From a virus, in IMG/VR virus record IMGVR_UViG_3300022751_000009, positions 1 to 41,343 of that record: a stretch of DNA of 41,343 nt, one strand, 5' to 3'. Below, piece after piece: positions 1-41,343 of the stretch. Position numbers and translations under genes: made by a program. Positions within the stretch are counted from its first letter, which is position 1, and each line of letters begins with the position of its first letter. Under the pieces are notes generated by a model. That model was not told the DNA's origin. It worked only from the letters and a program-made list of their open reading frames with translations, and did no database searches.

Positions 1-92
1 TCGCCCACAATCGGCCTCCAAACAAATATGCCCAGTACGCTATAAATAATAAGCGAACCGAGCATATAAAAGATGTGTTTATTGCCTTGCAT
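1..92 (-). CDS. 5' part of the membrane protein gene at 40880-41308 (duplicate through the overlap)
   Basis: This is the first 30 codons of the four-segment membrane protein annotated in full at 40880-41308, seen a second time because the window ends overlap. It is not a separate gene. Its ATG at 92 overlaps the stop of the preceding gene as TAATG. Confidence 0.9.
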   Translation of the reverse strand, partial: MQGNKHIFYMLGSLIIYSVLGIFVWRPIVG

Positions 93-127
93 TAGCTTTC
101 GCTTCTTGATCCTCTAGGCGGTATTCC
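1..127. repeat. Terminal direct repeat, left copy (circular-contig overlap)
   Basis: These 127 bases are identical to the last 127 bases of the window (41217-41343). Genes read smoothly across the junction: the coding region that begins at 41308 starts at the point equivalent to base 92, directly coupled to the gene ending at 92. The unique circle is therefore 41,216 bp. A length of exactly 127 equals a commonly used maximum assembly k-mer, so an assembly overlap is likelier than a physical terminal redundancy. Confidence 0.95.
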
Positions 128-319
128 CAAGTCGCTTTCGTCAACAGTCCAAACCGACAAACCCGCAACACTTCCTAGTGCGTATTCGGCTTCCTTTGCA
201 GCTGCGGCGGTTTCCATTTGTGCCAATTCCGTTGAATCCATATCGGCAATCAATTTATCGGATTTCAATGTTGCTCCTTTAGGCGATTTACTGTGATTGA
301 TTGTAGTAATTGTAATCAT
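92..319 (-). CDS. Hypothetical protein, 75 aa
   Basis: I do not recognise this protein. It is small and soluble-looking, with an acidic, alanine-rich middle (about residues 25-48) that could form a helix. Its ATG overlaps the stop of the preceding gene as ATGA, and its own stop overlaps the start of the next (membrane protein) gene as TAATG, so it is translated as part of the distal end of the tail-fibre operon. The coupling on both sides is the main evidence that it is real. Confidence 0.7.
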   Translation of the reverse strand: MITITTINHSKSPKGATLKSDKLIADMDSTELAQMETAAAAKEAEYALGSVAGLSVWTVDESDLGIPPRGSRSES

Positions 320-561
320 TTTTTAGCGGTATTAATTAATTTAATTGAATAAATCTGAATTTCTGTTTCCGTTTCTCGCTTCATTATACCGTCGATAAGA
401 ACGGGTTTAAAAGTCTGTTCTTCACCTGCCAATGTATAAATCGGAAATGGTTGTTTAATTGGGTTACACGGCTTTTGTTTCCAAGATCCAAACAAACATG
501 TGTAAGCACTCGCAATTAATATCATGCATGAAACTAGGAACAATCTTTTTGACGGCTTCAT
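316..561 (-). CDS. Small protein with N-terminal membrane or signal segment, 81 aa
   Basis: Residues 6-24 are hydrophobic after a short basic start (MKPSKR), giving a signal peptide or membrane anchor. There is a cysteine at the end of that stretch but no convincing lipobox. The rest is a short polar domain. It overlaps the fibre-like gene before it and the gene after it by ATGA, so it belongs to the same operon. Function unknown; its position at the end of the tail-fibre genes is compatible with a role in adsorption or lysis. Confidence 0.7.
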   Translation of the reverse strand: MKPSKRLFLVSCMILIASAYTCLFGSWKQKPCNPIKQPFPIYTLAGEEQTFKPVLIDGIMKRETETEIQIYSIKLINTAKK

Positions 562-1385
562 CAGAAAGCAATTTCAGCCTGGTTCACCAAAGTAACAGTA
601 GCTGTTCCAGATGTTGCCGTATTGATTCGGTATTGCGTTCCTGCATTCATCGGAAAGCATAACAGCCCCGTTTGTGCATTGGTAAGCTGCACACTTACCG
701 CAAGTGCCACGCTGTTGCTATTGGCTACCGTTGCAACATCTACCCACGCAGAGCCGTTGTAATACTGCGCCTTTGCCGTTGCTGTTGACGCGCCGATTAA
801 AAGCGGGTTTGTCGCGCTGCAAGTAATCGAGTAAAAACCAATCGATGATTTAGACGGCGTAAATGATGTGTTTACTGTTCGTGCCGGCGTGTAGTTTATC
901 GTAGGCGTTGCGGCAGGAATTGTGATAGTGTTTCCACCTGAAATACTTAACTGCCCGGTTCCTGAATTGTAAGACAACGTTTGAATTTCATTGCTTGTCG
1001 ATCCGTCGACTTCTGACGTAAGATACCCTGTATTATTTGTCCATTGTGAGATATTCCCGCTTTTGTTGGTCAGCGTGTTTGAACTTGAAGCGGTAATGAA
1101 TCCTGCATTATTTGTGAAACTGGAAAGAGTGGAAGGAACGCTGAATGTGAATCCTGTTTCATAGCTTCCTAAAATTGAAAGTATACCGCCGTCACGAAGA
1201 TAATAATCCCGTAAATAACAATCGCACATATTGATAGTGTCTTGTAATACGAGTTCTTTAGATGCTGATTTTGTAGTTTGCGTTTTTTTACGCGGTGGCT
1301 TTTCCCTTTCATCTGGAGTTGCCGAGAATCCGACAATTCCAAATACAACGGCGATCGCCAATACAAGTAAGTAGTTTTTTTTCAT
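561..1385 (-). CDS. Secreted-type tail fibre or receptor-binding protein, 274 aa
   Basis: The protein begins with a basic start and a hydrophobic stretch (about residues 4-21) like a Sec signal peptide. A middle region holds repeats of the type FTNNAGFIT and WTNNTGYLT followed by EVDGST, common in fibre and coiled structural proteins of Bacteroidetes phages. The C-terminal part (about 165-274) is rich in Ser, Thr, Ala and Gly and looks like a beta-sandwich tip, with YYNGSAWVD. It lies just after the long fibre gene at 1408-3789. The family is inferred from composition and place, not from a named domain. A signal peptide on a virion protein is odd. Confidence 0.6.
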   Translation of the reverse strand: MKKNYLLVLAIAVVFGIVGFSATPDEREKPPRKKTQTTKSASKELVLQDTINMCDCYLRDYYLRDGGILSILGSYETGFTFSVPSTLSSFTNNAGFITASSSNTLTNKSGNISQWTNNTGYLTSEVDGSTSNEIQTLSYNSGTGQLSISGGNTITIPAATPTINYTPARTVNTSFTPSKSSIGFYSITCSATNPLLIGASTATAKAQYYNGSAWVDVATVANSNSVALAVSVQLTNAQTGLLCFPMNAGTQYRINTATSGTATVTLVNQAEIAF

Positions 1386-1407
1386 TATATTTGGTTTTTA
1401 AAGGTTA

Positions 1408-3789
1408 CTAATCAATATCAGGTGTAGCTGTTATGTTGTTCGGACCTAAATCCTCAAAGACAAACCATGAGTTTGCGTTTGTGGTTGCTGTAGCCTGATT
1501 TGCTGAACTTGTAATTGCTGGAATCAAAGAACCCGCCCCTGAAATACGAACGGTTCCCGTAATACGCAATATAGCGTTAGCGGTGGCTGTCGACGTTGTG
1601 AGTGCCGTTGCTGATGCTGTCGTAACATCGCCCGATAATGCTGTGCTGGGTGTAGCTGACTTTGTTGCAAGGGATGTATATCTAATCCCTGATATTGTGG
1701 CTGTTCCCAAGAATCCGAATGAAACGCTGCCCATTGTACCAACGCCTGAAAGACTAATAAACCCGTCAAAGAAATAAGTTCGTGTCTGCGCCTGTAATGA
1801 TCCGTTTCCTGATGCACCAACGTTAAATGCTTTAGTAAGCGTGTTGGCAGTTATGGCGTAGTTGAACGCGGCATTTGGAGTCATTTCTGACTTTGCGCTT
1901 TTCCAAACCTGACTACCCGCAGAATTTATCGAAAGTACCTGCCCCTGAGTACCGTTTCCTAATACGGCAGTTGACGGAGTTACGTGAATAGAGCCTGTTG
2001 ACGCGTTTACATTGGTTACGAACCCAACACGCATCCTGAAATTAGGTGCAACAGGTATTGTCTGCGTTAATCCTCCTGGAGTTGTTTCTGAAAGGTAAAC
2101 CGCCCCTGTTGTAAAAGCGGAAGTGTTCAAAGTCCTTACCAATCCCAATGACGTAACGAACCCAAAAGCGTTGTTTGCTATTGCTTCAGTAGTAAGACCG
2201 GCGACAACCGTTGTAGTTCCTGAATTTGCCTGAGCCAATGCGATTGTTGGAACGTTTGCGCTTGTGCCGTTAATGTAAACAGCCGATCCGTTCGGTATTG
2301 TCGAGCCTGTAACATTCCTAACCCTTATCCATTGTTCCTGACCGATTTGTAACGATACGTTTGAATCGGAATTAAAAGCCGTAAAACAGTCATTCGTTGA
2401 ATCATAAACCATTGTTCCAGGAGAATGCGTTGGCGATGCCTGAGCCGCTAATGTAAGCCCTCCGTTATCGTCAATGCTTGCCCCGCTGTTTTGTATAATC
2501 TTGCCTGTTGTGCCGTCAAATCTGGCTATTGCATTGTCGGTTGATGCTGCTGCTCCTGCTGCTTTTTTTGCGAGTTCATCAAAAGTTCCATTAGAACCGG
2601 CAGCGTTAAGGCTTCCGTCTGTTGGTACTGCGTCGATGGCGGGGATTTGGTCAACGTTTGCAACTGTACCGTTACGCGCTTGCAAGGTCTGCACAAATGC
2701 CGCTCCGCTTGGGTCAGGCCATTCTAATGTCGTTGTTTCGCCCGCCGTATAATTGCCATGTCCTATCGAGAAATCATTATTTTCAATAATCCTAGCTGAA
2801 TTAGGCGTGTTACTAACCAATGTAACTTCCGCATTTGTTGCCGTTGCGGTTAAATTTGCTTCGGTTTGATATGTTGAATGTACTTTTACATTAGCTAAAT
2901 CATTTGGCCCGTCTGTAAATGCGCTAAATGTGTTTCCGTAAGGGTTTACAACACTTACCTCTATTGAGGTTACTGCTTCATTTGTGACAATTCCATAAAA
3001 AGCACCATTGGTATTAGTGAATTGCAAATCACTCTTTGTATGCACTGAACTAGCCGTACCATCGCCCATCGTCAATGTATGGTCGCCTAAGTCTACATCA
3101 GCGGTTGCGCCTGTGTATGGTACGCCGTCGCCTGAAATAGTTCCTAAGTCAATATTTCCTTCAACGTCGGCGAGTATCTTTGCGCCGCCGTTTAGGGTTG
3201 CGGAAAATACGGGGGTGTACTCGCCACCTGATACTGGTAGATTAGGAAGTTGGACATTGTAGTTTTCGGTTAGATTGTCGACTTTTATCTTGAGTTTTGC
3301 ACCAACTGAATTTTCCGCTGAAAATCCTTCCGCGTTAACTCCATAGAAACTGCCGTCCGAGTTTATAAAGTTAATAAGTGAAGGTGTTAATTCAAAAGTA
3401 TCATCCCCATCAGTAACAACCAAATTCGCTGTATCATCATCCCACATCTGCTGTAGGGAAGTGAAGCCGCCCTCAACAAGCGGTTGCCAAACGGAGCCAT
3501 CGAAATATTCATAACGCGTATTGGTAATGTTCCAAATAACAGTTGATACAGGCTGTCCGCTTGTAGCGTTTCGTTGCGTTGTTGTTAGGCGCGGAAATGT
3601 AATGCCTCCCGTAGTTGAAACAACATCCAAGGCCGAAGCAGGCGCGAGTGTTCCTATTCCTGTTTTATTTGCATAAGTTCCTGTAGCGTAAGGAATAAGT
3701 CCTTTGCCAAGTCTAATTCCATCAGGAAATGGAGATTGAGCATTTACGAAACCCGTTGCTAAAAGCAGTAATAAAATGTATTTTTTCAT
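1408..3789 (-). CDS. Long tail fibre-like protein with signal peptide, 793 aa
   Basis: Residues 1-17 form a clear Sec signal peptide with a cleavage site near FVNA-Q. What follows resembles the start of many Flavobacterium secreted proteins: GIGTLAPASALDV, then a FPRLTTTQRNA motif, then YEYFDGSVWQP. The body (about 100-790) is Ser/Thr/Gly/Asn-rich with VPYTGATADVDLGDHT, typical of fibre shafts. It is the largest member of the fibre cluster between 0.5 and 7.4 kb. Likely role: side or tip fibre that touches the cell surface. The host-like N-terminus suggests capture of a host surface-protein segment. No chaperone or cleavage domain seen. Confidence 0.7.
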   Translation of the reverse strand: MKKYILLLLLATGFVNAQSPFPDGIRLGKGLIPYATGTYANKTGIGTLAPASALDVVSTTGGITFPRLTTTQRNATSGQPVSTVIWNITNTRYEYFDGSVWQPLVEGGFTSLQQMWDDDTANLVVTDGDDTFELTPSLINFINSDGSFYGVNAEGFSAENSVGAKLKIKVDNLTENYNVQLPNLPVSGGEYTPVFSATLNGGAKILADVEGNIDLGTISGDGVPYTGATADVDLGDHTLTMGDGTASSVHTKSDLQFTNTNGAFYGIVTNEAVTSIEVSVVNPYGNTFSAFTDGPNDLANVKVHSTYQTEANLTATATNAEVTLVSNTPNSARIIENNDFSIGHGNYTAGETTTLEWPDPSGAAFVQTLQARNGTVANVDQIPAIDAVPTDGSLNAAGSNGTFDELAKKAAGAAASTDNAIARFDGTTGKIIQNSGASIDDNGGLTLAAQASPTHSPGTMVYDSTNDCFTAFNSDSNVSLQIGQEQWIRVRNVTGSTIPNGSAVYINGTSANVPTIALAQANSGTTTVVAGLTTEAIANNAFGFVTSLGLVRTLNTSAFTTGAVYLSETTPGGLTQTIPVAPNFRMRVGFVTNVNASTGSIHVTPSTAVLGNGTQGQVLSINSAGSQVWKSAKSEMTPNAAFNYAITANTLTKAFNVGASGNGSLQAQTRTYFFDGFISLSGVGTMGSVSFGFLGTATISGIRYTSLATKSATPSTALSGDVTTASATALTTSTATANAILRITGTVRISGAGSLIPAITSSANQATATTNANSWFVFEDLGPNNITATPDID

Positions 3790-3795
3790 AATTAT

Positions 3796-4383
3796 TTATT
3801 GGTATATTAATTCGACTACCTCACCGCCAAAACATTCAAAGTCTATGGTTACAATATCACCGGCCTGTGATACTTCAGTGTCGTTATATAATTTTGTACG
3901 GTTCACGAAAACCATCTTTATTGATTTTCCTGTAGTGGTCAATGTGAAGTTTTGTGTAGTGTTCGCTGTCGCTGTTGCGGTTTGTGTTATTAGAGGTGAA
4001 CCACCGCCACCGCCTCCAGCAGCAACATAAAGCAACCCATCTGTTCCGATAATCAATTGGTTCGCTGCATCACCGCTGATTAAATCGTCAGCCAATAATA
4101 CTTGGTCTTTCTGTCGTAGAAACTTTAATTGAATCAACCTCGCGGCTAATGTATTCGTACTTGTAAAACTCTCAACTGTCCCCCCGCTAGTCAAATCCTG
4201 AACGGTAACATTCACCCGCAAGTGATCGCGAAGTTTGCCGCCGTTTAGTTTCTCAACCTGGAATGTTTCGCCCTCAAAAAACCAATAGCCGCCGTTATTC
4301 TGCAAACGTTCGGTCTGCAAATTGGATGGCTCCATCGAGAAGTTATCCGTGCCGTGCTTGATTATTTTTAAGGTATCTGCCAT
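3796..4383 (-). CDS. Tail appendage protein with glycine hinge, 195 aa
   Basis: Two parts are separated by a glycine hinge of six residues near residue 126. The N-terminal part contains a predicted helical stretch (LAARLIQLKFLRQKD), and the C-terminal part is Thr-rich beta sequence. This arrangement fits a structural appendage. Its ATG overlaps the stop of the previous gene as TAATG. It sits between two other fibre-cluster genes. I do not recognise a named family. Confidence 0.55.
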   Translation of the reverse strand: MADTLKIIKHGTDNFSMEPSNLQTERLQNNGGYWFFEGETFQVEKLNGGKLRDHLRVNVTVQDLTSGGTVESFTSTNTLAARLIQLKFLRQKDQVLLADDLISGDAANQLIIGTDGLLYVAAGGGGGGSPLITQTATATANTTQNFTLTTTGKSIKMVFVNRTKLYNDTEVSQAGDIVTIDFECFGGEVVELIYQ

Positions 4384-5240
4384 TATTTTGTAAGTCTTGC
4401 CGTGAATAATCCCGAATTGGGGTTAATCGTTGAGGCTGTGTTGTTGTAGAATCGAGCCGTCCAAGTGTCGTTTGACGTTACGAACGCGGTATATTCACCG
4501 CCTTGCGCCATTATACTCGGAGGCGGGGTTAATGTCATTACATCCTTTTCCCTTGCGCCAAATAGCGGAAGTCCTGTAATGTCTGTAGTTGCACCCGAAA
4601 GCGTGCTTCCGAAGTCAAGTGTCAAATCATCAACGAACATATTTTTTGGTGGCATAAAAACAGGAGGCAATCCTAAAAGCCTGTCATTAGCAAAAAGGCC
4701 AATTCCTCCAACCCATAACGTGGAATTTCCTTCGGTTGTGGTTGGATCGGTTGTATGCGTAAATTGAAAGTCAACTGACCCTGAAAGGTTTTGTACAAGT
4801 GCCGCAAAAAGATACCATCTTTCCCTTACCATCTGTACTTCGCCGTTTTCTTCCAATGGAAGGGTAAAAAGTATCTGGTTGTCTGCTACAGCAGGTGATC
4901 CGTTTAGCGTTACATCTACCTGAAACGTATGGGCAGCATATTGCAACACGTTTTGTCGCTGCAAAATAGGCATTACAACCCAAAATCCATCGTTTGACGG
5001 TGGCGATAGCTGAGTAGAGAGTACTGTTCCCATATTCCACACCAATGGAGTATCGTCTGTATCGTTGTAAGACTTTATACATTGGGTACCAAAATAATGG
5101 TAATCCGTGTCAAATGAAACACCGCTCCCTGCCGATCCGCTCACTTTAGTAAGGGTGGTAAGTATCTGAAGAGATGAAAAATAGTTTAACAGGTTCGGTG
5201 AGAACCTTGCCATTTCCTGAAATACGCTTCCGTTTATCAT
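4383..5240 (-). CDS. Putative tail appendage protein, 285 aa
   Basis: A beta-rich protein with no signal peptide. The first 190 residues resemble a jelly-roll sandwich (FDTDYHYFG, FQVDVTLNG, RWYLFAALV spaced along a beta pattern), as in carbohydrate-binding modules. The last 70 residues form a second beta module (MTLTPPPS, WTARFYNN). It is stop/start coupled on both sides within the fibre cluster. A sugar-binding or baseplate role is inference from fold-like pattern and place. Confidence 0.5.
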   Translation of the reverse strand: MINGSVFQEMARFSPNLLNYFSSLQILTTLTKVSGSAGSGVSFDTDYHYFGTQCIKSYNDTDDTPLVWNMGTVLSTQLSPPSNDGFWVVMPILQRQNVLQYAAHTFQVDVTLNGSPAVADNQILFTLPLEENGEVQMVRERWYLFAALVQNLSGSVDFQFTHTTDPTTTEGNSTLWVGGIGLFANDRLLGLPPVFMPPKNMFVDDLTLDFGSTLSGATTDITGLPLFGAREKDVMTLTPPPSIMAQGGEYTAFVTSNDTWTARFYNNTASTINPNSGLFTARLTK

Positions 5241-5725
5241 TATTTTGCTAGATTATATGTAAAATCAAAATCCCATTTTGCCGCCGTGAAAGCAGGTATT
5301 GCTCCAAGTGTCCTTACCGTTGCAACTCCAGCCAAATAAATAAGCTGACAGTCCAATGTACTGTTATAAACCCTGTCGTAAGCTTTGAAGTTTACGATAA
5401 CATTAGTCAGGTTTCCAAATTGTTGGTCTAATGGCAGCCAATCAGTGTCTTTAAATGTAAAAATAACTTGGTTGTTGTCCTGACTGTAGTTTACCTTTAA
5501 ATACCCTACGCACCTTGCTAATTGGAAGGATTTAGAAAGCACTATCTGATAAGGGATAGACGCTGTTGCTACTTTTGTTGTATAGGTTTCGGTACCGTTG
5601 GAATCAACAGCTTTTTCGTAGCCGCTGTCCAACATCTGCTGCCACAAATTACGTTCGGTAGAAATTGGATTATTTCCTCCGTCAGTCCTTGCGGCAATTA
5701 ATGTTTCTATTGCTAATTTATTCAT
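5240..5725 (-). CDS. Hypothetical tail-cluster protein, 161 aa
   Basis: The first 60 residues are polar, with LWQQMLDSGYEKAV; the rest is beta-rich and ends in WDFDFTYNLAK. No known domain is recognised. The stop and start codons of the neighbours overlap it as TAATG, so the gene is part of the same translated string as the appendage genes. A structural role is inferred only from location. Confidence 0.55.
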   Translation of the reverse strand: MNKLAIETLIAARTDGGNNPISTERNLWQQMLDSGYEKAVDSNGTETYTTKVATASIPYQIVLSKSFQLARCVGYLKVNYSQDNNQVIFTFKDTDWLPLDQQFGNLTNVIVNFKAYDRVYNSTLDCQLIYLAGVATVRTLGAIPAFTAAKWDFDFTYNLAK

Positions 5726-6051
5726 TATGCTGTGAAATAATCGTTATTATTATAGTCCGCGTTGTTGTAGTCACCATCTGATATTTCGAAAGCCCAAGTA
5801 GTTTCATCTACTACCGAAACCGTCTGCCCCGATGCTGAATTGAACAGCCCCGAAGTAAAATTAATATAATATTTGCCATTTGCAAACGGTAACGATGAAA
5901 TATCTATGGTAAATGTATTTCCTGCAATAGAAATGTCGGTTTCGGTGAATTGGTAAAGCTCTGTGCCGTCCTCCAAATAAACCGTAAGCGTTCCCGTTCC
6001 GAGAGTAATCGGATAATTGAATGTGCCTGTTATTTCGTTTGGAAAAGTCAT
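5725..6051 (-). CDS. Small beta-rich tail-cluster protein, 108 aa
   Basis: The sequence resembles a single immunoglobulin-like beta domain: alternating hydrophobic strands such as TLTVYLEDGTELYQF, and GKYYINFTSG followed by ASGQTVSVVDE. Such domains decorate phage tails and baseplates. The C-terminus is Asp/Asn/Tyr-rich (DGDYNNADYN). Coupled by TAATG to both neighbours. Assignment as a decoration domain is inference. Confidence 0.55.
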   Translation of the reverse strand: MTFPNEITGTFNYPITLGTGTLTVYLEDGTELYQFTETDISIAGNTFTIDISSLPFANGKYYINFTSGLFNSASGQTVSVVDETTWAFEISDGDYNNADYNNNDYFTA

Positions 6052-6458
6052 TATGGTAGAACCATTATAATTATATTCATCTTAAAATTATCATCGGCGG
6101 CTCCTGACGCTATAACTCCCATTTTTAAAACAGTACCACTTTGTCTTTCTATGTAAAATTGTTTTGGATCAATGTAACCACTTGCTCCGGTTCCTGAAGC
6201 AATAACAACAGTTTTAAGGTCTGTAAATACAGAACTTGAAGCTGTTATAGTAAAATATCCCATAGCGTCTCTAGTCCAAGAAATGCTAGCGCCAATATTA
6301 CTTTTGAAATTAGGAACAGGATTATCTGTATTTGATTGTGTTACATATGCCGCGTAAGAAGGCACATTAAACACCATGCTTGTAAGCTCAGCCGCATTCC
6401 CGTTAAGTTTACTCCTAACCGATGCATTGCTTTCCCCGTTTGTAAAAGTTTGTGCCAT
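6051..6458 (-). CDS. Tail-cluster protein with fibre-type N-terminus, 135 aa
   Basis: The start (FTNGESNASVRSKLN then NAAELT) looks like the short helical N-terminal attachment segment found in many phage fibre or tailspike proteins. The rest is a beta domain ending in a hydrophobic strand (NIIIMVLP). It lies between the 313-residue baseplate-like protein and the small beta-rich protein. Probable virion appendage; no enzymatic motif. Confidence 0.55.
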   Translation of the reverse strand: MAQTFTNGESNASVRSKLNGNAAELTSMVFNVPSYAAYVTQSNTDNPVPNFKSNIGASISWTRDAMGYFTITASSSVFTDLKTVVIASGTGASGYIDPKQFYIERQSGTVLKMGVIASGAADDNFKMNIIIMVLP

Positions 6459-6469
6459 AATATTTTATT

Positions 6470-7411
6470 TTAATCTTGCCAAGTTAATGAATCATCCCAT
6501 ACTTCTGTATCATCCCATATATTTATCGGTGGTGTCGGAACTCTAGGCGTATAAACACCACTCGGACTGAACGAAACCAACATAAAGTTAGGCGTTATTT
6601 GGTATGCAGGAATGTATCGCTGCGATTTGTCAACGTATGCCGCGAATGATGCCGAAAAGAAGTTGCTGCCGCCCAATACTGATTCCGATGCCGTTTCAAA
6701 GGCCGTTACGCGTTCTGCATAGCTTCTGTTGCCTTTAGTAACCCAAACAACAGGCGAGTAGGTAATGTATTGGAACGCCTCTAATTCTTGGTTGGTTTGG
6801 TATTCAACGGTAAACAAGTGACTGAAACTCGGAATAAGTCCGTTCTGAATTGTTTGGCTACCTGTGTTCAGGTATAGTTCGCGCTGTGTTTTCGGATCTA
6901 GTTTGGTAAAGCTGCCCTTAAACCTGCACGACTGCATAAATGGCGCGTTGATATAGTCAACACCGTGAAAGACTCCGTAAGCCCTCCAGTCAACCCTGAA
7001 AGTGTCTTGAATGTCTTCAAGAACCCTGAATGGGTTGGAATAAAATACATTTTTCGGGTTGGTCGTTTGCGTGAATCTTAAATGAACGGGCGCGGGGAAC
7101 TGCTGCCCTATATTTACAATCTCAAAAGTGATATTGAACAGTCCGCTTCTGGAGTTGTTGTGCGTTCGTATTGTGACTTTATCGGTAATGTCCGCGAGTA
7201 CCGTTCCGCACGTTGTAATAAGCTCCACCTTTGCATCTGTCGCGAAATTTATATCAACATTACTCGATGTGGTAAGGCAGTAATGCTCGGTAGGTGAAAG
7301 GACAATGAATCTGTTGAATATCGTTGCCTGTTGCGGATCATCAAGACACTCGAACACCTCCTGCAATGAAGGCTTTAGGAATATCGGCGCGAAGTCTTGA
7401 ATGTAGTTCAT
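6470..7411 (-). CDS. Putative baseplate or tail-tip protein, 313 aa
   Basis: The protein has no signal peptide or membrane segment. It is mostly beta with several aromatic strands and ends in a Trp/Asp-rich tail (NIWDDTEVWDDSLTWQD). It is the first gene of the appendage cluster after the tail-tip protein. A -7 box (TATATTTG, 7417-7424) ends only six bases before its ATG, so a leaderless transcript is possible. I do not recognise the family; the tail role is inferred from gene order. Confidence 0.55.
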   Translation of the reverse strand: MNYIQDFAPIFLKPSLQEVFECLDDPQQATIFNRFIVLSPTEHYCLTTSSNVDINFATDAKVELITTCGTVLADITDKVTIRTHNNSRSGLFNITFEIVNIGQQFPAPVHLRFTQTTNPKNVFYSNPFRVLEDIQDTFRVDWRAYGVFHGVDYINAPFMQSCRFKGSFTKLDPKTQRELYLNTGSQTIQNGLIPSFSHLFTVEYQTNQELEAFQYITYSPVVWVTKGNRSYAERVTAFETASESVLGGSNFFSASFAAYVDKSQRYIPAYQITPNFMLVSFSPSGVYTPRVPTPPINIWDDTEVWDDSLTWQD

Positions 7412-7416
7412 TATTG

Positions 7417-7424
7417 CAAATATA
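7417..7424 (-). promoter_or_regulatory. Possible -7 box TATATTTG
   Basis: The minus strand reads TATATTTG, a full match to the Bacteroidetes -7 consensus TAnnTTTG. A TTG lies 15 nt upstream rather than 19, so the -33 match is weak. The start codon follows within six bases, which would give a leaderless message for the 313-aa protein. Confidence 0.4.
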
Positions 7425-7479
7425 AAATAAAATCCCTAACAAATTAATGATATGGATTGAAAATTATATTAAGAATAGT

Positions 7480-7620
7480 GTTTTGCTCCACAGTCTCTTG
7501 CTTTCGCATTGTAGGCGTGCAGTAACGCCTCGTTGTTCGGATATACCTACTCTGTGGATACGGGAGTTTTTTAGAGAAACCCCGATTGTAAAACTCGTTA
7601 TCAATCCTATATGTTACTTA
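7480..7620 (-). ncRNA. Candidate structured non-coding RNA between tail genes
   Basis: No credible gene covers 7412-7655. On the minus strand the stretch can fold compactly. Helix TCCACAG/CTGTGGA (7552-7558 with 7487-7493) closes a region holding a GGCGT/ACGCC hairpin (7514-7529) and a TGC-GAAA-GCA hairpin with a GNRA tetraloop (7499-7508). Upstream, GAGTTTT (7590-7596) pairs with AAAACTC (7564-7570), with CGGG/CCCG able to cross it. The GNRA loop exists only on the minus strand, which decides the orientation. The class of RNA is unknown; it does not match hammerhead cores I can recall. Confidence 0.4.
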
Positions 7621-7655
7621 CGCGTCCGCTTTCTCTTTTAATGATTGACCTATTG

Positions 7656-7853
7656 TTATTCATTTGTAAATCCAAAAATACTAAAACCTTCATCATCTGA
7701 ATCCCTACTTGCGTTTTTTGCTACCACCCACTTATGCCAAAGCGAATCAATGCGGTCTTCACCACATTTTATCCATTCTCCGTTGCTGTAATAATATTGT
7801 TGTTCATTGTCCTTCTCTTTGAATGAGGGTGTGAATTCTTCTGGTGGTTTCAT
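7656..7853 (-). CDS. Hypothetical protein, 65 aa
   Basis: A small acidic and aromatic protein (QQYYYSNGEWIKCGEDRIDSL) of unknown function, with no membrane segment. It is 12 bases after the 144-aa gene and is followed by the structured non-coding stretch. The two genes sit between tail tip and baseplate genes but do not look structural; they may be a later insertion (a moron) with its own promoter at 8365. Confidence 0.55.
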   Translation of the reverse strand: MKPPEEFTPSFKEKDNEQQYYYSNGEWIKCGEDRIDSLWHKWVVAKNASRDSDDEGFSIFGFTNE

Positions 7854-7865
7854 GATTTCTTAAAA

Positions 7866-8300
7866 TTAAGAGAAAAATTCATTACTTATAACCTGTGTAA
7901 TTACTGCGTAAAGTTGCTTTTTATTTTCATCTGTTAAAACTCCGTAACCGGTAAATGAAAGTTTTTCAGTATTTCCATCTCTGATTTTTACCTCCAATGT
8001 TATTGCCGATCCTTTTGGTTTATCAATTCTGTTTTCAGTAGTTTCTGGTAAAAAAGTACGGGTTATTATTTTAGGCTCAGTCATTTTCACCCTTGAATAT
8101 TTAATTACTGGTAAACTGAACCCTTGTTTATTTGCTTTTGTGACATTGTTTTCACGATAAACAAACATATCCATCGTTATTAATTCGATACCTTGACCAC
8201 GTATCATAGATAAAAATTCTTTCAAATTAGAATCTATCTTATCTACTAGAAGTTGTTTTTTGCCGTCCATTATATTTGCGGCTGCAGTTGTCTTGTTCAT
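7866..8300 (-). CDS. Hypothetical protein, 144 aa, first gene of the 8.36-kb promoter
   Basis: I do not recognise this protein. Residues 14-45 look helical (LLVDKIDSNLKEFLSMI), followed by a beta-rich second half (ITLEVKIRDGNTEKLSF). No signal, membrane segment or cysteine. It is preceded by a promoter with the palindromic element and by a leader with an interleaved terminator, so its expression, and that of genes behind it, is probably conditional. Confidence 0.6.
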   Translation of the reverse strand: MNKTTAAANIMDGKKQLLVDKIDSNLKEFLSMIRGQGIELITMDMFVYRENNVTKANKQGFSLPVIKYSRVKMTEPKIITRTFLPETTENRIDKPKGSAITLEVKIRDGNTEKLSFTGYGVLTDENKKQLYAVITQVISNEFFS

Positions 8301-8302
8301 AA

Positions 8303-8359
8303 TAAAAAAAATGCCCGACGCTCACCACAAACGAAGGGCATTAAAAGTTAGTTGTGGTG
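8303..8359 (-). promoter_or_regulatory. Leader with interleaved terminator and 5'-end complement (pseudoknot/attenuator)
   Basis: Reading the minus strand from the expected transcript start: A, CACCACAA (8352-8359); B, AATGCCC (8336-8342); A', TTGTGGTG (8323-8330); B', GGGCATT (8310-8316); then a run of eight T. B-B' is a terminator ending just before the ATG at 8300. A' lies in its loop and is an exact 8-nt complement of the 5' end. A-A' would either exclude the terminator or form an H-type pseudoknot with it. The same order recurs at 21060-21160 and 39341-39429. Confidence 0.65.
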
Positions 8360-8364
8360 AATGG

Positions 8365-8404
8365 CAAATATACGAACCACCGAGTTAAGAATCATTCTAA
8401 ATTA
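8365..8404 (-). promoter_or_regulatory. Promoter: palindromic element, 12-nt spacer, TATATTTG
   Basis: The minus strand has a 20-bp palindromic element (8385-8404, core AGAATGATTCT), exactly 12 nt, then TATATTTG (8365-8372), matching TAnnTTTG. No TTG occurs at the usual -33 distance; the palindrome takes its place. The element begins in the last bases of the tail-tip gene. Expected start of transcription near 8358. Identical spacing is seen at 33.9, 39.4 and 40.4 kb. Confidence 0.75.
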
Positions 8405-11086
8405 CCGAAGAATATTCATCGCATCCATAAAATCAATCGCATTATTATAAGTAACGCCATTGATGCTGATTTCTTTGTATGGCGTTGGTGTTATGATGGA
8501 AACTCTATTGCTGTTAAATATTTCAACATATTCTCCAGACATTTCAAACCATCCAAAAACAAATTCCTTTTGATTGTCTGAGTATGGATTGTCTATGATA
8601 AACGTTTTGCCTGAAACCTTAGTTATATAAACCGAATACTCAGTATTTTTAAGTTCTAATTTGCAGTCCAATCGTTGCTGAACCCAAATGTAAGTCATAG
8701 ATACAATATAGCCTTTTCCTTCGGATCCGTCTGCTCTTATGTACTTTAAATACCCGTCAAACTCCTCAATGTTTTTGCACATTTCAAGCATTTCATTAAA
8801 GGAGCATTTTAGTGAAATCTGCTCAATAAAAGGTGTTATTTCAGGAACTCCTAACGAAATTACGGGTATGTCGGAGTTATCTATTATTTCGGCACCGTTT
8901 CTAAATATCGTATCTAAGTTTGGAATAAATAAGTTTCCATTCTTTTTACTGTTTTTAAAAGAAGTACATTTTATGGATTGTGACTTATTGAACAAAGCAG
9001 CCGTAGCTAAATGCTTAAACCAATACCTGATATTTCTTCCTATTGAATATTGAAGGTTAGAATAATTTGTTGGGCTTTTTACGCCTTCTATTTTCTGAAA
9101 CTCCTGGTTGGTTCTGTTTGTCCATAACACCCCTGACAATTGGAATTCTATTTTTATCAAGTCCGATCCCGTAAAGGTCAAAAATGATGAAGTGCTTAAA
9201 GTTATTGTGTTCGGTTCTATGGAAATAACGGTGTAATTACCTGAGTTATTTCCTTGCGTAATTTTAAGGGTTGAACCTATCCCTAAAAGAGTCCAATTAA
9301 AAGTGCCGTCAGACAGTATTTTCAATGTATTACCACCAGCAAGCATAGTGAGCGTCCTAGATATGGTTCTTACGGTACCGGGCGCTAATTGTACAACATC
9401 CAATATACCATAGTTATTATCGTCAGACAAGGAAGTATTATCTTTTGCTGTTACGGCTTGTTTTCTTAGTTCCTCGAATTTAAAAGCGCCCCTGAAATGA
9501 GATATTGTTATTTTTAGCTCCTCATCAACCATTTTTGAGGGGAATAACCAAGATGCATCCGTATGTACTTCGTCTAACGTGTCTTTTGAGCTTCGTTCTT
9601 GTTCGTAAGTTTTATACCCGAATCCGAATTTCTGTAATTGGTATCTAGGGTTTATATATCCCGAGGCATCCTCGCTAGGGTATTCGTAAAGAACAGCCGC
9701 TTCTAGGTTTGGGTAAAAATCATCCCTCCTTTTTATTTGAATGTCATTTGCCCTAATCTTATAATCACAACAAACCTCTTGTGTTACAGATTTGAAAACC
9801 TCTCCCGGCTTCAAAAGAAAAGGGAAGTCTTTTGCTTGCCTCAAAAGTAATCCGTTAACTATCATTTGATCGTGATGTATTCCATTAGGAGCAAACAGAG
9901 GTGCGTTTAACGTTTTTCCATCGGTCGTCATGTTTACGCATTTGGATAATGCATCATAGACCCATACGGCATCTATTACGCTGTCTATCGCTGTGGAAGT
10001 GGCGCTGAATTCAGCTGTATTCACTCCAAACCCGGTTACGACGGAAGTAGGAGTATCAGATATAGATATATGTTCAAAGAAAAAATAAAGTATTTGTCCT
10101 GCTTTTATATTGGGTATTTGTATAAGAATATCCCCATTATAACTGTATTGATATACACCGGTTCCGCCGCCTAAAATACCCGTGTCGTAAAACGGAATTT
10201 TAGGGTATATTAAATTTAATGCTTCCCATGCACTTAAATTGTCTACTTCCGGCGCAACCATAAACACGCCCCTAGTTCTGGAATCTCCTAATGATACATG
10301 TTGGGTTTGCAAATTAAGTTTTAGCAAAACGGTAACGTCAGTTAATTCTTCTCTTGCCTTTAGTGCCATATATCCCCAAGGAGTTCCATCATAATCGTCG
10401 AGAGTTGGGTTGTAGCTTGATTGATTGTCCAGCCAACTTAATGTATCATAGATGCCTAGTTCTACAACATTCTTGATTCCATTAAAAAAAGACGGCCTGT
10501 CCACATAAGCTACAGAAGGAACAGCAGTAACGCCAGTTGAGTCTAATACGCTTTTTTGAAACACAGGTTTTGCTTTAAGCAATACTTTTTGAGTCCTGCA
10601 CGGAGCTGAGTAATTGCCATCTAAATCTAAACTAGAAAAAATATCTACTTCTACGTCTTCTCTTCTTTTGAATATAGCCCTATTAAGATCCTGAATAGTT
10701 TTACAACGAAACTCATTCCTTCCATTATATTTAGCGGTGGCAAAATCCATAAGACCAGTAACGAAGTCTACCCCGTCAAGTTGTATGATTCTTTGTATTT
10801 GTGTTTCAAACCCCCTAACCCTATATGCCTCGGCTAATTTTTCGAACTGATGTGTTAAATAATAGATAAGCTCTCCATTGTTAAGCTCAGTAGGTATTTC
10901 TGATTCCCTGCCGATTGCATTCCAATATATCTCGTCTATTTCCTCGTTTCCTATAGTTACGTCTCTGGCAAATCTTTGCGACTCCTGTTCGACAGCAAAG
11001 GTAGAAGAGTCGAATCCAGACGGTTCAGGTATTTCAATCCGTCCGTATGGCGGATCAATAAAATTAAGAAAATGTTTAAAAATCAT
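8402..11086 (-). CDS. Large tail-tip / tail-associated protein, 894 aa
   Basis: This is the gene following the tape measure, the usual place of distal tail and tail-associated proteins in siphoviruses. It is a long protein without signal peptide; several beta-rich regions (about 330-390, 580-660) alternate with helical ones (about 75-130). The last part, FIIDNPYSDNQKEFVFGWFE, resembles a small barrel domain. I see no peptidase or lysozyme motif. Name is inferred from synteny; sequence family not recognised. Its end overlaps the palindromic promoter element of the next unit. Confidence 0.65.
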   Translation of the reverse strand: MIFKHFLNFIDPPYGRIEIPEPSGFDSSTFAVEQESQRFARDVTIGNEEIDEIYWNAIGRESEIPTELNNGELIYYLTHQFEKLAEAYRVRGFETQIQRIIQLDGVDFVTGLMDFATAKYNGRNEFRCKTIQDLNRAIFKRREDVEVDIFSSLDLDGNYSAPCRTQKVLLKAKPVFQKSVLDSTGVTAVPSVAYVDRPSFFNGIKNVVELGIYDTLSWLDNQSSYNPTLDDYDGTPWGYMALKAREELTDVTVLLKLNLQTQHVSLGDSRTRGVFMVAPEVDNLSAWEALNLIYPKIPFYDTGILGGGTGVYQYSYNGDILIQIPNIKAGQILYFFFEHISISDTPTSVVTGFGVNTAEFSATSTAIDSVIDAVWVYDALSKCVNMTTDGKTLNAPLFAPNGIHHDQMIVNGLLLRQAKDFPFLLKPGEVFKSVTQEVCCDYKIRANDIQIKRRDDFYPNLEAAVLYEYPSEDASGYINPRYQLQKFGFGYKTYEQERSSKDTLDEVHTDASWLFPSKMVDEELKITISHFRGAFKFEELRKQAVTAKDNTSLSDDNNYGILDVVQLAPGTVRTISRTLTMLAGGNTLKILSDGTFNWTLLGIGSTLKITQGNNSGNYTVISIEPNTITLSTSSFLTFTGSDLIKIEFQLSGVLWTNRTNQEFQKIEGVKSPTNYSNLQYSIGRNIRYWFKHLATAALFNKSQSIKCTSFKNSKKNGNLFIPNLDTIFRNGAEIIDNSDIPVISLGVPEITPFIEQISLKCSFNEMLEMCKNIEEFDGYLKYIRADGSEGKGYIVSMTYIWVQQRLDCKLELKNTEYSVYITKVSGKTFIIDNPYSDNQKEFVFGWFEMSGEYVEIFNSNRVSIITPTPYKEISINGVTYNNAIDFMDAMNILR

Positions 11087-11114
11087 TAAGTGTTATTTAC
11101 AATGGGGTAAAATA

Positions 11115-14100
11115 TTAAATACCGTTTTTCTTTATTCTTAATCTGTTTGCATTCCACTTTACAGTAGATCCGTTTCTCTTTTCATATAGTGAAACTCCTA
11201 GGCGGTCATAAACCATTACGTCGCTTTGTTTATTCGCTATAACCGATTTTAATTGCCTCAATTCAGTAACAACTTCGGTATTGTCAATTTTATTTATGGT
11301 GTTGTGAGATGGATTTATACCTCTTTCGTTTAAGATATTATTCAATCCGTTATCAAACATCAATGCTTTTGTATCTTCCGCGTTCAATACTTTTTCCCCG
11401 CCATCCATTTTTGTAAGAGTTGCGCCCTTCTCATGTCCTAATGTTTTAAGTTTCCCGGTTCTGTCAAATATAGCCTCCGCGCCTTTTTCTTGTGTCCACG
11501 CCCACCCACTTGCGGCGTTTTCGGTTCCTTTATAATACTGTGGTATCTGTTGAGCATTTATGGCGGCTAGTTGCACCGCTCCTGCTGCTGCTGCTACAGC
11601 TGCCAACGCTATACCGGCATATATGTTATTGGCTGTAGCTAAAGCCGAAACTACAGCTTGTGCGGTATTTATTATGGTATTGAATTTTGCTATTTGCTTC
11701 GCAGCCTGTAATTCTCTCCTTTGGATTTCACGGCGTCGTCTTTCGTATTGCTTTTCTATGTTTTCCTTGGCGGAATCTGATTCACCGGCAAACTGTATTG
11801 CTATATTTTTTTCTTGCTCTAATCTTTTGTATTCAGCATCAAAGTTTTCTTGTGAAGCCTTGTCTATAGCGTTGAACGCTTCTTGAAATGCCTCAGAGAA
11901 AGCCAATATAGTTACTTTGGCTTCTACTCCAAAGCCAAGTATTTTTTCATTTAGTATATCAAAAAGCGTTGAAAGACCATTTTCCCCAAAAAAAGATTCC
12001 CCGAAAGAATAGGCATAATCTTGCATCGCTTTTTGAGCATCTTTCCATGCCTGTCTTCCCCTTTCTATTGCTTCATTGTTCCTTTCCCTTTCTTCCGTAT
12101 CTTTGGCGATCATCTTTGAAAGCTCGGCCTCATTATCATAGGTATCAACAACTCCTTCGGGTTGCAACTCCATTGATTCTAATTGATCCCTTTTAGATTT
12201 GTAGCTTTCAATTTCCTTTAAGGATTCTGAATGAAATTTTATCAGAGCTTGCTTTTGCTTATCCTGGCTTTTTCCTGCTCGTCTGACTTCCTCGGCATAC
12301 ATTAAGGATATTATCTCAATTCGTTTATTGAAATGCTTATCTAATGCGCCAATCCTGACGGTGTAGAATTGCTCCTCGCTTTCGAGCGTCCTATCAATTA
12401 CCTGCTGTTCCAATTGCAATTCGGCAAGTCTGGTATCGTATTTATCTCGTTTCGCGTCCTCAATAGCTTTTAATTGAGCTTTGGTGAGTTCAGTGTTGGT
12501 TTTTACAGCCTTGTTATTCAGGTTTAAAATCTCATTGGCTGCTTGAAGTCTACCTCTTTGAACCCCTAATGCCAGATTAAGCCTTTCTTGATTCTTAGCC
12601 GCTTCTTCTCTCATTGCAACCCTATCAGGCGAGAAGTTCAATACAGAAACCTTATTGAATAATTCGTACTCGTGATTGGCTTTTCTTAATTGTTCGTTAT
12701 AAGTAGCAATCCAATCAAGTGCGTTTTGTCTGTCAATTTTTGCGGTTTCCATTCGCGCCTTATCATCTGGAAGCTGATCGTAAAAACTTAACAAGCTTGC
12801 CTTGCTGTCGCTCGCCGCTTCATTCCTTAATGCTTTCACGCCTTTGTTGAGTTCTGCTAATGTTCTTATTGCATCATTGGCCGCGTTTGTGAAGAACGCA
12901 AAAAACTGGGTTATCCCGCCCGTTTCATTTTCGTTCATCGTACGGACAAGGTCAACCCAATTGTTTTTTAGCCTGTTTTGTGATGCTGCTAATGTTTCAA
13001 TTTTCTTTACAGCCTCAATACCGTACGCTTTTTCAAGCTCTTTAGCGAATTTCGGCAATACTTCCGCCGCTAAAACTTCTCCATTTTTAAGAAGTACGCC
13101 TAATTGCTTTTCAGTAACCCCCATTGATCTGGCCAATATCCCAAATGCTCCAGGCAATGCCTCACCCAACTGCCCTTTTAATTCCTCAGATTGGACTGTT
13201 CCCTTTGATAACATTTGATTTAAAGCCAAAAACGCCCTTTCGGAAGATTCAGCAGACAATCCCATTGTTCCTGCCGCCTTTGCGACACTTTCGAAAATTT
13301 GTTCTATTTCACGACCTGCAAGCTTGTCTTTTGCCGAAACGTAGAATTGGGTATATTGTTTGGTAAGGCTTTGAATATCCTGTCCATACGCATCAGATAT
13401 TCTCGAAAGAAAAGACTGGCTTTCAATAAATTTTTCTTGGGTTCCTACAACTTGCCTTAATGCCAAATCTAAAGATTGCGTTTGTTTGGTGGTATTGTAA
13501 ATAGAAGTAGCTAACGCAGCTATACCCGCAACACCTGTGGTAACTCCAAGTGCGCCGACTAACGATGTTATGCTATTAACTAATTTAGGATAATTACCTA
13601 CGCTTCTTTGAAACCTGCCGACCGCTGCTTCAGCTTTTCGGACTTGAGCGTCTAGTTTATTAAACTCACCCTGCGCTTTTCTAAGCTCGGCATTGTATTC
13701 CCGTTGTGTTTGGGTGGCTAAACGCCCCCTGGCAATAATATTCTGAACATTGGTTGAAGATGCCGCTTGTTGGGCGCTTAGTCTTTTATAAGCTCCGGCA
13801 ACTTCTGAAACGATTACAGCCTGTTGCTTTTGTTGTTGCAAAATAATACTTCCATCAACTTTTTCTTGGATGTTTCCCGATCTCCTAACCTCTGCAAGCC
13901 TGACATAATCAATTTGTAATTTCTTGATTATATTTTCCTGCTGTCTTAACTGATCGTTCAAGTCCTTTATAGCAGAATCCGTTCCGCTCGGAGTTCTGCC
14001 CCCAATCTGAGCATTAGAAGCCTTTCCAATTTTTGCTATAAGGTCGTCAACCTGTTTTCCGTAGGATATAATTCTTTTTTCGGCCTCTGGGGATAATCCG

Positions 14101-14117
14101 TCTAAAAATTCTGCCAT
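11115..14117 (-). CDS. Tape measure protein, 1000 aa
   Basis: The tape measure sets tail length and is ejected with DNA. Residues 1-170 are coiled-coil (DLNDQLRQQENIIKKLQ, then an Arg/Lys/Glu/Gln heptad region). Residues about 200-400 match the tape-measure N-terminal domain known from many phages and prophages, with RISDAYGQDIQSLTKQY, GLSAESSERAFLALNQM and GTVQSEELKGQLGEALPGA. A long helical region follows, and hydrophobic Ala-rich stretches lie around 810-850. It overlaps the preceding gene as TAATG. 1000 residues correspond to a tail of about 150 nm at 1.5 angstrom per residue, an estimate only. Confidence 0.93.
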   Translation of the reverse strand: MAEFLDGLSPEAEKRIISYGKQVDDLIAKIGKASNAQIGGRTPSGTDSAIKDLNDQLRQQENIIKKLQIDYVRLAEVRRSGNIQEKVDGSIILQQQKQQAVIVSEVAGAYKRLSAQQAASSTNVQNIIARGRLATQTQREYNAELRKAQGEFNKLDAQVRKAEAAVGRFQRSVGNYPKLVNSITSLVGALGVTTGVAGIAALATSIYNTTKQTQSLDLALRQVVGTQEKFIESQSFLSRISDAYGQDIQSLTKQYTQFYVSAKDKLAGREIEQIFESVAKAAGTMGLSAESSERAFLALNQMLSKGTVQSEELKGQLGEALPGAFGILARSMGVTEKQLGVLLKNGEVLAAEVLPKFAKELEKAYGIEAVKKIETLAASQNRLKNNWVDLVRTMNENETGGITQFFAFFTNAANDAIRTLAELNKGVKALRNEAASDSKASLLSFYDQLPDDKARMETAKIDRQNALDWIATYNEQLRKANHEYELFNKVSVLNFSPDRVAMREEAAKNQERLNLALGVQRGRLQAANEILNLNNKAVKTNTELTKAQLKAIEDAKRDKYDTRLAELQLEQQVIDRTLESEEQFYTVRIGALDKHFNKRIEIISLMYAEEVRRAGKSQDKQKQALIKFHSESLKEIESYKSKRDQLESMELQPEGVVDTYDNEAELSKMIAKDTEERERNNEAIERGRQAWKDAQKAMQDYAYSFGESFFGENGLSTLFDILNEKILGFGVEAKVTILAFSEAFQEAFNAIDKASQENFDAEYKRLEQEKNIAIQFAGESDSAKENIEKQYERRRREIQRRELQAAKQIAKFNTIINTAQAVVSALATANNIYAGIALAAVAAAAGAVQLAAINAQQIPQYYKGTENAASGWAWTQEKGAEAIFDRTGKLKTLGHEKGATLTKMDGGEKVLNAEDTKALMFDNGLNNILNERGINPSHNTINKIDNTEVVTELRQLKSVIANKQSDVMVYDRLGVSLYEKRNGSTVKWNANRLRIKKNGI

Positions 14118-14749
14118 TATGCTGCGTTATTTTTGAGCCTAGCGCGCTCTGATTTTTTTATTGCTGATTTTTCAGCGGCTACATATTCAGGCAATAATAA
14201 CGTACTTGGAAGTGATTGCATGTTGCATTCGTTAATATTCTGAAGCGCATCGTAAAACTCAAATACAGTCTTGTTTGCTGTTGATCGTAATGTGTCAATT
14301 TCAATATTGGCAACGGCAAGCTCATTTTTCATAATTCCTATTGAAACATTTAACGTTTTTTGTATTTCAGTATCAAAATCACCGTCTAAATCAATCGGTA
14401 TTTCCAAGTAATTGTTCAAAGCTGATAAATGCCTATTGCGTATTTCAACTATTGCTGGATTGTGCCAGATTTCTTTAGGCGTTTCCCAATGGAAGTTAAG
14501 CACGGCCAAAAACGCTGCAATCCTTACTTCAATCGAAGAGACCAATTCCAACAATTCTAAATATCTTACGGCTTCTTTGTTATCGGATTTTATAAAGTAA
14601 TCGTCATAAACCTGAACAAACACCCTTTTAAGCCAATCAACGCTTGTTTTTGGCTTAGGACACATTAACTGATAATTCCCCGTTTCTCTTATTTCAAAGA
14701 AAACCTTTGCAGGGAAATTGTCGTAACTATTGTATTTGCAACTGCTCAT
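14117..14749 (-). CDS. Putative tail assembly protein before the tape measure, 210 aa
   Basis: Helical, soluble protein with several leucine-rich segments (YLELLELVSSIEVRIAAFL, HLSALNNYLEIP) and a basic end (KKSERARLKNNAA). It directly precedes the tape measure gene and overlaps it as TAATG, the place usually held by tail assembly chaperones. No sequence family recognised. The preceding gene overlaps its start by 23 bases. Confidence 0.6.
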   Translation of the reverse strand: MSSCKYNSYDNFPAKVFFEIRETGNYQLMCPKPKTSVDWLKRVFVQVYDDYFIKSDNKEAVRYLELLELVSSIEVRIAAFLAVLNFHWETPKEIWHNPAIVEIRNRHLSALNNYLEIPIDLDGDFDTEIQKTLNVSIGIMKNELAVANIEIDTLRSTANKTVFEFYDALQNINECNMQSLPSTLLLPEYVAAEKSAIKKSERARLKNNAA

Positions 14750-15191
14750 TTATGAATCTTGCTAGTTTTGGTGCTTGGTATTGCGCTTGAACCTTATCGA
14801 AATCTTTTTGGTTTATTGATTCAATATCACTTCCGTAACGATTGATATTGTAACCCCATTGCGGAGTATTTGCGTCAAACACGAACGCGCCTGATCGCTG
14901 CTTAATGAAAAGGCTTCGGTTTGTGGCTCCGGTTAATTCCAAGTCAACGTTTCCAAGTCCTGCAAGCGGGTTCTTTAAATTCTTTTTAAACGCGTATTCC
15001 GCACTTGAGTACTTACCTATCTTGCTTCTGTTAGGTCGTTGGCCAAATTGAAATTCGTTTTCCTTAAGACTTTTTATGTGCTGCCCCTCGTCCCTTAGTA
15101 TCAGTTCGGTTACTTTCTTTTTCACTTTCCCCGACTGAATCAAGGCTTGCAGTTTCTTTTGGAACGCCAATGGACTGATTATTTTGCTCAT
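14727..15191 (-). CDS. Putative tail morphogenesis protein, 154 aa
   Basis: A basic protein beginning MSKIISPLAFQKKLQAL. The middle (NEFQFGQRPNRSKIGKYSS, then TNRSLFIKQRSG) resembles phage virion morphogenesis proteins in style, but I cannot name the family. In-frame ATGs exist up to 15230; 15191 is chosen because the protein then starts with a sensible helix and the overlap with the upstream reading frame is shorter. It still overlaps that gene by about 128 bases in another frame. Confidence 0.6.
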   Translation of the reverse strand: MSKIISPLAFQKKLQALIQSGKVKKKVTELILRDEGQHIKSLKENEFQFGQRPNRSKIGKYSSAEYAFKKNLKNPLAGLGNVDLELTGATNRSLFIKQRSGAFVFDANTPQWGYNINRYGSDIESINQKDFDKVQAQYQAPKLARFINEQLQIQ

Positions 15192-15381
15192 TCTTCCTCG
15201 CTTCTTTGCATCCGTGACACTCATCGTCATTCCCGCGCGTTGCTGCTTTTAGGAATACTTCTATAATGGCGTCGTCGGATTGGTTTGTATTGGTCTTAAT
15301 CCATTCCTTTTTCTTAGCGCAACTTAGCGCCATAAACTTGTCGGCATCTTCGCCCCAAATTTCAATATTAAATATTTGCAT
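15064..15381 (-). CDS. Small protein overlapping the next gene, 105 aa
   Basis: The first 60 residues look like a real folded protein (MQIFNIEIWGEDADKFMAL, KKKEWIKTNTNQSDD) and include a CHGC pair. The last 45 are low-complexity and polar, and this part overlaps the next gene in another frame. The relation is +1, not the -1 of classic tail-chaperone frameshifts, and I see no slippery heptamer. Function unknown; it follows the tail tube gene after a terminator-like hairpin. Confidence 0.55.
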   Translation of the reverse strand: MQIFNIEIWGEDADKFMALSCAKKKEWIKTNTNQSDDAIIEVFLKAATRGNDDECHGCKEARKNEQNNQSIGVPKETASLDSVGESEKESNRTDTKGRGAAHKKS

Positions 15382-15410
15382 GATGTTTTATTTTTTAGGC
15401 AATTTACAAA

Positions 15411-15444
15411 AAATCCCGTACATAAATCAATACGGACGGGATTT
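15411..15444 (-). terminator. Hairpin terminator after the tail tube gene
   Basis: On the minus strand AAATCCCGT and ACGGGATTT form a nine-base stem with a 16-nt loop, followed by TTTTTG. It lies between the stop of the 311-aa tail protein and the next start codon, with no promoter visible behind it, so it probably lowers, rather than ends, expression of the tail genes below the highly needed tube protein. Confidence 0.75.
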
Positions 15445-15463
15445 AAACTAATTATGAAAAGAG

Positions 15464-16399
15464 TTATGCTACCGGCTTGAAAATGCCAGTTGTTCCTGCG
15501 TAGAATTGAGGTTTGTTAACCCCTATTTTTGCTACTGCAACCGGTGGCGTGGCTGTTGCATCGTATTCGTCAACAATAATATCCTGAGATGTGGTCAATG
15601 TGGTTGTAGGTGTCATTTCATACTCACCTGTTGAAGAGTTGAAAACTGTCAACGTAATCTCTTCCTCAACATTGTCGATTCTTACCCTGAAATTTGCCGT
15701 TTGCTGTCCAAGAATAGGAGTAAGGTCATTCTGCAACCAAGTCGCTTTAACGTAAATCTTCGCGTTTGACACATCTGCACGTCCAACCAATTTAACGCCT
15801 GTAACGTTGTTGATTTCGGTATTCGGTGCAAAGTCCAGGTTGTAAAGGTATGCGCCACGTGTGTTGTAACCGTCCAAATCGGTAATCTGGTACATTACTT
15901 GCGTTTGTGCCTTTGTTGATCCGGTCGCTTCTTGGTAAGTCAATACTTCGTACATTCCCACATTGAAACCACCCCAAGACAAACCATCAATCGAGGTGTT
16001 AACTTTAATTACATTCTGGTAAACAAGCAACACCGAAATTTGATCTTGTGACGATAGTTTATAGAATCCCTTGTGATACTCGTAAGGTTTTTTAAGCGTT
16101 GTTGTAGTTACCGGAAGCGCACGGTTTACCACAACTGAACGCTGGGTAATATCCGAGGTTTCCAATGTAGGTGCTGCAACCTCAGTAGGTGAGCTGAACG
16201 CATCAACTACGAAATAAGCCTGTCCTTGCTGAACGAGGTTGTTGAAGAATGCTTTGTTTGGTGTTGTTGTCGCCACATCGAACGTAGGTCTGCCCAATAA
16301 TACAATATGCCCTAACAACGGCCCCGGTTCAACATAGCACGGCTCCAATCCAATGAACCCGCTGCTTGCTTTGCAATCTATTCCAAATAGTGTTGCCAT
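15464..16399 (-). CDS. Putative major tail tube protein, 311 aa
   Basis: A beta-rich soluble protein with Thr/Val-rich C-terminal part (about 235-300, possibly an Ig-like add-on: ITLTVFNSSTGEYEM). It lies after the neck genes and before the tape-measure group, where the tail tube gene belongs, and is followed directly by a terminator, as expected for a highly expressed gene. I do not recognise the sequence family, so the name rests on synteny. Confidence 0.65.
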   Translation of the reverse strand: MATLFGIDCKASSGFIGLEPCYVEPGPLLGHIVLLGRPTFDVATTTPNKAFFNNLVQQGQAYFVVDAFSSPTEVAAPTLETSDITQRSVVVNRALPVTTTTLKKPYEYHKGFYKLSSQDQISVLLVYQNVIKVNTSIDGLSWGGFNVGMYEVLTYQEATGSTKAQTQVMYQITDLDGYNTRGAYLYNLDFAPNTEINNVTGVKLVGRADVSNAKIYVKATWLQNDLTPILGQQTANFRVRIDNVEEEITLTVFNSSTGEYEMTPTTTLTTSQDIIVDEYDATATPPVAVAKIGVNKPQFYAGTTGIFKPVA

Positions 16400-16414
16400 A
16401 ATATTTTTTTTGTT

Positions 16415-16912
16415 TTAGAAATTAAAATTAATTGTTTGGATGCAATTGGCATCTATTCTTAAATCTGCTTCAAAAACCAACGCATCCCAAATATCGGACG
16501 TGTGGTTTTCTTCACCAGCACCGTAGTTTGGAAACTCCGTAAGGTCGTACTCTTTTTCCCAATAAAAAATGCCAGCCCGATTAAACGCTTTAATAATGTT
16601 CTGAGCTAAAGGAAACAAAATATTTCTATAACTCATTGCCCATCTATTTTCATTTAACAGTTCAGTCATTGTGTTTTGACAAGCCAGAACAAGCCTCAAT
16701 CTTGTAGTGCATTCCTCGCCCCCTTGTTCAAATTGATGCGACTGATTGCTGGTCTGATATATCAATGGATATGGCGTTTTTTTGCTATCTGCAAAGGCTT
16801 TTAACTGCGCCAATAAGTGATACTCATTACCCCACTTGTAAACAGGCTTAAAACCGTCAATCGCTGGCAATTGGTCAAACACATCGGATAGGCGTTGTTC
16901 TACTATGATCAT
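16415..16912 (-). CDS. Putative neck / tail terminator protein, 165 aa
   Basis: The protein (start MIIVEQRLSDVFDQLP) has an alpha/beta pattern with a Cys/Arg strand segment (ECTTRLRLVLACQNTM) and fits, by size and position, the tail-completion or tail-terminator proteins that lie before the tube gene. It overlaps the connector gene by ATGA. Family not recognised with certainty. Confidence 0.55.
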   Translation of the reverse strand: MIIVEQRLSDVFDQLPAIDGFKPVYKWGNEYHLLAQLKAFADSKKTPYPLIYQTSNQSHQFEQGGEECTTRLRLVLACQNTMTELLNENRWAMSYRNILFPLAQNIIKAFNRAGIFYWEKEYDLTEFPNYGAGEENHTSDIWDALVFEADLRIDANCIQTINFNF

Positions 16913-17556
16913 AGGTTGTAAATGTTTACCAACGATCTAGGCGTAAAGAAACTTGTATCAAAATCCTCCGGTCGGCTATGCATAAAATCGTAAAGAGTAG
17001 TTTCGTTTCCGATAACATTTCCTAACCATTGCAGCATCGTTCCGTTCCAATTTTGTGAGAATTGATAATTACTCCTAGAGTAACTACCCTCAAGTCCGTA
17101 CATTTTTACCATTTGGTTCCATGCGGAGACCTGCTTTCCGTTAGGCAATTGTCTTGTTGAATTTTCAGCTTCCGCCACTTGCACTCCTGTAGTAGAATAT
17201 GAAGAAAAATCACTCGCTAAATAATGAAAAAAAACATAGTAAGCAATAATACTTATTTTTTTGTTTCCAACATTATAGCGCAATCCTCTCCAATCTTCTT
17301 TACCATCGACTAAGTCCTTCCATTTTTGTAAGGCATCAGGTTTCCAAGCATAAGGCGCAGCGTCCTCGAACTGATCAATTAGCTCAGCGTATTGTTCCCA
17401 CCCCAGGAAGCTAACCAAAAACTCACTTTCCTTTTCTTCAATCTCCCCTTGCAATTGCAATACGGAGTTTGGCGTATTTCCCCCAATAGATGGCTGTGCC
17501 ACCGCATGGGGAATATATACTGCTTTGTTAAGAAAATATGAGTTGTCGATTATCAT
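16909..17556 (-). CDS. Putative head-tail connector protein (DUF6712-like), 215 aa
   Basis: The N-terminus (MIIDNSYFLNKAVYIPHAVA, then VSFLGWEQYAEL) resembles the DUF6712 family found beside capsid genes in Bacteroidetes phages. The protein is mostly helical with several conserved aromatics (YVFFHYLASDFS). Gene order capsid - small protein - this gene - neck protein fits a head-tail adaptor. The family name is from memory of the pattern and should be treated as tentative. Confidence 0.55.
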   Translation of the reverse strand: MIIDNSYFLNKAVYIPHAVAQPSIGGNTPNSVLQLQGEIEEKESEFLVSFLGWEQYAELIDQFEDAAPYAWKPDALQKWKDLVDGKEDWRGLRYNVGNKKISIIAYYVFFHYLASDFSSYSTTGVQVAEAENSTRQLPNGKQVSAWNQMVKMYGLEGSYSRSNYQFSQNWNGTMLQWLGNVIGNETTLYDFMHSRPEDFDTSFFTPRSLVNIYNL

Positions 17557-17559
17557 TTC

Positions 17560-17796
17560 CTAATTTTTCTTTTCTACGCTTACAATTTGCTCGGCCTCGC
17601 GTTCCTCCATCTTGGCTCCCTTCACTTCTGTAGCTACTTTTTTATCAAGCAACTTCTTTCCGTGAATTTTGTGAACCACATGATTCATCTTCAAAGGATC
17701 GTCATTTAGCGTGATCACGATGTAATCATCGGACTTGTCGAAAGTTGCGGTACCTACCGCATTTTGGTCTTTCTCTTTTAATTCAAATTTTGGCAT
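17560..17796 (-). CDS. Small head-region protein, 78 aa
   Basis: A charged, small protein (Lys/Asp/Glu-rich) with a beta-rich middle (DYIVITLNDDPLKM) and a helical charged end. It sits between the major capsid and the connector. Head decoration or assembly function is possible; no family recognised. Confidence 0.55.
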   Translation of the reverse strand: MPKFELKEKDQNAVGTATFDKSDDYIVITLNDDPLKMNHVVHKIHGKKLLDKKVATEVKGAKMEEREAEQIVSVEKKN

Positions 17797-17814
17797 GATA
17801 TTTTTTTATTAAGA

Positions 17815-19095
17815 TTAAACGGCCGGTTTCAATAATGCAGCTTTAACAGTTGCCAATGTCAATACCATCCATGCCGGTTTTTCGTTATTGGCAATTCTCA
17901 ATAATGAGAAGACCTCACCAATTGCGGTTTTCTGGTTTTTGATAAATTGATCATTGTAAGTTCCAAAACGAAGGATAAAGTCTGAGTGCCATTCTTTGTA
18001 AACACCAGCCTCTCCTACCAATGCCGTTCCTTGCGCGATCTTGTAGGAGCTGAAAACGCGCATACCATTGATACGGTAAGAGCCATCTCCGCTAACGGTC
18101 ATGTACGGTTTGAATTGAGGGCGTCCATCTATATCCTGTGTGAACATAGCTGCAAAGATGTCGCTCGGGTTCATAATAACCGTGTCCGGGGTGAAATACA
18201 TTCCTTCGATTACTGATTGGCCGGCAATGATAGCAAGGCCGTTGTCAGGAACCACGAAAGTATCATCAAATACAGAAGTTGTATAAGCCACTGCATTTGT
18301 TTGGATCGTTGCGATCAAACCATCTTGCCAAGCACGAACAACTTTGTCCTCAAACAAACGAACGATTTCCGCGAACAACATTTCATTGTCCATCTCAAAT
18401 TCTTCCGTCCACTCGATACGTCCTGCGTATTTCTTACGAGGCGTACGGTTTTTAATGAAAGTGTCTGACGTCAAAGGCTTGGTTCCGCCTTCCGCTACAA
18501 CCGTAACGGCTCCTTCGGCAGTTGCCTGTTCTGTACGAATCACTTCGCTAGGAACTTTTGCAACCTGGCTGTTTGGAATTACCTCAAGAATGAAGTTTTT
18601 TGGATAACGGATTTTTGCGATGTCGTTTTCAACAAGGTAGTTCTCCACTAGCGGAAGCAAGACACCTGTACCGTTGGTCATTGCCGACGTGGTGGTGAAC
18701 ATTGCTGCTGCTCTTTGTTCGCTAAATGTGATTTCGAAATCCTGGCCTGTTTTGATTGCGTTTACAATCTCTGGCTTGTTTTTCTCAATCATTGATCGCA
18801 ATTGGAATTTCTCCTTGTTGCTGAGGGTTTTGGTGGTTTGTTGCTCCACTTTTTCCATTGACTCGGCAATTGAACGAATTTGTGCAGCAATAGGCACCAC
18901 GTTTCCGTCTTTGTCTTTTTCAGTTGCACCCAAATGAGTGTCTAGGGCGTTTTTTATTGCCGTTGATGCCGATTCGTTCTCTTTGGCTGATCGAAGCTCT
19001 AAAACTGCCTCCAAACCATCGATGAACGTAATCTGCTCGTCATTCAGCTTTGCGCCTCTTTGCTCTAAGGCTTTTCTTAATTCAAATTTTTCCAT
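17815..19095 (-). CDS. Major capsid protein, HK97 family, 426 aa
   Basis: Residues 1-125 are charged and helical (LEQRGAKLNDEQITFIDGLE, a coiled region) like the scaffold-like delta domain that the prohead protease removes. The HK97-fold part begins around residue 130 (TSAMTNGTGVLLPLVENY) and includes VPSEVIRTEQATAEGAV, the KKYAGRIEWTEEFEMDN segment of the E-loop/P-domain helix region, and NPSDIFAAMF. Length is usual for an uncleaved HK97-type subunit. It follows the protease gene directly. The start at 19095 is the only ATG with full N-terminal helix. Confidence 0.92.
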   Translation of the reverse strand: MEKFELRKALEQRGAKLNDEQITFIDGLEAVLELRSAKENESASTAIKNALDTHLGATEKDKDGNVVPIAAQIRSIAESMEKVEQQTTKTLSNKEKFQLRSMIEKNKPEIVNAIKTGQDFEITFSEQRAAAMFTTTSAMTNGTGVLLPLVENYLVENDIAKIRYPKNFILEVIPNSQVAKVPSEVIRTEQATAEGAVTVVAEGGTKPLTSDTFIKNRTPRKKYAGRIEWTEEFEMDNEMLFAEIVRLFEDKVVRAWQDGLIATIQTNAVAYTTSVFDDTFVVPDNGLAIIAGQSVIEGMYFTPDTVIMNPSDIFAAMFTQDIDGRPQFKPYMTVSGDGSYRINGMRVFSSYKIAQGTALVGEAGVYKEWHSDFILRFGTYNDQFIKNQKTAIGEVFSLLRIANNEKPAWMVLTLATVKAALLKPAV

Positions 19096-19113
19096 TTGAT
19101 TTGTTTATAATAG

Positions 19114-19791
19114 TTAAAAAAATGTAACGTTTGATTTTGGTTTTTCTACTAAGGGCTGTTCAGGAGTGTTCGTCACGGCTGCTGAACGAGTTGCAAGTAA
19201 ATTATGTAAATCGGTTATTTGTTCCGGCGTAAATTTATCTAGTATTGCGTTATCTTGGAATTCCCCAAAGCCGCGTGTCTGGGCTTTTGGATCTGCTGAA
19301 AAATTCAATACTGTTATTTCACCTAGTTTCAGTTCTTTGATTATATATGAATCATCTTCAGCGTCATATTCAACCTTATCCCACATATAATTAAATCCGT
19401 AAGATAATTGGTGCATCATTCCGGCTTTTCTTAATGCTACAACTTCATCAGCATAAGCCACATTTTCGACAATATCACCTTCAAACCAAAGGCCGTAATC
19501 ATCCTCCTGTAGAACGTTAGGTCTACAAAGCGCCTGGTCAAGCCTGTGGTCTTTTAATACAAGAATTGGATTTCCGCTAGTGGTATTCACACCTCTGGCA
19601 TTAAGGCTGTTTAACGTTGCGCCCTTCATCACCTTTTCCTTGAACTCATTCTTGCTTCCCCAAACAATTGCGTACCCTTTTATTTTTCGATCATCAGTAA
19701 TCTCCAACTTTGCGCGTGTTGCGTCAAACGGAGTTGATACAGGATTTTTATATTTTTCCCTTTCTGTTTTGAATATTACCAGGTTATCCAT
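19114..19791 (-). CDS. HK97 family prohead protease, 225 aa
   Basis: This serine protease matures the prohead by removing the capsid delta domain. The family pattern is clear: IKGYAIVWGSKNEF near residue 37, a catalytic His at about 82 in LKDHR, a catalytic Ser at about 130 in HQLSYGF, and the late motif LKLGEITVLNFSADPKAQ. It overlaps the portal gene by eight bases and precedes the capsid, the usual order. Confidence 0.92.
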   Translation of the reverse strand: MDNLVIFKTEREKYKNPVSTPFDATRAKLEITDDRKIKGYAIVWGSKNEFKEKVMKGATLNSLNARGVNTTSGNPILVLKDHRLDQALCRPNVLQEDDYGLWFEGDIVENVAYADEVVALRKAGMMHQLSYGFNYMWDKVEYDAEDDSYIIKELKLGEITVLNFSADPKAQTRGFGEFQDNAILDKFTPEQITDLHNLLATRSAAVTNTPEQPLVEKPKSNVTFF

Positions 19792-21043
19792 TGTATTTTT
19801 CTTCTAGGTTTTTATAAGCTTGCCCTGTGTTCGCCCCTGCTTCTTTCATTTTAGCGAGGTTGTCAAGGAAAACTCCGTCGCTTTCGAGTGCTGTTTTCTT
19901 ATCTTCTTGCAGGGCCTCTACGGTTGAGAAATCCGGTTCAAACACAATTCCTTCCGGTAAATAATACGCCTTTGTCAATATCTCTGCCTCTGCCATACAA
20001 ACCGCCTTTACCACATTCTGCCATAATGACTTCTCTGCATCGTTCTTGTTTGTAAATGTACTGCTTCCCTTTCTGGGTATCAGTTCAGCGTCAACTCCGA
20101 ATATCCCGGCTATTGTTACCGCATTAGCTTCTGTCTCTTCAAAAGGTTGAAGCTCTGCAATTGTTCCAAGCGTCTTTATAAACTTCAGCGGTATTGATGA
20201 AATTCCGATAAAGTTTTTATCGCCAGTAACTCCGTTCCTGTTTTGCAAATCCCTCATCATCGCATCCCTGTTAGATGGATCCATTGCCTCTTCAATGCTC
20301 GATTTTGCCGCACTCGCATCTTTGCTTAATATCCCTCCGTTGCCGTTCTTTGCGTAAACATTGTATCTGGCTTGATACACAGCGAGTATATTGTCAATAT
20401 TTCTGCTAACCCTGCTCAATGGACTTATACCTTTTCCGTTCTGATCAAGCCCTAACACAGTGCTTTGAGTTATGTATCTGGGCTCTATTTCGTGCTTGTA
20501 CATAAAAAAAGTCTTATAAAATGCAATGAAGTCGCTTTTTGACTTCATTAAAAACGGATTAGAAATCTCTTTCAAAAACACCGGAGCGGTTACATTTGGA
20601 TGTAATACCCAAATATTGCTGATATTGTCAATTGTTGGATTAACAATACTTTTTGGTGTTTTAGTATAAATATAAGCCGATCCGTCTGAATACTTTGAAA
20701 AAACATCCTTATAAACCAAATCTCCAATAGAATCGAAAGGATTTGGCGAATCGATTAGCTTTTTCAGGTTTCCCTGTGGCTCATATTCCTCACCTTTTTC
20801 GTTTACGAGCCTATATTTTACACTTGCAGCCCTGTCCGCTATTGCGTCAATTGGGATAAATACTTCAGCAAGATTGCAGGCCAACTCATAAGGGTTCGTT
20901 TCTGAATACCTCAGAAGCTTGTCATTTCCTAAAGAACGTAAATATTGATTGAAATATTGGAACCATTCACCGCTGTTGTCCTGCTCTGCAAAACCAGACG
21001 GACTGCGTACCTTTTCTTTCTTTCCGAAGTTATACCAAGCCAT
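19784..21043 (-). CDS. Phage portal protein, HK97 type, 419 aa
   Basis: The portal forms the dodecameric DNA gate of the head. Visible family features: an N-terminal region with AVEFIPIDAIADRAASV-like helix (here LAEVFIPIDAIADRAA), the strand GSAYIYTKTP, WVLHPNVTAP, the HEIEPRYI segment, the helical core with GKGISPLSRVSRNIDNIL and GGILSKDA, and the late AVTIAGIFGVDAELIP. Terminase lies upstream, the protease downstream. Its leader (21044-21165) carries a terminator just before the ATG. Confidence 0.93.
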   Translation of the reverse strand: MAWYNFGKKEKVRSPSGFAEQDNSGEWFQYFNQYLRSLGNDKLLRYSETNPYELACNLAEVFIPIDAIADRAASVKYRLVNEKGEEYEPQGNLKKLIDSPNPFDSIGDLVYKDVFSKYSDGSAYIYTKTPKSIVNPTIDNISNIWVLHPNVTAPVFLKEISNPFLMKSKSDFIAFYKTFFMYKHEIEPRYITQSTVLGLDQNGKGISPLSRVSRNIDNILAVYQARYNVYAKNGNGGILSKDASAAKSSIEEAMDPSNRDAMMRDLQNRNGVTGDKNFIGISSIPLKFIKTLGTIAELQPFEETEANAVTIAGIFGVDAELIPRKGSSTFTNKNDAEKSLWQNVVKAVCMAEAEILTKAYYLPEGIVFEPDFSTVEALQEDKKTALESDGVFLDNLAKMKEAGANTGQAYKNLEEKYNG

Positions 21044-21059
21044 TTACGTAAAAAGTAAA

Positions 21060-21160
21060 AAAGCCAACATCCGATTGCTCGAAACGCTGGCTTTGTTAAT
21101 ATTTCTTCGGTTTTTCCCGTTCATGCTTTTGTTTGGTTCCGTAAAACTTCATACGGATAT
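21060..21160 (-). promoter_or_regulatory. Leader of the portal/capsid unit with interleaved terminator
   Basis: In transcript order: A, ATATCCG (21154-21160), at the expected 5' end; B, AAAGCCA (21088-21094); A', CGGATGT (21067-21073); B', TGGCTTT (21060-21066) followed by more T. B-B' is a terminator close to the portal ATG at 21043, and A' in its loop pairs with A over seven positions, one a G-U. TCCGTA/TACGGA (upstream hairpin) competes for A. The order matches the leaders at 8.3 and 39.4 kb, though the A-A' pairing is weaker here. Confidence 0.5.
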
Positions 21161-21165
21161 TATGG

Positions 21166-21173
21166 CAAATATA
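21166..21173 (-). promoter_or_regulatory. -7 box TATATTTG for the portal/capsid unit
   Basis: Full match to TAnnTTTG on the minus strand just after the terminase large gene. There is no TTG at the -33 place. A half-site TTATGAAT (plus strand, 21185-21192), similar to the left half of the palindromic element, lies 11 nt away instead of 12. Transcription would begin near 21159 and read the portal, protease and capsid genes. Confidence 0.5.
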
Positions 21174-21184
21174 ACAATTAATGC

Positions 21185-22474
21185 TTATGAATATAAAAAA
21201 TCCTTATATTTTATTTTAAGGAAGTTCGCGGCCGAACATAATGAATCGATGCCGTCTTTCTTGTTTTTGTTGTCTCCTTCCCTTTCATATCCAGTAACGT
21301 GCTTTATGAACAAAAAGTATTCAGGCTTTGATTTGTAGTTTTCGTCAAATATAAAATACTTCATTACAAACTCGTAATTGCTTAATATCCTCACCTCTTT
21401 CGGTATACTTACTGTAAAAGGCTTTACGTTTGCGTGGTTGGAAAGATCTCGTTTTAATAGTAAATAAGAGGCCGTTCCCACTCCATTGACTTCCAGGAAA
21501 ACATCCTCAATGTGGTTGATCCTGCTTTTCTCTATCAACCTGTCATTTACGACCTCAATACCATCCTTACTGTGTATTACTTCTTTTACAAACACACAAA
21601 GCTGATTGTCTATTATCGCTACATGCATCATAGGAACCGAGAAGCAATCGCCTCCTTTGTCCGCCGGATCACCTACAGCAAATTTATATGCTATTGCAGA
21701 CTCCGGTATGTTTTCCATGTTTGCGAGCCTTAACTTACTCAATGGAAGAAGCACGCCCTCAGGCTCAGTTATCCATCCCCCCAACACTATGTTTTCGTAT
21801 TCCGTTGGATTGTCTACAGCTAACCTAGCGTAGTCTTTACGGATGTTTGGCGCAAGGTGATTTTGATTTCCATCCAGATAACTTGTGTGGATATACATTA
21901 TGTTATCCTTTACGCAATTGCTACCCCCTTCTATGTTTTTCTTAGCAAAGAATTCCTCATATATCCAATGTGAAGATGTTGTCGGATTTAATATGAGAAT
22001 GGTAAGATTTCTTTTCTCTACACTCCTTATCGAATAAAATACTTTTTTGAAAGTGGTATAGTCTGGTATTTCTTCGGATTCATCGACTACAAAGCAATTG
22101 AAGCCCGACAATGATTTAAGATTTGCCGTTTGTTGTTTGCTCCCCGTCTTTATCCCTTTGAACGCGATTCTTGCTTTGGAAGTTTCAATGTGAGTGTTGG
22201 TGTCGTTTACATCTCTTCCGATTCCCAATAGATCAATCTTATCGCTTACTTCTGGCTTTATCGAATCGACAATAGAGACATTAGTGAACCTGGTATATAA
22301 AATATTCCAACTGTGCTGTACGAGTGCAATGAGAGAAAAGCATGAAACTGTGAAAGATTTATAAGATCCCCTGCCCCCGGTCATAACAACTGTATCAACT
22401 TCAGGGTGATTAGAAATATCTAGTAGCTCAAAAAGAGGCTGGAATTTATGTGAAAATTCAATTTCACTATTCAT
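21185..22474 (-). CDS. terL: Terminase large subunit, 429 aa
   Basis: The packaging motor ATPase and nuclease. Walker A GGRGSYKS at about residues 33-40, Walker B FVVDESEE at about 128-135, coupling motif LNPTTSSHW near 162, and the nuclease domain with the acidic GDPADKGGD near 268 and FLEVNGVG. This is the PBSX-like (Terminase_3) type. An upstream in-frame start exists at 22492; the ATG at 22474 (MNSEIEF) is preferred because it overlaps the small-subunit stop by only eight bases. Confidence 0.94.
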   Translation of the reverse strand: MNSEIEFSHKFQPLFELLDISNHPEVDTVVMTGGRGSYKSFTVSCFSLIALVQHSWNILYTRFTNVSIVDSIKPEVSDKIDLLGIGRDVNDTNTHIETSKARIAFKGIKTGSKQQTANLKSLSGFNCFVVDESEEIPDYTTFKKVFYSIRSVEKRNLTILILNPTTSSHWIYEEFFAKKNIEGGSNCVKDNIMYIHTSYLDGNQNHLAPNIRKDYARLAVDNPTEYENIVLGGWITEPEGVLLPLSKLRLANMENIPESAIAYKFAVGDPADKGGDCFSVPMMHVAIIDNQLCVFVKEVIHSKDGIEVVNDRLIEKSRINHIEDVFLEVNGVGTASYLLLKRDLSNHANVKPFTVSIPKEVRILSNYEFVMKYFIFDENYKSKPEYFLFIKHVTGYEREGDNKNKKDGIDSLCSAANFLKIKYKDFLYS

Positions 22475-22862
22475 CGTATTTTTTAAATACAAATGTGGTA
22501 GGTGTCATTTTCTCTCCTCCTGTAGTGTGGTCAATTTTGTCTCCGAACATTTTAGGATAGTACTTTGATGCTTTCCATTTCAGGGTGTCTATGAGAATCC
22601 TCCCAGAGGATGCGTCAATATTCCCTGCTTTTATTTCATCGTAAATGTGATCAATTTCTTCATCTACAGATTCGGCTTTATCCTGTATACTTCGTGTGTA
22701 TAGGTTAAGTAATTGGTCGTTTTCACGCTTCCATTTACACCAGGTCGGGAATGAGGGGTATCTTTCTTGTGACTTCAAAACAGTTTTTATATTGAATCCG
22801 TTTGCCACTTCTTCACATATCTCGGTTGCCATCTCTATTGTATAGTCGCTGGGTCTTGCCAT
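22467..22862 (-). CDS. terS: Terminase small subunit, 131 aa
   Basis: The DNA-recognising partner of the large terminase. It starts MARPSDYT, followed by a helix-turn-helix-like region (GFNIKTVLKSQERYPSFPTW) typical of the family, a helical oligomerisation part (SIQDKAESVDEEIDHIYDE), and the end motif KMFGDKIDHTTGGEK shared by many Bacteroidetes terminase small subunits. A GTG upstream at 22880 is in frame; the ATG is a better start. It overlaps the large subunit gene by eight bases. Confidence 0.88.
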   Translation of the reverse strand: MARPSDYTIEMATEICEEVANGFNIKTVLKSQERYPSFPTWCKWKRENDQLLNLYTRSIQDKAESVDEEIDHIYDEIKAGNIDASSGRILIDTLKWKASKYYPKMFGDKIDHTTGGEKMTPTTFVFKKYDE

Positions 22863-22904
22863 AATCCCCAAAAGTAACACATAAAAAGTTACCGTGCAAG
22901 GGGA

Positions 22905-23117
22905 TTAGAAAAGTTTTGTTTGGGAAAACAGATAATCAATTTTTTTTCTACCTATTTTATGCACGGCTTCTGAATAATCTTTAAATCCTTTTTTTTGTAG
23001 AAATATACACCAAGCATATTCAAAATCAGAAGCGCATCCATCACAGTAGCAATCATAGATAGCATCATACTGCATGCATTTTACGCATATATTGTTAAAA
23101 AGGCTTAACTCGTTCAT
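22905..23117 (-). CDS. Small cysteine-rich (zinc-ribbon-like) protein, 70 aa
   Basis: Cysteines occur as CVKC (near residue 11), then CYCDGC (near 23) and one near 37, a spacing that could bind one zinc. The C-terminal half is basic and helical (HKIGRKKIDYLFSQ). It lies just before the terminase genes, where HNH nucleases or small regulators are common; I see no HNH motif. DNA-related role is a guess. Confidence 0.6.
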   Translation of the reverse strand: MNELSLFNNICVKCMQYDAIYDCYCDGCASDFEYAWCIFLQKKGFKDYSEAVHKIGRKKIDYLFSQTKLF

Positions 23118-23150
23118 CTCCTATTGATTTTATTATTATTTGTTAATGCA

Positions 23151-23315
23151 CTAAACGGAATTTACCTCGGGCCGTATTCCATAATTAAACCAATCGATCT
23201 TCTTCTGTATTTCTTTTAATCGATCGGTATTTTCTCCTGTTTTTATAATCTCTCTTTTTTCTGATAACAGTTTTTCGATTGGTTCTTGTGATGCGTGTCG
23301 TTCGGATGGGGTCAT
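23151..23315 (-). CDS. Small charged helical protein, 54 aa
   Basis: A short reading frame from ATG at 23315 to TAG at 23151. It begins MTPSERHASQEPIEKLL and is highly charged and helical through EKREII and DRLKEIQKKIDWF. It lies between the terminator at 23350 and the cysteine-rich protein, is read in the same direction, and fills an otherwise empty stretch. Unknown function; coding nature is supported by composition and position only. Confidence 0.5.
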   Translation of the reverse strand: MTPSERHASQEPIEKLLSEKREIIKTGENTDRLKEIQKKIDWFNYGIRPEVNSV

Positions 23316-23349
23316 AATATTATCGGTTTATTTATTCGGTGCTGTATTT

Positions 23350-23376
23350 AAAATGCCCTCCCTATAAGGGCATTTT
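23350..23376 (-). terminator. Hairpin terminator between replication and packaging genes
   Basis: AAAATGCCC and GGGCATTTT form a nine-base stem with a nine-base loop. T residues follow on either strand, so it may act in both directions. It closes the replication operon after the repeat array and before the small gene at 23315. Confidence 0.65.
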
Positions 23377-23586
23377 TAAACCAATGCACCGTTGCGAATT
23401 TATTGGTTTAAAAATTATGTTTTAATTTAAATACTTAGCAATATGTGTTTTTTTATTATTTATTCTCAGTAATTTAACTTTTGGATCGGTTTAAAAATTG
23501 ATTTTTAATTTTTAAACCAACGTTTTTTAACATTTCCGTTGGTTTAAAAACTATTTTTTAATTATTGTAATTTTTAAACCATTAAC
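23372..23586. repeat. Array of six GGTTTAAAAA words in three inverted pairs (candidate origin)
   Basis: The word GGTTTAAAAA occurs six times in 215 bp, at about 23372, 23402, 23487, 23507, 23537 and 23567, in alternating orientation so that neighbours form three inverted repeats. The first pair is a perfect 14-base arm (ATTTTTAAACCAAT and its complement) around an 18-nt loop. The stretch is otherwise very AT-rich and has no gene. It follows the stop of the RecA/RepA-like ATPase gene, as origins and iteron arrays often do. A set of stacked terminators is the main alternative. Confidence 0.6.
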
Positions 23587-23595
23587 ACTTTATTC

Positions 23596-24672
23596 TTACA
23601 AAACAGTTTCTTTGAATGGATATAAAAAATAGTTTTTTCCCTTCCCTTCGTTAACAATCCAATTCATTTCACGACAATATTTAACCAATTCCTTCATGCT
23701 GTTTGCTCCGATTTGACCCCAAACTGATTTATATTCCTCTTGCAGCTTTTCAGTCAATACCGCATACCCATATCCAACATCCGCAGGGGTTTTTGAGAAT
23801 ATAGACGTAAGTAAGGCGTATTTCTGATAGTCTGCCAAAACCTTTGCTTTAGGACGTCCAACGGTGGGAACCTCATAACACTCGCCTTGTATTTGTGGAT
23901 TACCATCTATAATCTCAAAACTCCAATTTTCAGGCTTTTTATTTCTGGTCGCCAATGTTTCTACGAGCTTAACGGATTCATCGTCTTTGGCTCCAGAAAT
24001 CTGTATCACCGTTTCGCTCTTGTTGGTAAGTATGGTTCCCAGGTGTCCACGCATTTTTTCGCTGGCAGATGGATTTTGGTGAAGAACGTTTATAATGTGC
24101 AAATCCCGTTCTGTTGCCCATTTTCTAAGATCGTCGGCCATAACGCTGCTTTCCCGGATATCGTTCGGATCATAAACTAAATCAGAAATTCCGTCAATTA
24201 TAACAACTCCAACTCCTTCGATATTATAAATCAAATGCTCAACGTATTCTCGGCGCATTTCCGTCCCTAACGCGTCGAAATTAAACATAAGCACATTGTC
24301 AAGTTTTTCGTCGTTTATAACCCTCTGTATTCGTTTTAGGATTAAAGAAATATGATATTTACTTTGCTCTGTGTCAATGTATATTATTTTATCTTTTCCT
24401 TTCGGTAGGTAGCTGCGTAACTTATTTTGAAATTCACCTTTGTGAAGTATCGCCTCATTTATAAGCGTCATAAGAAATGTTTTGCCTACTTTGGCCTTTC
24501 CGGTAACACAAGATATGTTTTGTCGGCTCATAACCATAACATCATCGAAAAACAAAACAGCGTCCGGCTTAGGAATTTCGTCTGATGGAAGTATTCTGTA
24601 ACGAAGTATGTCGTTAGTAGATATTTGTTTCTTTGGCAATTCCTCGCCGTTCAATGGTATTTCCTTAAACAT
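23596..24672 (-). CDS. RepA-like AAA ATPase / replicative helicase-type protein, 358 aa
   Basis: A RecA-fold ATPase like the RepA/AAA_25 hexameric helicases of plasmids and phages. Walker A GKAKVGKT at 58-65, an acidic strand YIDTEQS after 98, Walker B VVIIDG at 156-161, and the sensor-like INVLHQNPS near 194. The C-terminal 80 residues look like a winged-helix region (LLTSIFSKTPADVGYGY). It ends ten bases from the repeat array that may be its target. It overlaps the preceding gene by eight bases. Helicase loading or DNA unwinding is inferred from family. Confidence 0.8.
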   Translation of the reverse strand: MFKEIPLNGEELPKKQISTNDILRYRILPSDEIPKPDAVLFFDDVMVMSRQNISCVTGKAKVGKTFLMTLINEAILHKGEFQNKLRSYLPKGKDKIIYIDTEQSKYHISLILKRIQRVINDEKLDNVLMFNFDALGTEMRREYVEHLIYNIEGVGVVIIDGISDLVYDPNDIRESSVMADDLRKWATERDLHIINVLHQNPSASEKMRGHLGTILTNKSETVIQISGAKDDESVKLVETLATRNKKPENWSFEIIDGNPQIQGECYEVPTVGRPKAKVLADYQKYALLTSIFSKTPADVGYGYAVLTEKLQEEYKSVWGQIGANSMKELVKYCREMNWIVNEGKGKNYFLYPFKETVL

Positions 24673-25171
24673 TTTTATACGTGATTAAGGATTCATTAAT
24701 GTTCCTTTTAAGATGTGCGGTTACATTTTCAATATCCCAAGCTTCTTCAAATTCATTCATTTCAGAAATGTTTATTTTGGGTAAAATATCGATATTTTCT
24801 TTTACACGTATAACAGACTTTTCAACATCGTGATCAATGTATTCCTCCGCAATTCCATTCGATTTAAAAAACTCGTTCATTTCAATAGATTTCAATCTGA
24901 GGCGCAATACTTCGATGTGATAATCCAAAGGGTAGGACAATTCTTTATTAAGAGCTTTGTTAGCGAAGTTTATATCTTTATAATGCATTACGAAATCTGC
25001 CAGAATCAAAGTATATAATTTTGCAAAACAAGAATGCTCTTGCACCGCCTCTTCATCTGATTTATTTACGAATTTAATCAAAGCGTTAAGTGCGGCCTTA
25101 TCTGAATCGTTTGGCTTATTTCCTTTTGATATAGTAAATGAAAGTCTGGATATAGCGTCTTTGGTTTTCAT
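24665..25171 (-). CDS. Hypothetical replication-operon protein, 168 aa
   Basis: All-helical, charged protein without recognised domain. Helices include NDSDKAALNALIKFV and DYHIEVLRLRLKSIEMNEFF. It overlaps the HTH gene before it (ATGA) and the ATPase gene after it (eight bases), which implies joint function, perhaps as helicase loader or replication accessory. That is inference from place. Confidence 0.65.
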   Translation of the reverse strand: MKTKDAISRLSFTISKGNKPNDSDKAALNALIKFVNKSDEEAVQEHSCFAKLYTLILADFVMHYKDINFANKALNKELSYPLDYHIEVLRLRLKSIEMNEFFKSNGIAEEYIDHDVEKSVIRVKENIDILPKINISEMNEFEEAWDIENVTAHLKRNINESLITYKNV

Positions 25172-25329
25172 TTTAATAGGGTTTTAATTATGGCTGTTTC
25201 GGCTTTTTTCCATTTATCTGTTGCAATTCTTTTATACAATGTTGGCCTCGATATCCCTATCATAATTGAAACCTCTTCGTGAGTTTTTGTATTTAGTAGT
25301 TGCAATATTTTTGCTTTATTGTCGGTCAT
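25168..25329 (-). CDS. Small helix-turn-helix protein, 53 aa
   Basis: A short frame from ATG at 25329 to TGA at 25168, overlapping the next ATG as ATGA. Residues 17-36 form a classic helix-turn-helix: HEEVSIMIGISRPTLYKRI, with the small residue before ISRPT at the turn and Thr/Tyr/Lys in the recognition helix. The protein is almost only this domain, basic at the end. It could bind DNA at the nearby repeats or the palindromic promoter element, or simply regulate its own operon. It is too short for most gene finders. Confidence 0.75.
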   Translation of the reverse strand: MTDNKAKILQLLNTKTHEEVSIMIGISRPTLYKRIATDKWKKAETAIIKTLLK

Positions 25330-25370
25330 TTTTTTATTTTTTTACAAAATCGGCCAAGTGTATAAATGTA

Positions 25371-25766
25371 CTACTCTTTTCCTATTAACCAACTTAAATT
25401 AGGGGTTATTTTTACCCAAAATTCATTTAGTGAATGTACTAGAATATAACGTCCTCCCAAGGCAATAATTCTACTTTCGTATTCGATTTGATCTTCGCTT
25501 TGCCTTCCAATAGAAGTTTTTACCTCCACTTCAATATAGCGCCCGCAAACACCTTTGATATTCAAATCAGCAACACCATTCAACATTCCTGTTTTGTGAA
25601 GTTTGTCTAGTATTTTTGCCCGTTCTTTTGCTGGCAATCCATTAATAGGTAATCCGTTGGGAACCGAATGGATCACAAGGCGAGGCGAATGGTGCTTTAG
25701 ACAATATTTGTTATTGAAAGCGACATAAATTGATTGCTGAATTACAGCTTCGTCTTCTTTTATCAT
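25371..25766 (-). CDS. VRR-NUC nuclease, 131 aa
   Basis: A stand-alone VRR-NUC (PD-(D/E)XK-type) nuclease. The signature is visible: VPNGLPINGLPAKE near 35, Asp67 in GVADL, the Glu-x-Lys motif EVEVKT at 79-84, and the Gln in IGRQSEDQ near 89. Such phage enzymes act on flap or branched DNA. Its ATG overlaps the stop of the DEAH helicase gene as ATGA, so the two are produced together. Confidence 0.88.
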   Translation of the reverse strand: MIKEDEAVIQQSIYVAFNNKYCLKHHSPRLVIHSVPNGLPINGLPAKERAKILDKLHKTGMLNGVADLNIKGVCGRYIEVEVKTSIGRQSEDQIEYESRIIALGGRYILVHSLNEFWVKITPNLSWLIGKE

Positions 25767-27427
25767 TCTGTATAATATTTATCAAGTTTCTGCTTAATTT
25801 TTGTTACAAGATATGCTTTGGTCCGTAATACACCACCTTCTAAAGTGCTACCTTGTATAATACCGTAAGGCTGTTTTATAAGGTTTCGTATAGATTCCTG
25901 GTATCTGCCGTTTAATAACGATCGGTCGTAAGTTCCCTTCTTAACGTCGTGAATAATAAATAGGTCGAAAATCTGGTTTATTAAAATGGTCCATGCAAAA
26001 TTTTTGTCTTTACCAATACGCTCGCAGTAATCCACAATCTTAATTCCGTCCGGCTTAGGAATTTCGTCAATCAATGTGGCGACTTCTTTTGAAAAAACTA
26101 ATTTCCTTTGATGTATTGGTGATTCAAACTCACACTCCGTACAAGCGGTTGCATTACGTGGATATATTGCGCCGCAGTTTTTGCATTGTGTTGTATTTTC
26201 TAAAACTTCTTTTTTAGGTCTAGGTTTTTTATCGGTTCCATAAAATATACTTTTCCAATCTATATAATCACTCCACTTTCCGCTGTTTTTGCATTTTTCC
26301 GCAAAGTAATCTACATTACCTCCGCCGTCTATAACTGTAAAATTCGGCTTGTATATTTTATCGGTCGGTCGGCCACCTCTCCCCACCATCTGCAAATACA
26401 AAGATAGCGATAGCGTAGCTCGGTTTATTATTATGCTCTCAACGGTAGGCTCGTCAAATCCTGTTGTAAATATAGAAACATTCAATAAAATTGCATCCGG
26501 TGTCTCCTTAAACCATTTCAACAACGGTGAGCGCTCAGACTGTTTGCTGTTTACACTGTCAAATATCCTTACGTTATTATAACCTTTGTCTAAAAACGCA
26601 GTATGGACCAGAGCGTTTACCTTAGCGCTGCTATTAAATATGATTGTTTTTTTACCTCTGCAAAGGGTTTCATAATTAGTGACAACGTCAAAAAGTGCAT
26701 TTTCGTTTCCAAACTCTTCATCTGTATTTTCAAAGTCGCCCGTCTTTGCGTCAACTTTCAATTTGGACCGGTCCAAAGATCCGGTTTTATAAACGATATC
26801 CTGAACCAACTTACCGTCCTGTATGAGTTCAGATATACTGCGGCCAATGATTATGTTTTCGTAAATTTCCGAAAGCGTCATATCACGAGTGTATTCGTAC
26901 ATTTCAATCCGGCAACAAATTTCAGGGGTGTTTGCAATTTTACCACACCTTGAACATTTGCTGAATTGTATTTTTTTTAGAAGTACAGGCGTTGCGGTTA
27001 CTGCAACTATTTTCGCGTTCGGGTAGTATTCAAAAATCCATTCGTAAAATAATAAATGTGCTTCATCACAAATAATCAGTCCAACATCTTGTAAAAAGTT
27101 AGGGTCTTTTGATAGTCTATTTTTTAGGGTTTGGACCATTCCGACGTATGCGCTTGAAAGGTGCTTCAAAGATTTTTTTGATGCTACAACGCTCTCGCAA
27201 GTCACGCCTATGGTCCTGAGTGTCGATAATGTTTGCGTTATCAATTCCTCACGATGGGCCAGTACAAGGACTTTGCTTCCGGTACGCTGTATAAAGCGTT
27301 GGGCCAAAAATGAAAAGTAGGCGGTCTTGCCTCCACCGGTCGAAAGTTGAAATAAAACACGCTGCTCCGTTTCAAGGTGCGTTTCGGTTTCTATAATTGA
27401 TTGTAGCTGGTGAGGGTATGGTTGCAT
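25763..27427 (-). CDS. DEAH-box superfamily 2 helicase with two zinc-binding sites, 554 aa
   Basis: Motif I STGGGKT at 29-35, motif II DEAH at 121-124, motif III TATP at 144-147, and motif VI QMVGRGGR at 346-353, the order of SF2 helicases of the type III restriction / UvsW-like group. One Cys cluster (CSRCGK ... CC, 158-172) lies between the RecA folds and another (CKNC ... CTEC, 415-432) after them. The last 120 residues are a separate helical domain. It probably remodels forks or branched DNA in phage replication, with the overlapping VRR-NUC nuclease as partner. Confidence 0.88.
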   Translation of the reverse strand: MQPYPHQLQSIIETETHLETEQRVLFQLSTGGGKTAYFSFLAQRFIQRTGSKVLVLAHREELITQTLSTLRTIGVTCESVVASKKSLKHLSSAYVGMVQTLKNRLSKDPNFLQDVGLIICDEAHLLFYEWIFEYYPNAKIVAVTATPVLLKKIQFSKCSRCGKIANTPEICCRIEMYEYTRDMTLSEIYENIIIGRSISELIQDGKLVQDIVYKTGSLDRSKLKVDAKTGDFENTDEEFGNENALFDVVTNYETLCRGKKTIIFNSSAKVNALVHTAFLDKGYNNVRIFDSVNSKQSERSPLLKWFKETPDAILLNVSIFTTGFDEPTVESIIINRATLSLSLYLQMVGRGGRPTDKIYKPNFTVIDGGGNVDYFAEKCKNSGKWSDYIDWKSIFYGTDKKPRPKKEVLENTTQCKNCGAIYPRNATACTECEFESPIHQRKLVFSKEVATLIDEIPKPDGIKIVDYCERIGKDKNFAWTILINQIFDLFIIHDVKKGTYDRSLLNGRYQESIRNLIKQPYGIIQGSTLEGGVLRTKAYLVTKIKQKLDKYYTE

Positions 27428-27506
27428 AATTGTAAAAATAGGCGCATAAATATATGCGCCTTAAATGTTAAAGAAAAAGTTTTGATGAAATTCATTAATA
27501 TAACCG

Positions 27507-27752
27507 CTATTGCAACATCCTGTTTCGGTAAACCACAATCCTGTACAATTCCTTTTTAGTGGCGCAAAACGGCTTATCTTGCTTTTGTGCCTTATCTAAC
27601 CACCAAATTAGTTTTTCACGACCGAATAACCGGATCATATAAGCTGCTCGAATAGATTTTCTTTTATGGTATTTTACGCGACCGGCTTTGCTTATTCCGT
27701 TGTAACGGTAAATCCTGAAATACCAAAGTTTGTCTATTTGAGTTGTGGTCAT
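27507..27752 (-). CDS. Small basic protein, 81 aa
   Basis: Rich in Arg, Lys, Tyr and Trp (AGRVKYHKRKSIRAAYMI, KLIWWLDKA). It overlaps the HTH gene upstream by ATGA. Composition fits a nucleic-acid-binding protein. Family not recognised. Confidence 0.65.
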   Translation of the reverse strand: MTTTQIDKLWYFRIYRYNGISKAGRVKYHKRKSIRAAYMIRLFGREKLIWWLDKAQKQDKPFCATKKELYRIVVYRNRMLQ

Positions 27753-28093
27753 AACGGATCGTCATTCATTTTGCTTTCCAGAATCAAGTAACCACCGGTA
27801 AAATGCTCATTAATAATCCTGTGAACGGTAACGCTGCTAACTTGAAAGTACTCGCAAATGCGTTCAATCTGGTTTTCCGTTGTAGTTAGGTAACGATTAA
27901 TTATTGCGTTCTCTGTATTAAAATCTACAATCATGTTTCGTTTCCTGGAAATCAACTCAACCTCAGCTTCGTTGAAAAGCAAAATATTATTAAGCGTCTT
28001 GCCTTTAATTTCCCTGAATTTCATTCGAGATCGTATTTGGTTTATAGTCAGCTTCGTTTTTAATGAAACTTCGGTAATCGTGAATTCTTTCAT
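27749..28093 (-). CDS. Two-HTH DNA-binding protein, 114 aa
   Basis: The N-terminal part (ITEVSLKTKLTINQIRSRM) resembles a MerR-type winged start, and a second helix-turn-helix lies at about 75-95 (IERICEYFQVSSVTVHRII). It sits in the replication operon, between YqaJ (TAATG overlap) and a basic protein (ATGA overlap). It is the best candidate regulator in the genome and might bind the palindromic promoter element; that link is inference. Confidence 0.75.
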   Translation of the reverse strand: MKEFTITEVSLKTKLTINQIRSRMKFREIKGKTLNNILLFNEAEVELISRKRNMIVDFNTENAIINRYLTTTENQIERICEYFQVSSVTVHRIINEHFTGGYLILESKMNDDPL

Positions 28094-28716
28094 TAATACT
28101 GCCTGTTAGCTTTAATCTTTTCAATATAAGCCTTTTTAATCTCAACCGCCTCAGCAATCCGAATATTCATCAAATCGATGTAGGCTTGCTCACGCTCAAC
28201 GATAATCTCATGCCAATACTCTTTTCCTTCGTGGACAAGATAGTTGAAGAAATAGGCTCTATCTGTGTTCGTATCGGACATTTGCTTCTGCATCTGATCG
28301 TAATACTTTTTATCCACCTTACCATCTGCAACCAGCTTGAAAAAAGTTGCCGATTTTGGGCATTTGCTTTCAAAAACGGAATTGTCTGAAACTAATGCGT
28401 CTGGGCTTGATCCGCTATGGCCGTCTTTTGATTCAAAGAAACCGCAGCATTCAACAGATAGGAAATCAGCTTCTTTCAAGGATCGAAACTTTTCCAAAGC
28501 AAGCGGTTCTAAATCAACCCCTCGCTGCATGTCGAATGAAATGTAATCATCCTCATCGAAATCGCCTTCAAGTTCCTCAACGGCTTTCTCAAATGCATAG
28601 GTGTTACCGGTTTCACCAAGTCCTTTAATGCCCATTAATTTATGTATTTCTGAGGCTGTAAATTTTCCGCGTCGTTGAGCAGTCCATTCTTCTGTTCTTT
28701 GGTTGTTATTTTCCAT
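28093..28716 (-). CDS. YqaJ / lambda-exonuclease family recombinase nuclease, 207 aa
   Basis: The family start (TEEWTAQRRGKFTASEIHKLM) is clear. Catalytic residues of the PD-(D/E)XK fold are Asp106 in GSSPDALV and the FESKCP motif with Glu117 and Lys119. The enzyme resects double-stranded ends for recombination. It usually works with a single-strand annealing or binding protein; the gene before it, overlapping by 11 bases, is the likely partner. Confidence 0.92.
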   Translation of the reverse strand: MENNNQRTEEWTAQRRGKFTASEIHKLMGIKGLGETGNTYAFEKAVEELEGDFDEDDYISFDMQRGVDLEPLALEKFRSLKEADFLSVECCGFFESKDGHSGSSPDALVSDNSVFESKCPKSATFFKLVADGKVDKKYYDQMQKQMSDTNTDRAYFFNYLVHEGKEYWHEIIVEREQAYIDLMNIRIAEAVEIKKAYIEKIKANRQY

Positions 28717-29230
28717 CGTAAGAAAGGTATTTTGTTTCTATTTCAGCAGAAACGGTATAAGATTTTTTGATTGATTCGATTGTTGCTTTGGCGTCAAATG
28801 CTTTTTTGAACATTTCAACCGTGAATGCAGGCTTTACTTTTCCGGTAACTTGTGGCTGTATTGGCTTAATTCGCACACCATCGGTAATTGCGCCCATCAT
28901 TTTGACGTTATGGTCAACGTACAACTCAATTCGCATACCTTTCCAATTCTCGATAATATGCGCCTCTTTACCTTCGGTTCCGTTTTTCTTGGCGAATCCG
29001 GCAAGTATCTTGTTGTTTGTTGAATTTAATTTCAGTGGCTTTACCGCTTCAATGAAGTAGCAGAAAATACCATCCATTTTAGTTCCCGATACGTCTACGC
29101 CTGTTTCGTATTTAACCTCCTTTATTGTAAATATCAAAGGTAATCCGTCTGTTTCCATCGCGTCCAAATCAGCAGATGCAAGGTGTGTGGACTTTCGGTA
29201 TTTACGCCAGTCCGTTTGAGTTTGTTCCAT
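28706..29230 (-). CDS. Probable single-strand DNA binding or recombination partner of YqaJ, 174 aa
   Basis: The first 120 residues are beta-rich like an OB fold (LPLIFTIKEVKYETGVDV, MRIELYVDHNVKM), ending in a helical charged tail. It directly precedes and overlaps the YqaJ nuclease gene. I do not recognise RecT, Erf or DUF669 motifs. The role in recombination is inferred from the pair. Confidence 0.55.
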   Translation of the reverse strand: MEQTQTDWRKYRKSTHLASADLDAMETDGLPLIFTIKEVKYETGVDVSGTKMDGIFCYFIEAVKPLKLNSTNNKILAGFAKKNGTEGKEAHIIENWKGMRIELYVDHNVKMMGAITDGVRIKPIQPQVTGKVKPAFTVEMFKKAFDAKATIESIKKSYTVSAEIETKYLSYDGK

Positions 29231-29239
29231 AATTCCTAT

Positions 29240-29443
29240 CTAATTTAAATTAATCCTAATTTTCCAAAGGCTCACCAAGTCGCGGAGCCATAAAGCGCGT
29301 TTTTGAAGTTTAAGGCATTCCGATATCGGCCGCTGGTAATCCTCATCGAATACAGTTGTCGGATCAACCTTTGGGAATCCCCGAAGTGATTGGTTGATTC
29401 GGATAAGGTTCGCGTGGTTGATGTGTTGAGTAATTTTGCTCAT
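29240..29443 (-). CDS. Hypothetical protein, 67 aa
   Basis: Small basic protein, with Asn/Ile-rich start (ITQHINHANLIRINQSLRG) and a helical leucine-rich end (LKLQKRALWLRDLVSLWK). The upstream membrane protein gene ends within its ATG (ATGA). Unknown function in the replication operon. Confidence 0.6.
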   Translation of the reverse strand: MSKITQHINHANLIRINQSLRGFPKVDPTTVFDEDYQRPISECLKLQKRALWLRDLVSLWKIRINLN

Positions 29444-29601
29444 GGGTTATCTATTGATTTTACTATTATCCAAAGTAACGCAGTTAACCATCCAAGAAAA
29501 GCAGAAAGTCTATCGCTATTATATCCTTGACAAATTTTAATAAATGCCAATATAACATTTAGAAAAACAAATACTATTGCTATTACGACTATTGTTCTCA
29601 T
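29440..29601 (-). CDS. Small membrane protein, 53 aa
   Basis: A short frame from ATG 29601 to TGA 29440, overlapping genes on both sides as ATGA. Two hydrophobic segments (IVVIAIVFVFLNVILAFI at 4-21 and SAFLGWLTALLWIIV at about 33-47) make a helical hairpin. Such small two-segment proteins in phages can be antiholins or superinfection-exclusion proteins; nothing here decides. Confidence 0.65.
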   Translation of the reverse strand: MRTIVVIAIVFVFLNVILAFIKICQGYNSDRLSAFLGWLTALLWIIVKSIDNP

Positions 29602-29846
29602 ATCCCTTTCATTTTATGCAACACTACAGATGCCGTTCCGTTTTTATCATCCGCAAGACCTTGCAAAAACGACTTAAGTTCACGGATCTTGTTCCGCTTA
29701 ATGTGTTCCTCGTCCTGGTAGTGTCTTATTTCGGATAAGTTTTCATCGGATGGATTGCCGATGTAGTTGTCGATTGCCTCGTTAAGACACCCTGCTTTGA
29801 ATTGCTCGGGCGGGTTGTCGAAGTATGGGTTGAATAATTCTGTCAT
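29598..29846 (-). CDS. Hypothetical protein, 82 aa
   Basis: Acidic, helical protein (DENLSEIRHYQDEEHIKRN) of unknown function, coupled by ATGA to small membrane protein genes before and after. No domain recognised. Confidence 0.65.
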   Translation of the reverse strand: MTELFNPYFDNPPEQFKAGCLNEAIDNYIGNPSDENLSEIRHYQDEEHIKRNKIRELKSFLQGLADDKNGTASVVLHKMKGI

Positions 29847-29953
29847 GATAATAATATTGCTTTAGTGAATAATATCCCGGCAATTACCGCGCACGCAACA
29901 ATGGCTATACTGATTAATGTTTGGGGCGTGTCGAAGAACCATTTTTGTTTCAT
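29843..29953 (-). CDS. Single-pass small membrane protein, 36 aa
   Basis: A frame of 36 codons from ATG 29953 to TGA 29843. It has a short aromatic start (MKQKWFFDTP) and one hydrophobic helix (LISIAIVACAVIAGILF). Both ends overlap neighbouring genes as ATGA, which is the main evidence that it is translated. Too short for usual gene calling. Confidence 0.6.
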   Translation of the reverse strand: MKQKWFFDTPQTLISIAIVACAVIAGILFTKAILLS

Positions 29954-30360
29954 TGTAGTAGTATTTCTGGTGTTTCGTAGATGTTTCCGATTACTTCAAT
30001 TTTATTAGAAGTGGGCATAGAAAATTCGTACAAAGGAGAGTAAGTGTCAAAGAACCCTATTTCTTGCGGAATTCCTTCATCCTCTCCAAAAGACTTGAGA
30101 TGAAAACAACCGTTTTCAAAACCAACAATTTGCTTTGTGATATGGTTTTTACCAATCGCTTTAAAATAAGTAGATTTACAAATATCTCCCTCGTAAATGT
30201 CAACTCCATTTTTGTCTTTTAATCCCGTGAATTGCATCAACAATTTTGAGGTTGTAGGAATGCTGTTTTCTTTCCAAAATCCAACCCCTTCTCTCGTTAT
30301 ATAATCAGGCGAAATCATTTGCTCGCCGTTCCAACATCTAAACTTAATTTCTCTTTTCAT
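29950..30360 (-). CDS. YopX family protein, 136 aa
   Basis: YopX-domain proteins are common in phages of Firmicutes and Bacteroidetes, with unknown function. The family signature is plain: REIKFRCWNGEQM at the start, QFTGLKDKNGVDIYEGDI in the middle, and KIEVIGNIYETPEIL at the end. A second, divergent copy is at 32925-33332. The two may have arisen by duplication. Confidence 0.9.
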   Translation of the reverse strand: MKREIKFRCWNGEQMISPDYITREGVGFWKENSIPTTSKLLMQFTGLKDKNGVDIYEGDICKSTYFKAIGKNHITKQIVGFENGCFHLKSFGEDEGIPQEIGFFDTYSPLYEFSMPTSNKIEVIGNIYETPEILLQ

Positions 30361-30362
30361 AC

Positions 30363-30560
30363 CTACTCCTTTTCAAATATTTCACCCATCTTAACCCCGT
30401 TTTTCTTGAAGAACTCAACTGCTTTGTGGCTGTCGAGTAGTATGTTGTTGTTTACCCTGTAACGCAATGTGCTTTCGGGTATGCTAAGTTCGTGTTGCAA
30501 TTTGCCTCGGAACTTGTGATCTGTTTTTAGCTTGGTTAAAAGCGGTTGTTTTAGTTTCAT
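30363..30560 (-). CDS. Possible HTH protein, 65 aa
   Basis: A small basic protein. Residues 20-40 (LQHELSIPESTLRYRVNNN) could be a helix-turn-helix, followed by a helix with basic residues. It is coupled to the previous gene by ATGA. Regulatory role is inference. Confidence 0.55.
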   Translation of the reverse strand: MKLKQPLLTKLKTDHKFRGKLQHELSIPESTLRYRVNNNILLDSHKAVEFFKKNGVKMGEIFEKE

Positions 30561-30718
30561 TTTGATTGTTTTAGAATTTTATTACACTTTCTAACGAATA
30601 CCGACAACGGTTGATTAAGCGATTTAAATTCATCAGCAGCATCGTTGTATATTTTCATTTGTTCACGTTTAACATCTATAGAGTAATGAAGTTTGTATTT
30701 AGACATTGCGTTTCTCAT
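30557..30718 (-). CDS. Small basic protein, 53 aa
   Basis: A frame from ATG 30718 to TGA 30557 with ATGA overlaps on both sides. It is helical and basic (YSIDVKREQMKIYNDAADEF, ending RKCNKILKQSK). A second in-frame Met at codon 5 could be the true start. Unknown function. Confidence 0.55.
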   Translation of the reverse strand: MRNAMSKYKLHYSIDVKREQMKIYNDAADEFKSLNQPLSVFVRKCNKILKQSK

Positions 30719-30939
30719 AATAAATCCAATTCGGACAATCTTATTTTATTTACTTTATAGTCTGAAAACAATTCTCTTACCGCTACTCCGAATGATGCTG
30801 TTCCTTTTTTAACGCCAAACGCATCCTCTATAATGTCTGAATACATATAACCGAGTCTTTCAATATCAAAGTTTCTTACCAATGTTTGAATGGTAGTTTT
30901 ATTTGATCTTTTTATTAATGATTCGATGTGTGCGTTCAT
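30715..30939 (-). CDS. Hypothetical protein, 74 aa
   Basis: Short helical protein with SLIKRSNKTTIQTLVRNF at the start, of unknown function. ATGA overlap with the next gene. Could be a small DNA-binding protein; no domain recognised. Confidence 0.6.
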   Translation of the reverse strand: MNAHIESLIKRSNKTTIQTLVRNFDIERLGYMYSDIIEDAFGVKKGTASFGVAVRELFSDYKVNKIRLSELDLL

Positions 30940-30975
30940 GGTATTGCGCGTTACAGCCGCGACGCTGATTTTTTG

Positions 30976-31293
30976 TTATTTAGTTATTGAATAAATTATA
31001 CTGTTCCAGAAACCTTGTGCCATAGTAGGAGATTTATTTGCGTGAGTTACGTTTTCCTCCTTTATGATAAAACCATCTTTTTTTAATGATTTTATTATTT
31101 TTACCCACTCCTCAAATACCAGATGTGTTTTATCTTTTTTTCCGCATCCGCATCTATATCCAACCTCTACATTTTCACCGTTTATTAAAATTAAATAGTC
31201 TTTTTGTATTTGACTAGATTGATAACCGCAAATCAAAGGTTCTTTTTGATTTGCGGTTTCTAATGTTTTTAAAGTTTTTTTCGAAACTCTCAT
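30976..31293 (-). CDS. Hypothetical protein with CGCG motif, 105 aa
   Basis: Contains RCGCGKK near residue 48 together with a single Cys near 22, a possible metal site but incomplete. The C-terminal part ends with a hydrophobic IIYSITK. Second gene of the early unit from the promoter at 31533. Unknown. Confidence 0.6.
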   Translation of the reverse strand: MRVSKKTLKTLETANQKEPLICGYQSSQIQKDYLILINGENVEVGYRCGCGKKDKTHLVFEEWVKIIKSLKKDGFIIKEENVTHANKSPTMAQGFWNSIIYSITK

Positions 31294-31294
31294 A

Positions 31295-31507
31295 CTACAT
31301 ATAAGTTCTTAAGGCGTTGTATTTTTCTATAATTATATCTAAATCTTTTTTATTCACCCAATAGTGAAACTTCATATTGAAATACGCAGTTCCTTTATAT
31401 TCTACTACGTTATTTCCTCCTAAATTTTTACCGGCTTCGGGTATTTCAACGTAAGATTTAATTTCATATTTATCATTCATTGACGTTGGGTTGTAAAATA
31501 CTTGCAT
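31295..31507 (-). CDS. First gene of the replication unit, 70 aa hypothetical protein
   Basis: A small alpha/beta protein (SYVEIPEAGKN, WVNKKDLDIIIEKYNAL). It begins 26 bases after the best promoter in the genome (31533-31562), so it should be expressed strongly and early. Unknown function; a host-takeover protein would fit the position. Confidence 0.65.
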   Translation of the reverse strand: MQVFYNPTSMNDKYEIKSYVEIPEAGKNLGGNNVVEYKGTAYFNMKFHYWVNKKDLDIIIEKYNALRTYM

Positions 31508-31532
31508 AATTCCTATTTGTTATTTGTTTCAC

Positions 31533-31562
31533 CAAAGATATAAAACAAAATAACATACGCAA
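31533..31562 (-). promoter_or_regulatory. Consensus Bacteroidetes promoter TTG-N19-TATCTTTG
   Basis: The minus strand reads TTG (31560-31562), exactly 19 bases, TATCTTTG (31533-31540). This matches the host-type consensus TTG-N19-TAnnTTTG at every fixed place. It drives the long replication operon. It needs no phage factor by sequence, which suggests early transcription by host RNA polymerase. Confidence 0.85.
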
Positions 31563-31587
31563 CATATCACGCTATTTTTCACGCAAT

Positions 31588-31607
31588 TTAAATCCATTCT
31601 AAATAAA
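31588..31607 (-). promoter_or_regulatory. Degenerate copy of the palindromic element
   Basis: Plus strand TTAAATCCATTCTAAATAAA, similar to the consensus TTAAGAATGATTCTAAATTA but with a broken left arm. It follows the terminator T-run and lies 25 bp upstream of the TTG of the consensus promoter. No -7 box occurs at the usual 12-nt spacing, so it may be a relic or a modulator site. Confidence 0.45.
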
Positions 31608-31608
31608 A

Positions 31609-31631
31609 AACCCGACTTACTTTGTCGGGTT
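31609..31631 (-). terminator. Rho-independent terminator
   Basis: AACCCGAC and GTCGGGTT form an eight-base stem with a seven-base loop on the minus strand, followed by TTTTTTA. The stop codon of the 48-aa gene lies in the loop. It ends the upstream unit before the promoter at 31533. Confidence 0.88.
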
Positions 31632-31763
31632 GTATTTTTGCCAGTCTTTAATGAATTGATTAACGGCTTTCTTTTCTGCATCGGACAACTTATCTTGGGT
31701 TTGTCCGTTTACAAGGTGCTTTTGAGGCGCTAGTAGGTGTATGGTAATTGTGGTTTTTTTCAT
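31617..31763 (-). CDS. Small hypothetical protein, 48 aa
   Basis: A frame from ATG 31763 to TAA 31617, overlapping the upstream gene by ATGA. Begins MKKTTITIHLLAPQK and continues with a charged helix (DKLSDAEKKAVNQFIKDW). Last gene before the terminator. Unknown. Confidence 0.6.
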   Translation of the reverse strand: MKKTTITIHLLAPQKHLVNGQTQDKLSDAEKKAVNQFIKDWQKYNPTK

Positions 31764-31993
31764 TCCTGCTCCATTAAAAATTCATTAACGTAATCCTTCA
31801 CATATTCCTCCGACCAATACGGATTGAGTCTTTTGACTATTTTTATCAGCTGTCTCTTTTGCATCGCATCGATTCTGGCCGCTGCTTCGATTGCTTGCTT
31901 CTCCCTCCCTCTTGGGTGGAGGTCGTGTATGGTTTGGTCGGTGGTCATTGGGTTAATTCGGTATTTGTTAATATCCAGTAAGCATTTTGCCAT
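31760..31993 (-). CDS. Hypothetical protein, 77 aa
   Basis: Helical basic protein with REKQAIEAAARIDAMQKRQ; the end, YWSEEYVKDYVNEFLMEQE, is aromatic and acidic. It overlaps the preceding gene by 49 bases in another frame, a longer overlap than its neighbours show, so the start may be further downstream, for instance at the methionine near codon 17. Unknown. Confidence 0.5.
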   Translation of the reverse strand: MAKCLLDINKYRINPMTTDQTIHDLHPRGREKQAIEAAARIDAMQKRQLIKIVKRLNPYWSEEYVKDYVNEFLMEQE

Positions 31994-32295
31994 TCATGAA
32001 CATAATTAACGTGTCTTATAAAAATGCATTTTCCGTTTTGCCAAGCATAAATGCTTCCATAGTTATTAATATTTTGTCTGCACTCAAATGTGTTTCTAAA
32101 GTATTTTATTTCTCCTAATCGCTTATGCCATTCTTCGGTTAATTGAACTGGCGAAAAAGAATCCAAATCAGCCTTTATTATTCCGCTATTCAAGGAAACG
32201 ACTATTTGAGTTTTATGAATCTCAATTACATTTCCTTCTTCTCCTGAGAAGTCGTCTAAAACGATGTTTCCAATTCGTAATTCTCGTACATCCAT
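31945..32295 (-). CDS. Conserved Bacteroidetes phage-type hypothetical protein, 116 aa
   Basis: The pattern ELRIGNIVLD at the start, PVQLTEEWHKRLG in the middle and VHEWQNAYWILTNTEL at the end is familiar from small proteins in many Bacteroidetes prophages and phages. The C-terminal aromatic block is the most conserved part as I recall it. Function unknown. Confidence 0.75.
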   Translation of the reverse strand: MDVRELRIGNIVLDDFSGEEGNVIEIHKTQIVVSLNSGIIKADLDSFSPVQLTEEWHKRLGEIKYFRNTFECRQNINNYGSIYAWQNGKCIFIRHVNYVHEWQNAYWILTNTELTQ

Positions 32296-32324
32296 CTCAA
32301 TTTTTTTTAAAGGTTAGTCTACAA

Positions 32325-32558
32325 TTATGGCGTTTTTTTGCGCCTGTTTTCTGCACGTTTTTTAATCTGAATCTCTTTTAAAATATCCAAACATTTTTTA
32401 CATTTTCCTGCATCTTCTTCAAACATCGCAGCCTGTTCCATCGTCGGCGTTCTTTTGCCAATAAACCTGTTAGGGTTTTCAAGATAACGCGGAATCATCA
32501 TCGCCTGAAATTGTGATTGCCGCATGCGTGTTTCTAAAAACTTCTCGAGTGATTCCAT
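32325..32558 (-). CDS. Hypothetical protein, 77 aa
   Basis: Basic helical protein with a CKKC pair near residue 57 and a very basic end (KKRAENRRKKTP). Unknown; may bind nucleic acid. Confidence 0.6.
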   Translation of the reverse strand: MESLEKFLETRMRQSQFQAMMIPRYLENPNRFIGKRTPTMEQAAMFEEDAGKCKKCLDILKEIQIKKRAENRRKKTP

Positions 32559-32559
32559 A

Positions 32560-32937
32560 TCAATTACTCTTTACATAGTTAACCATCCACCCGCCAAAAG
32601 CCGCGCCTATTCCCATCCAAAGCCAGCGGTTTCGGTACCACTTGTTTGCTTCGTTGAGTTGCCCCGCGTCGAACTGCAACTTCAACCCCTCTTCATACAA
32701 ATTATCACGCTCCTGCCGTAACACCTCAAGGCTATCCAATACGCGAATTAATGATAAATCCTGTTCTCTGATGATCCGCAGTAACTTCTGTTTCGCTGGT
32801 TCGCATTTCTCGTGCTTGCGTAAGCTGTCCGCTATTTTCTGTATCTGCGGTTTAGGCAGTATCAAATCGCCATCCTTTCTGAAGGTTTGAGCGCTCATTG
32901 AGAACGTGGCGAGGGTTAGGAGGATTATTGTGCGCAT
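32560..32937 (-). CDS. Signal-anchored coiled-coil protein (spanin-like), 125 aa
   Basis: Starting at the ATG at 32937 gives a Sec signal peptide (MRTIILLTLATFSMSAQ), then a charged coiled coil (about 30-95), then a C-terminal hydrophobic segment (WLWMGIGAAFGGWMV). A longer frame to 32994 lacks this signal at its start and is not favoured. The design, envelope-spanning coiled coil, resembles spanins or envelope proteins, but it lies among early genes, away from the lysozyme. Confidence 0.55.
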   Translation of the reverse strand: MRTIILLTLATFSMSAQTFRKDGDLILPKPQIQKIADSLRKHEKCEPAKQKLLRIIREQDLSLIRVLDSLEVLRQERDNLYEEGLKLQFDAGQLNEANKWYRNRWLWMGIGAAFGGWMVNYVKSN

Positions 32938-33332
32938 TGTAGTTCGGGATTTTGATGGATGTTGCCAATGATTTCTACTTTCCTCAATCCGCATACTACA
33001 AAATCATAATGGGTTATGTGCTTATCGTTTACACCGATCATTACAAAACAAGGATTACACAGATCGTATTCAACAACACAAATGTCTTCCGATTCTTTGA
33101 TGAGTAATTTAATTGTGGTTTTTACAATATCCCCTTCATAAATATCAACTCCGTTCTTATCTTTTAATCCCGTGAATTGACGTTTAGCAACATTTTTGTA
33201 ATTTCTATGCAGCGGCGCATCAGTAAATGTTTCATAGCACATTCCTTGGGCAATTTCGTCAAGATTCCAAGCTTCTTTTATAAAGCTATTCCCGTTTTTC
33301 CAAACGTATTCAAACTTAATCTCTCTTTCCAT
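32925..33332 (-). CDS. YopX family protein, second copy, 135 aa
   Basis: Shares with the copy at 29950 the block QFTGLKDKNGVDIYEGDI and the ending VEIIGNIHQNPEL. The ATG at 33332 (MEREIKFEYVW) is used; a TTG two codons upstream is also in frame. Divergence outside the shared blocks suggests an old duplication or separate acquisition. Function unknown for the family. Confidence 0.88.
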   Translation of the reverse strand: MEREIKFEYVWKNGNSFIKEAWNLDEIAQGMCYETFTDAPLHRNYKNVAKRQFTGLKDKNGVDIYEGDIVKTTIKLLIKESEDICVVEYDLCNPCFVMIGVNDKHITHYDFVVCGLRKVEIIGNIHQNPELQCAQ

Positions 33333-33334
33333 AA

Positions 33335-33655
33335 TCAATACTCAATTAAATATTTACCGGCAACACTATCGTTCCCGGTTGGTGTGTATGCGTTACTTTC
33401 TTCTATTGCTGACTCCGCTCGTTTAACTGCTCTTTTAGAGGCTTTCTTTGCCTTACTCGATACATTATCCGATTGAAAGGTGTTCGTGTCTAATTTCGCA
33501 TCGTTTTGCTCGACGGCAGCTTTGTTTTGCTTTATTGCTTCTGGGATATTCCGATGCTTGGCGAAATAGTAAAGCAACAATACAATCGCGAACAGTATCA
33601 GTAAGATCCAAAAGTACTTGTTTGGTATTTGGAAACCTTGTTGTTGGTTGTCCAT
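33335..33655 (-). CDS. Single-pass membrane protein with charged tail, 106 aa
   Basis: One strong membrane helix (FWILLILFAIVLLLYYFA, residues 15-32) after a short polar start, followed by a Lys/Ala/Ser-rich helical region. The gene overlaps the preceding stop at 33655. Could be a superinfection or envelope protein; not recognised. Confidence 0.65.
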   Translation of the reverse strand: MDNQQQGFQIPNKYFWILLILFAIVLLLYYFAKHRNIPEAIKQNKAAVEQNDAKLDTNTFQSDNVSSKAKKASKRAVKRAESAIEESNAYTPTGNDSVAGKYLIEY

Positions 33656-33876
33656 TACTTTGTTTTTAAGTTATTAACTATATCGTAAGATCCTTTCATA
33701 AGGGTTATATGCTTTTCGATGTCTAATTTTACAATTTCGAGCATTTTTAAAGCATAATCAAAATCTTCTTGACTCCAATTAACTACTTTTTTTAAATCGT
33801 CAACCCGCAACAAAAAGTGTATTTTACAAGGTTTATCGAATTGTGCTCCCTTGTGGAATTTCCTTTCTATTTTCAT
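33655..33876 (-). CDS. Hypothetical protein, 73 aa
   Basis: Small basic helical protein (KKVVNWSQEDFDYALKMLE). First gene after the palindromic promoter at 33897-33936. Unknown. Confidence 0.6.
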   Translation of the reverse strand: MKIERKFHKGAQFDKPCKIHFLLRVDDLKKVVNWSQEDFDYALKMLEIVKLDIEKHITLMKGSYDIVNNLKTK

Positions 33877-33896
33877 AATGTCTTTAAATTAGATTG

Positions 33897-33936
33897 TAAA
33901 AATAATTGAAATTAAACTAAGAATGATTCTAAATTA
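33897..33936 (-). promoter_or_regulatory. Promoter with palindromic element, weaker -7 box
   Basis: The element (33917-33936, core AGAATCATTCT on the minus strand) is followed after exactly 12 nt by TATTTTTA (33897-33904), which departs from TAnnTTTG only in the last base. It follows a terminator and precedes the 73-aa gene by about 20 nt. Confidence 0.6.
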
Positions 33937-33937
33937 A

Positions 33938-33953
33938 CCCCGCCGAAACGGGG
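33938..33953 (-). terminator. GC-rich hairpin terminator
   Basis: CCCCG/CGGGG with a six-base loop after the stop of the gene at 33960, with a short TTAATTT tail on the minus strand. Stem is strong, T-run weak. Confidence 0.65.
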
Positions 33954-33959
33954 TGTTAA

Positions 33960-34193
33960 CTACACTGCCCAGGCGTTTTCATTATCGGCCGCATCGTCTT
34001 TGAATTTCACATTTTTAACGGTAACGACGGGTTTTGAATCCTCGCCGGTGAATACTGCCAAATCAACGCTCGCAACGTTTACATCGACGATAATCGCGCC
34101 GAATGATTTCTTGCCTTTACGAACTCCTTTTAGCTTTCTTTCGCGCGTTTCCTCCGATGGGAAGAAAGTTACTTGTGTGTTTATTGTACTCAT
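33960..34193 (-). CDS. Hypothetical protein, 77 aa
   Basis: A basic first half (RERKLKGVRKGKKSFG) and a beta-rich acidic second half (VDVNVASVDLAVFTG). Last gene of the unit from 37435. Unknown. Confidence 0.6.
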   Translation of the reverse strand: MSTINTQVTFFPSEETRERKLKGVRKGKKSFGAIIVDVNVASVDLAVFTGEDSKPVVTVKNVKFKDDAADNENAWAV

Positions 34194-34214
34194 AATCTAC
34201 ATTGGCGATTACCT

Positions 34215-34562
34215 TTACTTCGCGAGGTTTTGGTTAATTGTTTCGTTGTACCATTTCACAAACTGAACTACTGCTTCATAAATGGATTGAAGCGTGTTTT
34301 CTTTTTCAGACCTAATATCCTTCATTTTGTTGGAATACATATTGTGAATTGTACACTCCTTGTAATAAATTGTTACAAAACAATCAGTATCTGAATGAAT
34401 CTTTTCAACAACGGGCATTAGCCAATCCCAAGAGGAATTAAAGGATATTTCTTCAAAAGGATTTTTAGGGTACTTATCTCGTTGAGCGAATCCTTCTGTT
34501 TGTTCGCTGATCGCATATCCCATAAATTCCGCAATCAATTTGTTTTTTTCTGTTGTATTCAT
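34215..34562 (-). CDS. Conserved phage-type hypothetical protein, 115 aa
   Basis: Typical layout LIAEFMGY near the start, WDWLMPVVEKI in the middle, and AVVQFVKWYNETI at the end, as in small proteins widespread in Bacteroidetes phages (the phage ABA-sandwich type by my memory). Function unknown. Confidence 0.75.
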   Translation of the reverse strand: MNTTEKNKLIAEFMGYAISEQTEGFAQRDKYPKNPFEEISFNSSWDWLMPVVEKIHSDTDCFVTIYYKECTIHNMYSNKMKDIRSEKENTLQSIYEAVVQFVKWYNETINQNLAK

Positions 34563-34632
34563 TTTCCTTTAATGTTTAGTGTTTATCCAATTGATCGTGT
34601 GTTGGGGGATTAAATACAACCCATTTTAATCA

Positions 34633-35019
34633 TTATTTCTTTGGTTCTTTTTTGGTTTTGGGTTCATTGGTTAGGATTTTACCGAGTTTGATAATGAAAA
34701 CATCGCCTTGCCAATTGTCTGACCATTCGGGTTTAGCTTTTCCGATTTCAATTCCTTTGAATTCAACAATCATTGTAGGAGCGTTTTTCGAATAGCCGTT
34801 TTTGAATGTTATGGTTTCGTAATTATTAACTACGCATTGAAGCGTTACGTGCTGCGGTAAATTATTCAACCAATGAGTAAAATGAATTTCATCAGAAAAC
34901 CACGCCCCAATCAATCGTTTAATCCAATACCCTTTAATCTCACGATATTCTTCCAATTTTTCGCCCGACAAAATCATATCAAACCATTTTTTCTTAAGCG
35001 TAAGGTGTAGTGTTTTCAT
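34633..35019 (-). CDS. ASCH domain protein, 128 aa
   Basis: ASCH domains are beta-barrels of the PUA-like group that bind RNA or modified bases. The signature SGEKLEEYREIKGYW follows an N-terminal strand (LHLTLKKKWFDMI), and later strands include VTLQCVVNNYETI and MIVEFKGIEIG. An early-gene location fits a role in RNA or modified-base handling during takeover; that is inference. Confidence 0.82.
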   Translation of the reverse strand: MKTLHLTLKKKWFDMILSGEKLEEYREIKGYWIKRLIGAWFSDEIHFTHWLNNLPQHVTLQCVVNNYETITFKNGYSKNAPTMIVEFKGIEIGKAKPEWSDNWQGDVFIIKLGKILTNEPKTKKEPKK

Positions 35020-35052
35020 AATTGTTATTTTCTATGCGAATGATCGCGTTGG

Positions 35053-35274
35053 TTAAAGTTCGCGGTTTTTGAGCATTGCGTCGGAATATCGATATGCTCG
35101 TTTCGAGAAAAGATCAAAGTCTTTACTTGAGTCATCGGGACCTTGAATGTTAGGGTTTCCTATCATTGCTTGCATCGCTTTGGCCGCGAAATAATCCCGT
35201 AACGTCATCCCTTCTGATCTTACTGTGTTTGCTCCTACTATTGGAAATGCGCTGGGGTTGTTAGTGTTTTTCAT
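35053..35274 (-). CDS. Small conserved phage protein, 73 aa
   Basis: The sequence GMTLRDYFAAKAMQAMIGNP near the middle is a pattern widely seen in short phage proteins of unknown function. AFPIVGAN precedes it. No enzymatic signature. Its start is six bases after the stop of the 134-aa gene. Confidence 0.75.
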   Translation of the reverse strand: MKNTNNPSAFPIVGANTVRSEGMTLRDYFAAKAMQAMIGNPNIQGPDDSSKDFDLFSKRAYRYSDAMLKNREL

Positions 35275-35280
35275 AATCCT

Positions 35281-35685
35281 TTATTTAGATGTTAATTCCT
35301 TTAGTTTGGCGAGGGTTGATTGGCATAACTGCGAAGTTATTGCGTCGGGTAAAGGCATCCATGAATGTACATCATCGTGTCGTTCAAGGCCAATAAAAAA
35401 ACACCCGTGCTTAAACTCGTAAACTGCATATCCAACGCTTGATGCTCCGATAACAAAACTTCTTTGTTTCGGGCTTACTTCTTTGAATGCTCTAAAAACA
35501 AACATTTCAAGTAGCGATTTACAGCTTTCCAACGCGGGGATAACTTGGTTGGAGTGAGCCGCCCAACCTGCTAGATAGCCAATATTTATCTTAAACTTAT
35601 CTTGCTCTGATTGGCATTCAGACAATAATTTAGCGTACTGATTCGCCGCTTTCTCCGCTTCTTGTGGTGTGATTAAATTTGTCAT
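35281..35685 (-). CDS. Hypothetical protein with DUF551-like end, 134 aa
   Basis: The N-terminal half is helical (AEKAANQYAKLLSECQSE). The region HDDVHSWMPLPDAI near residue 105 resembles the WMPLP tail of DUF551 proteins found in phages. Coupled to the preceding gene by ATGA. Tentative family call. Confidence 0.6.
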   Translation of the reverse strand: MTNLITPQEAEKAANQYAKLLSECQSEQDKFKINIGYLAGWAAHSNQVIPALESCKSLLEMFVFRAFKEVSPKQRSFVIGASSVGYAVYEFKHGCFFIGLERHDDVHSWMPLPDAITSQLCQSTLAKLKELTSK

Positions 35686-35894
35686 GTTACTGGTATTTTG
35701 TTTTTTATATGGTTATCCCAATTTTCACGAGTAGCTGAGAAATCGGCGTCATAAGGAATTAAAATAGATGTTTTAACCTCCTTTTTTATCAATCCAAAGA
35801 AAGATATTTTCAATAGATACAAATGATACATTTCGCCTCTGGTGTGGTAACCAGGCCCTCCCCAAGGTTCGTATTTTGTTAAATATGTTGGCAT
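35682..35894 (-). CDS. Hypothetical protein, 70 aa
   Basis: Aromatic, glycine-rich start (YLTKYEPWGGPGYHTRGEMY), then a basic beta-rich part. It overlaps the next gene by ATGA. Unknown. Confidence 0.6.
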   Translation of the reverse strand: MPTYLTKYEPWGGPGYHTRGEMYHLYLLKISFFGLIKKEVKTSILIPYDADFSATRENWDNHIKNKIPVT

Positions 35895-35897
35895 TGG

Positions 35898-36182
35898 TTA
35901 ATTCGTTATTTGTTCTAAATACCCTATGCCAATTGCTGAAATACAATAAAAGTCGCAGTAAGGGGTTGGTGAAAGGTATTTTTCAATCAGATGGTTTTCG
36001 TTCAAAACGTGAAAAGTGCTTGGATATAAATAATTCTCGTTTTGTTCCCAATCTTCCCAAGTGTACTTATAACCATCTTCCTCTAAAACCCTAGTTATTT
36101 TGCCTTTATCTAATAAGGCGCGTAACACTTTAATTTGGGTGTTGCTTAAATGATTATATTCTATTTTCTCTTTCGTTTTCAT
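35898..36182 (-). CDS. Hypothetical protein, 94 aa
   Basis: An N-terminal helical part, LSNTQIKVLRALLDKGKITR, looks like the start of a winged-helix DNA-binding domain. The rest is aromatic and less typical. Possible regulator; no family recognised. Confidence 0.55.
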   Translation of the reverse strand: MKTKEKIEYNHLSNTQIKVLRALLDKGKITRVLEEDGYKYTWEDWEQNENYLYPSTFHVLNENHLIEKYLSPTPYCDFYCISAIGIGYLEQITN

Positions 36183-36231
36183 TTTGTCTTATTTTAAGTT
36201 TAAAGTAATTCCGAGGGTAAAGGTAGGTATT

Positions 36232-36525
36232 TCACTTTCCATTTTGTTGTTGGTTTAGGTTGGTTAATTTTTTGTAATTACCATTTTTAAATTGTTCAGA
36301 ATCCCATTCAGATGCTTTTTTATAGTTCCTTATTTTAATTGTGAAAATTCCAGATGCAGCTGTTACATATTCATTTTTATGGGTAATTCTCATAAGCGTA
36401 ACCGAATAAATCTTTTTCATCCAAAAAGTTCTATTTACGTATATGTATAAAACGCAATGCTTTTTGATTAAGAATAGTAATATTCCTAAAATTAATATTG
36501 TATTTACTATTGAAATGGTTTCCAT
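36232..36525 (-). CDS. Membrane-anchored small protein, 97 aa
   Basis: One N-terminal hydrophobic helix (IVNTILILGILLFLIKK) followed by a basic cytosolic-type part. It lies downstream of the tRNA-like element. Function unknown. Confidence 0.6.
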   Translation of the reverse strand: METISIVNTILILGILLFLIKKHCVLYIYVNRTFWMKKIYSVTLMRITHKNEYVTAASGIFTIKIRNYKKASEWDSEQFKNGNYKKLTNLNQQQNGK

Positions 36526-36570
36526 AATAATTTCTGTTTAAGCCCAATGGCGGTTGAAAAATAAAGTTTG

Positions 36571-36744
36571 TGGACAGAGCAGGATTCGAACCTGCAATGA
36601 TTGGTATGTCAATTTGTTTCACGATTTTCACGCCTTGTAGTAGCCTCTACAACGATTCCTAAACCCAGCTTTTACGACTTCGGATTTTAGTCTACCTTAC
36701 CAATCTATTCCTCTTTAGCGTCTACCAAATTTCGCCATCTGTCC
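36571..36744 (-). tRNA. Interrupted tRNA-Leu-like element, 174 nt
   Basis: Both ends look like one tRNA. The 5' end GGACAGA pairs perfectly with the 3' TCTGTCC, then A. The T arm is canonical: GCAGG, TTCGAAT, CCTGC (36579-36595). The D arm GCG...CGC with AAATTTGGTAGA in the loop resembles tRNA-Leu. The middle is about 90 nt too long. An 8-bp helix GATTGGTA/TACCAATC and a TTGTAG/CTACAA hairpin fill it, and I cannot place an anticodon arm with certainty. It is too short for a group I intron. A decayed, intron-containing or tRNA-mimic RNA are all possible. CCA is not fully encoded. Confidence 0.55.
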
Positions 36745-36788
36745 TGCCGACTCTCACGGCTACCGAAGTAGTTGTGGTATTTGGTTAA

Positions 36789-37004
36789 TTATTCCTCTTT
36801 TAACATGCAAATTGAGTTCATTTCGTCTTCGTTGGATATAACTCTTACAGAAGACTTGGAGCACATGAAATCGCCTCCAAAATCCAATGTTACAGCTTCC
36901 TTTGTTGATGATAATACTGTAAGTCTTGTTACGGGACCGCCCATTAAGTATACTTTTTCTCCGTCTTTAATTTCTCTAGTTTTGAAATCTGTTGAATTTT
37001 CCAT
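36789..37004 (-). CDS. Possible YodC-like (DUF2158) small protein, 71 aa
   Basis: IKDGEKVYLMGGPVTRLTVL resembles the short beta-barrel YodC/DUF2158 family, which has GGPxMTV in this place. The end is acidic. Followed by the tRNA-like element. Tentative. Confidence 0.55.
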   Translation of the reverse strand: MENSTDFKTREIKDGEKVYLMGGPVTRLTVLSSTKEAVTLDFGGDFMCSKSSVRVISNEDEMNSICMLKEE

Positions 37005-37053
37005 ATTAATATAATAGTTTAAAGTTTACATTTTAAAACCCGAGTAGTGTGGG

Positions 37054-37191
37054 TTATTTTCCATCGCGTACTGCACGGAACTTGGTTGATAGTTTTGATC
37101 TTCCTCCGTGACGCTTTAAGTCGTTCTTGCTTACTAATATTGGAATTCGGATATTCTTTACGTCGTTTTCGTCTTTAGTTTTATTTGCCAT
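37054..37191 (-). CDS. Small basic protein, 45 aa
   Basis: A frame from ATG 37191 to TAA 37054. Rich in Lys and Arg (LKRHGGRSKLSTKFRAV). A weak AACCC/GGGTT hairpin with T residues follows (37037-37055). It begins five bases after the stop of the gene before it. A short nucleic-acid-binding protein is plausible. Confidence 0.5.
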   Translation of the reverse strand: MANKTKDENDVKNIRIPILVSKNDLKRHGGRSKLSTKFRAVRDGK

Positions 37192-37195
37192 TTTG

Positions 37196-37435
37196 TTATA
37201 GTACTTTATAAAATTTGTGAAATTCTGTAATTGCTTCCCTTCTGTTTTTAGCCCTTATTCCAAAACCATGTTTTTTGCCTTTTTCGTAAAATTTAAACTC
37301 ATGTTTTACAATATTTGGTTTAGTATTTATCAGGATCATGTTTTCTAAAAACTCAATCCACAAATAACCGTTTGTAACTTGTTTTGTTTCGTTGTTCTTA
37401 ATTCCTTGCCACTTAACCACCCTTGTATTAGTCAT
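37196..37435 (-). CDS. Hypothetical protein, 79 aa, first gene of its unit
   Basis: Basic, beta then helix (VKWQGIKNNETKQVTNGYLW; AKNRREAITEFHKFYKVL). First gene after the promoter at 37465. Unknown; early-gene position suggests a host-directed role. Confidence 0.6.
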   Translation of the reverse strand: MTNTRVVKWQGIKNNETKQVTNGYLWIEFLENMILINTKPNIVKHEFKFYEKGKKHGFGIRAKNRREAITEFHKFYKVL

Positions 37436-37464
37436 AATTTCTAAGTGTTTCGATTAATAATATT

Positions 37465-37472
37465 CAAATCTA
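37465..37472 (-). promoter_or_regulatory. -7 box TAGATTTG
   Basis: Full match to TAnnTTTG, 30 bases upstream of the 79-aa gene. The base triplet at the -33 place is TTA, one base off TTG. The degenerate palindromic element lies further upstream (37520-37539). Confidence 0.55.
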
Positions 37473-37519
37473 CAAAACTTAAATAATATAATAAGCACAT
37501 CACATAAAATAAATGGTAA

Positions 37520-37539
37520 TTCATAATCGTTCTAAATAA
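37520..37539 (-). promoter_or_regulatory. Degenerate copy of the palindromic element
   Basis: Plus strand TTCATAATCGTTCTAAATAA, 14 of 20 matching the consensus. It follows the terminator of the lysozyme unit, as other copies follow terminators. No -7 box lies 12 nt away. Confidence 0.4.
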
Positions 37540-37542
37540 AGA

Positions 37543-37564
37543 AACCGCTAATCTCTTAGCGGTT
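37543..37564 (-). terminator. Terminator of the lysis unit
   Basis: AACCGCTAA/TTAGCGGTT, nine-base stem with a four-base loop, followed by TCTTTATTT on the minus strand, 20 bases after the muramidase stop. Confidence 0.85.
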
Positions 37565-37583
37565 GGTGTGGGGGTGTAGGGAG

Positions 37584-38126
37584 TCAGGCGAACCTAGCGT
37601 ATGTGTTTTTTAATCGAACATCGTAATTAAATTTTCGGTATTGTTCACCGTTGTAGTAATATGCGAAAGTAGCCCAATCAGTCTTGACCAATGCATCGAA
37701 CATTTTTTTATTGGACTTTATAAAAAGCAATCCTAATCGAAGTTGATTTTCCGCACTTGCCTTAGCATAATCCCACATAGCGCCAACGGATTTGAATCCC
37801 AATAATTTCCAATGAAAACCCATTACTTGCATAAGTCCAACAGAAGTTGCTTCCATTGCGGCGTTTTGGTTCTTTGAAAAAGCGTCGTTGAACGCCGACC
37901 ATTCTGCGGCTTGCTTTTCCACTTTGTTTACTGACCATTTACCGCTTGGAGAGTAAGGAGATTTGCGTTTAAACCAATGTGGTTCGAATTGGATAATTAT
38001 CTTTCCAGTTATCGGATCGAATGCTTGTGAACCCGACTCAATCAAAACAACGGTTTTTACCTTTGCATAGGTAAGTCCAAATTCTTGGGCGATTAATGAA
38101 ATAGAGGTATTGGTGAGTAGTTTCAT
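37584..38126 (-). CDS. N-acetylmuramidase endolysin, 180 aa
   Basis: Cell-wall hydrolase of the DUF3380 N-acetylmuramidase family. Catalytic Glu at 30 in VLIESGS, family blocks IIQFEPHWFKR, EATSVGLMQVMGFHW, and YYNGEQYRKF near the end. No signal peptide, so it needs a holin for release. It ends the unit and overlaps the gene before by ATGA. Confidence 0.9.
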   Translation of the reverse strand: MKLLTNTSISLIAQEFGLTYAKVKTVVLIESGSQAFDPITGKIIIQFEPHWFKRKSPYSPSGKWSVNKVEKQAAEWSAFNDAFSKNQNAAMEATSVGLMQVMGFHWKLLGFKSVGAMWDYAKASAENQLRLGLLFIKSNKKMFDALVKTDWATFAYYYNGEQYRKFNYDVRLKNTYARFA

Positions 38127-38374
38127 TCAACAAGTTTTTTAGCGGCCGTCTTTTCCTTATCGGTCATGTTCTCGGTAAAGATAATGAAATCTTGTTTCGA
38201 TTTGGAACTTTCGTTTCTTTCGCATTTTACTTCAATTCGTAATCGTTCGAGTTCGTGGTCAATATCCTGCACGTCTATTTCAATAGGACGTTGCTTGTGC
38301 GCCTCTGGATTAACCCTGTTCGATCCGATAAGCAGCATGGCTGTAAATGGCAATATGAGTAATGTTTTATTCAT
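38123..38374 (-). CDS. Secreted or anchored small protein next to the endolysin (spanin-like), 83 aa
   Basis: A signal peptide or anchor (LLILPFTAMLLIGS, residues 4-17) followed by a charged helical region (IDHELERLRIEVKCERNES). No lipobox Cys. Overlaps with its neighbours by four and eight bases, so it is part of a lysis cassette. A spanin or endolysin helper is likely, by position. Confidence 0.6.
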   Translation of the reverse strand: MNKTLLILPFTAMLLIGSNRVNPEAHKQRPIEIDVQDIDHELERLRIEVKCERNESSKSKQDFIIFTENMTDKEKTAAKKLVE

Positions 38375-38657
38375 TGGTTCTAGGTTTTTTGATTCTGGCT
38401 TTCAAAGTGTCTAGCAGTTGTGGTATTTCCCGGTTAGCGATTATTGTCTGGTTGATCCAATATTTCGTTTCGTTCCTGGAATCGTCAAGTTTTGTCTCCA
38501 GGCGAAGCTCCCTTTTCTCCATCCTGTCAATTTGTGCGTCCTTGTCTTTCAATCGCTGTTCACGGTCAACATACCAAGCGGTACCGAGTGGTATCAGCAC
38601 GGCTGTTGCAATCGCAATCCAATTGGTGTTCTTCTTCTCGGTCTGCGTTTCTGCCAT
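38367..38657 (-). CDS. Spanin-like single-pass protein with coiled coil, 96 aa
   Basis: A short cytosolic start, one helix (WIAIATAVLIPLGTAWYV, residues 13-30), then a long charged coiled coil (REQRLKDKDAQIDRMEKRE) and a proline/basic end. This is the layout of inner-membrane spanins (Rz type). It starts the lysis unit, about 25 bases after the expected transcript start, and overlaps the next gene by eight bases. A holin of one helix is the alternative. Confidence 0.65.
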   Translation of the reverse strand: MAETQTEKKNTNWIAIATAVLIPLGTAWYVDREQRLKDKDAQIDRMEKRELRLETKLDDSRNETKYWINQTIIANREIPQLLDTLKARIKKPRTNE

Positions 38658-38688
38658 GCGTGTTTAAAGGTAGTAAATGGTGCTTATA

Positions 38689-38696
38689 CAAAAGTA
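38689..38696 (-). promoter_or_regulatory. -7 box TACTTTTG for the lysis cassette
   Basis: Full match to TAnnTTTG on the minus strand; at the -33 place stands GTG instead of TTG. Located between the terminator at 38762 and the spanin-like gene at 38657. Confidence 0.55.
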
Positions 38697-38761
38697 TGTA
38701 AAATATTCCAAGATTCACACATTTTGATAACGCTGGCATTGTGGGTTTATTGCGGATAAAA

Positions 38762-38785
38762 AAACCGCTCGGGTGGGAGCGGTTT
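38762..38785 (-). terminator. Rho-independent terminator
   Basis: AAACCGCTC/GAGCGGTTT, nine-base stem with six-base loop, followed by TTTTATCC on the minus strand, nine bases after the stop of the gene at 38794. Confidence 0.88.
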
Positions 38786-38793
38786 GGAGTTTA

Positions 38794-39327
38794 CTATTGC
38801 GAAAGAATTTCACATTTGGATTCAACTTTTTCAAAATCTAAAACGTAACCTCCGTTTTTATCAGGATCTGATGAAATAGTATAATAAGCCTGTTCCATAT
38901 TTATACCTGTAATGTAAACAACAGAATCCTTTTTTAAATCAGGCGTTCGACTCAATGATTCATTGATTTTAAGTTGGTCGCCCTTTTCTAATTTTGGCTG
39001 TGGATTGTGAGCCTTAACCCACATTTTTACATTTTCTTTTAAAATATAATCCCGTTCACAAGCCATGTTATCGAGCCAATCTATAAAGTCCCCTGTAAAT
39101 TCATAGCTAGCACATCCGTCTTCCAATTTTTTCGCTTTTTCAAATCCGCTGTCATGCCAAGACAATTCTTTTAAGTCCTCTATAATACTTTCCTCATCAT
39201 ATTCAGAATATTGGTTTTCAATGATTTCTTTTGCGAAATCAACATACATTTTTTCCTCCTGCTGTGCTGTTATTTTTGTTGGTCTTTCTTTCTGAAAAAG
39301 CAATGAATCATCAAATAGTTTTTCCAT
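38794..39327 (-). CDS. Hypothetical protein with attenuated leader, 177 aa
   Basis: The ATG at 39327 (MEKLFDDSLLFQK) is chosen since frames extending to 39369 run through the terminator hairpin of the leader. Acidic, helical first half (EEKMYVDFAKEIIENQYSEY), with a beta-rich C-terminal part (QLKINESLSRTPDLKK, VVYITGINM). No family recognised. It is a single-gene unit with a promoter, a regulated leader and a terminator of its own, which suggests a dosage-sensitive product. Confidence 0.65.
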   Translation of the reverse strand: MEKLFDDSLLFQKERPTKITAQQEEKMYVDFAKEIIENQYSEYDEESIIEDLKELSWHDSGFEKAKKLEDGCASYEFTGDFIDWLDNMACERDYILKENVKMWVKAHNPQPKLEKGDQLKINESLSRTPDLKKDSVVYITGINMEQAYYTISSDPDKNGGYVLDFEKVESKCEILSQ

Positions 39328-39340
39328 AATAAATAATTTT

Positions 39341-39429
39341 AAAAAGCAAACCCCGACTGCTACAGACAATCGGGGCTACTTCCATTGATAAATAAATTCA
39401 CCAATAATATTTTCGCTGTGGGTCTGTAG
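39341..39429 (-). promoter_or_regulatory. Leader with interleaved terminator, second example
   Basis: In transcript order: A, CTACAGAC (39422-39429); B, CCCCGA (39370-39375); A', GTCTGTAG (39360-39367); B', TCGGGG (39351-39356), then TTTGCTTTTT. B-B' is a terminator 14 bases before the start codon. A' in its loop is an exact 8-nt complement of the 5' end of the message. The design is the same as at 8303-8359, but the sequences differ, so the arrangement and not the sequence is shared. Confidence 0.68.
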
Positions 39430-39439
39430 TTCCACGAAG

Positions 39440-39479
39440 CAAACCTACAACAAAAACTATTAAGAATGAATATAAATTA
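39440..39479 (-). promoter_or_regulatory. Promoter: palindromic element, 12-nt spacer, TAGGTTTG
   Basis: TAGGTTTG (39440-39447) matches TAnnTTTG. The element lies at 39460-39479 (plus strand TTAAGAATGAATATAAATTA, right arm degenerate), exactly 12 nt upstream. It follows the terminator at 39483. Drives the 177-aa gene. Confidence 0.7.
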
Positions 39480-39482
39480 AAA

Positions 39483-39505
39483 AACCGCCCAATGTAAGGC
39501 GGCTT
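39483..39505 (-). terminator. Terminator after the holin unit
   Basis: CCGCC/GGCGG stem, extended by flanking A-T pairs, with TTTTTT following on the minus strand. It ends the unit from the promoter at 40438. Confidence 0.82.
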
Positions 39506-39518
39506 CTCAACTAACTAA

Positions 39519-39671
39519 TTATTGTGGATCACTCCAATACTTTATCGAATAACCCACCGCTGCCAACGCTGAAAACACTGCAAATATCCAACCAATCCAA
39601 TGGCTGTTAATACCGCAGTATATCGACGCGATTGTGGTTAGGTAGTACGGTATTGGGATTAGGCGTTTCAA
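39519..39671 (-). CDS. Small membrane protein with TTG start, 50 aa
   Basis: A frame starting at TTG (39671), overlapping the TGA of the previous short gene as TTGA, and ending at TAA (39519). After a basic start (KRLIPIPYY) come two hydrophobic segments (LTTIASIYCGI and WIGWIFAVFSALAAVG). It follows the holin-like gene and may be an antiholin or second holin. The frame stays open upstream without an ATG, so the start is uncertain. Confidence 0.5.
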   Translation of the reverse strand: MKRLIPIPYYLTTIASIYCGINSHWIGWIFAVFSALAAVGYSIKYWSDPQ

Positions 39672-39757
39672 AACAAAAACTCGTTGTTTGTTGAAACCAA
39701 CTCGTAGGTAACGTATAGGCTGTTCGCGAGTTCTTGGTTGACCGGTTCGTTATACAT
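39668..39757 (-). CDS. Very small protein coupled to the holin-like gene, 29 aa
   Basis: ATG at 39757 overlaps the stop of the holin-like gene as TAATG; it ends at TGA 39668. The product is acidic and polar (MYNEPVNQELANSLYVTYEL). The overlaps on both sides support translation; it may only serve to couple the next gene. Confidence 0.45.
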   Translation of the reverse strand: MYNEPVNQELANSLYVTYELVSTNNEFLF

Positions 39758-40131
39758 TATTGTGCGTTTTTAACTTGTTCTACCTTAAACTCGCTAGGCT
39801 TCAAATCGATAACCTTTGTAGGCTCCAAAAAGTTCTTTGCGATGTAAGCGACAAATGCGCCTAAAGATACAATTCCCATAGTTGTCCAGGGCATTGTAAA
39901 GTTTGCTTCTGCCGTTTGATAAGAGAGGATCGCCGCATTGACGATTGGCACAATGGCCGATAATACAGCTACTAAAGCGCCTTTAAGAAAATCCCTGATG
40001 CTAAGGCTGAATTGTTGTGATACGATTTCTTTCATATTCTTTGTTATTAATTGGTTACGTTCGGCTAATTTAAAAATAATATCAATAGAAACGGATTGTT
40101 GGGGTGGATATTGTTTAAGACGGGTTTCCAT
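39757..40131 (-). CDS. Holin-like membrane protein, 124 aa
   Basis: After a 45-residue helical cytosolic start, two membrane segments follow (FLKGALVAVLSAIVPIVNAAI and MGIVSLGAFVAYIA), ending in a charged tail (EPTKVIDLKPSEF). Size and layout fit class II-type holins. The ATG at 40131 is used; a TTG one codon earlier is in frame. It lies with lysis-type genes but in a unit separate from the endolysin. Confidence 0.6.
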   Translation of the reverse strand: METRLKQYPPQQSVSIDIIFKLAERNQLITKNMKEIVSQQFSLSIRDFLKGALVAVLSAIVPIVNAAILSYQTAEANFTMPWTTMGIVSLGAFVAYIAKNFLEPTKVIDLKPSEFKVEQVKNAQ

Positions 40132-40150
40132 CAATAATTATAGACTTATT

Positions 40151-40408
40151 TCAATAAACATTATAGCCCATTTTTGCTAATTCGTCTTTGATTTCCTGAG
40201 TTATTTCGGTTACCGTTTCGGATTTATATTGATTATCCGAAATTGGGCTATTGTAATTCAAATGAAAATGCACTATGTGTCCGTTTTCAAAATTTTTATT
40301 GCAAATTGATTTTGTTGTCCAATCCCACATATTTGTTACGTTCAACTGATACCAAGGCTCTTTTTGCTTAGATAAGTCAACGTATTCGGTACTTCCTTTA
40401 ATTTCCAT
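40151..40408 (-). CDS. Hypothetical protein, 85 aa
   Basis: First gene after the palindromic promoter at 40438. Polar, with EPWYQLNVTNMWDWTTKSIC; no membrane segment. Unknown function; precedes the holin-like gene. Confidence 0.6.
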   Translation of the reverse strand: MEIKGSTEYVDLSKQKEPWYQLNVTNMWDWTTKSICNKNFENGHIVHFHLNYNSPISDNQYKSETVTEITQEIKDELAKMGYNVY

Positions 40409-40437
40409 ATTTTATCTTGTGTTAATGTAGCGAAACA

Positions 40438-40477
40438 CAAATATACGTAGGGTTATGTTAAGAATGATTCTAAATTA
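40438..40477 (-). promoter_or_regulatory. Promoter: palindromic element, 12-nt spacer, TATATTTG
   Basis: The best copy of the element (plus strand TTAAGAATGATTCTAAATTA, 40458-40477) lies exactly 12 nt from TATATTTG (40438-40445). It follows at once on the tmRNA terminator and drives the 85-aa and holin-like genes. Confidence 0.78.
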
Positions 40478-40480
40478 AAA

Positions 40481-40502
40481 AATCCCGATGTTGGTCGGGA
40501 TT
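40481..40502 (-). terminator. Terminator of the tmRNA gene
   Basis: AATCCCGA/TCGGGATT, an eight-base stem with six-base loop, followed by TTTTTAATTT on the minus strand. It closes the tmRNA transcript. Confidence 0.9.
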
Positions 40503-40750
40503 AGTAAGAATTTCGTTTCTTTAACGCAACTATGCAACTGCTCTAAGCGGCGCAATGCTGATGACGTTATTGTCGTCGGTTATTGTTTTTAGTTCTCCGT
40601 AATACCTACTTTATCGCTGTCAAAACCAATCAACCCCGTATTTTATAATCGGCGGGTCAGGCATAACTACAAACCTGATTCCTTACGTGGTGGAATTGAC
40701 GGGAATCGAACCCGCGTCCAAACGACTTTCAATAATACATCAACGAACTG
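40503..40750 (-). ncRNA. ssrA: Circularly permuted (two-piece) tmRNA
   Basis: Frees stalled ribosomes by acting as tRNA-Ala and mRNA. The acceptor piece comes first (40750-40688), with the tmRNA hallmark GGACGCGGGTTCGATTCC and an encoded CCA. After a 50-nt spacer the coding piece begins (40637) with GGGGTTGATTGGTTTTGAC, the tmRNA 5' end. GGGGTTG pairs with CAATTCC over seven positions, with the alanine G3-U pair. P2 pairs are AGCGAT/GTCGTT, GGTATTAC/GTATTATT (one mismatch) and GAACT/AGTTC. The tag (40577-40533) reads DDNNVISIAPLRAVA, then TAG; the first codon is uncertain. No pseudoknot is evident. Permuted genes are known in alphaproteobacteria, some betaproteobacteria and cyanobacteria; Bacteroidetes hosts use one-piece tmRNA. 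Confidence 0.9.
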
Positions 40751-40753
40751 ATG

Positions 40754-40784
40754 CAAAGTAAATACATTTTTTGTTTAGAACCAA
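40754..40784 (-). promoter_or_regulatory. Putative tmRNA promoter
   Basis: TTG (40782-40784), 21 bases, TACTTTG (40754-40760), one base short of TAnnTTTG. The expected start, near 40748, coincides with the 5' end of the P2 strand in the acceptor piece. The palindromic element is absent, so host polymerase could read it throughout infection. Confidence 0.55.
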
Positions 40785-40850
40785 TATAAATTACTACATT
40801 TGAATAGTTCTTACTCTCGGACGAGCATAGCCGGGAAATGCAAATAGGGA

Positions 40851-40880
40851 AAAGCATCCGTAATTTAAAATGGATGCTTT
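40851..40880 (-). terminator. Hairpin terminator at the end of the tail-fibre operon
   Basis: AAAGCATCC/GGATGCTTT, nine-base stem with a 12-base AT-rich loop, overlapping the stop codon of the membrane protein by one base. The T-run is stronger on the plus strand, weak on the minus strand. Confidence 0.7.
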
Positions 40881-41308
40881 TATTTTTTCAACCAGTTCGG
40901 AACGTTCGGCATTATCAAGCAAAATACAATTAGATTTACAACAACATAAACACTAGAACACGTGAATAAATCAATATACATTAATCCATCGTTCAGCTCT
41001 TCATTTCCCAACGATTGAGACGGAAAATGTTTTGTGTAAACCATTGCGATATTGATTGAGTCCAGAAATCCGAAAAATATCCAATAATTGAACAGGTGTA
41101 CGCATATAGTTTTCCACCACACTTTTAATCCTCCATAATAGGAGATTGTTACCCAAAAACAAACAATTACCCATGCGATTATTTGGCGCAAGTCTTCATA
41201 TATGTAAAAACGAGCATCGCCCACAATCGGCCTCCAAACAAATATGCCCAGTACGCTATAAATAATAAGCGAACCGAGCATATAAAAGATGTGTTTATTG
41301 CCTTGCAT
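40880..41308 (-). CDS. Four-segment membrane protein, 142 aa
   Basis: Hydrophobic segments at about residues 8-25, 43-60, 68-90 and 118-136 with short loops. Many aromatic residues (FWVTISYYGGLKVWW). It is the last gene of the tail-fibre operon when read across the circle junction: its ATG is coupled as TAATG to the gene ending at base 92. Might be a superinfection exclusion or lysis protein; no family recognised. Confidence 0.75.
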   Translation of the reverse strand: MQGNKHIFYMLGSLIIYSVLGIFVWRPIVGDARFYIYEDLRQIIAWVIVCFWVTISYYGGLKVWWKTICVHLFNYWIFFGFLDSINIAMVYTKHFPSQSLGNEELNDGLMYIDLFTCSSVYVVVNLIVFCLIMPNVPNWLKK

Positions 41309-41343
41309 TAGCTTTCGCTTCTTGATCCTCTAGGCGGTATTCC
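41217..41343. repeat. Terminal direct repeat, right copy
   Basis: Identical to bases 1-127. Together they show that the contig is circular; see the left copy. Confidence 0.95.

Follow-up and report, generated by a model that had tools for sequence, protein, structure and literature searches.

A circularly permuted tmRNA gene in a Bacteroidota phage and the phage gene family to which it belongs

Circularly permuted tmRNA occurs in three bacterial lineages, the Alphaproteobacteria, a betaproteobacterial group and the Cyanobacteria, whose genes share with the one described here the gene order, the G3-U70 pair, the T arm, P2, a spacer and a tag reading frame. The Rfam family RF04321 is a merger of these alpha, beta and cyano lineages (PMC11915505), and the coding piece of two-piece tmRNAs typically, but not universally, contains pseudoknots 1 and 2 (PMC3985003). 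Two-piece forms have also been reported from phages, where they account for 53 of 133 unique tmRNAs, 50 of the 53 being aquatic (PMC9004378). Those of pelagimyophages, cyanophages and the OM43 phage Melnitz (PMC9004378) resemble the present gene in being phage-borne, permuted and presumably served by host SmpB; they follow the alpha, gamma (formerly beta) and cyanobacterial lineages, from which the family described below differs.

Architecture of the permuted gene

The DNA analyzed here is a linear virus record of 41,343 bases, referred to over its whole length as the window. A full Rfam scan placed RF04321 (tmRNA_permuted) on the minus strand at 40742-40543, matching the full length of the model (1-213) with 63.3 bits (E 4.6e-10) against a curated cut-off of 47 bits. 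ARAGORN likewise called a permuted tmRNA (tmRNA*) with the tag DDNNVISIAPLRAVA, and reported no tmRNA at all when run on 200 order-1 shuffled copies of the window (8.3 Mb). Both results uphold the preliminary description of this locus as a permuted tmRNA gene in a phage. The covariance evidence that it had called for is divided: the merged model passes and the lineage models fail, since for RF01849, RF01850 and RF01851 only beta_tmRNA appeared among the listed matches, with 37.1 bits against a cut-off of 84. The standard model RF00023 recognized the acceptor half only (40731-40688; 22.1 bits, below cut-off). A one-piece tmRNA beginning upstream, named in the preliminary description as the finding that would speak against it, was rejected given the permuted ARAGORN call and the restriction of the RF00023 match to the acceptor half; neither program found such a 5′ end.

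Read from 5′ to 3′ on the minus strand, the acceptor half with its T arm and CCA lies upstream, followed by the spacer and the coding half. A Bacteroidota-type promoter-like site (40754..40786) consists of TTG at 40784-40782, N20 and TTACTTTG at 40761-40754, which has one mismatch to TAnnTTTG. The tRNA-like acceptor piece (40688..40750), delimited by the RF04321 match, ARAGORN and a 5′ end placed from the promoter, encodes its CCA. It contains the T arm GCGGG-UUCGAUU-CCCGU (40699..40715), placed by the RF04321 alignment and with 5/5 pairs formed, and, within 40688..40698, the acceptor stem 3′ strand CAAUUCC (40698-40692), the discriminator A (40691) and CCA (40690-40688). An intervening sequence of 50 nt (40638..40687), predicted to be excised, separates it from the acceptor stem 5′ strand GGGGUUG (40631..40637), which would be exposed by RNase P at 40638/40637. 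The D-loop GGUUUUGAC (40619..40627) has the form usual in Bacteroidia tmRNA. The coding-side strands of P2 (40591..40619; P2a 40619-40613, P2b 40606-40599, P2c 40595-40591) face acceptor-side strands at 40719..40749 (P2c 40749-40745, P2b 40738-40731, P2a 40726-40719). The tag reading frame GAC...UAG (40530..40577), encoding DDNNVISIAPLRAVA*, is immediately preceded by AAUAACC, and a terminator hairpin AAUCCCGA...UCGGGAUU (40502-40481) with a U run completes the unit (40477..40502).

These coordinates agree letter for letter with the swapped halves, leading CCA half, 50-nt spacer and GGGG start noted initially, and the promoter-like TTG-N20-TTACTTTG and terminator hairpin proposed at that stage are present in the sequence. 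The acceptor stem GGGGUUG/CAAUUCC forms the seven expected pairs, two of them G-U (G3-U70 and G4-U69), and P2 pairs in three segments, interrupted by a U-U mismatch in P2b and a single bulged U in P2a. The mature RNA would comprise about 63 + 159 = 222 nt, which is compact; far smaller tmRNAs without a coding sequence have been published (PMC11915505). Minimum-energy co-folding of the two predicted pieces from this single sequence did not return the tmRNA fold as the minimum-energy structure. Weak Rfam matches to Trp_leader and CRISPR-DR17 at the terminator fall far under cut-off and were dismissed as chance. By eye, a candidate second pseudoknot of 4+4 bp can be drawn 3′ of the tag, about which we make no claim.

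Relatives of the gene and pairing between its halves

Among 79 records of phages related through terminase or capsid, compared besides the window, the tmRNA gene was present in 3 of 50 relatives reached through terminase and in 0 of 29 others, and because its presence is so patchy the gene is accessory. The three carriers are G048 and two short contigs in which it adjoins the terminase gene; over both halves and the promoter, the G048 copy (L173) is 78-80% identical to that of the window, with 80% in the acceptor piece. Neither Harreka nor the other cultured relatives tested carry a permuted tmRNA. The virus G050 (L196-L198), whose capsid protein is 97% identical to that encoded in window positions 17510-21065 at about 75% DNA identity, also has no tmRNA. 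Pattern scans yielded 65 viral stretches and one prophage, in Sunxiuqinia indica (L269), with antirepressor, RecT-like and SbcC-like genes nearby. Once the window and its relatives were added, along with a second genome hit, the non-redundant family numbered 46 genes on viral contigs and in two prophage-like regions, some of the records being fragmentary. Since the D-loop GGTTTTGA and portions of the acceptor and T stems were prescribed by the search pattern, only unforced positions were taken as evidence.

At these positions, the pairing between the two halves is kept across the 46 genes. Acceptor pairs 4-69, 5-68 and 6-67 are formed in 137 of 138 cells, by types that include G-C, C-G, U-A and A-U, against a mean of 87.7 and a maximum of 102 when 3′ halves are shuffled. 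U70 of the alanine identity pair G3-U70, which the pattern left free, is found in 46/46 genes, the window included. P2 opens with a C-G pair in 38 genes and a U-A pair in the other 8, with no exception. Duplex energies in P2 average −13.98 kcal/mol for cognate halves and −9.33 kcal/mol for non-cognate ones, a cognate mean reached in none of 20,000 permutations; the cognate duplex of the window (−13.4 kcal/mol) ranks fourth among the 46 acceptor halves. This comparison of sequences shows that the halves pair with each other and are conserved, as the compensatory changes anticipated in the preliminary description would have it, and the relatives settle that the permuted tmRNA gene is real. That the window holds a decaying, functionless copy of a host-derived tmRNA is consequently very improbable: the patchy distribution (3/50, 0/29) and the two G-U pairs, bulge and mismatch of the window copy could suggest decay, but compensatory change maintains the pairing between halves in 46 divergent copies, and a homologue just 78-80% identical retains tag frame, resume motif and promoter alike.

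The TAnnTTTG promoter is found in 13 of 45 family members where 2.2 are expected, and L173 and L174 carry perfect copies at the homologous place. In L269 and many other members, the permuted tmRNA directly follows phage tRNA genes or is interspersed with them, in which case it has no promoter match of its own. The intervening sequence varies in length and sequence among relatives, and in L237, L257 and L263 the spacer (89-91 nt) contains a complete tRNA-Ala(UGC) gene, whose maturation would help expose both tmRNA ends and fits the processing model given below. One strict pattern returned 102 IMG/VR contigs (L070-L171), mostly with permuted tmRNAs; the shortest tags have 8 residues (ADAELVAA) and the longest exceed 30.

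Host, tag and proposed function

The host is well supported as belonging to the Bacteroidota and is probably flavobacterial, because the phage has relatives among Flavobacteriaceae phages, scarce Shine-Dalgarno-like sites, TAnnTTTG-type promoters and a homologous gene copy in a Sunxiuqinia indica prophage; the preliminary assignment, which the phage relatives and scarce sites confirm, thus stands. The only annotated phages among its relatives in the portal are the Polaribacter phages Danklef and Freya and an unclassified fecal phage, while capsid and terminase are closest to those of the Olleya phage Harreka_1, of the Aggregaviridae (50% and 64% identity, respectively, in the best pieces). DNA similarity to annotated phages is slight outside the conserved T-arm stretch and uninformative. 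Shine-Dalgarno-like sites, naturally missing in Bacteroidetes (PMC6847099), precede 1 of 35 long ORFs in the window and 10 of 350 (3%) on contigs of the tmRNA family, in contrast to 247 of 775 (32%) on contigs bearing other permuted tmRNAs. Elsewhere in the window, positions 37584-38126 encode an endolysin of the N-acetylmuramidase family (PF11860), whose Harreka counterpart is a GH19 chitinase-like enzyme.

All through the family the tag frame is conserved together with its stop codon and resume motif, and in the window the frame is preceded by AUAA, in line with a reported resume-motif preference (PMC4236655). The C-terminus is conserved, ISIAPLRAVA in the window corresponding to ISLNNAPLRAVA in G048, whose complete tag is GKVISLNNAPLRAVA, and the LRAVA end recurs in widely different phages; the start of the window tag is acidic (DD). 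A further phage tag is GKTIQMFDYEAKVAA. On average, 45 family tags, some with starts set by a simple and uncertain rule, have 16 residues and a charge of +1.4, with K or R at −4/−5 in 37/45, whereas in 26 tags of Bacteroidia hosts the averages are 9 residues and −0.96, K or R occurs there in 1/26, and the end is LAA or MAA in all but one case. The resume codon lies 42 nt from the D-loop in the window and 25-57 nt from it across the family, as against 75-79 nt in Bacteroidia hosts. Pseudoknot 1 has no room between P2 and the tag in the window, where only 13 nt (40590-40578) follow P2c before the resume codon is reached. This missing room is compatible with tagging, by analogy with E. coli, where single-stranded RNA can stand in for pseudoknot 1 with tagging retained (PMC4236655).

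We interpret the locus, with a probability of about 0.88, as a functional gene for a circularly permuted, two-piece tmRNA in a Bacteroidota phage, which would carry out trans-translation. A single precursor would be transcribed from the Bacteroidota-type promoter and ended by the hairpin terminator. Host tRNA enzymes would then release the GGGG 5′ end (RNase P, 40637) and cleave behind CCA (40688), the 50-nt spacer being discarded and the two pieces held together by the acceptor stem and three-part P2, whose pairing the sequence comparison shows. Host alanyl-tRNA synthetase (AlaRS) would charge the RNA through G3-U70, and host SmpB and EF-Tu would deliver it to ribosomes halted on broken mRNAs; translation there would restart on the phage tag DDNNVISIAPLRAVA and terminate normally. 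We infer the use of host SmpB because the phage has none: the protein is encoded in 0 of 37 virus records (the phage and 36 others) and is present in the Sunxiuqinia host. The expected benefit would lie in ribosomes freed during infection and in the phage's own long tag with its LRAVA end; proteins bearing it would probably meet a fate different from that under the host tag, an idea made directly testable by the sharp difference between the tags in charge (+1.4 vs −0.96) and at −4/−5 (37/45 vs 1/26). We consider it highly unlikely that the RNA is instead a decoy that titrates SmpB or blocks host tmRNA rather than tagging. Such a role has a precedent in phage DS6A, whose RNA consists of a tRNA-like domain only (PMC11915505, PMC4131195), and would be in keeping with the lack of room for pseudoknot 1; against it stand the family-wide tag frame with stop and resume motif, the conserved C-terminus, and the tagging that persists when single-stranded RNA takes the place of pseudoknot 1 (PMC4236655).

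Origin and comparison with known systems

Because the pattern searches fixed GGTTTTGA, the family-wide D-loop is unusable as evidence of origin, for which only the window and the terminase-found genes L173 and L174 can serve, along with unforced positions. We compared a core of 21 positions made up of the D-loop, the first P2 letters and GUUUGGAC. Of 28 Bacteroidia one-piece tmRNAs, 6 have the window core unaltered and 16 have it with at most one change; among 26 other permuted forms, none is identical and one (L102) comes within one change. By eye, L102 resembles family members L237, L257 and L263. The L173 core equals that of the window, and the host-like core is missing in L174 and L287. 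The U at the D-loop position occurs in 23/28 hosts versus 2/26 other permuted forms. The simplest reading of these sequences leans toward a permutation of Bacteroidia tmRNA that arose within phages, so that of the two possibilities left side by side in the preliminary description, independent origin or transfer, the former is favored, on a shared core that is short (21 positions). Convergence on the host's SmpB is another possible source of the host-like core.

We regard as unlikely the alternative that a permuted form was transferred from an alpha-, beta- or cyano-type source and then adapted to Bacteroidota, instead of arising anew from the Bacteroidia one-piece gene. Permuted phage genes are abundant (102 contigs), the permuted architecture is common to both, and there is the weak beta_tmRNA match (37.1 bits against 84), but the core and D-loop U side with Bacteroidia hosts (6/28 and 16/28 versus 0/26 and 1/26; 23/28 versus 2/26), and the pseudoknot 1 space and tags differ. 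Transfer would be compatible with the functional reading as a tagging tmRNA. More tentatively, an independently permuted phage gene could represent a fourth permuted lineage, devoid of pseudoknot 1, whose RNA would vie with the host's one-piece tmRNA for SmpB and put a long, usually basic tag in place of the acidic LAA/MAA degron, altering the fate of rescued peptides in the phage's favor; we hold this larger proposal to be possible but doubtful.

A standard tmRNA scored above cut-off in 60 of 61 sampled Bacteroidota genomes, and the gene adds a phage lineage of permuted tmRNA in a phylum whose hosts carry the one-piece form. The permuted form exceeded cut-off in 2 of 396 Bacteroidota genomes, each of which has a separate standard tmRNA as well; as the permuted copy has phage-like surroundings in both, a host-encoded permuted tmRNA was rejected for these hits. 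Several sub-cut-off permuted hits in Bacteroidota genomes coincide in position with that genome's own standard tmRNA. Since the hosts retain an intact form, the phage gene lends itself to a clean test of what phages carry a tmRNA for, be it ribosome supply or a changed tag, and a compact tmRNA with no room for pseudoknot 1 informs which tmRNA parts are needed.

Compared with alpha, beta and cyano permuted tmRNAs, the window gene is distinguished by the missing pseudoknot 1 space, the D-loop UUUUGAC, a long tag and a Bacteroidota host. It is like Bacteroidia one-piece tmRNA in its D-loop and P2 start (GGUUUUGACAGC...GUUUGGAC in many hosts), and unlike it in that the host gene has standard order, 75-79 rather than 42 nt from D-loop to resume codon, and a 9-residue acidic tag. 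The tmRNA of Cellulophaga phage Calle was examined as a permuted candidate and rejected, being of the standard one-piece form; in Calle_3 (L276 42950-43309), its ARAGORN tag AQIEANMEAVNAILNLEVAVGV is unusually long. Close known counterparts are the SsrA genes of the crAss-like phages cr7_1, cr124_1 and cr50_1 (Crassvirales), which are permuted, score 60-66 bits with RF04321 and share the architecture of the window gene; cr7_1 differs in its tag, DNVNNIVDYTNVA, and acceptor, GGGCGUG. The GenBank records read for them give 'SsrA' only and leave the permutation unmentioned. In cr50_1 (L273 870-1036), a RAGATH-22 RNA (155.6 bits) precedes the permuted tmRNA by about 450 nt. The novelty first claimed for the locus, that such genes were not known from Bacteroidetes or their phages, is thus not supported as stated, since phage two-piece tmRNAs are published and these annotated crAss-like genes, of phages with Bacteroidota hosts, are actually permuted. 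Phage-borne permuted tmRNA as a kind is already known; a Bacteroidota lineage seems undescribed, no open-access main text that we found naming Bacteroidota phages as one, and the window gene belongs to a widespread, barely described phage gene family.
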